From Verrucomicrobiaceae bacterium (GTDB lineage Bacteria > Verrucomicrobiota > Verrucomicrobiia > Verrucomicrobiales > DEV007), in NCBI GenBank assembly GCA_012719225.1, contig JAAYAT010000104.1:1-37631 (forward strand): a stretch of DNA of 37,631 nt, in the 5' to 3' direction. Each line of letters opens with the position of its first letter. Position 1 is the stretch's first letter. The notes beneath the pieces were generated by a model. The model did no database searches. It had not been told where the DNA came from and was given only the letters and a program-made list of their open reading frames with translations. The position numbers were made by a program, and so were the translations under genes. Shown piece by piece: positions 1 through 37,631 of this stretch.

Positions 1-120
1 CAGACCTTGCGCAACCATCTCCCCAACCGTTCCATACGCTCCAAGAGAAAGCGGGCCGCGCTAGATCCCAACTTCCGCTCCGACCTCCTCGCCTCAATCG
101 CCCATCATTTTGATGCGTAA
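1..120 (+). CDS. C-terminal fragment of an unidentified protein
   Basis: An open frame enters from the left edge and stops at TAA 118-120, giving 39 residues. The fragment is basic in the middle (SIRSKRKRAAL) and ends IAHHFDA. The spacing of arginines and the final helix faintly resemble the tail of sulfotransferase-fold proteins, but this is too little sequence to assign a family. The frame overlaps any upstream start for the next gene, which is one reason for starting that gene at 200. Confidence 0.45.
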   Translation, partial: QTLRNHLPNRSIRSKRKRAALDPNFRSDLLASIAHHFDA

Positions 121-155
121 GCCCTGGGCGTCCCGGACCGCGCTCAGGATAACAG

Positions 156-187
156 TTGACTTTTCCCCGGGTATGGGGCGCTATTCC
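156..187 (+). promoter_or_regulatory. Candidate promoter of the sugar-kinase gene
   Basis: TTGACT at 156-161 resembles a -35 box and TATTCC at 182-187 a -10 box. The 20-nt spacer is longer than ideal. The -10-like box ends 12 nt before the ATG at 200, so the transcript would have almost no leader. This is the same geometry as at 6941-6969. The call rests on consensus matching only. Confidence 0.3.
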
Positions 188-199
188 TGCTTTCTTTTT

Positions 200-1309
200 A
201 TGATAGCAGAGACCATAGCGACGTATTTTGATGTCCCCGGCCGCCTCGTAGCGCTCCAGCCGATCGGTTCGGGCAATGTCAACGACACCTATCGAGTGAT
301 CCTGCGCACCACTTTCTCGGAGGAGCAATACATCCTGCAGCGCATCAATCAGGCGGTTTTCAAAGATCCCGCCTCCGTCATGGCGAACATGAAGGCGGTC
401 ACGGACCACGCCCACCGCCGCATCGAAGAGGAGGCCGATCAGGCCGACCGCATCTGGCAATTGCCGAGGGTGATACCGGCGAAGGACGGAACCGATTTCG
501 CGGTCGATGTGAAGGGCGGCTACTGGCGCGCCCTCTCCATGATCGCGAGCACCACCAACTACGACAAAGTTTCCATTCCCGAACACGCGGCCGAGGCGGG
601 GCGGGTCCTTGGGCATTTCCAGCGCATCATTTCCGACTTCCCCATCGAGGGACTCAGCGACACCCTGCCGGGCTTTCACATCGCCCCTCAGTATCTCGCC
701 GCCTACGATGCCACCTGCGAAACTCCGGGCGCCAAGGCCCGGCTCGAGGCGGTCTCGGAAGCCCGGCGGCTCCGTCAATTCGTTGAAAAACGGCGCGATT
801 TCGTGGATGTCCTAGAATCGGCGTGCGAGCGGGGCGAGCTGCACCAGCGTCCCATCCACGGAGATCCCAAAATCACCAATGTGATGATAGACGATTTTAC
901 GGGCAAGGGCACTTCCATCGTCGATCTCGACACGGTCAAACCCGGCCTGATCCACTACGACATCGGCGATGCGGTGCGGAGCGGTTGCAATCCGGCGGGG
1001 GAGGAGACCAGCGATCTCAGCGAAGTGCTCCTCGATCTCGATCTCTTCGAGGCGCTCATGCGGGGCTATCTGACCGAAGCGAAAAGTTTCCTCACCGAGG
1101 CCGACAAGCACTACCTCTACGACGCCATCCGACTCATCGCCTTCGAGCTGGGGCTGCGCTTCTTCTCCGATTATCTCGCCGGAGACGTCTATTTCAAAGT
1201 GAGCCACGAAGGCCAGAACCTCAACCGGGCGAGGGTGCAGTTCGCGCTCTGTGAGAGCATCGAGGCCCGCGAAGGAAAAATGCGGGCGATTCTGGAAAGG
1301 CACTGCTGA
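200..1309 (+). CDS. NahK-like phosphotransferase (APH-fold sugar kinase)
   Basis: This 369-residue protein belongs to the aminoglycoside-phosphotransferase/choline-kinase fold and is closest in style to N-acetylhexosamine 1-kinase (NahK), which phosphorylates GlcNAc/GalNAc at C1. Early in the protein a GSGNVNDTY loop precedes the nucleotide-binding lysine/arginine region, followed by an LQRINQAVF segment typical of NahK-like proteins. The catalytic loop HGDPKITN (H220, D222, N227) and the metal-binding DLDTVKPG (D242, D244) are intact. The start at 200 is preferred because the longer frame begins with a non-conserved, low-complexity extension that overlaps the preceding frame. The exact sugar substrate cannot be read from the sequence; homologues are often annotated as mucin desulfatase, which is probably misleading. 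Confidence 0.8.
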   Translation: MIAETIATYFDVPGRLVALQPIGSGNVNDTYRVILRTTFSEEQYILQRINQAVFKDPASVMANMKAVTDHAHRRIEEEADQADRIWQLPRVIPAKDGTDFAVDVKGGYWRALSMIASTTNYDKVSIPEHAAEAGRVLGHFQRIISDFPIEGLSDTLPGFHIAPQYLAAYDATCETPGAKARLEAVSEARRLRQFVEKRRDFVDVLESACERGELHQRPIHGDPKITNVMIDDFTGKGTSIVDLDTVKPGLIHYDIGDAVRSGCNPAGEETSDLSEVLLDLDLFEALMRGYLTEAKSFLTEADKHYLYDAIRLIAFELGLRFFSDYLAGDVYFKVSHEGQNLNRARVQFALCESIEAREGKMRAILERHC

Positions 1310-1310
1310 A

Positions 1311-1472
1311 TCAGCAGAAATACTCGCGGTTCCACTTCACTCCGTAGTAGTAGCCGAAGACACTCGCGATGGTGCTCACGGCAAAGGCCACCGTGAAGCT
1401 GAAAAATTCCCCCACCCACCAACCGATGGCACCGGCGGCGGACGAGACGATCAGGGCGAAAATCATTTCCAT
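1311..1472 (-). CDS. 53-residue membrane protein
   Basis: A small open frame on the minus strand starts with MEMIFALIV and ends KWNREYFC. Two hydrophobic segments (about residues 3-18 and 24-43) are joined by a short GWWVGEF turn, and a GYYYGVKWN segment closes the second helix, so an alpha-helical hairpin in the inner membrane is likely. There is no good Shine-Dalgarno sequence; two in-frame ATGs lie at 1472 and 1466. It ends 2 bp from the convergent kinase gene. Function is unknown. The glycine/aromatic pattern and the fit between two convergent or codirectional genes argue that it is real. Confidence 0.65.
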   Translation of the reverse strand: MEMIFALIVSSAAGAIGWWVGEFFSFTVAFAVSTIASVFGYYYGVKWNREYFC

Positions 1473-1562
1473 AAGCAAGAGGCTTTAATTATGGAAATTA
1501 TAAATTCGTTTTTGCTGCGAGGAAAACGGATTTTTCCGTCCGAATCGCGGGACCCGCTGTTT

Positions 1563-3008
1563 TTACAACTCCCGCAACTCCCCGAGCATTTCGAGAAGTG
1601 CTTTCGTCAGGATCACCGAGCTGTCCTTTTCGAACTTCGAGGTTCCGATCCAAGTTTCGTAGCCGCCGAGTTCGTGTTGGTGGGGAGGGGGCAGATAGCC
1701 GTATCCACCGTTGGCCAATGAGATGGTGAAGATGTGGGGAAAGGGGCTTTTCGCTTTGATCTCAAGGCCGATCTCGACGAGCACTTCGAAGGGCAGCGAG
1801 ACGATGGCCTGGTCGCCGATGCGGATCGCCTGGACGAGGACTTTTTCCTTTTTGTCCGGCTCGGAGTATTGCACGGTGGCGTTGGCGTATTGGATGGCGC
1901 GGCGGTGGAGGGAGGCGCGATCCTTTTTGGGCAGTTCGAGCAGCCGCATGGCGTGTTCGATTTCCTCCACGGTCATGTTGCGGTAGGTGAGTTCCACCTC
2001 GCGCTGACGCATCGCCACGACGGGATTCTCGTCGTAGTTTTCGATTTTTTTCACCGCCCTCCACGAAGCGTCGGCGGTTTTCGCGGCGACGATGCGGATC
2101 TGTTCGAAGGGGGAGCGGGGCGGACGGGTCCGGTGAAAATCGATATTGTTGATGTCGCCGCTGGTGCCGTTGGTCATCATCGCGACGAAGTTCTCCGGCG
2201 GGTTCGATCCGCCGACGCGGTAGGGCATGATGCGGGCGAATTCTCCGTAGTAGTCGGCCGAAGCCATTCCCTCCGCTTTTCCCTTTTCATTGGTCGCGTC
2301 GGGGATGCCGCCGACATAGTGCAGCGAATAGTTCGCGAGCAGGCCGAGGGGGCGACCGCGGCGGGTGCGGACATCGACCACGCAGACTTCGGGGTCGGTC
2401 GGCCCGGCCGGCTTGAGCAGTTTGTCGCGAGGAGCGTTGGTCTGGACCTGATCGATTTTGCCAAAGGGATTCGGTTCCATCGTGCCGGGCTTGAGATGCC
2501 AGCGCCGGTTGTAGACTTCGGAGGCTTCTTCGTCGGAGGAAAAACCGACCTCGGCCGCTTGGAGCGACTCGATCGCCCCGGTCAGGGCAGCGATGATTCC
2601 TTCGCGCCGGAGCGCCTCGTAGGCGATGCGTCCCTCCGAACTGTCGCCGCCCTTCGGAGCGGTGTGGGTGTGGGTCGCGCTCACCAGCATCGCGGTGACC
2701 GGCCATCCTGTTTTCTCCGCGACCACCGCCTTCGCCGCGTCGGTCATCTCGCGGCCCACTCCGATGGCATCGACGAGGGCGATGACCGCCCGTCCCTCTC
2801 CGTTCTGAAACGCAAGGGCGCGGACGTGGAGGGGATCATGCACGGAACTCGAGGCACCGGAGCGCAACTGAAACGGAACCACCGTCGGGGTGATGTCAAC
2901 GACCGCGCTGCCTGCCTGGAGACCGCTTCTGTCTTGCGCGGGCAGTGCCGCGGGGAAAGCAAAACAAACACAGGCGGCGAGGGTTGGCAAAAGAAAGGGA
3001 GCTTTCAT
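1563..3008 (-). CDS. Secreted neutral/alkaline ceramidase-like protein
   Basis: This 481-residue protein begins with a signal peptide (MKAPFLL...FPAALPAQ, cleavage near residue 25) and is therefore exported. The mature part starts with GSAVVDITP, the usual opening of the neutral/non-lysosomal ceramidase N-terminal domain. SATHTHTAP (H113, H115) matches the zinc-binding HTH motif. NYSLHYVGG (H230) supplies a further candidate ligand, and TNGTSGDINNID (about 280-290) sits where ceramidases carry their NTGD-type catalytic loop. The protein is shorter than true ceramidases (about 650-700 residues) and lacks the C-terminal domain. Proteins of this kind are abundant in Verrucomicrobia and Planctomycetes, where they may be hydrolases of unknown amides. 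It is transcribed divergently from the primase-like gene. Confidence 0.75.
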   Translation of the reverse strand: MKAPFLLPTLAACVCFAFPAALPAQDRSGLQAGSAVVDITPTVVPFQLRSGASSSVHDPLHVRALAFQNGEGRAVIALVDAIGVGREMTDAAKAVVAEKTGWPVTAMLVSATHTHTAPKGGDSSEGRIAYEALRREGIIAALTGAIESLQAAEVGFSSDEEASEVYNRRWHLKPGTMEPNPFGKIDQVQTNAPRDKLLKPAGPTDPEVCVVDVRTRRGRPLGLLANYSLHYVGGIPDATNEKGKAEGMASADYYGEFARIMPYRVGGSNPPENFVAMMTNGTSGDINNIDFHRTRPPRSPFEQIRIVAAKTADASWRAVKKIENYDENPVVAMRQREVELTYRNMTVEEIEHAMRLLELPKKDRASLHRRAIQYANATVQYSEPDKKEKVLVQAIRIGDQAIVSLPFEVLVEIGLEIKAKSPFPHIFTISLANGGYGYLPPPHQHELGGYETWIGTSKFEKDSSVILTKALLEMLGELREL

Positions 3009-3117
3009 CGGGGAGGCATCGTATCTCTTTTGGGCCTCGTCCCGCCAGCCCGCAATTGCGTCTGATTCCGAGCGAAAGACAAAACCCGGTTGCGGGCGTG
3101 GTGCCGCGCGCGTCGAC

Positions 3118-3145
3118 TTGCTGCGGACACTTGGGCTTGTATTTT
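3118..3145 (+). promoter_or_regulatory. Weak candidate promoter upstream of the primase-like gene
   Basis: TTGCTG (3118-3123) and TATTTT (3140-3145) are separated by 16 nt in the 200-bp divergent gap between the ceramidase-like and primase-like genes. Matches to the sigma-70 consensus are 3/6 and 4/6, so this is only a suggestion. The GAGAGG at 3195-3200 is a plausible ribosome binding site for the ATG at 3212. Confidence 0.25.
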
Positions 3146-3211
3146 TCGCCGAAATTTCAGAGACTGGGTTGTCCTCTCCAGGCCTGCTGTCCGTGAGAGG
3201 CAGTGGATGTT

Positions 3212-4642
3212 ATGGATATCTCTTCTCCAGAGAAGGACCGTATCCTTACCGATTTCCCCCTCGAAGAGGATGCGGTGCGGCAGCGCATTGTCGATTACCT
3301 CGGCGGACGAACACCGGCGACGGCCACGTGCATCCATCTGGCGAGCTGCGATTCGGCGGACCCGTCTCGGATCGAGCGATGGCCGGTGGCGGAACTGGAT
3401 CGTCTCCTCCACAGCGGGGTGGGGGTGGCCCGTTCGCTCTACGACAGCCGTTCCGTCCTCGTGCATCTCGACATCGAGTATGTCAATCACGACGCCCCGG
3501 CCGAGGCCTTCACCAATCCCCGTCGAGCCTTCCGAGGACAGGAACCCGTCGTCGCGAAAATCGAGGAGTTGCTCGCGGGCTGGGGGATTCGTCCCCTCCA
3601 TCTCCTCACGGGCCAGGGGCATCATTTTGTCTGGCGCTTCGCCCGGGAGTCCGAGCTGGAGCGTCGCATCGCCCATCTCTTTCCCGGGGTGTTTCCGGTA
3701 GGGGGGGATCGGGTCTTCGCCCATCTCGCCTTGCTCATGGATTATTTCGCGTTCCGGATCAAGGCGGAGGTGGAGGCCGGGGCGGATTCGGAGCTGCCGG
3801 TCGAAATCACCGCGATTCAGGTGGTGCCGGGCGCGGCGGGGGAGCGCGAATTGGTCTCGATCGATATTTCGGAGTATGGGGACCCTCTCGCCTCCCGCAC
3901 CATCCGGATTCCTTTCACCCGTTATCTGAAGCCTTGGAATTCCGGTCTGGCCCGCCGCCTCGGATTGGAAAAGCAGATCGTTCCCTGTGTCTGCCTGCCG
4001 CTCCACGAGATCGACGTGGAGCGAGCGCTCCGCGTGCGGGAGGATCCCCGCGCGGTCGCCGCTCTCGCGAGGCGCTGCTGCACTCTCATTCCCGATGAGG
4101 GGGAGGGAACGACCCGTCTGCTGGAGGACTACCTCGGTTCGGCGACGCGGGCGTTTCACCAGCGTTTTTACGAAGCCGAACACGATTCGCCCGAACTCTG
4201 GCCGGTGACCTACGCGCGCACGCCGCTGGAGGATTTGCCGGGCTGTGTGCGACACACCTTGCAGTATCCCAACGATCTCCTCCTGAAGCCGGCCGGTATG
4301 CGGCTCGCGACGCGGTGTCTCCTCGCCAAAGGTTGGCATCCGCGGCATATCGCGGGGCTGTTCCGGTCCAAGTTCGAGGATCCTTCCTACGGATGGATGG
4401 GCTGCTGGGACGGGTATTCGCCCGCTTTCCGGGCGGACTTTTACGTGCGTCTTTTCGCGGGGCAGATCGCGCTGGGGCTCGACCGGCTCGAGGATTTCCA
4501 CTGCGACGCCTTGCGGGAACAGGGGTTCTGCCGGGAGGGCGAGCCTCCCTGTGACGTGGCCCCCTATCGCGAGGCCCTGACACCGGGTCGCGTGGTTTCC
4601 GAGCGTTCCCTCCACCTCCAACCGACGCGAAGCGATGAGTGA
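3212..4642 (+). CDS. Predicted archaeo-eukaryotic primase (PriS-like) with PriL-like Fe-S C-terminus
   Basis: The protein has 476 residues counted from ATG 3212, which has GAGAGG 11 nt upstream. A GTG at 3203 would add three residues but lies only 2 nt from that site. The N-terminal half shows the three motifs of the archaeo-eukaryotic primase (AEP) fold in order: VHLDIEY (D87, E89; metal site), LTGQGHHFVW (G134, G136, H137; the SGxGxH nucleotide motif) and VSIDIS (D218) followed by TIRIPFTRYLKP (R and K at about 232-240; the LIRLPxSLHxKTG-like strand). The C-terminal part has LPGC (C345), then a helical stretch with RLATRCLLAKGW, then FHC (C431), GFC (C440) and PPC (C447). This is the C...CxxxxxxGxCxxxxxxC layout of the primase large-subunit iron-sulfur domain. 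A primer-making or gap-filling polymerase is inferred. No helicase or mobile-element gene is adjacent. It overlaps the next gene by 8 bp. Confidence 0.65.
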   Translation: MDISSPEKDRILTDFPLEEDAVRQRIVDYLGGRTPATATCIHLASCDSADPSRIERWPVAELDRLLHSGVGVARSLYDSRSVLVHLDIEYVNHDAPAEAFTNPRRAFRGQEPVVAKIEELLAGWGIRPLHLLTGQGHHFVWRFARESELERRIAHLFPGVFPVGGDRVFAHLALLMDYFAFRIKAEVEAGADSELPVEITAIQVVPGAAGERELVSIDISEYGDPLASRTIRIPFTRYLKPWNSGLARRLGLEKQIVPCVCLPLHEIDVERALRVREDPRAVAALARRCCTLIPDEGEGTTRLLEDYLGSATRAFHQRFYEAEHDSPELWPVTYARTPLEDLPGCVRHTLQYPNDLLLKPAGMRLATRCLLAKGWHPRHIAGLFRSKFEDPSYGWMGCWDGYSPAFRADFYVRLFAGQIALGLDRLEDFHCDALREQGFCREGEPPCDVAPYREALTPGRVVSERSLHLQPTRSDE

Positions 4643-5483
4643 CTGGCCCTGCGGCATATCGACCGGGTGTTTTTACCAAACCCCGATTCTGGAAGCTCTC
4701 CCGAGAGTGCGGGACGGGGGATTCACCCTCATCGAGGTCTGTTCTTTTCCCGCTCACCTCGACTACCACGACCGCGATCGGGTCGAAGCGGCCGCCGCGC
4801 TGATGCGGGATCTCGGGATGGAGGCCAACTCCATGCATGCGCCGTTCGCCGAACACATCGACATCTCCAGCGGCGATCACGGGCGGAGGGAGAACGCGGT
4901 GCGGGCGCTCTGTCGGGCGAGTGAGGCGGCGGCGGCGCTGGGCTGCCGTTATCTCGTGCTTCATCCCGGCCCCGAGCAGGAGGGCAAACCGTCTCCGGAG
5001 GAATGGTACTGGCGGATGCGGCACGCTGCGGATTCGCTCAACCGGGTTGCGACGCGCTGCCGGGAGCTCGGCTTGATCCTGCTGTTGGAAAACATGCTGC
5101 CGCATCTGCTTTTCGGGCACGCCAGCGACATGCTCTGGCTGCTCGGGGCGATCCGCGAGACCAATGTGGGGACCTGTCTCGATACGGGGCACGCTTCGCT
5201 CTCGGGCGATCTCCCCACGGTGGTACACAAACTCTCGGGCCATCTGCGCATGCTCCACGCCAACGACAATCGAGGGGATTGGGACGATCACCTTCCGCCG
5301 GGCGAAGGGCACATCGACTGGCCCTCGCTGATCTGCCAATTGCTCAAGTGGCGATTCCAGGGCCCGCTCATTCTCGAACTGGCCGGACACGGAAGCCCCG
5401 ATGAGATCATGGAGCGGGCTCGCCGCGCGCGGGAATTTCTCGGAGAACTCTCGCGCCGGGCCGAGGTGGAATGCGGTACCTGA
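4635..5483 (+). CDS. Endonuclease IV / xylose-isomerase-like TIM-barrel protein
   Basis: This 282-residue protein belongs to the AP_endonuc_2 TIM-barrel superfamily, which holds endonuclease IV and many sugar isomerases/epimerases. Candidate equivalents of all nine zinc ligands of E. coli endonuclease IV are visible at similar spacing: H68 (SMHAP), H110 (LVLHPG), E152 (LLLEN), D183 and H186 (CLDTGH), H208 (MLHAND), D217 and H219 (WDDH) and E248 (LILEL). Length is close to endonuclease IV (285). Much of this pattern, including DDHLPPGEGHIDW, also occurs in proteins annotated as sugar phosphate isomerases, so the motif alone does not settle nuclease versus isomerase. The start overlaps the end of the primase-like gene (ATGAGTGA), implying translational coupling and favouring a DNA-related role. 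Confidence 0.75.
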   Translation: MSDWPCGISTGCFYQTPILEALPRVRDGGFTLIEVCSFPAHLDYHDRDRVEAAAALMRDLGMEANSMHAPFAEHIDISSGDHGRRENAVRALCRASEAAAALGCRYLVLHPGPEQEGKPSPEEWYWRMRHAADSLNRVATRCRELGLILLLENMLPHLLFGHASDMLWLLGAIRETNVGTCLDTGHASLSGDLPTVVHKLSGHLRMLHANDNRGDWDDHLPPGEGHIDWPSLICQLLKWRFQGPLILELAGHGSPDEIMERARRAREFLGELSRRAEVECGT

Positions 5484-5523
5484 GCGGCGGGAAAGGGGGC
5501 TGGCGGTCCTTGACAGTCTCCCG

Positions 5524-5569
5524 CTCCCGCGTTATCGCCTGCGGGAGGTGGTTTTCAGTTTTCAGTTTT
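5524..5569 (+). terminator. Possible rho-independent terminator after the TIM-barrel gene
   Basis: CTCCCGC at 5524-5530 pairs with GCGGGAG at 5541-5547 across a 10-nt loop, followed by a T-rich stretch of repeated CAGTTTT blocks. A second CTCCCGC copy at 5518-5524 could pair instead. A TTGACA at 5510-5515 just upstream could alternatively be the -35 box of a promoter for the PhnA-like gene. Confidence 0.35.
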
Positions 5570-5580
5570 TTACGTGCGGT

Positions 5581-5982
5581 ATGGCAAAGGGCAGGGCAGA
5601 ACACGACGCGCGGATGGCGGCGTTGCAATCTTTCGGGAAAGATCTCGCCCGTCGGGCCAAGTCGAAATGCGAGTTGTGTGAGAGGGCGGGGGAGAAGCTG
5701 CGTATTTTTGAAGTGCCCCCTGAACAGCGGGATCCCGATATGGGGCGCTGTCTCCTTCTCTGCGGACGTTGTTACGAACAGGCCGACGAGCCCCGGCGCT
5801 TCCAACCCGGCGAACATTGGCGCGTTCTCGCGGGGATGGCGTGGAGCGAAATTCCCATGGTCCAGGTGATGGCGGTGCGCTTGTTGCGCCGCCAGCAGGA
5901 CACCCAGGCCTGGGCCAGGGAAGCCCTCGCGACGCTCGATCTCGAAGAGGAGATGGAAACGCTCGTAACGGAATGCGTTTGA
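5581..5982 (+). CDS. PhnA-like zinc-ribbon protein
   Basis: The 133-residue protein starts at MAKGRAEHD. A CELC pair (in AKSKCELCERAG) and a CGRCY pair (in LLLCGRCYEQ) form a likely zinc-binding ribbon, separated by a hydrophobic strand ending in EVPPEQR. The downstream HWRVLAGMAWSEIPMVQVMAVRLL segment is the hallmark of PhnA-family proteins found in Bacteroidetes and related groups (…W..L...MWSE.P.VQV...R.L). Despite its name PhnA is not required for phosphonate use, and the biochemical role of this family is uncertain. The ATG at 5581 was chosen over an upstream in-frame ATG at 5401 because the family alignment begins here and the upstream stretch lies inside the TIM-barrel gene. It lies 97 bp after that gene, so cotranscription is possible but not clear. 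Confidence 0.75.
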   Translation: MAKGRAEHDARMAALQSFGKDLARRAKSKCELCERAGEKLRIFEVPPEQRDPDMGRCLLLCGRCYEQADEPRRFQPGEHWRVLAGMAWSEIPMVQVMAVRLLRRQQDTQAWAREALATLDLEEEMETLVTECV

Positions 5983-5999
5983 CCCGTTATCCTGAGGCG

Positions 6000-6629
6000 A
6001 TGAGACGCCCTTTTCTGTTTCTGTGTTCGGCCCTTTTGGGAATCAGTGGCTACGCAGCCGCTGAGGAAGTGTTGGATTACAAGGCCGAGGTCTTGTCCAT
6101 CATGAAGAAAAACTGCTGGGATTGTCACAGCAACGAGAACGAGGTGAAGGGCAACGTCGATCTCGATCCCGCGACGCTGGCGGATCAGATCGGTCCCTAC
6201 AACATCATTCGTCCCGGCAATCCCGACGAGAGCGGTTTTGTCGAGCGGCTCAAGCTCGACGAGAGCCACAACGATTTCATGCCCCGCAAGGGTTCGCGAC
6301 TCTCCCGGCGCGAAATCGCGGCGATCGAAGAGTGGATCGCGGCCGGGGCGATCATCGACGCGGAGCAACTTTCCCCCGAGGAAAAAACCCGCCTCGCCGA
6401 GGCGCGACCGGGCGCGAAGGAAATGGAATCCGGGAGCGGTGCGACGAGTGATGCCGGGGACTACCGGACGTGGACCAATACGGCGGGCCGGACGATAGAG
6501 GCCAGACTGATTTCGCTGGGCCCTGCCACCGTGAAGCTCCAACTCCGGTCAGGCAAGACCTACGACGTCCCGCTCCAGGATCTCAGCCCCGATAGCGCGG
6601 CCCAAGCGAAGGCGCTCGGCGACCGGTAG
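6000..6629 (+). CDS. Secreted planctomycete-type cytochrome with SHD1 domain
   Basis: This 209-residue protein has a signal peptide (MRRPFLFLCSALLGISGYAAA). A CWDCH motif (39-43) is a c-type heme attachment site within a domain like the planctomycete cytochrome C (PSCyt1) module, including RPGNPDESGFVERL and FMPRKG, which would hold the distal methionine. After a charged linker the last about 55 residues (YRTWTNTAGRTIEARLISL...LQDLSPDSAAQ) match the SHD1 domain common in secreted PVC proteins. The cellular role is unknown; export and electron transfer are inferred. The start at 6000 gives a clean signal peptide; the longer frame upstream overlaps the PhnA-like gene. Confidence 0.8.
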   Translation: MRRPFLFLCSALLGISGYAAAEEVLDYKAEVLSIMKKNCWDCHSNENEVKGNVDLDPATLADQIGPYNIIRPGNPDESGFVERLKLDESHNDFMPRKGSRLSRREIAAIEEWIAAGAIIDAEQLSPEEKTRLAEARPGAKEMESGSGATSDAGDYRTWTNTAGRTIEARLISLGPATVKLQLRSGKTYDVPLQDLSPDSAAQAKALGDR

Positions 6630-6695
6630 GCTGTCCCGGCGGTGACGAAACCCCTTCCGGAGAATCTCGATTCCGCCTCGGTCTCATTGGCAAAA

Positions 6696-6726
6696 CGCCC
6701 CTCCCGGATGAGAACCGGGAGAGGCG
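6696..6726. terminator. Strong GC-rich hairpin, probable terminator
   Basis: A 12-bp stem with one mismatch pairs 6696-6707 with 6715-6726 around a 7-nt loop. It follows the cytochrome/SHD1 gene by 66 bp. No T run follows on the plus strand; read on the minus strand the stem is followed by GTTTTG. The rest of 6630-6940 holds no gene I can support and becomes very AT-rich after about 6820. Confidence 0.5.
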
Positions 6727-6940
6727 CAGCTTGAAACGAAAACAAGTTTCAGAAAGGAATTCCCGGAACCCCGCGCGTGGACACGGGGGAAGAGGGTGGG
6801 AGAGCCCCTGTTCTTCAGGATTTCCTTATTATCACAAAAGACAGGTGGTCGGCAAGTTCTAATTTCAAATGCGCGAAAATCTCCAAAACAACGGCTCGGA
6901 AAATCCCATATCTACCGTTCTTCCATATTAATAATAATTA

Positions 6941-6969
6941 TTGATAAATTACATAACCAGTGATATTCT
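6941..6969 (+). promoter_or_regulatory. Good sigma-70-like promoter of the kinase operon
   Basis: TTGATA (6941-6946, 5/6 match to -35), an exact 17-nt spacer and TATTCT (6964-6969, 4/6 match to -10) sit in an AT-rich pocket (about 6900-6960) of an otherwise GC-rich region. The expected transcription start falls only about 6 nt before the ATG at 6982, so the message would be nearly leaderless unless translation begins at the next ATG (7000). Confidence 0.55.
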
Positions 6970-6981
6970 GGCCTGATTCCA

Positions 6982-8490
6982 ATGGCGAAGAGTGGTCCCA
7001 TGCCCCCCGATAGCGAGAAAGCGTCCTCCGACGAGGAGGAGGCGCTCTCGGCTTTTGCGGCCAAGTTGATGCTGGCGGAGGACAGGCGTTTCACCCTTCG
7101 CAACCTCAAGCTGCTGGGGATGGTGGGAGCGGGCATGGTGGCCTTTTTCGCGGTGCTCGACCACTTCGCCTATCCGGAGCACATCGCCCTCTTCGCCGCC
7201 CTGCGCTGGACTTTCGCCTCGTTCATCCTGGCCTTGCTGATCATCGTGCGCTCGAAAACGGGGAAGCGCTATTTCCGGGTGTTCACCATGGTGTTGCCGC
7301 TCATTCCGGCGCTCTTCGTCGTCATCACGATTTTTGTCACCAAGGATCCCGCGACCGATTATTATGCCGGGCTCTCGCTTTGTATCGTGGCCATCGGATT
7401 CCTTTTTCACTGGACCTATCGGGAGGCCTTGGTCGTCTCGGTCGCGGTGCTGTTCCTGTATCTCGCGTCCTGTGTTCCGGCGATCAACGAGGGGATGAAT
7501 CCGCGGACCTGGGCGGGCCTGTTCAGCAACCTGGTGTTCCTCGTGGCCACCGGCGCGGTGGTCGTGGCCGGGAGTCTCGCCCATCACCGCGCCCGGGTCG
7601 AAGAGTTCAAGGGCCGCGAGCGTTTGCGACAGAAGAGGCTGGCGCTCAAGGCGAATTCGCTCGAACTCAAGCGGACCCTGCGCGACCTCGAGGAGACCGA
7701 GGGACAACTCATCCAATCGGGCAAAATGGCTTCCCTGGGTCAGTTGAGCGCCAGTGTCATCCACGAGATCGGCAACCCTCTCAATCATTCCAACCAAGCG
7801 CTCTTCCTGCTCCGGCGTCGTCTCCGGGAGCAGCCCGGCGACGCTGTGATCGACGAGGTGGTTGCGGACATCCAGGACAGCATCGACCGGATGAAGGACA
7901 TCGTGCGGGATCTCCGCGAGTTCTCCCACAAGCGAAGCGACTTGTTGGTCTGTTTCCCCGTGATCGAATCCATCGAGGCGGCGGTCCGGATGCTCGGCAA
8001 AGAGATCGCGGATACCGGCACCTCCGTGACGGTGTCGGTCGATCCCGAGCTTTGCATCGAGGGGGTCAAAAACCAGATCTCCCAGGTCTTCATCAATCTC
8101 ATCCATAATTCCATCCAGGCGATGGACAAGGCCGGCACCGCAGCCCCGCGTTCCATCGACATATCGGCGGTCGAGCGAAACGACGCCGTGGACTTGCGGA
8201 TCCGCGACAACGGGCCGGGCATCCCCGAAGAGGTCAGGAAAAAAGTCTTTGAACCCTTTTTCACCACCAAAGAGGTCGGGGAGGGGACGGGCCTGGGCCT
8301 GAGCATCTGTTTCCGCATCATCGCGGCCCACCGCGGTGTCATCCAAGTGCATTCCGACGGGCATTCCCACACCGAATTTCAACTGACCCTGCCCTCGCCG
8401 CCGCCGGTGGCGTCCACGGACATATCTCCCATCGGGACCCATCATCCCCTCCCGTCGAGGCCCCCCCTTCATGAGCGCTCCATTTCCTGA
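6982..8490 (+). CDS. Membrane sensor histidine kinase
   Basis: This 502-residue kinase starts with an acidic cytoplasmic tail, then about six hydrophobic segments between residues 43 and 200 with little periplasmic sequence, so it senses within or at the membrane. A charged coiled-coil (205-245) leads to the dimerisation/phosphoacceptor helix with H261 in HEIGNPLN. The ATPase domain has the N box NLIHNSIQAM (N376), the G1 box DNGPGIP (410-414 region), the F box FEPFFTT and the G2 box GEGTGLGLSI. All catalytic residues are present, so it should be active. It overlaps the next gene by 20 bp, so the pair is one transcription and translation unit. The six-helix sensor recalls CqsS/LqsS-type kinases, but no autoinducer synthase gene is nearby and the ligand is unknown. 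Confidence 0.88.
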   Translation: MAKSGPMPPDSEKASSDEEEALSAFAAKLMLAEDRRFTLRNLKLLGMVGAGMVAFFAVLDHFAYPEHIALFAALRWTFASFILALLIIVRSKTGKRYFRVFTMVLPLIPALFVVITIFVTKDPATDYYAGLSLCIVAIGFLFHWTYREALVVSVAVLFLYLASCVPAINEGMNPRTWAGLFSNLVFLVATGAVVVAGSLAHHRARVEEFKGRERLRQKRLALKANSLELKRTLRDLEETEGQLIQSGKMASLGQLSASVIHEIGNPLNHSNQALFLLRRRLREQPGDAVIDEVVADIQDSIDRMKDIVRDLREFSHKRSDLLVCFPVIESIEAAVRMLGKEIADTGTSVTVSVDPELCIEGVKNQISQVFINLIHNSIQAMDKAGTAAPRSIDISAVERNDAVDLRIRDNGPGIPEEVRKKVFEPFFTTKEVGEGTGLGLSICFRIIAAHRGVIQVHSDGHSHTEFQLTLPSPPPVASTDISPIGTHHPLPSRPPLHERSIS

Positions 8491-9715
8491 CGACGGCATT
8501 CTTTACGTCGATGACGAACACAAGTCGCTGAAGTATTTCGAGGCGATTTTCGGGCATCTCGCCCCCATCTATCTGGCGCGGAGTCCCGAGGAGGGCTTTT
8601 CGCTTTTTGAAAAACATCACGCGCGAATCGGCATCGTGGTGAGCGATCAGCGCATGCCCAACGAATCCGGCCTCGAGCTCTTGCAACGCATCCGGGCGGT
8701 CGATCCGCGCCCGCTCCGCTTTCTCGTGACCGCGTTTTCCGACCTGGACGTGGCGGTGGATTCGCTCAACGACGGGCTCCTCTATTCCTACCTCACCAAA
8801 CCGTGGGATCCCCAGGAACTGGAACACCGTCTCACCAAGGCGATGAACCATTTCCATCTTGTCCACGAGCGGGAGCAACTGATCCTCGACAAGACGGATG
8901 CGATCCAGCAACTCATGATGGCGGACAAGGCGGCCAGCATCGGCATCCTCTCGACCGGGCTGAACCATCACCTGCGCAACGCCCTCACCGTCCTGCGCAC
9001 CTTCCACGATCTGCTGCCCTTCCAACTGGCGGAAGAACTGGAAAGCCAGCCGAAGGACACCGTATTCTGGGGCGAATACTACGGCGAGGTCGGCAAGCAG
9101 ATCGACCGCATGACCTCCATTCTCACCAATCTCTCCGAAGGCACCAAGGCCGACGGTCTCCGGATGCAGGAAGGCGTCGATCTGTCCGGCATCCTCACCC
9201 AGGCCGGCGAGATGGTTCTGGAGCACAGCCCCCACATCACCTACACCGTTCGGGAAGACACCGCCATCCCGCCTCTCGTCGGCGATCCGCAAAAACTGGC
9301 CCAGATGGGGCGGTTCCTTTTCGAGGAATCGCGTTCGACCCTGACCAAAGGCGGTGCGGTCGAGGTGCGTTTGGCCGCCCTCGACGACGGTGCCACCGTC
9401 GAGGTGACCTTCATGGACAGCGGGGAGCTCATTCCCGAACTCGATCTGGAACGGCTCTTTGATCCCTTCTTCGTGCGGGCCAACAAACCCGAAGAGCTGG
9501 GCACCAATCTCATGGCCTGCTACCTCACGGTCTACCACCACGGCGGCACGATCCGGGCCGCCCGCACCGCCGACGATCGCAATGCCGTGATCTTCACCCT
9601 GCCGGTCGTTCCGGTGGAGGATCCCGACACGGACTACTCCCGCCGCCGCCTCGGACGCGTCGCGGATTTCCGGCACCAAGATCTCAGCCGTGCCGAGGCC
9701 GCGCTGACGGCGTGA
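8471..9715 (+). CDS. Receiver domain fused to a degenerate histidine-kinase module
   Basis: The 414-residue protein begins with a complete receiver domain: acidic pair D14/D15 (VDDE), phosphoacceptor D59 (VVSDQRMP), T87 and K110 (YLTKPWD). A helical linker leads to an HisKA-like helix with LNHHLRNAL (H166), in which the glutamate normally following the phosphohistidine is H167. The ATPase-like part is eroded: the N box reads FLFEESRSTL without its asparagine, G1 reads MDSGELIP, and the G2 glycine box is replaced by ELGTNLMACY, although LFDPFF and HHGG are kept. It is probably a phosphorylation-responsive protein without kinase activity, acting downstream of, or bound to, the kinase encoded just before it. 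No DNA-binding output domain is present. Confidence 0.82.
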   Translation: MSAPFPDDGILYVDDEHKSLKYFEAIFGHLAPIYLARSPEEGFSLFEKHHARIGIVVSDQRMPNESGLELLQRIRAVDPRPLRFLVTAFSDLDVAVDSLNDGLLYSYLTKPWDPQELEHRLTKAMNHFHLVHEREQLILDKTDAIQQLMMADKAASIGILSTGLNHHLRNALTVLRTFHDLLPFQLAEELESQPKDTVFWGEYYGEVGKQIDRMTSILTNLSEGTKADGLRMQEGVDLSGILTQAGEMVLEHSPHITYTVREDTAIPPLVGDPQKLAQMGRFLFEESRSTLTKGGAVEVRLAALDDGATVEVTFMDSGELIPELDLERLFDPFFVRANKPEELGTNLMACYLTVYHHGGTIRAARTADDRNAVIFTLPVVPVEDPDTDYSRRRLGRVADFRHQDLSRAEAALTA

Positions 9716-10135
9716 GTTTTTAGGAGTTAGGAGGAAGGGTCGCTCTGTGCGGGCGCAGGGACTTTCTGGAAAAAGGTGGGGACTTCGCGCCACGAAGTGG
9801 GGCCGATTTGGGCGCTTTTTGGCGGGAATCGGGTGTTTTTCGGGAAAAATGCCCGATTTCGGGTGCTTTTGGGCGGATGCGGGGGCGAGAGGGGGACGTT
9901 TCTCTACCGGGCGGGAGATTTCCCCGTCTTCTGGTGCCGACCTGCAAGCGGCAAGTGCCCGCCCACGCCTACCAAGTCGCGGCGGGAGAAAGGAGCGCGG
10001 GCATTCCTGCCCGCGGCGGAAAACGCCTGACAACCGCCTCCCCCAACGACGAAAAAACCTGGCGCTCAAAAAGTTTACCCCGTGGGGAGGCACCCGCCAT
10101 CCCTGAAATTTCTTCGTGATACTTTTTGCCCGATT
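9716..10135. other. Repeat-rich region without a supported gene
   Basis: Open frames on both strands here are low-complexity and mutually exclusive. The sequence contains imperfect repeats of a TTTCGGGTGCTTTT-like unit (about 9805-9880) and the hairpin listed at 9996-10015. I see no conserved protein motif. Confidence 0.5.
9996..10015. repeat. Perfect hairpin, likely dispersed repeat
   Basis: An 8-bp stem (9996-10003 with 10008-10015) encloses a TTCC loop, reading CGCGGGCA-TTCC-TGCCCGCG. The motif looks like a dispersed intergenic palindrome seen in this kind of genome; copy number cannot be judged from the window. Confidence 0.45.
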
Positions 10136-10200
10136 TCCCCGCTGAGGCGCGGAGGGAAGGACTGAAAAAAAATCTCTGCGCCCCTGCGCCTCTGCGGGGA
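10136..10200. repeat. REP-like imperfect inverted repeat
   Basis: A left arm at 10136-10156 (TCCCCGCTGAGGCGCGGAGGG) and a right arm at 10181-10200 (CCCCTGCGCCTCTGCGGGGA) are imperfect reverse complements around an A-rich centre. The CGCCTCTGCGGGGA type of arm resembles interspersed palindromic elements common in environmental bacterial genomes. It abuts the gene remnant that follows. Confidence 0.5.
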
Positions 10201-10381
10201 TACCACTTTCCGTGAAGGCGACCTGCTCGCCCAAATCCTCGCCCTCAACGAATCCGTCGGCACCGCCATTGCCAACGGCGATCCCGTGACCGCTCCCGGC
10301 GTGCCCGAGGGCTTCCCCGAGCCAGAGAAGCTGGTGACAGAGGATTGTATCCGGGTGCGCCCCCCGGGCGACTCGGGCCGT
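10199..10381 (+). pseudogene. 3' remnant of an unidentified gene, possibly a restriction-modification methylase
   Basis: The frame reads TFREGDLLAQILALNESVG, then TAPGVPEGFPEPEKLVTEDC, with the GC-rich third positions of a real gene, but it starts inside the repeat and has no start codon. After about 10375 codon quality collapses, although the frame stays open to 10591. The LLA.ILALN and LVTEDC phrases faintly recall the C-terminal end of large Eco57I-like methylases; this is a weak memory-based suggestion. It is most likely the tail of a gene whose body was deleted. Confidence 0.4.
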
Positions 10382-10420
10382 AGCCCCTTGAGTCCGCTGT
10401 CATGTTCGCTGTTCGTTTTT

Positions 10421-11155
10421 CTATTTCGGCTCCCCCAAATAGGTAACTCTCCCGCTTGCATCAATTCCAAAAATAGGTTGTCCAGAGCTAAGTGGATACT
10501 CGAACTCAATGACAATCATCTTCGCGACTTTTGGATCGAGGAACCGATCAACTTTTGCTCGCCCGACTGTTTTGGGCACTCCATCAAGTGAATGGAAAAC
10601 CTCCTTTGTCTTCCACGTTCCATCATTTGATTGCCAAATTAGGTACGCGCCGCCTTGCTTCATTGTAAGGTGAGCTAGCCCTCCCACCGCCAAAAATCGT
10701 GACCCTGAAAATCCGTCCAAATGCTGGATGTGGAAGTCTAGAATCCGTATCCACTTCTTCGCTGTCGTCGATGCGAAGAACAGTCCGCCGCCCCACTCGC
10801 CGGCGTTAAAGGCGGCGAAGTATCCGGCCTCGACTCTCCATACAAATTCCGGTTTCTTGAACATTGGATTGAAGTCGGTTGCGCCAGAAATACTGGGATA
10901 CTCGTCTTCCTCAATCAATTCCGGGGACCACCCAGATTGAGCCTCAACTTCAATCTCAGACGAGGTGACGAATCCCTTCGGTTCTTCCTCCTCTGGATCT
11001 CGGTTCGTAATACCAGTCGATTTCTCCTCAGGATCGGCAAACGGATCTGCACGTGAATCTTTTGGTTCTCCAAATGATGTTTGGCAAAAGACAGCCGTAG
11101 CCAGCACAGATCCACAAATCGTGCGAGCTGATATTCCTGTAAGGTAATTTTTCAC
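10421..11155 (-). CDS. Low-GC orphan secreted protein
   Basis: The 244-residue protein has an N-terminal signal-like segment (ISARTICGSVLATAVFCQTSFGEP), then an acidic low-complexity linker (about 30-75) and a folded-looking beta-rich region with many aromatic residues (FVWRVEAGYFAAFNAGEWGG, GGAYLIWQSNDG). Codon use and GC content are clearly lower than in flanking genes, and debris of other genes lies on both sides, so it was probably acquired horizontally. I do not recognise the family. No lipobox or enzymatic motif is visible; an exported protein is all that can be inferred. Confidence 0.6.
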   Translation of the reverse strand: MKNYLTGISARTICGSVLATAVFCQTSFGEPKDSRADPFADPEEKSTGITNRDPEEEEPKGFVTSSEIEVEAQSGWSPELIEEDEYPSISGATDFNPMFKKPEFVWRVEAGYFAAFNAGEWGGGLFFASTTAKKWIRILDFHIQHLDGFSGSRFLAVGGLAHLTMKQGGAYLIWQSNDGTWKTKEVFHSLDGVPKTVGRAKVDRFLDPKVAKMIVIEFEYPLSSGQPIFGIDASGRVTYLGEPK

Positions 11156-11311
11156 AACGATTAAGGTAGGAACGCCGATTGCTCGGCACCCCTCTCGCAG
11201 ATCCCGGTGTGCGGAACTACCGCAGGGGCTCCTCGGAAGGACGCGCAGCCAGTGAGACGTCGGTCAATGGATTGGGTCTTTGGTTTCCGGTCATACAGAT
11301 TTGGCGGCTAA

Positions 11312-11590
11312 TGGCAATGCGGAAGCGCTCCGTGTTTCCACTACGCGGGGCGGTGGCAGTGCTTTCACAGGCCTCCTGGGGAAGCGGCGAATCTGCTGGC
11401 TGGCGTGGTCGTGGCGAAGCCGCTTTTTGTGACGGTCCCGCGCCCCGTTACAGAGATCTGTCAAGAAATGTTGCCCGATCTTTGGAATCTTCGTTCCTTG
11501 GGCTGGCGCGGGACCACGTTTGACCCCAAGGAGGGGCGCTTTTCTAGCACCCGGCACTGGTTCCGGCGGATGGGCTTTGTCGAGGCCTGA
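11312..11590 (+). pseudogene. Decayed coding remnant
   Basis: A frame open from 11312 to the TGA at 11588-11590 has coding-like composition from about 11390 onward (GEAANLLAGVVVAKPLFV, later STRHWFRRMGFVEA) but no convincing start. Another frame upstream (DLAANGNAEALRVSTT) also looks coding and would need a frameshift to join. No family is recognised. The rest of 11156-11643 shows nothing supportable. Confidence 0.3.
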
Positions 11591-11643
11591 GTATTCGACG
11601 GTGGCTTGCTTCTGGCTGAATCGCTAACAGCTAAACCGCTCCC

Positions 11644-12282
11644 TCACACCTTGATCCCTTTCATCCCATACCAGCGGATCGCGACGGTGAGGGCGCATCC
11701 GAAGATGATGACCCAGAGGGCGATCTGCGGGATGGAGGTCGTGAAGTGGTCGCTCGGGATCTGGAGGATCATGAACACGGAGGTCAGGGACAGGAGGAGG
11801 AGCCGGTGGATCCGGGTCATCGGGCCGGAGGAGGCGGATTTCCTGCCCACTCCGCGCGAGAAGGCGATCGAGCGAATGTAGGCGGAGAAGATCGCGGAGA
11901 GAGCGGCGCCGAGACCGAGCCAGGGATTGGAGTCGATCGCGAAGCCGAAGCCGATCAGGGTGACGGCGTCGGAGACTCGTTCGGGCAGTTCGTTGAAAAA
12001 GACTTCTTCGAGGGACTGTCGGGTCGAGCCGCCCGGCTGGAGCATGCGGGCGAGCTGGATGCAGAGGATCCGCAGGATGCAGAAAGTGAGGCCGAGACTC
12101 CAGAAAAGGATGGGATTGATGGTTTCGCCGGTCGCCATGAACGAAGCCCCCGCGAGGATTCCCAAGAGCATCCCGATGATCGCGACCGCCTCGCTGCTGA
12201 TTCCCCAGCCCATCAGCAGGAGGGTGAATCGTCGGCTCCATTGTCGGCGGCGGCGGGATTTGCCTCGGGAATGGTCGGTCAT
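11644..12282 (-). CDS. CDP-alcohol phosphatidyltransferase-like membrane protein with altered active site
   Basis: This 212-residue integral membrane protein has a basic N-terminus and about six hydrophobic segments. It aligns with the CDP-alcohol phosphotransferase family, which transfers a phosphoalcohol from a CDP-linked donor in phospholipid synthesis. In the subfamily it resembles, the motif runs RLLCNLLDG...NExPDRxSD. Here the corresponding stretch is RILCIQLARM and FFNELPERVSD (96-105), so the first aspartate-glycine is Ala78-Arg79 and a later aspartate is E101; only D105 is clearly kept. Because those aspartates bind the metals, activity is doubtful or changed. It is divergent from the sigma-factor gene. 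Confidence 0.65.
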   Translation of the reverse strand: MTDHSRGKSRRRRQWSRRFTLLLMGWGISSEAVAIIGMLLGILAGASFMATGETINPILFWSLGLTFCILRILCIQLARMLQPGGSTRQSLEEVFFNELPERVSDAVTLIGFGFAIDSNPWLGLGAALSAIFSAYIRSIAFSRGVGRKSASSGPMTRIHRLLLLSLTSVFMILQIPSDHFTTSIPQIALWVIIFGCALTVAIRWYGMKGIKV

Positions 12283-12398
12283 CGTGGGAGGAGAAAGAAA
12301 GGGAAGGGGGGCGAGGACGAAACATTCGCGTCTTGCCGGGGTTGAGTTTACCTGTTATTTCAGGTTTTCACGCAGGAATTTCCGGATAAATCCCCTCT

Positions 12399-13022
12399 AT
12401 GACCCCCCTCGATCCGCCGCCTCCCCCCCGCGATGCAGAGGCCGCCCGGTGCGAGGGCGATGCGCACGATGTCGCCTTGATGGGGCGGGTCGGTGCCGGA
12501 GACATGCACGCCTTCGAGGAATTGGTCGAGCGGCACCAACGCGCTGTCATCGGGACCGTCGCGAAAATGTTGGGGAATGCCTCGGAGGCGGAGGACATCG
12601 CCCAGCAAGTCTTCGTGCGGGTCTGGAAATCGGCCGGACGCTACGAAGCGCAGGCGAAATTCACGACCTGGCTCTTCACCATCACCCGCAATCTCGTCTT
12701 CAACGAAGTGCGCCGCCGCCAGCGGAAACCCACCGTCTCCGCGGACGAACGCGAGGAGACCACCCACCGCGAACTTGAGGACGCGCGGACGGTCGCTCCC
12801 GACGACGACCTGCTGCAAGCGGAACTGGAGGAAGCCATCGACCGGGCCATCCAGAGCCTGCCGGAGAAACAACGCATGGCCGTGATCCTGCGGCGCTACG
12901 AAGAACTGCCCTACGAGGAGATCGCACGGGTCCTCTCCATGTCCCTCCCGGCGGTCAAAAGTCTCCTCTTCCGCGCCCGCACCCAACTCAAGGAATCCCT
13001 GCAAAAGTATCTGGACTCCTAA
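12399..13022 (+). CDS. ECF-type RNA polymerase sigma factor
   Basis: The 207-residue protein has a proline-rich start, then region 2 (FEELVERHQRAVIGTVAKML, AEDIAQQVFVRVWKSAGRYE, FTTWLFTITRNLVFNEVRRR) and region 4 (QSLPEKQRMAVILRRYEELPYEEIARVLSMSLPAVKSLLFRARTQL, the HTH that reads the -35 box). Regions 1.2 and 3 are absent, as expected for group 4 sigma factors. No anti-sigma or zinc-finger gene follows; the neighbour is convergent. The regulon and the signal therefore cannot be inferred. Confidence 0.9.
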   Translation: MTPLDPPPPPRDAEAARCEGDAHDVALMGRVGAGDMHAFEELVERHQRAVIGTVAKMLGNASEAEDIAQQVFVRVWKSAGRYEAQAKFTTWLFTITRNLVFNEVRRRQRKPTVSADEREETTHRELEDARTVAPDDDLLQAELEEAIDRAIQSLPEKQRMAVILRRYEELPYEEIARVLSMSLPAVKSLLFRARTQLKESLQKYLDS

Positions 13023-13042
13023 CTCCCAGCTCCTTCCCGAAC

Positions 13043-14284
13043 TCACTCGCCGATGCGGAAGAGGTGCTCCTCCGTCCGCACGAGAAACCCGTCATCGACG
13101 ACGGCGAAGGAGGAAAGGCCCGGCTCGCCGAGGGAGTTTTCCGCCACCTTGGCGAAGGTGCGTCCGGGCTTCAGCACCGTGGTGAGGCCGCTGCCGTTGT
13201 GGAAGAAGAGGTGTCCGTCGGCGTAGACGGGGGAGGCGGAGTAGCCTCCCTCGCCGTCGAGGCGCTCGCGGTAGAGTTCCTCCCCGGTGGCGGCGACAAA
13301 ACAGCTCAGGATGCCCTTGTCGTCGTTCACGTAGAGGAGGTCGTCGACGAGGATGGGGCTGCTTTCCTTGGGGATCGCCTTGTCATTTTTCCAGACGAGA
13401 TGGGTGTCGGTGACATCGCCCCGGCCGTCGGCGCGGACCGCGAAGAGAACCGCCCGCCCGAAACCGGAGCAGACGTAGATTTTCCCGTCGTGGTAGAGCG
13501 GGCGGGGCACCACGGAGTAGCCTTCGCCGTAGCGGAAGCGCCAGATCTCCTTTCCGTAGGCGGGATCGTAGGCGACCACCGCCCCCGAGCCGGGGATGAC
13601 CGCTTGGGGCGCTCCGGCGACTTCGATGAGGAGCGGGGTGGAAAAGGAAAAAGTCGCCTTCACCGCGATGTCGCGCGGGGTTTTCCAGAGGACTTTCCCG
13701 CTGTCCTTGTGCAGGGCGACGACGAAGGGATCTTTCGCTCCGTCGCAGGCGAAGATGAGCCCGTCCCCGTGGAGCACGGGCGAGCCTCCGTTCCCGTGGA
13801 CCGGCGCGTAGGCTAGATCGGTCTGGGTCCAGAGAATCGTGCCGTCGGCGGCATCGAGCGCGGCGGTGCCTTCGTGACCGAAGTGCAGGTAGAGGCGGCC
13901 CTTCGCGAGGACCGGGGTGGGGGAGGCGTGGCTGTTCTTGCTGTGGATGGGACCGGCCGGTTTGGTGAAGACGACCTGTTTCCAGATTTCCTTCCCGTCG
14001 GCGAGACCGTAGGCGTGGGCTTCGAGCCGGAGTTCCTCCCCGGCGACGACCCCGGTGGTGACGTAGACGCGATCGCCTTCCACCACCGGCGACGACCAGG
14101 CCTTGCCGGGGACGGGGATCTTCCATCGGATCGCGTCGGTGGCCGACCAGGTCAAAGGCACCCGGGCGTCCTCCGCGTGGCCGTCCCCCGTGGGACCGCG
14201 GAATTGGGGCCAGGAATCCGCCTGCGCCGAAATCGCGAGACTGCCCAGGACGGCGAGGGGGAGGAAGGTCAGGGTGCGCTTCAT
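13043..14284 (-). CDS. Secreted PQQ-like beta-propeller protein
   Basis: The 413-residue protein has a signal peptide (MKRTLTFLPLAVLGSLAISAQA) and a SWPQFRGPTGDG opening that is characteristic of exported PVC beta-propellers. Repeated blades carry phrases such as KAWSSPVVEGDRVYVTTG, LYLHFGHEGTAALDAADGTILW and GKIYVCSGFGRAVLFAVRADG, which match PQQ/quinoprotein-dehydrogenase repeats. The residues that bind PQQ and calcium in true dehydrogenases are not evident, so a structural or binding role is as likely as an enzymatic one. It is third in a minus-strand series after the 1500-residue protein and the CoA-binding gene. Confidence 0.8.
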   Translation of the reverse strand: MKRTLTFLPLAVLGSLAISAQADSWPQFRGPTGDGHAEDARVPLTWSATDAIRWKIPVPGKAWSSPVVEGDRVYVTTGVVAGEELRLEAHAYGLADGKEIWKQVVFTKPAGPIHSKNSHASPTPVLAKGRLYLHFGHEGTAALDAADGTILWTQTDLAYAPVHGNGGSPVLHGDGLIFACDGAKDPFVVALHKDSGKVLWKTPRDIAVKATFSFSTPLLIEVAGAPQAVIPGSGAVVAYDPAYGKEIWRFRYGEGYSVVPRPLYHDGKIYVCSGFGRAVLFAVRADGRGDVTDTHLVWKNDKAIPKESSPILVDDLLYVNDDKGILSCFVAATGEELYRERLDGEGGYSASPVYADGHLFFHNGSGLTTVLKPGRTFAKVAENSLGEPGLSSFAVVDDGFLVRTEEHLFRIGE

Positions 14285-14306
14285 GAGGGGGGCGGGGCGG
14301 CTTTTT

Positions 14307-14672
14307 TCAAAATGTACCCGTCGACAGCATCACGAGGGTGCAGGCTTCGACGGAGGGGATCGCGGCTTGATCGAGCCGCGTCCGCAGCAGCGGCGATTCC
14401 GTTCCGGGATTGAAAATCACCCGTTTCGGTCTCAGCGCGACGATGTCGTCGGCGAGTGGTTCGGAGATGGCGGGATTGACGTAGAGTGTCAGGGTATCGA
14501 CCGGGCCGCTCACCGCCGTGAGGTTTTTGTGTACCGGCACGCCTTCGATCTCCGCCAGGGCGGGATGCACGGGAAGGACGACATGACCGTGTTCGCGCAG
14601 CATGCGGAAGGCCCGGTGGGCGTACCGCTCGGGTTTGTTGCTGGCACCGAGAAGGACGACTTGTTCGCTCAT
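14307..14672 (-). CDS. CoA-binding (YccU-like) protein
   Basis: The 121-residue protein starts MSEQVVLLGASNKPERYAHRA. It is a single Rossmann-fold CoA-binding domain with the VLLGAS...R.....L..HGH nucleotide loop, followed by PVHP, a VDTLTLYV strand and FNPGTESP. Related proteins (YccU family) bind CoA; their role is not well defined. The ATG at 14672 is preferred over a TTG start at 14729, which would add a non-conserved proline-rich extension. It begins 60 bp after the upstream giant gene and ends 22 bp before the propeller gene. Confidence 0.8.
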   Translation of the reverse strand: MSEQVVLLGASNKPERYAHRAFRMLREHGHVVLPVHPALAEIEGVPVHKNLTAVSGPVDTLTLYVNPAISEPLADDIVALRPKRVIFNPGTESPLLRTRLDQAAIPSVEACTLVMLSTGTF

Positions 14673-14732
14673 GGGAAAAGGTAGGGGTGGATGGTTTTGG
14701 TTTTCAGCCGGCTTCGCGGCAGTTTCCAAGGC

Positions 14733-17700
14733 CTACTGTTTCACCAGCGAGGCGAGGTAGTCGAGCAGGCTGGCGGTCTCGTGGATGGAAAAGTTCGCCA
14801 TCAGGCCGGGCGGCATCATGCTGGTGGGGAGGGTCTCGCGGGTGACGATGTCCGACTTCCGGAAGGTGTGTTCTTGCGCGGCGATGTCGCGCAAGGTGAC
14901 TTGAGCGCCCTGTTCGTCGGTGACAAATCCCATCATCGTGCTGCCGTCCTCGAGGCGAAGGACGTTGGTGGCGAAGCCCTGGGCGATGGTCTTGTTGGGT
15001 TCGAGAATGGCGGCGGCGAGGTCCGCGCGGGGATAGGTCTCGATGATGTTGCCGAGGTAGGGGCCCTTCGGCTTCTCGCCCCGGCTCACGGTGTGGCAGG
15101 CGGAGCAGGTGGCGCGGGCGAAAACGGCTTCGCCGAGGGCGGCGTCACCGCTCCCGTGGGCGAGGACGGCGGCGAGGGCCTGGTCCGGCGCGAGGCTGGC
15201 GATCTTCGGGGTCTTGTCCTCGGCTTTGGGTTGGAGCTTGAGTTTCTGCATCGCGGATTTCGCGGCCTTGGCCACCGCCGGATCGGGATCGTTCGCGGCG
15301 GCGAGGATGCGGTCGTCGAGGGAGCGGTTTTTCGTTCTCGCGGCGGCGGCGAGGAGCACGACCTTCTGCGCCGGAACCTTCCAGGCGGCGTCGAGAGCCT
15401 TGCGCGAAAGTTCGTGCGATTCGGGCGAGCCGCCGGTGCGCGAGGCGAGGGCGAGAACGGCGGCGTTGGCCCAGAAGCCCTCGGGGCTTCCGGCTTGTTC
15501 GGCGGCGATGCGCTCGACAAGGAGGTGATGGTTTTCCAGTTTTGGTGCTTCGAGGAAGGTCTTGCCCGCGTCTTCGAGTTGCTTCTCCGCTTCGATCAGG
15601 CGGAAGCGGATCGCTTTGGCGTCGCCTTCGCTGGCGGCCTTTCCCTCGGCGCGGAGGGCGGCGAGGTGCGTGTCGAAATTCGCGAAGGCGGCGAGGATGG
15701 CGTCGAAGGGTTCGCGTCCGTCGAGTTGGCTCAGCGCGGAGATGGCTTGCCGCAGGGTCACGCTGCCGGAGTTCCCGTCGGTGGCGGCGCGGAGGAGCAG
15801 GGCGACGCCCTCGGCCGGGATCGTTTCGGCCCCGGCGAGTTGCTGGACGGCGTCGGGGATCATCGCGGGATTTTCCTCCGCGAGCGTGAGGATGCGGTGC
15901 AGCGCCGCGTCGGATTGGAGGCGGTTGCGGCTCATCTCCTTGACGAGAAAGGACGCTTCCTCCGGGGGAGCGGTGTCGAGCACGGTCTGGAGCGCGGCGA
16001 GAATTTTGTCGGTTTCGGCCCACTTCACCGGCTGGTAGTAGGGGCCGCGGGTGTCGGGCCGCGTCCCCCAACTGTCGCCGGTCCATTCGCCTTCGCGCTG
16101 GGCGAGGCGGCAGAGGACGGAGAGAAGAAGCTGGCGGGTTTCGGGACGCTTTTCTTCGGCGAGGGTGGAGAGCAGGTCATCGACGACGTCGGCTACGTCG
16201 TGCATGCGCATGAGGGCGAAGGCGGCGAATTTCGGATTCGGGCCTTTGAGGAGAGCCATGAGAGCGGCGTCCTTCGCGCCGAGTTTGGCGAGGGCTTGGA
16301 AGGCGGTGTGGGCGACGCGGGGATCGGGGTCGGCGAGGAGCTTGGCGATGGAATCGGCGGCGTCCAGATCGTTCCGCCGCGCCGCCGCGATGAGGGCTTC
16401 CAGGCGAGTGCGAGGGTCGCTGCTTTTCTGTAAGGCCTCGTGGACCCAGGAGGAAGGGAGGGCTTCGATATCGCCGACGGCACGGAGCGCGTAGGGGGCG
16501 ATTTCCTTTTCCCGGAGCAGTTCGCTCAGTGATTCGGCGGCGGCTCCTTCGCGCAGGGTCAGGGCGTAGAGCGCCGCGACCCGCGTCTTGAGATCTTTGT
16601 CCGTATTTTCTGCCGCGGCGAGCAGTGCCTCGGACATGACAGGGTTGGCCGGGCGACGCAAGAGGGTTCGCTGCGCCGCCAGGGTGCGGACGTGGCTGGG
16701 GGAATCGAGAGCGGCGATCAGTTCCTCGTCGCTCATTTTATCGAAATCGGGCAGCGGTTCGGGTTGGTATCCCTTGGGGGTGACCCGGACGATGTAGCCG
16801 ACCTCCGGCCCTTCCCACTTGAAGGTTGCGGGGCCTTTCCAGCTTGCCTGGTAGACGGCGCTGTTGCCATCCACGTCGGCGTCGGTGGGGCGGGTCATTT
16901 CGATGAAGGGACGCGGCGCGGTCGTCTCGACGAAACTCGCGCCCTGCCGCTGCACGCTGTGATGGAAGGAGGCGCGTTTTCCCCAGTCGCAGGTGACGGG
17001 GGCGTGGTTCCATTCGTCGGGAAAGCCGGGCTCGTGCAGATAGACCGAGCCGCAACCGGAACCGCCGCCGTAGTCGGCGAGGGGATGGACGTGTTCCTCG
17101 GGGAAGTTCTGGTAGAGACGCGGGTAGCCGTGGTCCTCCAGTCCGGTGAAGTGGTGGAAACGCACGTCCCAGCCACCGCCGTCGTTGGTGTTGTCGCGGG
17201 CGAAGAGATCGCAGAGCGGACTCATCGGGGTGCCGAGAATGTTGCGGGTGCCGGTGGCGAAAATCTCCAGTCCGGTTCCGTCGGGGCGCACCCGGAGGAC
17301 GCCTCCGGCGCGATGCTGGACGGTGCGTCCGTCGGTGCCGGTCGCTTTCAAAAAGCCGAAGTCGCCGCCGGCGATGTAGAGCCAGCCGTCGATGCCGAGT
17401 TCGAGTCCGTTGGTGGTGTGGTCGGCGGAACGGTCGGCGAAACCGAAGGCGATACCGTCGATGAGTTTTTGCGATTCCTCGGCGATGCCGTCGCCGTCGC
17501 GATCAAAATAGACGCTGAGATGCGGCGGATGGACGAGGTAGAGCCGGTCGTGGTCCCAGACGAGACCGCGCGGGGAATCGACTTCTTTGACAAATTCGGT
17601 CACCTCGTCGGCGCGTCCGTCGCCGTCGGTGTCGCGGAGGCGTAGGACCCGTCCGCGCCCGGGATCGCGTCCGAGGGAGCCGTTGCCGTCGCTGGAGACG

Positions 17701-19235
17701 TAGAGGGCGCCGTTGGGCGCGGCGGCGACGTAGACGGGATAGTTGGCGGCCTGCCAGTTTGAGAAAAGGGTGAGGTCGAATCCTGCGGGCACTTTGACGT
17801 CCTTGAGGATGTCGGCCTCTTCTTTCGGGGAAAGCGTCACGATTTTCGGAGCGATGTTGCCTCCCTTGGCGTAGGGATCGGCGGCTTCCTTGGCTTTGGC
17901 GGCGGCGGTGGTTTTCGCGGCCGCCGCCTGCTTCGCGTCGAGCTTGGGATGGAGCTTGGTCAGGCCGGGGCCTGTGAGCGAAATCTCGCGGATGCTGGCC
18001 CAGCCTCCTGTCCGGGTCCCGACACAGGTGATTTTGAGAAATTTCGCGTCCGTCGCATCGAAAGTCAGGGAACTGTCGCCGGGCGGCGTCTTGTCCCCGG
18101 TGCGGACGAGCGTTTTCCAGGCCTTGCCATCCAGGGAGGTTTCGATCTGGTAGCCATAGGAATTTCCGGCGCTCTCCCAGACGATTTTTGCTCCTGTGAG
18201 GGGCTGCGGCTTCTCGAACTCCAACTGGATCCACTGCGGCATCGCACTGTTCGCGGCGCACCAGCGGGTCTCGCGGTCGCCGTCGATGGCGTGCCAGACG
18301 AGGTTGTTTTTGCCGGTCTCCTCGCTGCTGGCGGTGACGGTGGCGAGGCTGGCGTCTTTGGGCGCGGGGGACGGAACGACGGCCTTCGGAGCTTCGGTTT
18401 TGGGCTTCGCCGGCTCGAAGGTGACGGTGTTCTCGTCGGTGTAGGCGCTGCCGAGGTAGCCGTCTTCGTCGAGCTTGCCGGTGGCCCAGAGGAGACCGCG
18501 CACGACGAGGTCGAGGTAGCGGGCGTCGTCCACCGTGGCGGTGTTGTGTCCGAGGCTGGTGCTGAAGCTGCGGGCGCCCTGTTTCTCGTTGGTCCAGGCG
18601 ACGATGGCGACCTCCTCCCGCTCCTGCCCGTCGCGCTTCACGATCTGTCGGCCCATCGCGAGGGGATGGGCGTCGAAGACGTTGACGTTGTTGTAGAGTT
18701 CTTCCTTGATCGTAGTCCAGTTCTCCAGTGGTTTTGTTATGGGATGCTCGGGATCGACATACTCCACCGAGATCGGCTCCTGCGGTCCATGCGAACTGGA
18801 CTGGATCCCGAGATGCTGGAACCACTGGTCCGTTCCGTTGCGGAAGCTGTGCATGGCGCAGTGGAGATGCACCGCGGGGATGGTCTGATGCGCGTCGAGG
18901 ATCCGCTTCATCACGGCGAGGTCCTTGTTCCCGGCGGCGCATTCGTCGTGGATGACGACGTCGTAGCCGGCCGCCCAGTCGTCTTTGTCGTAGAGCGTCA
19001 GGGGCGGGTTGGTGGATTTGTCATCGGACCACCAGACGTCGACGCGGACATTGGCCCGCGCCTGGATTCCTTCGGAAAGGCTTTTGTGTTGTCCGGCGTA
19101 GTCGTGGCAGCAGCCGCCCGCGATGAGGAGCGCCCGGATCGGCTTTTTCCCGGTTTGCGCGAACGAGGGGGACAAAAGAAACGTCCCGAGCAGGACGAGG
19201 CTCGCGGTGGAGAGAAGCGGGGGCAGGGTTTTCAT
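14733..19235 (-). CDS. Giant secreted ThuA / discoidin / propeller / HEAT / cytochrome c protein
   Basis: This 1500-residue protein has a signal peptide (MKTLPPLL...LSPSFA). Domains in order: a ThuA-like domain (about 30-265; IRALLIAGGCCHDY, VHLHCAMHSFR, GHNTATVDDARYLDL), an F5/8 type C (discoidin) carbohydrate-binding domain (about 295-425), a short Ala/Lys-rich linker, a PVC membrane-bound-dehydrogenase-type beta-propeller (about 470-850; PAGFDLTLF, DTDGDGRADE, THTNGLE-like DHTTNGLELG, GTRNILG), a long HEAT-like helical repeat region (about 860-1340) and a C-terminal cytochrome c domain with CSACH at 1377-1381 and MMPPGLM as likely distal methionine. The architecture suggests exported oxidation of a sugar or polymer with electron transfer through heme. 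The substrate is unknown. The propeller and HEAT boundaries are approximate. Confidence 0.82.
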   Translation of the reverse strand: MKTLPPLLSTASLVLLGTFLLSPSFAQTGKKPIRALLIAGGCCHDYAGQHKSLSEGIQARANVRVDVWWSDDKSTNPPLTLYDKDDWAAGYDVVIHDECAAGNKDLAVMKRILDAHQTIPAVHLHCAMHSFRNGTDQWFQHLGIQSSSHGPQEPISVEYVDPEHPITKPLENWTTIKEELYNNVNVFDAHPLAMGRQIVKRDGQEREEVAIVAWTNEKQGARSFSTSLGHNTATVDDARYLDLVVRGLLWATGKLDEDGYLGSAYTDENTVTFEPAKPKTEAPKAVVPSPAPKDASLATVTASSEETGKNNLVWHAIDGDRETRWCAANSAMPQWIQLEFEKPQPLTGAKIVWESAGNSYGYQIETSLDGKAWKTLVRTGDKTPPGDSSLTFDATDAKFLKITCVGTRTGGWASIREISLTGPGLTKLHPKLDAKQAAAAKTTAAAKAKEAADPYAKGGNIAPKIVTLSPKEEADILKDVKVPAGFDLTLFSNWQAANYPVYVAAAPNGALYVSSDGNGSLGRDPGRGRVLRLRDTDGDGRADEVTEFVKEVDSPRGLVWDHDRLYLVHPPHLSVYFDRDGDGIAEESQKLIDGIAFGFADRSADHTTNGLELGIDGWLYIAGGDFGFLKATGTDGRTVQHRAGGVLRVRPDGTGLEIFATGTRNILGTPMSPLCDLFARDNTNDGGGWDVRFHHFTGLEDHGYPRLYQNFPEEHVHPLADYGGGSGCGSVYLHEPGFPDEWNHAPVTCDWGKRASFHHSVQRQGASFVETTAPRPFIEMTRPTDADVDGNSAVYQASWKGPATFKWEGPEVGYIVRVTPKGYQPEPLPDFDKMSDEELIAALDSPSHVRTLAAQRTLLRRPANPVMSEALLAAAENTDKDLKTRVAALYALTLREGAAAESLSELLREKEIAPYALRAVGDIEALPSSWVHEALQKSSDPRTRLEALIAAARRNDLDAADSIAKLLADPDPRVAHTAFQALAKLGAKDAALMALLKGPNPKFAAFALMRMHDVADVVDDLLSTLAEEKRPETRQLLLSVLCRLAQREGEWTGDSWGTRPDTRGPYYQPVKWAETDKILAALQTVLDTAPPEEASFLVKEMSRNRLQSDAALHRILTLAEENPAMIPDAVQQLAGAETIPAEGVALLLRAATDGNSGSVTLRQAISALSQLDGREPFDAILAAFANFDTHLAALRAEGKAASEGDAKAIRFRLIEAEKQLEDAGKTFLEAPKLENHHLLVERIAAEQAGSPEGFWANAAVLALASRTGGSPESHELSRKALDAAWKVPAQKVVLLAAAARTKNRSLDDRILAAANDPDPAVAKAAKSAMQKLKLQPKAEDKTPKIASLAPDQALAAVLAHGSGDAALGEAVFARATCSACHTVSRGEKPKGPYLGNIIETYPRADLAAAILEPNKTIAQGFATNVLRLEDGSTMMGFVTDEQGAQVTLRDIAAQEHTFRKSDIVTRETLPTSMMPPGLMANFSIHETASLLDYLASLVKQ

Positions 19236-19344
19236 CGAAGAAGGGCCGGGGACTTTGCGCCATGCTGGTCCGGGCGGCGCGATCCGTCAATCCCGTATCA
19301 ACGTCCGCGACCCCGGCCGTGTTCTTCGCGAGGACCCGCCCTTC

Positions 19345-21018
<1,674 letters not shown>

Positions 21019-21245
21019 GAAAAATTTTGGAGAAAAGGACCCGCGCCAAGCCGCGCCCGGGTTTCGGGGCACATCCTAATCGGTTTTCCGCCGGGTGCAA
21101 CGTCCCCGCCACTCGCACCGCGTCCGCCGCAAGACGAGGGAGTCCGGGAACGTCCCGCGAAACGTAATCACAGAATGACATCCCGCTTGCTTTTGACGTT
21201 TCCGACCGGATTTTTACCCCCTTCTTGCTTCTTCGTCTAATGAGA

Positions 21246-21262
21246 GCGCGACTCAATCGCGC
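21246..21262. promoter_or_regulatory. Palindrome upstream of the iron-transport operon
   Basis: GCGCGA (21246-21251) and TCGCGC (21257-21262) form a perfect inverted repeat with a 5-nt spacer, ending 19 bp before the binding-protein ATG. It could be an operator or an mRNA hairpin near the ribosome binding site. It does not resemble a Fur box. Confidence 0.3.
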
Positions 21263-21281
21263 ATTTGAATCCTCCTTCCCC

Positions 21282-22307
21282 ATGCAAAAACGTCTTTTGT
21301 TTCCCCTTCTCGCCGCCTTCGCGGCCTTGTTTCCCGGCGGCTCGCTCCGCGCGGACGACGAACTCACTCTCTACACCCAGCGCCACTACGGATTTGACGA
21401 CACGGTCCACCAGCGGTTCTCTGAAAAAACCGGCATCAAGATCAAGGTGGTCAAAGCGGCGGCCGATGAACTGATCGTGCGGTTGCAGGAGGAAGGGGCC
21501 AACACGCCCGCCGACCTCTACATGACGGCGGACGGCGGTGGACTCGACCGCGCCAAAAAGGCCGGCCTGCTGCAGCCCCTCGTGTCCGCATTGGTGGAGG
21601 AAAAAGTCCCGGCCCATCTGCGCGATCCGGACGGTCATTGGGTGGCCCTGACAAAACGCGCCCGGGTCATCATCTACGCGCCCGACCGCGTCAAAGCGGG
21701 CGAGCTTTCCACCTACGAGGATCTCGCCGATCCGAAATGGCGCGGAAGACTCGTGGTACGGTCCTCGTCGAACGCCTACAACCAGTCGCTGTTGGCCAGC
21801 CTGATCGAGGCCAACGGCGCCGAGGCGGCGGAAGCCTGGGCGGCGGGCGTCCGGAAAAACATGGCCCGCCCCCCCCAGGGCGGGGATCGCGATCAGATCC
21901 GCGCGGTGGCGGCGGGATTGGCCGATGTCGCCATCTCCAACACCTATTATCTCGGCCTGATGGAAACGTCGAACGACAAAAAGGACCTCGAGGCTGCGGC
22001 CGCCGTGAAGATTTTTTTCCCGAACCAGGAGGGCCGGGGAACCCATGTCAATATCAGTGGCGCGGGGATCGTGAAGGCGTCGAAAAAGGCCGATCTCGCG
22101 AAGCAATTCATCGAGTTCATACTCTCGGATGAAATCCAGAGCCTCTATGCCCAAGGCACCTTCGAATACCCCGTTTCGGAAACGGCGGAATGGTCGGAGA
22201 ATCAGAAAAGGTGGGGGACATTCGCCACGGACCAAGTGCCTTTTTCCGTCTACGGGGAGAGGAACGCGGAGGCCGTGCGCCTCTTCAACAAAGCGGGTTG
22301 GGAATAA
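21282..22307 (+). CDS. Ferric-iron ABC transporter substrate-binding protein
   Basis: The 341-residue exported protein starts MQKRLLFPLLAAFAALFPGGSLRA, a clear signal peptide. It belongs to the FutA/FbpA/Idi family of periplasmic Fe(III)-binding proteins. LTLYTQRHYGFDD is the conserved first strand, which places one metal-binding tyrosine, and ISNTYYLGLM contains the paired tyrosines (Y222, Y223) that coordinate ferric iron. It binds iron in the periplasm and delivers it to the permease encoded next. In-frame ATGs upstream lack the signal peptide. Iron regulation is expected, but no Fur box is visible. Confidence 0.9.
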   Translation: MQKRLLFPLLAAFAALFPGGSLRADDELTLYTQRHYGFDDTVHQRFSEKTGIKIKVVKAAADELIVRLQEEGANTPADLYMTADGGGLDRAKKAGLLQPLVSALVEEKVPAHLRDPDGHWVALTKRARVIIYAPDRVKAGELSTYEDLADPKWRGRLVVRSSSNAYNQSLLASLIEANGAEAAEAWAAGVRKNMARPPQGGDRDQIRAVAAGLADVAISNTYYLGLMETSNDKKDLEAAAAVKIFFPNQEGRGTHVNISGAGIVKASKKADLAKQFIEFILSDEIQSLYAQGTFEYPVSETAEWSENQKRWGTFATDQVPFSVYGERNAEAVRLFNKAGWE

Positions 22308-22331
22308 AAAACGCTTCCGACCGGACCGCCG

Positions 22332-24047
22332 ATGGCGATGCCTCCGTCAGCTACGGCCCCGCCTCCCACCGGAGCCGTGTCCGACCCGCCGCACCCCCGT
22401 CGGCGCGGGCGGCCATGGCTGTCGTGGCGACGACGGCGCGGGGATCGTTGGGGGACAGGGGTGGCGGTTTTCACTGGTGTCCTCACCCTGCCTCTCTTGG
22501 CGATCCTGGTTTCCATGGGGCAGGAGAGCGTCGAGTGGAATCATCTCGCGGAAACGGTCCTGGGCCGCTACCTGACCAATACCCTCGTCCTCGTCCTCGG
22601 GGTGAGCCTGCTGGTGCTGCTCATGGGGGTGCTTCCGGCCTGGCTCGTCACGACCTGTGAATTTCGCGGACGGCGCATCCTCTCCTGGGCGCTCATCCTA
22701 CCGCTGGCGATTCCCACCTACATCGCCGCCTTTGTGTTTTATCAGGGTCCCGAGGCGGCCATCCCCCTGCTCATCCAGGTGCGGCAACGCTTCGGGGTGG
22801 ACGCCTTTTTGCTCACGGAGCAGGTGATACGCTACGGGCTGCTCATCCTCATGCTCGCGGCGGTGCTCTATCCCTACGTCTACCTCGCCTGCTGTTCCGC
22901 CTTCGCCCGGCAGAGTCGCGCGGTGATCGAGGCGGCGCGATGTCTCGGGGATTCCCCGACGCGGGCTTTCGTGCGGGCGGCCCTGCCGATGGCGCGTCCG
23001 GGGATCGTCGCGGGCGTCGCACTCGTCATCATGGAAGTGATCAACGACTACGGAGCGGTCCATTTTTTCGGAGTGCCGACCCTGACCGAGGGAGTCTTCC
23101 GGACCTGGTTCGGCATGGGGGACAAAATCGCGGCCCTGCGTCTTGCGGGGATCATGATGCTGGTCGTGGCCGTGCTCCTCGCCCTGGAGCAAGGGCTGCG
23201 CGGCCGGGCGCGCTATGTCGAGGCGGACGCGGGCGGCATCCCCCTGCGTCGGGTGCCGCTGGCCGGAGCCAAGGCCACCCTCGCTTTTCTCCTCTGTGTG
23301 GTGCCGGTGGCGCTGGGGTTCCTCTATCCGGTGGTGCGACTGAGCCACTGGGCGGGCCTGTATTTCCTCTCGGACGCCGGAGGCAGTTTCTTTCCCGGCG
23401 GAGCGGCCCTCGGGCGCGGTTTTGGACTGGCCCTGGTCACCGCCGTGGTGGTCACGGCGATGGCGGCGCTCTTCATATACGCGGTGCGGCTGCGCGAAAG
23501 CCGGCTCCGTCGCTTTTTCGGTCGCGTCGCGGGGATGGGCTATGCGACTCCCGGAGCGGTCATCGCGGTGGGGGTGTTGGTGGTGTTCGGGACTTTGGAC
23601 CGCGTCGCCCCGCCTTTTCTGCCGCTCGTCAGCGGGACCCTCTTCGTGATCGGCTTCGCCTACATGCTGCGCTTTTTCGCCATCCCGCTGCAACTCTCCC
23701 GGGCCGGTCTCGAACGCATCGGCAAACCGCTCGAAGAAGCCTCGCGGCTGCTCGGACATCCGCCTCTGCGCACTTTTCTGCAAGTCGATCTGCCGCTCTT
23801 GCGCGCTCCGCTGGCCGCCGCCGGTATGTTGCTTTTTGTGGACATCCTCAAAGAACTGCCCCTCACTCTGATCCTGCGCCCGGCGAATTTTGAAACGCTC
23901 GCGACGACGGCCTACAGTCTCGCGAGCGAGGCGAGGTTGCACGCCTGCGCCGTTCCCGCCCTGCTCATCGTCGCCGTCGGCGCGGTCGGCCTCCTCGTGA
24001 TGAACCACTGGCTTCAGACTTCCCCGACCTCCTCCAAACATGAGTGA
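22332..24047 (+). CDS. Ferric-iron ABC transporter permease (fused)
   Basis: The 571-residue inner-membrane permease has an N-terminal basic/proline-rich tail and about 12 transmembrane segments arranged as two binding-protein-dependent transport domains, as in FbpB-type permeases. Each half carries an EAA-type loop for contact with the ATPase: EAARCLGDSPTRAFVRAALP in the first half and EEASRLLGHPPLRTFLQVDLP in the second. It lies 24 bp after the binding-protein gene and overlaps the ATPase gene by 8 bp (ATGAGTGA). Confidence 0.9.
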   Translation: MAMPPSATAPPPTGAVSDPPHPRRRGRPWLSWRRRRGDRWGTGVAVFTGVLTLPLLAILVSMGQESVEWNHLAETVLGRYLTNTLVLVLGVSLLVLLMGVLPAWLVTTCEFRGRRILSWALILPLAIPTYIAAFVFYQGPEAAIPLLIQVRQRFGVDAFLLTEQVIRYGLLILMLAAVLYPYVYLACCSAFARQSRAVIEAARCLGDSPTRAFVRAALPMARPGIVAGVALVIMEVINDYGAVHFFGVPTLTEGVFRTWFGMGDKIAALRLAGIMMLVVAVLLALEQGLRGRARYVEADAGGIPLRRVPLAGAKATLAFLLCVVPVALGFLYPVVRLSHWAGLYFLSDAGGSFFPGGAALGRGFGLALVTAVVVTAMAALFIYAVRLRESRLRRFFGRVAGMGYATPGAVIAVGVLVVFGTLDRVAPPFLPLVSGTLFVIGFAYMLRFFAIPLQLSRAGLERIGKPLEEASRLLGHPPLRTFLQVDLPLLRAPLAAAGMLLFVDILKELPLTLILRPANFETLATTAYSLASEARLHACAVPALLIVAVGAVGLLVMNHWLQTSPTSSKHE

Positions 24048-25053
24048 AACCGTCCCGCTGCTTTCCTTCCGCGCGGTGGTCCGCCGCTACGCGGGGAATC
24101 CCGTCGCCGCCGTCAACGGCGTGGATCTCGATGTGTTTCGCGGGGAAATCCTCGCCCTCATCGGAGAAAGCGGCAGCGGCAAGACCAGTCTCCTGCGGCT
24201 CGCCGCCGGATTGGAATCGCCCGACGATGGTGAAATTCATATCGAGAAGAAACTCGTTGCCGGAGGTGCCCTTTCCCGGGAAGTGCCGCCGGAGTCGCGC
24301 CAGCTCGGGCTGGTGTTTCAGGACGGCGCCCTCTTTCCCCATATCACCGTGGAGCGCAATGTCGCCTACGGTCTCACCGGGAGGGACAAAAAAAACCGGG
24401 CCGAACGCGTCGCCACCTGCCTCGAACTGGTCGGACTCGGCGGAAAAGAAACGCGTTTTCCCCACCAGCTCTCCGGAGGGGAACGGCAGCGCCTCGCCCT
24501 CGCGCGCGCTCTCGCTCCCGAGCCCAAACTTCTCCTCCTCGACGAACCCTTTTCCCACCTCGATCCGGCCCTGCGGCGCAAGCTGCGGGAAGAAATCCGC
24601 GACATTCTCCACCGGCTTGGACAGACCGCCCTGCTCGTGACCCACGATCCCGAGGACGCCCTCGCGATCGCCTCGCGGGTGGCCATCATCGAAAACGGCG
24701 AACTCCGCCAGACGGGAACCCCGGCGCGGGTCTATCGCGAGCCGCTCGATCAGTACTGCGCCGAGCGCTTCGGTCCGGCCAACCGCGTCGTCGATCAGGA
24801 GACCGGCGAAGTGACTTGGAAACGACCCGAAGACGCCCGCTGGATACCCTGTGGGATCGCCAACGAGGGCGATCCCGTGATCGTCGAGACGGTTCGGGAA
24901 ATGGGGGCCATCTACGAGGTCCGGGTGAGCCCTGACACCCAACCCGGCGAGAGCTGGTTGTGTTTTCTGCAGGATGCCGCCTCGCTCCATCCCGGCGATC
25001 CCGGACGAGTCGCCTGGCGGGGCGCACCGGAAAGAGTCGCCTGGAAAAGCTAG
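24040..25053 (+). CDS. Ferric-iron ABC transporter ATPase
   Basis: The 337-residue ATPase powers iron import. Walker A is GESGSGKT (42-49), the signature motif is LSGGERQR (144-151), Walker B is LLLLDEP (D168, E169 catalytic) and the switch histidine lies in LLVTHDPEDAL. The C-terminal extension (about 240-337) has the TOBE-like beta-strands typical of FbpC/PotA-type ATPases. It completes a three-gene iron operon with both neighbours upstream and ends 37 bp before a convergent gene. Confidence 0.93.
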   Translation: MSETVPLLSFRAVVRRYAGNPVAAVNGVDLDVFRGEILALIGESGSGKTSLLRLAAGLESPDDGEIHIEKKLVAGGALSREVPPESRQLGLVFQDGALFPHITVERNVAYGLTGRDKKNRAERVATCLELVGLGGKETRFPHQLSGGERQRLALARALAPEPKLLLLDEPFSHLDPALRRKLREEIRDILHRLGQTALLVTHDPEDALAIASRVAIIENGELRQTGTPARVYREPLDQYCAERFGPANRVVDQETGEVTWKRPEDARWIPCGIANEGDPVIVETVREMGAIYEVRVSPDTQPGESWLCFLQDAASLHPGDPGRVAWRGAPERVAWKS

Positions 25054-25090
25054 TGATATGTCCAACGAGGACCGACCTGAGCTCGGTGAC

Positions 25091-25876
25091 TCACTCGAGC
25101 AGTCGCAGGCCCGTCTCCTCGTCCGCGACCGCGTAATGCAGCGAACCCGCGTAGCCGGCTTTGGGGTCGCGATGGTTTCTGCCGATGAAAAACCGTCCCT
25201 CGGGCGCTTCCTCTATCCCGATGGCGGCGTCGAATTCCCATTGGCCGGTGAGCTGGAAGGTGTCGTCCGCGCGCAGGAGGGTTTTGCCGTAGCAGCCGAA
25301 CCACCACGCTCCGTGCGCCCAGGCCACGGTCTGGATGCCGAGGCGGGTCTGGCCGGAGGGAAGGACGTGGCTCTTCACGAAGCGGAGGTCGAGGTCGTAT
25401 TCGTGGACCGTGTTGACCTCGATTTCCGGAGGCAAACCGCCGACGACCAGGAATCGCTCGCCGTCGCAGGCGATCCCGCCGGCCCCGTGGATCAGCTCGG
25501 GCACGGGATGCTTTTCGAGGAGGGCGAGACTCTCGCCGTCGAAGACGTAGATCCAGGAGTCGGCCTCGCCCGCCGGACGGTTGAAGCGGCCCAGGTTCAC
25601 CGCGACGTAGACCCGGCCATCGTGATGGCAGAGGTCTCCCTGATGGTTGTCGGCGGCCACCTTCGCGAGGAGTTTTCCCGAGGCGTCGGTTCGGGCGATG
25701 GCATCGGTCCACGACCAATAGATGTCACCGGAAGGAGCGCGGCAGACGCCCTGCAGGTGTCGGGGATAGCGGCCTTCGCCTTGGATTGGGTCGGTATCGG
25801 CATCCTCTCCCGCGGCGAGGGGAAAGGCGAGCGCGAGAAAGAGGGAGAGGCAGGCAAAGAGAGGGCGGGGGATCAT
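25091..25876 (-). CDS. Secreted beta-propeller-like protein
   Basis: The 261-residue protein starts MIPRPLFACLSLFLALAFPLAAGE, a signal peptide; an ATG at 25888 four codons upstream is equally possible. The mature part has repeated short strands (HLQGVCRAPSGDIYWSWTDAIARTD, DGRVYVAVN, WIYVFDGESL, EYDLDLRFVKS) that suggest a small beta-propeller of the SMP-30/NHL kind. No catalytic residues are recognised. Such proteins are common in PVC genomes and often of unknown function. It is convergent with the iron operon and downstream of the MnmM-like gene on the same strand, with an 88-bp gap. Confidence 0.65.
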   Translation of the reverse strand: MIPRPLFACLSLFLALAFPLAAGEDADTDPIQGEGRYPRHLQGVCRAPSGDIYWSWTDAIARTDASGKLLAKVAADNHQGDLCHHDGRVYVAVNLGRFNRPAGEADSWIYVFDGESLALLEKHPVPELIHGAGGIACDGERFLVVGGLPPEIEVNTVHEYDLDLRFVKSHVLPSGQTRLGIQTVAWAHGAWWFGCYGKTLLRADDTFQLTGQWEFDAAIGIEEAPEGRFFIGRNHRDPKAGYAGSLHYAVADEETGLRLLE

Positions 25877-25964
25877 GCCGGGAAGCAAAACCGTGGGGCA
25901 CTTCTCCGCAAGAGGCGCGATTCCACCCCTTTTCCCAGTGGCCGACCGGTGTCCCCCGGGAAAA

Positions 25965-26540
25965 TCAGGACTGCTCCGTATTCTCCCGCTTTTCCAAGGC
26001 GAGGAGGTAGGGAGAGGCGGTCCTCGGAGAGGTGGTCGCCGGTCCGCAGTGGAGCGTGCGATGCGGACCGGAGTCGAGCCGGGCGAACCAGGCGTCGACC
26101 GCGCGGGCTTCCTCTTCGCCTCCGGGATGGCCCGGATAGATCACCACGGTGAGGAGGCCCCCGTCAGCGAGGAGGGCGAGGGCGGCGTCGAGTGCGGGCA
26201 GAGTGGTCTCGGCCCGGGTGATGATGCGTTTGTCGCCCGAGGGGAAATATCCCAGATTGAACATCACCGCCGCCCGTTCCGGGGGCACCCGATCCGCCAT
26301 CGTTTCGTGTCCGACTTGGTGGAGGATCACCTGGGGGAAATCCCGGAGTCGCTCCCGCGCAGCGCGGATCGCGTCCGGCTGGATCTCGAATCCGTCGACC
26401 CGTCCGCCTTCTCCGACCGCTTCGGCGAGAAAGCGGGTGTCGTGACCGTTGCCCACGGTGGCGTCGACGACGTGGTCTCCGGTCCGCAGATGCCGGGAAA
26501 CAAGCAGATGGGCGAATTCGGTCGCTCGGGGAAATGCCAT
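25965..26540 (-). CDS. mnmM: MnmM/YtqB-like tRNA wobble-uridine methyltransferase
   Basis: The 191-residue class I SAM methyltransferase has the motif I VVDATVGNGHDTRFLA (GNGHDT at 30-35), acidic motif II GFEIQPDAI, and the family signature MFNLGYFPSGD (93-103) followed by T..ET.L.AL and VVIYPGHPGGEEEA. This set matches YtqB, which has been identified as MnmM, the enzyme that methylates 5-aminomethyl-2-thiouridine at tRNA position 34. It is unrelated in sequence to the methyltransferase domain of E. coli MnmC. It lies 22 bp after an FAD oxidoreductase gene on the same strand, which could supply the preceding step. Confidence 0.75.
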   Translation of the reverse strand: MAFPRATEFAHLLVSRHLRTGDHVVDATVGNGHDTRFLAEAVGEGGRVDGFEIQPDAIRAARERLRDFPQVILHQVGHETMADRVPPERAAVMFNLGYFPSGDKRIITRAETTLPALDAALALLADGGLLTVVIYPGHPGGEEEARAVDAWFARLDSGPHRTLHCGPATTSPRTASPYLLALEKRENTEQS

Positions 26541-26562
26541 TTCGAAAATGCGTAAAAAGGGA

Positions 26563-27612
26563 TCAGAAGTGGTTGTGTGACAGGTCGGAGCCCCGGGGCA
26601 GCGGAACGTCTCGGAGAAGGTGTTCGGTCAGTTGGGCCGCATACCAGGGCGCGTTGAGAACTCCCTTGGATCCCAGTCCGTTGAAGAACGCGACCCGGCG
26701 ATGGGCCGGATGCACGCCGAGGAAGACCTGGCTGCGTCGGATCACCGGACGCACCGCAGCGCGATGACGCAGCACCTGAAAAGGGGCCGGAGTGATACCG
26801 GCGAGCTTTGCGAGGACCTCCGCCTCGCCGGTTTCGTCGGGGGACTCGCTGTCGAACTGGTGCCGGTAGTTCGAGCCGACCCGGAAGCGCCCGTTCCCCA
26901 GCGGGAGGAGCCAGCCTCCCCGGTTGACGATGCGCCGCTCGTCCTCCAGCGCGGGAATGGCGAGGTCGAGGATGTCCCCCAGCGCCGCGTTCATCGGCAC
27001 CCAGTCGAAAAAACGATTTCGATTGCCGCGCCAGCCTTCGCAGAAAACGACTCGCGCGGCGTCGATGTTTTTCCAGCGGACGCCTCCGTGCTCCACCGCG
27101 ATGTCCGTCGATTCCACCCGGGCGATGGCGTAGGCGGCCCGTTCCAGGAGGGCCTGACGAGTGTATTCGAGGAAGGCGGGCACATCGAGCCAACCGCCCT
27201 CCTTCATTTCAAATCCACCGAAGGGAACGTGAAATCGCAGCGGATCGATCTCGAGGGGGGCGTGGAAGCGCGCGTAGCGTTCCCCCTCGTTTTCCAGACG
27301 CGTCGTCCAGGCGGAGCGTTCTTTCTCGGACTGGAAGAGGCGGGCGATTCGACGGTGGTGGAAAAAAGTCCTCCCGCAGGACTCCTCGTGTTTCCAGTAA
27401 AAGGCGCGGGCGTAGTCGAGGCGCGTTTCGAGGCTTTCCGACAGGGCGAAACGGGCTCCGGCGAGTGGCGTGACGAGTCCCGCCGCCACTTTGGACGAGG
27501 TATTCGGCTCGTCCCGATCGACCACGAGCAGGCGCTGGCCCTTTTCGAGGAGGTGCCAGGCGAGCACGGATCCGGCCAATCCCTGGCCTACGATGAGGGT
27601 GTCGATTTTCAA
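26563..27612 (-). CDS. FAD-dependent oxidoreductase, possible MnmC(o)-like partner of MnmM
   Basis: The 349-residue DAO-family flavoprotein starts with the Rossmann motif LIVGQGLAGSVLAW (G9, G11, G14), then VVDRDEPNTSSKVAAGLVTPLAG. The latter resembles the region after the dinucleotide motif in glycine-oxidase-like and MnmC oxidase domains. The middle has GGWLDVPAFL and a VVFCEGW strand, and the C-terminus has RPVIRRSQVFLG and FFNGLGSKGVLNAPWYA, which would close the FAD site. The MnmC oxidase domain removes carboxymethyl from cmnm5s2U34. The tight pairing with an MnmM-like gene suggests the same job here, but family members of unknown function also exist in Bacteroidetes. Substrate assignment is inference. 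Confidence 0.72.
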   Translation of the reverse strand: MKIDTLIVGQGLAGSVLAWHLLEKGQRLLVVDRDEPNTSSKVAAGLVTPLAGARFALSESLETRLDYARAFYWKHEESCGRTFFHHRRIARLFQSEKERSAWTTRLENEGERYARFHAPLEIDPLRFHVPFGGFEMKEGGWLDVPAFLEYTRQALLERAAYAIARVESTDIAVEHGGVRWKNIDAARVVFCEGWRGNRNRFFDWVPMNAALGDILDLAIPALEDERRIVNRGGWLLPLGNGRFRVGSNYRHQFDSESPDETGEAEVLAKLAGITPAPFQVLRHRAAVRPVIRRSQVFLGVHPAHRRVAFFNGLGSKGVLNAPWYAAQLTEHLLRDVPLPRGSDLSHNHF

Positions 27613-27683
27613 AACGTCGGAGACAAGCAGATGCGCCGGAAGCGTGGAAAAAGCGAGGATTTAGTGGGTGGAGCGCGCGAATT

Positions 27684-27767
27684 TGTCAGGTTACCGTGCC
27701 TGTGCATCATGGAGACGTCAAGAAAGGCACTCTCCACGCAATACTGAAACAAGCGGGTTTGAAATGA
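27684..27767 (+). pseudogene. hicA: hicA toxin 3' remnant
   Basis: The frame reads QVTVPVHHGD, KKGTLHAILKQAGLK, stop, which is the conserved C-terminal half of HicA mRNA interferases. The N-terminal part, with the active-site histidine in the G[ST]H motif, is absent. Codons before 27684 do not match HicA, although GGAREFV in another frame (27667-27687) hints at a frameshifted trace. It is followed 27 bp later by hicB in the usual toxin-antitoxin order. The toxin is almost certainly dead. Confidence 0.7.
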
Positions 27768-27794
27768 GACCGCACCATCCCAAGACTTGAAACC

Positions 27795-28064
27795 ATGAAC
27801 TACACGATGATCATCGAACAAGGCGAGGCCGCTTGGTGGGGCTACATCCCTGATGCGCCCGGCTGCGCTATCGGCGGCGAGACACTCGCCGAATTACTCG
27901 TCGTCGCGCCGGATGTGCTCGCCGCCCATCTGGAGGGATGCGCGCCCCCCGCGCCCCGCACTCTCGCCGAGATTCTAGCCGATCCCGAAGTGGCGGAGAA
28001 CCTCGATGGATCGGAACTCTTCGCGCCTGTCGCCTACGATGCGGCCGAAGTCGCCACGGTATGA
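27795..28064 (+). CDS. hicB: HicB-family antitoxin, orphaned
   Basis: The 89-residue protein has the HicB partial RNase H fold: MNYTMIIEQGEAAWWGYIPDAPGCAIGGETLAEL, with WGYIPDAPGC at its centre, then a helix (VVAPDVLAAHLEGC). The acidic tail (about 55-89) lacks an evident DNA-binding domain. It would neutralise HicA, but the adjacent hicA is broken. It may be a relic or may act on a toxin elsewhere. The 83 bp after it (28065-28147) shows no gene. Confidence 0.78.
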   Translation: MNYTMIIEQGEAAWWGYIPDAPGCAIGGETLAELLVVAPDVLAAHLEGCAPPAPRTLAEILADPEVAENLDGSELFAPVAYDAAEVATV

Positions 28065-28147
28065 TACGTTGTGCGCCCACATATGGCAGGCTCCTAGCCA
28101 GCGTTGGCGTCCGCTTCTTTCCGCGCGATTCGTTCTCCGATCTCGCG

Positions 28148-29614
28148 TCACGGTTCCGGTTCCGGAGCCGGCGTCGCCATAGGTGCCGGAGCGGCGGGGT
28201 GGTTCTCGCGGGTGTAGTTCGTATCCGGCGGCGTGACGATGTCGCCCGCTGAACCCGTTCCCACGAGGTTGCCCGAGATCACCGTGCCGGGGCAGTTTCC
28301 CGCCACTTCGATCGCGGCGACCATCGTAGCGCCCTCGCCGCGATGCAGGATGAGGTTGTCGGAGACGCGCGTGTTGCGGCTCTCCGACAGGTAGAGACCG
28401 CGATGGTTCGGCTCGAAAATCTGGCAACCGCTGATCGTCGTCTCTCGGGAGTTCAGGATTTCGATCGCACCGCCCGCCTCGGCTTCACCGGCCCGATCGA
28501 GGAGGAGACCCTGCAGGACGACTCCGTCGCAGTCTCTGACCGTGATCCCGTTGGTGAATCCGCCGCGGTGATTGTGGCTCTGATCGAGCGAGTTTGCGCC
28601 CACCACGATGTGATGGCATTCCTCGAGAACGAGGGAGCGATTCACCCCGGTGTAGATGTGGTTGCCCGAAATGGCGATGCCGCGGCTGCGGACGAGATGA
28701 ATGTTCGTCTCCTGATTGCCGATGAGATTGCCGGTGATGGACCAGAGGCCGGAATGAGTGCGAGTGACGGGGCGCTCGGGTCCGAGGAAGCGGATGTTCG
28801 CCCCGCCCGGACTGGGTCGCGCCTGGATGGTGTTGCTGACGATGCTGCCCTCGGCGATGCTGCCTCCCTCGCGATGGTCGAAGAGGATTTCGGCGCAGCC
28901 CTCGGACTCCTTGTCGTAGTTGTATTCGATGTCGCAGCCGGTGACGTGAAAGTTCCGGATCTCTCCGCCGATCACGGCAATGCCGGCCCGCTTGTTGTAG
29001 CTGATGTGGGATCCCTGAATGATGGTCTGGTGCAGATTGACCTCTTGGAAGTAGATGCCGATCCCGGAGTTGTTGTAGATGTGGCAGGCATCGATGAGGA
29101 CGTTGCGGTTCCGTCCGCTCACGACCACGCCGTGGCGCAATTCGCGGAGAAGCAGGCACTGCAAGGTCGGCTGCATCGTCCCGGTCACCTCGATGCCGTC
29201 GGCTTCGGGGTGCTCTCCCACGATCTCGAGCCCGGTGATCTGGGGCATTCGCTCCTTCTCCCAAATCTCCGGTTGGAAGCCGACGGGGTTGGCCGTGCCC
29301 CCGTGGGTGCCGATGATGCGCAGGGCCGGTCCTGGGCCGGCCATGAGGATCCGCGCCGTGCCGCCGGATCCGTCCATCGCAAAGCGCCCGACCGCGGCGA
29401 GGTTCACCTCGAGCGTCCGGGTGATCCGGTAGTCGCCCCGCGGCAGACGCAGTATTCCGTCCTGTGATTCGTCGATGGCCCGCTGGATGGCGGCGGTGTC
29501 GTCGGTCTTCCCGTCGCCGGTGGCACCAAACGCACGAACATCGGCACGCGTCGGCCCCGTGGCAAAGACGAAAGAGGTGCAGAGAAACAAGAGGGTGAGG
29601 GGACTTCGGGTCAT
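28148..29614 (-). CDS. Secreted right-handed beta-helix (pectate-lyase-3-like) protein
   Basis: The 488-residue protein has a signal peptide (MTRSPLTLLFLCTSFVFATG) and the Pectate_lyase_3 opening VRAFGATGDGKTDDTAAIQRAID. The rest is parallel beta-helix repeats with frequent N/G/I ladders (IDACHIYNNSGIGIYF, IQGSHISYNKRAGIAVIGG, ISGNHIYTGVNRSLVL, ISGCQIFEPNHRGLYL). The C-terminus is a Pro/Ala/Glu-rich tail. Polysaccharide binding or cleavage is likely from the fold, but no catalytic triad can be assigned. It is a stand-alone gene. Confidence 0.8.
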   Translation of the reverse strand: MTRSPLTLLFLCTSFVFATGPTRADVRAFGATGDGKTDDTAAIQRAIDESQDGILRLPRGDYRITRTLEVNLAAVGRFAMDGSGGTARILMAGPGPALRIIGTHGGTANPVGFQPEIWEKERMPQITGLEIVGEHPEADGIEVTGTMQPTLQCLLLRELRHGVVVSGRNRNVLIDACHIYNNSGIGIYFQEVNLHQTIIQGSHISYNKRAGIAVIGGEIRNFHVTGCDIEYNYDKESEGCAEILFDHREGGSIAEGSIVSNTIQARPSPGGANIRFLGPERPVTRTHSGLWSITGNLIGNQETNIHLVRSRGIAISGNHIYTGVNRSLVLEECHHIVVGANSLDQSHNHRGGFTNGITVRDCDGVVLQGLLLDRAGEAEAGGAIEILNSRETTISGCQIFEPNHRGLYLSESRNTRVSDNLILHRGEGATMVAAIEVAGNCPGTVISGNLVGTGSAGDIVTPPDTNYTRENHPAAPAPMATPAPEPEP

Positions 29615-29892
29615 GGTAAATCAGAGGGGGTATCCCTTCTTTCTACCCCGAAGCGCCGCATCGTCCAATGACACGATCCCGGCATTTTTTCCCGGCGACG
29701 GCTCACCGGGACGGTTCGCCCTACCTCCGCCAACCGCGCTGCGACGTCGATCTTGTCTTCGACAAAGGTGGGGCGAGGCGTCCCCGCCGATCCGATTTGG
29801 TTCACCTGATATTTAACTTCTGTAAAATAAATGATTGCCGTACGAAGGAAATGCCCTCAAATTTATAAGAAGTTCAAGAATTTTAGTAAAAT

Positions 29893-31662
29893 ATGAGCGT
29901 TTTCCAAAATTATGGGGCGATGTGCATCGTCTCCGTCGGTCTGTCCTTTGGTTTGGTCGGGTGCGGGGATCCTCAGAAGGAGGCTCGCTCCAGTCTGGAA
30001 AAAAAGGGTTATGAGATGACCACCAAGGATCTTCTCGTTGCGGCGGCGGCGGGGGATTTGGAGAGCATCGGGCTGTTCCGCGAAGCGGGTGCGGAGATCG
30101 ACGGGACCGACCGGGCCGGCAATACCGCCCTGATCAAGGCGGCGTCGGGCGGGCATCTCGAGGCGGTGGAGACACTCCTCGGTCTCGGAGCGGATCCCCG
30201 TCGCATCAACGCGGTGGGGCGGGACGCGCTGATCTCCGCCTCCGCGAAAGGCTATGAGGATGTCGCCCGGATGTTGCTCCATCGCGGTGCGGACGCCACA
30301 CTCAAGGATACCGAGGGCTGGGGCGCGCTCTCCATCGCGGCCTACAACGGTCATGCCGGTGTCGTCTCCCTGCTCTCGGCGACCGCCACTCCGGCGGAAC
30401 TCGACGACGCGCTCCTCGTGGCCAGCTTTTCCGGGGACACCGGGGTAGTCAACGCCCTGCTCGGCCAGGGGGCGAATATCAACGCCCGCAGCCCGGAGAG
30501 CAAAACGCCGCTGATGATCGCCGCCTCCACCGGCAAGCTCGACGCGGTGCGGGTGCTCTTGCAGAATCAGGCCAATCCCTTCGCGGTGGATCGGGAGAAC
30601 AAGACGGCGGCGAATCTCTCCCAGGACGCGGGTTTTGAAACAGTGACCCAACTGATCACCAATCCGGACGCATGGGGGACCTCGAAGGAAGGTCTCGCCG
30701 CGGCCGCGGAAATGGCGCAAGCGCAGGAAGCCCTCGAAGGCGAAGGGGTCGAGGAGACTCTCTCGAAAAAAGCTCCCGTGGCACTTTCCCCGCAAACTCC
30801 AGCTGCGGGCGGAGACAACGCGGCGGAGGCGTCGTCCGGTTCCTCCCTTGCCTCCGCGCCTCTGCGGGCCACGCCGGTGCGGGACGGGAGCGCGGGATCG
30901 GGTTCTTCTTCTCCTTCTGTTTCTGCGGACGACGATGCCGAAACCGCGGCGGGCAATGGCGATGATCGCCCCGCTCTGCGCGCGAACGCCACCGCGCTCG
31001 TGGCACGCCCCACATCGGTTCCGCAGACGGCGGGCGCGGTCTCCCCGCGGTCGACCCAGGCAAAAATCGAGGCGGCCCGTCGCGTCCGCGAACAGTCGAA
31101 GTCCAAACCCATCGTGGCCTTGAACGGTTCCACGATTCACTCCCGCACCCCCGAGATCGCCCCGGTGAAAGGCATGGTCCTCGCCGCCTACCACGAGGAG
31201 TCGCTCCCCATCCTCGTCGATGGGGTGGACGGTTCGAGCGCCACGGTGCGTCGCCTCGATGTGACGAGCGATTCCCCCGTGGCGGTCGAAGAGGGTGGGA
31301 TGATTCCCGGAACCAGCTACCGGGTGGAGGAGGTCACGAGCCGTTTTGTCAGTTCGAAAGAAGGCAAGGGACGCATGGTGGATGTGTCCCGCATCCGGAT
31401 CGAGGACACCAAAAACGGTTCGAGCCACTTGCTCGTCAAAGATGTCAGCGGGCAGACCGCCGACACCTACGCGATCCTCACCGCGCCGAACAGCCAGTAC
31501 CGCTATGTCGTCAAAGCGGGCGATGTTTTTCGCACGACCCAGCCGGACATCGGCGCGGTCGAATACCAGGTGCTCGACATCCGACCCACCGGTGTGGTGA
31601 TCAAGGATCTCGCCACCGAGGAGGTCGTGACGGTGGCCCGCGACGGCTATGTCGCTCCGTGA
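29893..31662 (+). CDS. Ankyrin-repeat lipoprotein
   Basis: The 589-residue protein has a lipoprotein signal with lipobox LVGC (C24), so it is anchored to a membrane. Ankyrin repeats fill about 40-255 (GNTALIKAASGGHLEAVETLLGLGAD, GWGALSIAAYNGHAGVVSLL, SKTPLMIAASTGKLDAVRVLL). A long Ala/Ser/Pro-rich, probably disordered linker (about 255-410) leads to a beta-rich C-terminal region (about 425-589) containing YRYVVKAGDVFRTTQPDIG and EYQVLDIRPTGVVIKDL. That part loosely resembles GspC/PilP-type periplasmic modules. An envelope scaffold is plausible. The upstream 100 bp is AT-rich and likely holds the promoter, but no clean -35/-10 pair is found. Confidence 0.82.
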   Translation: MSVFQNYGAMCIVSVGLSFGLVGCGDPQKEARSSLEKKGYEMTTKDLLVAAAAGDLESIGLFREAGAEIDGTDRAGNTALIKAASGGHLEAVETLLGLGADPRRINAVGRDALISASAKGYEDVARMLLHRGADATLKDTEGWGALSIAAYNGHAGVVSLLSATATPAELDDALLVASFSGDTGVVNALLGQGANINARSPESKTPLMIAASTGKLDAVRVLLQNQANPFAVDRENKTAANLSQDAGFETVTQLITNPDAWGTSKEGLAAAAEMAQAQEALEGEGVEETLSKKAPVALSPQTPAAGGDNAAEASSGSSLASAPLRATPVRDGSAGSGSSSPSVSADDDAETAAGNGDDRPALRANATALVARPTSVPQTAGAVSPRSTQAKIEAARRVREQSKSKPIVALNGSTIHSRTPEIAPVKGMVLAAYHEESLPILVDGVDGSSATVRRLDVTSDSPVAVEEGGMIPGTSYRVEEVTSRFVSSKEGKGRMVDVSRIRIEDTKNGSSHLLVKDVSGQTADTYAILTAPNSQYRYVVKAGDVFRTTQPDIGAVEYQVLDIRPTGVVIKDLATEEVVTVARDGYVAP

Positions 31663-31688
31663 GGACCGTGGAGTCGTGAGGGGGCGAC

Positions 31689-32963
31689 TCAGACGATGGT
31701 GCCGTCGGGGATCACGGTTCCCTTGGGGATCACGACGATGCCGTCGCGGATGTGGCAGAATTCGGAGTCCTCGTTGACCCGGTCGCCGGGATGGATCACG
31801 ACGTCCCGGCCGATGAGGGCGTTCTTGTCGACGATGGCGCGATGGATGCGGGTGTTCTCCCCGATCTTGATGGGCCATTCTTCGATCTTGTTGTCGTCGT
31901 GCATCCCGATCTTGTTGTAATAATCCGATCCGATGATGATCGTGTCGGTGATTTCGCAGCCTTTCTCGATGACCGAGCGCACCCCGATGATGGAGCGCCG
32001 TATCGTCGCGTCGGTGATGATGCATCCGTCGGAGAGGAGCGCCTCTTCGATGACGGCGTTGTTGATCTTGCTCGCGGGGAGCAGTCGGGCCCTCGTGTAG
32101 ATGGGGTTGTGCGCGTCGAAGAAATTGAACTTCGGCACGATCTTGGTACACTCGAGGTTGGCCTCGTAGTAGGATCCTATCGTTCCGATATCCTCCCAGT
32201 AGCCGGTGAAAATGTGGCTGTAGACGTTCTTTTCCTCGATGATGCCGGGAATGATGTGTTTGCCGAAATCCTGCGAGTCGTTCTTGAGGGCGTCCTCGAG
32301 GACCCGGCGATTGAACAGGTAAATGCCCATGGAGGCCTGGAAGCGTTCCTCGTCGAGAGGCAGATCGACCGACCGGAGCAGTTCGGGTGGCATCGCCAGT
32401 TTGTCGAGGGTGGCGTCGTCGTCCCCCGGCTTTTCGACAAAGCGGGTGATGCGGCTCTCGGCGTCGGTGTGCATCAGCCCGAAGGCGCGGGCCGGTTCGC
32501 GCGGGACCGGGGTGGTGGCGATGGTGACGTCTGCGCCGGTTTTCCGATGTTCGCTCAGCATTTTGCGGAAATCCATGCGGTAGAGCTGGTCGCCGCTGAG
32601 AATGAGGAAATACTGGTAGGGGCGCTCCAGGAAATAGCTGAGGTTCTGCCGGACCGCATCGGCGGTGCCCTGGTACCAACTGTCGTCGCCGGGAGTCTGC
32701 TGGGCCGCGAGGACGTGGACGAAATTTTCCCCGAAATGGTCGAACTTGTAGCCGCTGGTGACGTGGCGGTTGAGCGATTCGCTGTTGAACTGCGTCAGCA
32801 CGTACATCTGACGGATCCCGGAATTGATGCAGTTGCTGATGGGGATGTCGACGATGCGGTACTTGCCGGCGAGCGGGACGGCCGGCTTGGAGCGCTTGTG
32901 GGTGAGGGGAAAGAGGCGGGAACCCTGTCCGCCACCCATGATGATGGCGAGGACATTGTTCAT
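31689..32963 (-). CDS. glgC: Glucose-1-phosphate adenylyltransferase
   Basis: The 424-residue enzyme makes ADP-glucose from ATP and glucose-1-phosphate for glycogen synthesis. The start at 32963 gives MNNVLAIIMGGGQGSRLFPLT; upstream ATGs at 32990 and 33044 would add 9 or 27 non-conserved residues. GGGQGSRL is the nucleotide-binding loop, WYQGTADAVRQN the activator/ATP region, ILSGDQLYRMDF carries the catalytic aspartate and FVEKP the sugar-phosphate lysine. The C-terminal left-handed beta-helix (from about 290) has hexapeptide repeats such as VIEEALLSDGCIITDATI. It is divergent from glmS across a short shared promoter region. Confidence 0.95.
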   Translation of the reverse strand: MNNVLAIIMGGGQGSRLFPLTHKRSKPAVPLAGKYRIVDIPISNCINSGIRQMYVLTQFNSESLNRHVTSGYKFDHFGENFVHVLAAQQTPGDDSWYQGTADAVRQNLSYFLERPYQYFLILSGDQLYRMDFRKMLSEHRKTGADVTIATTPVPREPARAFGLMHTDAESRITRFVEKPGDDDATLDKLAMPPELLRSVDLPLDEERFQASMGIYLFNRRVLEDALKNDSQDFGKHIIPGIIEEKNVYSHIFTGYWEDIGTIGSYYEANLECTKIVPKFNFFDAHNPIYTRARLLPASKINNAVIEEALLSDGCIITDATIRRSIIGVRSVIEKGCEITDTIIIGSDYYNKIGMHDDNKIEEWPIKIGENTRIHRAIVDKNALIGRDVVIHPGDRVNEDSEFCHIRDGIVVIPKGTVIPDGTIV

Positions 32964-33049
32964 GGGTTTGAGCGAAAGGGATTTAGGCATGGGTGATTGG
33001 ACTGTACAACAAAACAGCGCGAAACGGCATAGAATTCGTGACAAATTTT

Positions 33050-33078
33050 TTGATTAAAAACCGCATCGCCTTTATTCT
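33050..33078 (+). promoter_or_regulatory. Candidate glmS promoter
   Basis: TTGATT (33050-33055), a 17-nt spacer and TATTCT (33073-33078) give 4/6 plus 4/6 matches to sigma-70 consensus. The pattern is almost the same as the kinase-operon promoter at 6941-6969. The predicted start leaves a leader of about 40 nt before ATG 33127. No glmS ribozyme fold was recognised. Confidence 0.45.
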
Positions 33079-33126
33079 CGGGCGGCTTTCGGAACGTCTT
33101 CGGAGGCCTTCAAGAACTCTTGTTTT

Positions 33127-34980
33127 ATGTGCGGCATCATTGGTTACGTCGGAAAGGCCTCGGCAGCTCCTATTTTGGTGGAAGGACTGAGACGCCTCGA
33201 ATACCGCGGTTACGATTCCTCCGGGATCGCCGTGATGAACGGGGCCTCCGCCATCGAAACCCGCAAGAAAAGCGGGCGGCTCGCCAATCTCAAGATTCTC
33301 CTCGCGGCCGAACCGGCCTCGGGGAATTGCGGGATCAGCCACACCCGCTGGGCGACCCACGGGGAACCCAGCGACGCCAACGCCCACCCGCATCTCGACC
33401 GGAGCGGACGCCTCGCGTTGGTCCACAACGGCGTCATCGAAAATCATCAAGTGATCAAGGACCGCCTCCTCGGGGAGGGCCACGTTTTTCATTCCCACAC
33501 CGACTCCGAAGTTCTCGCCCATCTCATCGGTCGCGCCTACGACGCCAGCACCGAGACGGACCCGGGGAAACGTCTCGTCGGGGCGCTCCGCGAATCCCTC
33601 AAGCAAGTCACCGGCACCTACGGGATCGTCGTGATGCACGCCGATATTCCCGACTTTCTCGTCGGCGCTCGCCTCGGCAGCCCGCTCGTCGTCGGACTCG
33701 GGAAAGGGGAGAATTTCCTCGCCTCGGATGTCAGCGCGATCGTATCCCACACGGCGAATGCGATTTATCTGCAGGATCGCGATCTGGTTTGCCTGAGCGA
33801 AGACGATTTCACGATCGAGAATTTCGACGGTGCCGAGTCCGCCTACGAGGTGAGCCGGGTCGAGTTCACCGCCGAACAGGCCGAGATGGGCGATTTTCCC
33901 CACTACATGCTCAAGGAGATCTTCGAGCAACCCACCTCGATCGAGAACGCCTTCCGCGGTCGTCTCCTCGACGACCAGGCCTCGGCGATTCTCGGTGGGC
34001 TCGGGCTGACGCCCCGGGAGCTCCGCGATGTCGAGCGCATCGTCCTGTGCGGCTGCGGCACCGCCTCCCACGCCGCCATGGTCGGCGAGTACATGATCGA
34101 GCATCTCGCGAGGATTCCCACCGAGGTCGAGATCGCGAGCGAGTTCCGCTACCGCAATCCGCCTCTCGATAAAAACACCCTCGCCTTTGTCATCAGCCAG
34201 AGCGGCGAGACCATCGACACCCTCGCGGCGATGCGGGAAGGGCAGCGCAAGGGCCACCGCGTCCTCGGCATCGTGAACTCCGTCGCCTCGACCATCGCCC
34301 GGGAGTCCGACGGCGGCAGCTACCTGCATTCCGGACCCGAGATCGGCGTCGCCGCGACGAAGTCCTTCACCTCGCAGGTCACCGTGCTCGCGCTGCTCGC
34401 CCTCCTCCTCGGCCGCATGCGCCACCTCTCGGTCGATTCCGGCCAGCGGCTCCTCCGCGAGATCCGTGAACTGCCCGGCAAGGTGGAAAAAATCCTCGCG
34501 CAGACGGATGCCATCCGCGAGATCGCCCTGAAGTACATCGACGCCCCGGGGATGCTCTTTCTGGGACGCCAGTTCAATTATCCCACCGCGCTGGAAGGCG
34601 CTCTCAAGATGAAGGAAATCTCCTACATTTTCGCGAGCGGTCACGCCGCCGCCGAGTTGAAGCACGGCGTCATCGCTCTCGTCAGCGAGTCCGTCCCCAG
34701 CGTTTTCATCATGCCGCGGGATTCCGTTTACGAGAAGAACGTCAGCACCCTTGAGGAGGTGAAGGCCCGCAAAGGTCCCGTCATCGCCATCACCACCGAG
34801 GGCAACGACGAACTGGAGCGCCTCGCCGACGAGGTCATCTACATCCCCGAGGTGTCCGAATGCCTCAGCCCCATCCTCACGGTGATCCCGCTGCAACTTC
34901 TCAGCTACCATTTCGCGGTGGCGCGGGGCTGTGATGTCGACAAACCGCGTAACCTCGCCAAGAGCGTCACCGTCGAATAG
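33127..34980 (+). CDS. glmS: Glutamine-fructose-6-phosphate aminotransferase
   Basis: The 617-residue enzyme makes glucosamine-6-phosphate for cell-wall synthesis. Cys2 of MCGIIGYVGK is the glutaminase nucleophile; RRLEYRGYDSSGIAV, ISHTRWATHGEPSD and LVHNGVIENH complete the N-terminal amidotransferase domain. Two SIS isomerase domains follow (CGCGTASHAAMVGEY, ISQSGETIDTLAAM, then FLGRQFNYPTALEGALKMKE and ASGHAAAELKHG). The C-terminus DKPRNLAKSVTVE is canonical. The length matches E. coli GlmS (609) closely. Confidence 0.97.
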   Translation: MCGIIGYVGKASAAPILVEGLRRLEYRGYDSSGIAVMNGASAIETRKKSGRLANLKILLAAEPASGNCGISHTRWATHGEPSDANAHPHLDRSGRLALVHNGVIENHQVIKDRLLGEGHVFHSHTDSEVLAHLIGRAYDASTETDPGKRLVGALRESLKQVTGTYGIVVMHADIPDFLVGARLGSPLVVGLGKGENFLASDVSAIVSHTANAIYLQDRDLVCLSEDDFTIENFDGAESAYEVSRVEFTAEQAEMGDFPHYMLKEIFEQPTSIENAFRGRLLDDQASAILGGLGLTPRELRDVERIVLCGCGTASHAAMVGEYMIEHLARIPTEVEIASEFRYRNPPLDKNTLAFVISQSGETIDTLAAMREGQRKGHRVLGIVNSVASTIARESDGGSYLHSGPEIGVAATKSFTSQVTVLALLALLLGRMRHLSVDSGQRLLREIRELPGKVEKILAQTDAIREIALKYIDAPGMLFLGRQFNYPTALEGALKMKEISYIFASGHAAAELKHGVIALVSESVPSVFIMPRDSVYEKNVSTLEEVKARKGPVIAITTEGNDELERLADEVIYIPEVSECLSPILTVIPLQLLSYHFAVARGCDVDKPRNLAKSVTVE

Positions 34981-35019
34981 GCGGCGACGAACGTTCGCCT
35001 GACATTATTCCCAATTCCG

Positions 35020-35496
35020 ATGGACCCAGACGACGACATCGCTCCGCGCACCAGCACGATCAAAGGCACCCCGGTCCGACAGATGGCGGTGTTTCTCCCG
35101 AACCGTCCGGGGGCCTTTGTCGCCATCCTCGATCTCCTCCGGGCCAATCATGTCGTGGTCCTGGGACTCTCGGTGCAGGACTCCATCGACAACACCGTCG
35201 TCCGTCTCATCGTGAGCGATCCCGATACCGTCGAGACGCTTTTCATCGAAAAGGGAATCCCATTCAACACCACCGACATCCTCGTGGTGGCCCTCCGCGA
35301 CGGGGCCGCAGAGATGCCCGACGCCCTCCGCACCCTCCTCCAGGCCGAGACCAACATCCACTTCATCTACCCGCTCCTCTCCCAGCCCGAGGGACATGCC
35401 GCCCTCGCGCTGTGCGTGGAGGACAACCACTTCGGGCGCTCCGTGCTCACCAAAGCCGGTTTCAAAGTCCTGCGGCAGGAAGATCTCAGTCGTTGA
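35020..35496 (+). CDS. Tandem ACT-domain protein
   Basis: The 158-residue protein has two ACT-like units, RQMAVFLPNRPGAFVAILDLL in the first half and IHFIYPLLSQ...ALALCVEDNHFGRSVLTKAGF in the second. ACT domains bind amino acids and similar small ligands and act as regulatory modules. No catalytic domain is attached, so this is a stand-alone sensor. It starts 39 bp after glmS on the same strand and may be cotranscribed. Related small ACT proteins occur in several bacterial groups, but their targets are mostly unknown. Confidence 0.75.
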   Translation: MDPDDDIAPRTSTIKGTPVRQMAVFLPNRPGAFVAILDLLRANHVVVLGLSVQDSIDNTVVRLIVSDPDTVETLFIEKGIPFNTTDILVVALRDGAAEMPDALRTLLQAETNIHFIYPLLSQPEGHAALALCVEDNHFGRSVLTKAGFKVLRQEDLSR

Positions 35497-35503
35497 GCGT
35501 CTC

Positions 35504-35600
35504 GGGAGATCTCCCCAATTCCCTCGTGGAGGAATTTGCTAAAATTCCCCCGCTCATCCGGCGGGCGGGGATCTCCCCTCGGGGAAGATTGGCATCTTCC
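35504..35600. terminator. Convergent intergenic region with palindromes
   Basis: Between the ACT gene and the RDD gene lie a perfect 12-bp palindrome (GGGAGATCTCCC, 35504-35515), a GC-rich stem around 35550-35570 and a perfect 7-bp hairpin with a TGGC loop (35583-35589 with 35594-35600). They could terminate both converging transcripts, though no T run follows either. They may equally be a dispersed repeat. Confidence 0.4.
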
Positions 35601-35625
35601 ATTCTTCGCGGCCAGCCGCACGTCC

Positions 35626-36426
35626 TCACACCGAGGCCCGGCGGAAAAGAGTCTCGACGACGTTGCGGACGTATTGCTCGTCCGAGAGTCCTATCGTGAT
35701 CTCTTCAGGAAACTCCGCGATCTCACGGAAATACTCGGCGAGCCGGGCGAAAAGTTCGAGCCGCGCCTCGGGGTCCAGCTCGTTCCGCCGTGTCACCGCG
35801 TCGAGGGCGAGCCGCGCTTCCGCCGGAGTGGTGCGCTGCCGCAGCCTCGCTTCGAGATGGGGCGCGGCCGCGAATGAATTGCGCTCCGTCCCGATCAACT
35901 GGCCGAGCGCGGGAGGCGCCAGCTCCGCCTCCCGGATCACCAGGGTGCCCGCGGCGATGTCGCCGAGACGCTGGCAGCGCGCCGTGACGAGGCAGGAAAT
36001 CCCGCCGATCAGGTAAAAGGTCGAGGGCAGCATGTCCAGCAGTCGGAACAAATTCCGGATCACGACCTGCTTCACGCCCAGGGAGAGGCCCCGCTCGTCC
36101 ATGACCCGCAGCCGCAGGATGCGTTTTCCCACGGTGCGCCCCGACCAGAGCCACTCCGTCGCCATCCCGTAGCCGACGGTGATGGCGAACTGCAGGACGA
36201 TGGCCGCCCCCGTCCCGAAATCCGCGAAGACACGTCCCAGCACCGGGACGCCCGAGGTCGCGATGGTGAGCAGTTGGATGAACTGGCTGAACAAGATCGT
36301 CAGGGCGAAAATGACCGCCATGTCGAGGGCGAGGGCGAGGCAGCGGCTGAAGGGACTCGCCAGCGGAATTTCGAACACAACCCCCTCGGGCGTCCGCACT
36401 GTCAGGGTCGTGGTGGTGCCGAGCAT
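35626..36426 (-). CDS. RDD-family membrane protein
   Basis: The 266-residue protein starts MLGTTTTLTVRTPEGVVFEIPLA. The RDD domain follows: ASPFSRCLALALDMAVIF (the R...D pair), a second transmembrane helix around IQLLT...AIVLQFAITVGYG, and WSGRTVGKRILRLRVMDERG. A third hydrophobic segment precedes CQRLGDIAAGTLVIRE. The last about 100 residues are soluble and helical. Its ATG shares one base with the stop of the SpoIIM-like gene (TGATG), so the two are translationally coupled. RDD proteins are often linked to transport or envelope functions, but the role here is unknown. Confidence 0.85.
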   Translation of the reverse strand: MLGTTTTLTVRTPEGVVFEIPLASPFSRCLALALDMAVIFALTILFSQFIQLLTIATSGVPVLGRVFADFGTGAAIVLQFAITVGYGMATEWLWSGRTVGKRILRLRVMDERGLSLGVKQVVIRNLFRLLDMLPSTFYLIGGISCLVTARCQRLGDIAAGTLVIREAELAPPALGQLIGTERNSFAAAPHLEARLRQRTTPAEARLALDAVTRRNELDPEARLELFARLAEYFREIAEFPEEITIGLSDEQYVRNVVETLFRRASV

Positions 36427-37439
36427 CACAGGGAAAGTGTTTTCTTCGAGGCGGGACGGCGTCCGCAGAACGCGAGATAGAGAATCAGAGCGAGCAACTG
36501 CACCGCGCCGAACCCGATTTTCCAGGGATAAAACTGCGGCGCGTGGTACTGGGAGAGAAAGGCCTCCACGATCCCCGCCCAGACCAGCAGCAGGCCCGCC
36601 CCGCCGATCAGGGTGACGAGGTCCCCGCGAATCCGGGCGAAGCGTTGGCGCAGGCGCAGATTGGTCCCCCAGCCGAACATGGTGTGCGCGATGATCAGCC
36701 CTGCCTGACCCCCCAGAAACACCGCCGGCAACTCGAAGGAACCGTGCGGCAGCAGCCACGCCGAGAGGAAAACGCCCTGGCCGTCGGCGAGGTAGTCGTA
36801 GATCACCACCCCCATGAGAGTTCCGTTGTAAAAGAGCAGGATGAGCGTGAAAATCCCCCAGAGGAATCCCGTCACCATCGTCAGGATCGTCACCTTGGTG
36901 TTGTGGGTCATGAGCTGGGCGGAGAACTCATGGCGGCCCTGAAAGGCGTCGAAGTTTTTCTGCTCCTCCCGCTCGACCCGCTTGGAGGGCTTTTCGTTGA
37001 GATGACTGAACTGCGGCGGAATGAAGTCCGCCTTGGACTGGGGGTTCCACTTCAGCGCCCCGGCCCCGAAGCCCGCCCCCACGCAAAAGGTCCCGAAGGA
37101 AAGGGCGAAGGCGATCCAGTGTCGCCGGAAGGTCGCCGGAAAGACCCGGGTGAGCCACCGCCAGGGACGGAAGGGGACCTTCTCCCCGCCGTCCTCGTGG
37201 AGGCGGCTGTAGGCCCGCGCGACAAGACGTTCCAGAAAGCGGGTCGTCTCCGCCTCGCCCGCGAAGGTCTTCAGCTTGACGAGGTCCGAGGAGACGCGCT
37301 GGTAGAGATAGTGGAAACGCTTCGCCTCCTCCAGCGGCGGACGGCGATCCGGTTGGGCCTCCTGACGGGCCAGCAGCGCCGCCAGTTCGTCCCAGAAAAA
37401 GCGCTCCTTGGCGATGAACTTGTCGAGATCCAGAATCAC
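36426..37439 (-). CDS. SpoIIM-like (DUF95) membrane protein
   Basis: The 337-residue protein has a soluble, charged N-terminal helical region (about 1-95; FIAKERFFWDELAALL, RFHYLYQRVSSDL) followed by about five transmembrane helices of the stage II sporulation protein M family, with the conserved MTHNTKVTILTMVTGFLWG and LPHGSFELPAVFLGGQAGL. This broad family exists in non-spore-formers, typically beside RDD and MoxR/DUF58 genes; only RDD is seen here. It is the first gene of the pair on the minus strand. The function is unknown outside sporulation. Confidence 0.88.
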   Translation of the reverse strand: MILDLDKFIAKERFFWDELAALLARQEAQPDRRPPLEEAKRFHYLYQRVSSDLVKLKTFAGEAETTRFLERLVARAYSRLHEDGGEKVPFRPWRWLTRVFPATFRRHWIAFALSFGTFCVGAGFGAGALKWNPQSKADFIPPQFSHLNEKPSKRVEREEQKNFDAFQGRHEFSAQLMTHNTKVTILTMVTGFLWGIFTLILLFYNGTLMGVVIYDYLADGQGVFLSAWLLPHGSFELPAVFLGGQAGLIIAHTMFGWGTNLRLRQRFARIRGDLVTLIGGAGLLLVWAGIVEAFLSQYHAPQFYPWKIGFGAVQLLALILYLAFCGRRPASKKTLSL

Positions 37440-37538
37440 CCCGCAGTATGCCGGAGAGGGGGAAGGGGCGCAAGGGCGGAGTCGGGGGGAGGTGGGAGCT
37501 TTAGAGGTTGCGCAAATTTTATTCTGTAAATTCGGCGA

Positions 37539-37631
37539 TTAGGTTTGGGGAGGATCGGTGAGGTTCATGTTGAGGTAAACTTTTGATGTTGCCCATTCGT
37601 TTGAGATCTCGCAGAGCAGGGCAGTGACGAG
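37539..37631 (-). mobile_element. C-terminus of an IS256-like transposase, cut by the window edge
   Basis: The minus-strand frame enters from the right edge and gives 30 residues and a TAA stop at 37539-37541. The sequence ALLCEISNEWATSKVYL resembles the C-terminal E..EEW...R/KYL phrase of IS256 (Mutator-type) transposases. The AT-rich stretch 37503-37535 beyond the stop probably holds the element's terminal inverted repeat. Region 37440-37500 shows no gene. Confidence 0.55.

Follow-up and report, generated by a model that had tools for sequence, protein, structure and literature searches.

A verrucomicrobial chromosomal AEP with a likely PriL-type cysteine domain and its obligate endonuclease IV-like partner

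Introduction

What is the role, on a bacterial chromosome, of a primase-like protein that joins AEP motifs and PriL-like cysteines in one chain, and whose gene overlaps that of an endonuclease IV-like TIM barrel? Fused PriS-PriL-type enzymes have so far been known from plasmids and viruses, and those AEPs of bacterial chromosomes whose function is known have ligases as partners. A gene pair of this kind, here called A and B, lies within a stretch of 37,631 nucleotides of a Verrucomicrobiaceae contig (JAAYAT010000104.1), referred to below as the window. A preliminary description of the pair, made from the sequence alone, had proposed a two-protein abasic-site or gap-repair system.

The A-B locus

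The features of the locus are listed below, with coordinates in the window.

3212..4642, + strand: gene A, fused AEP with a likely PriL-type cysteine domain, 476 aa; ATG at 3212, TGA at 4640-4642
3269..4159, + strand: AEP (Prim-Pol) catalytic domain of gene A, approximately residues 20-316
3470-3478, + strand: gene A motif D87-x-E89
3611-3625, + strand: gene A motif G134-x-G-H-H138
3863-3865, + strand: gene A D218
3896-3931, + strand: gene A R229/R232/K240
4175..4579, + strand: likely PriL-type C-terminal helical domain of gene A, approximately residues 322-456, with C345, C431, C440 and C447
4635..4642, + strand: overlap of the A stop and the B start, 8 bp, ATGAGTGA
4635..5483, + strand: gene B, endonuclease IV/xylose-isomerase-type TIM barrel, 282 aa; ATG at 4635, TGA at 5481-5483

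The 8 bp overlap between the stop of A and the start of B, first noted in the preliminary description, was confirmed to the base, and the sequence is consistent with translational coupling of the two genes. Overlaps of 4 or 8 bp are also common in relatives. A GTG at 3203 provides an alternative start that would lengthen A by three amino acids. An antisense ORF of 550 codons (3005-4657) spans gene A and is a shadow ORF of the GC-rich coding sequence. Elsewhere in the window, long ORFs without a Pfam match are found at 14691-16433, 17949-19394, 19123-20730 and 31752-32996, at least some of which may be shadow ORFs or represent unknown families.

The residues first singled out in A (D87-x-E89, G134-x-G136-H137, D218 followed by RIPFTRYLK, and the cysteines C345, C431, C440 and C447) all lie at the positions given for them. 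These motifs stand above chance because the catalytic residues are invariant, and the cysteines mostly kept, in an alignment of 58 gene A homologues, from which all conservation counts for A are taken.

The AEP catalytic domain of gene A

Searches with gene A, both as a single sequence and as a profile, gave no match in Pfam (best E 0.2), NCBIfam, PADLOC, PHROG or the PDB sequences. A match to a curated profile is not defining for the AEP superfamily, so this result marks a divergent family; its homologues were located in Verrucomicrobia. Nine residues (D87, E89, G136, H138, D218, R229, R232, P234 and K240) are invariant across the 58 homologues, and they include those of the three AEP motifs: motif I (hhhDhD/E) is present as VLVHLDIE, containing D87 and E89; motif II (sxH) as G136-H-H138; and motif III (hD/E with downstream basic residues) as D218 with R229, R232 and K240. 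Motif II had previously been read as G134-x-G136-H137; G136 is invariant, and the better histidine is H138 (58/58) rather than H137 (54/58).

An AlphaFold (AF2) model of gene A, built from 15 aligned sequences, had a mean pLDDT of 84.9 and a pTM of 0.87. In a second look at the PDB with VIA-align, model residues ~7-316 matched more than 30 AEP entries at Z 9-16, the top match being Prim-PolC of M. smegmatis (Z 16.0, 253 aa, rmsd 3.5 Å), with the LigD polymerase domains (PolDom) at Z 13.3-14.6, CAPP at Z up to 12.9 and PriS at Z about 10-11. Foldseek alone likewise ranked Prim-PolC first (E 1.9e-3). Comparison of the AEP part by hhalign with phage AEPs, archaeal AEPs and PriS returned nothing, so the AEP relationship is visible in the fold only. 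The fold match of the model and the invariant motifs together bear out the AEP catalytic domain that had been proposed for A. Judged from the model, the N-terminal part is an active-looking AEP, and the gap-filling Prim-PolC and LigD enzymes come closest to it in fold.

The C-terminal cysteine domain

The C-terminal domain of gene A is helical in the model (pLDDT 83.4) and contains the cysteines in the spacing C345-x85-C431-x8-C440-x6-C447, which is the PriL-CTD pattern of four in order, with the first and second far apart and the second and third close. C345, C431 and C440 are kept in 54/58, 53/58 and 54/58 homologues, respectively; the fourth cysteine occupies the same column in 41/58 and is displaced by a few residues in several others. 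The Asgard protein Gerd_ePriL has its cysteines at C252, C334, C343 and C388, a spacing of x81 and x8 (PMC12770985). In archaeal PriL-CTD, an N-terminal helical part is followed by a two-cysteine linker and one helix (PMC2852410), and the gene A model has this same layout, its two C-terminal cysteines lying in the linker that precedes the last helix.

Alignment by hhalign with the C-terminal domains of four fused primases from viruses (gp40 of Thermus phage P23-45, its stolb1 relative, gp99 of Haloarcula virus HCTV-16 and IMG/VR contig L098) gave a probability of 87.8% and E 3.3e-6, with cysteines 1-3 aligned; 20 column-shuffled controls reached at most 1.03%. The value falls to 29.9% once eukaryotic sequences and one haloarchaeal sequence join the viral set, and two eukaryotic PriL-CTDs alone gave 2-3%, with the register right for the first cysteine only. 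The PriL sequences used for comparison were drawn from viral/plasmid records and PDB chains. The query for the viral/plasmid PriL sequences was a consensus that scores as PF04104, and only the database sequences it returned served as evidence; the human PriL-CTD query was verified residue by residue in PDB 5f0q. Two of the viral proteins, P23-45 gp40 (L099:1778-2794, 338 aa) and L098:1404-2294 (296 aa), are short primases in which an AEP domain and a cysteine module resembling PriL-CTD share a single chain; gp40 is annotated just as primase or small subunit, and HCTV-16 gp99 carries the annotation small subunit plus large subunit.

In gene A itself, hmmscan found no match to PF04104, and the isolated C-terminal domain retrieved only weak unrelated matches and no PriL chain from Foldseek and VIA-align, so the relation to PriL rests on sequence profiles and layout. 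The earlier proposal of a PriL-type cysteine domain in the same chain is upheld by hhalign, spacing and layout, but not by Foldseek retrieval. From these sequence comparisons, the domain is likely, rather than proven, to be related to PriL-CTD, and it probably carries a 4Fe-4S cluster. In genome G125, one homologue (L006; L062) no longer has any of the four cysteines, yet its AEP motifs are intact and gene B still lies next to it. The joint loss of the cysteines fits a shared ligand role, and it also indicates that the putative cluster is not essential everywhere and is dispensable in that lineage. Cluster dispensability has also been reported for Sulfolobus priming (PMC5700102).

One alternative reading, damage tolerance rather than excision repair, makes A a bacterial counterpart of PrimPol, starting strands beyond lesions by means of the PriL-type domain, with B trimming or cleaving damaged 3' ends or AP sites in the gap. 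The fusion of this domain to a catalytic domain with intact residues agrees with such repriming, as does the finding that the PriL domain provides primer initiation in PriSL (PMC5700102). However, the closest AEP folds, Prim-PolC and LigD PolDom, belong to gap-filling and end-joining polymerases, and the homologue without any of the four cysteines keeps the rest. Human PriL needs R306 for initiation, and by eye this residue has no obvious counterpart in gene A. Repriming is considered unlikely, although it deserves more weight than the other alternatives.

Gene B, an endonuclease IV-like TIM barrel

Gene B matches PF01261 (E 1e-41). Nine residues, H68, H110, E152, D183, H186, H208, D217, H219 and E248, are invariant in 12 homologues of B and line up with the chains of endonuclease IV in the PDB; on the basis of E. 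coli Nfo and these alignments, we take them to be the trinuclear metal ligands of endonuclease IV. A D-tagatose 3-epimerase chain has no counterparts of H110 or D217-x-H219, and its alignment starts beyond H68. The TIGR00587 (nfo) model gives gene B 32.5 bits, below the curated cut-off of 129.65, and the best NCBIfam model, NF041277 (CbiR), gives 59.2 bits, below its cut-off of 105. The nearest solved structure is MJ1311 (E 9e-25), listed as uncharacterized and not a proven nuclease, which shares the ligand set of gene B. Of the endonuclease IV-type partner originally described, then, the nine ligands are kept, but the score lies below the curated Nfo cut-off. That score, with MJ1311 as the nearest solved structure and bearing the same ligands, places gene B in a separate subfamily; going by its sequence, it is probably a metal phosphodiesterase.

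With a score under the Nfo cut-off, and with MJ1311 and, of the NCBIfam models, CbiR nearer to it, gene B could have a substrate other than DNA. B might be a sugar-phosphate isomerase or a cobamide-type phosphodiesterase, and the pair would then act outside DNA repair, for example in RNA or nucleotide metabolism. This accords with MJ1311 being the nearest structure and CbiR the best NCBIfam model, even if below cut-off. It is difficult to square with the occurrence of B (E 1e-40) only together with the AEP in 387 genomes, with a full trinuclear site unlike that of simple epimerases, or with the lack of cobamide genes among the annotated neighbours, and a non-DNA substrate is considered very unlikely.

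Linkage and spread of the pair

A survey of 387 genomes of the order, with B counted at E below 1e-40, found A in 69 genomes (18/50 genera) and B in 67, never without A. All B genes (68/68) follow immediately after A in the same orientation, so the adjacency of the two genes is kept across relatives, with B present in 67/69 A genomes; in the two that have A without B (G550 and G422), the contig ends exactly there. Pairwise distances of A and B correlate (r = 0.84, 33 gene pairs), a value to which shared ancestry contributes, and A and B are inherited as one unit. Most sampled members of the genus to which the window belongs do not carry the pair, and in the trees the families are intermingled. 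This patchy spread and mixing of families indicate transfer and/or loss of the pair as a unit.

In one genome (G506) A and B are both decayed, and another (G066) has two diverged A-B pairs (L058, L059). More distant, shorter A homologues without the cysteine tail and without gene B are present in G040 and G052. These short relatives, of ~430-450 aa and with all catalytic residues, are found at L065:7148-8512 (+) and 8843-10156 (-), and at L064:154-1443 (-); in G052, two of them face each other.

Genomic setting

The neighbours of the pair in the window are genes for a phosphotransferase, a ceramidase-like protein, a small CxxC protein, a cytochrome-like protein and a two-component system. The small protein (5584-5979, +) has two CxxC pairs and no Pfam match, and its gene comes right after gene B. 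It recurs behind B in the closest relatives only, and was for that reason rejected as a conserved third gene. No integrase, helicase, ligase, Rep or mobile-element family was detected in the scanned ORFs of the window, which agrees with the initial observation that no helicase, ligase or mobile genes lie alongside. Neither a ligase nor a glycosylase is a general neighbour of A-B, and the other carriers have no general neighbour. Genes for Usp, Hsp20, Dps, Host_attach/baeRF, topoisomerase IB or exonuclease VII lie near some copies (L068, L069, L080, L081, L084, L085, L059, L077, L092, L079 and L089), which suggests that these pairs are located in stress islands.

At the sensitivity used, no homologue turned up in 50,697 phage and 72,556 plasmid records searched by tblastn or in 2.9 million viral contig records searched by pattern scan. 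These results bear on the possibility that A is the replication primase of a mobile element, comparable to PrimPol-PV1 or PolpTN2, that has stayed behind on the chromosome, as might be supposed since most known proteins with fused AEP and PriL-like parts come from plasmids and viruses (PMC5862659; HCTV-16 gp99, P23-45 gp40). The lack of phage, plasmid and viral-contig homologues at the sensitivity used, and of integrase, helicase and Rep genes in the scanned ORFs, argues against such an origin, as do the metalloenzyme partner found in every full-length case and the motif II histidine, which PolpTN2 does not share. It is the least probable of the readings considered, and highly doubtful.

Patchy spread, even within one genus, is also what would be expected of a defence or accessory system. 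In an anti-phage or anti-plasmid role, B would cut foreign DNA, perhaps at modified or missing bases, and A would copy or tag the product. The pair is patchily distributed inside genera as well as families, the trees intermingle families, and AEPs are known in CRISPR-associated CAPP (PMC8211822) and in TOTE conflict systems. Set against this, neither A nor B matches a PADLOC family, and the 42 neighbourhoods compared contain no recurrent defence genes beside A-B, whereas stress genes lie near some copies; a defence function appears improbable.

The genome to which the window belongs contains DnaG, on which ground the reading of gene A as the replicative primase was rejected, and has no Ku, on which ground NHEJ was rejected. 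ExoIII is present, a point against the repair reading, since the genome does not lack AP-site cleavage as such. There is no canonical Nfo, and the sole match to the Nfo profile is gene B. Across the order, canonical Nfo occurs in 16/387 genomes, none of which has A (0/16; Fisher p = 0.087); with this p value and with nearly all Nfo carriers in one genus, it is not claimed that B replaces Nfo.

Proposed function

The reading preferred here, held at about an even chance, is that A and B make up a DNA repair module of two proteins, encoded on the chromosome, for excision or gap repair. It draws on the AEP fold and invariant catalytic residues of A, its likely relation to PriL-CTD, the nine ligands of B, the linkage of the two genes, the stress and repair genes near some copies, and the LigC/Prim-PolC precedent, by analogy with which A would fill or prime gaps that B makes or cleans. 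B, as a metal-dependent phosphodiesterase, would incise abasic sites or remove blocked ends, and a short gap ending in a 3'-OH would result. A would bind the gap or exposed single strand and either fill it or lay a new primer, with rNTPs or dNTPs, while its PriL-type domain would grip the template together with either the initiating nucleotide or the 5' end downstream; a host ligase would then seal the strand. The overlapping frames could ensure matched amounts of A and B, perhaps in a complex. Fold, motifs and linkage of the pair were computed; activity, substrate and cluster are what we infer.

A bolder form of this proposal sees A-B as a bacterial chromosomal 'incise and reprime/refill' machine, in which the catalytic module and a PriL-type Fe-S initiation module are combined in one chain, with a new subfamily of endonuclease IV-like proteins as its obligate partner, and which has moved between verrucomicrobial lineages as a unit. 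It is put forward tentatively, as something short of an even chance. Ranked roughly by likelihood, the alternatives to a repair module run from repriming through defence and a non-DNA substrate of B to a mobile-element origin.

A text search found no description of the A-B pair in open-access papers; most subscription papers and all preprints lie outside its scope. We rate A as a new AEP family and A-B as a new obligate pairing, built from folds that are already known. If the proposal is true, the coupling of such a chromosomal AEP, with its PriL-type cysteine domain, to an obligate partner resembling endonuclease IV would constitute a new kind of repair pairing. A-B would then offer a simple two-gene system for asking whether the PriL Fe-S module acts outside replication, a question for which a natural cysteine-less variant is available for comparison.

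Comparison with known systems

The best fold match of the gene A catalytic domain, mycobacterial Prim-PolC, is likewise a chromosomal AEP, at about 12-13% identity. Unlike gene A, Prim-PolC lacks a cysteine domain of PriL type and shares its locus with a ligase; the fixed partner of gene A is a TIM barrel, with no ligase adjacent. Of the linked ligase and/or Ku that characterise the LigC/LigD Prim-Pols, no ligase is found among the scanned neighbours of A-B and no Ku in the genome. Prim-PolC binds and fills short gaps with a preference for rNTPs, its complex associates with excision-repair enzymes, and LigC was pulled down by tagged endonuclease IV (PMC5663958).

PolpTN2 of the Thermococcus plasmid pTN2, HCTV-16 gp99 and P23-45 gp40 join an AEP and a PriL-type Fe-S module in one chain, as gene A probably does, but these are plasmid or virus genes and gene A is chromosomal. 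PolpTN2 has Gln in motif II, together with PriCT-1 and winged-helix domains (PMC5862659), while gene A keeps the motif II histidine. The AEP domains of the viral fused primases show no profile similarity to gene A by hhalign, and no endonuclease IV-like partner is annotated beside those fused primases that were looked at. Gene A also differs from PrimPol-PV1 (PolpTN2 and relatives) in showing no association with mobile elements, either in the phage, plasmid and viral collections or in the scanned ORFs of the window. With the archaeal/eukaryotic replicative primase PriS-PriL, gene A shares an AEP-proper-like fold (Z about 11) and the PriL-CTD cysteine layout; PriS and PriL, however, are two separate subunits that serve replication, and the genome of gene A has DnaG.

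Among relatives of gene B, CbiR is a PF01261 cobamide phosphodiesterase described from a verrucomicrobial host (PMC7733943). It belongs to the same superfamily, but gene B falls below the CbiR cut-off and has no adjacent cobamide genes. With endonuclease IV (Nfo), gene B shares the TIM barrel and the nine presumed trinuclear metal ligands; it differs in forming a separate subfamily, nearest to MJ1311, which in the order surveyed occurs only together with A.
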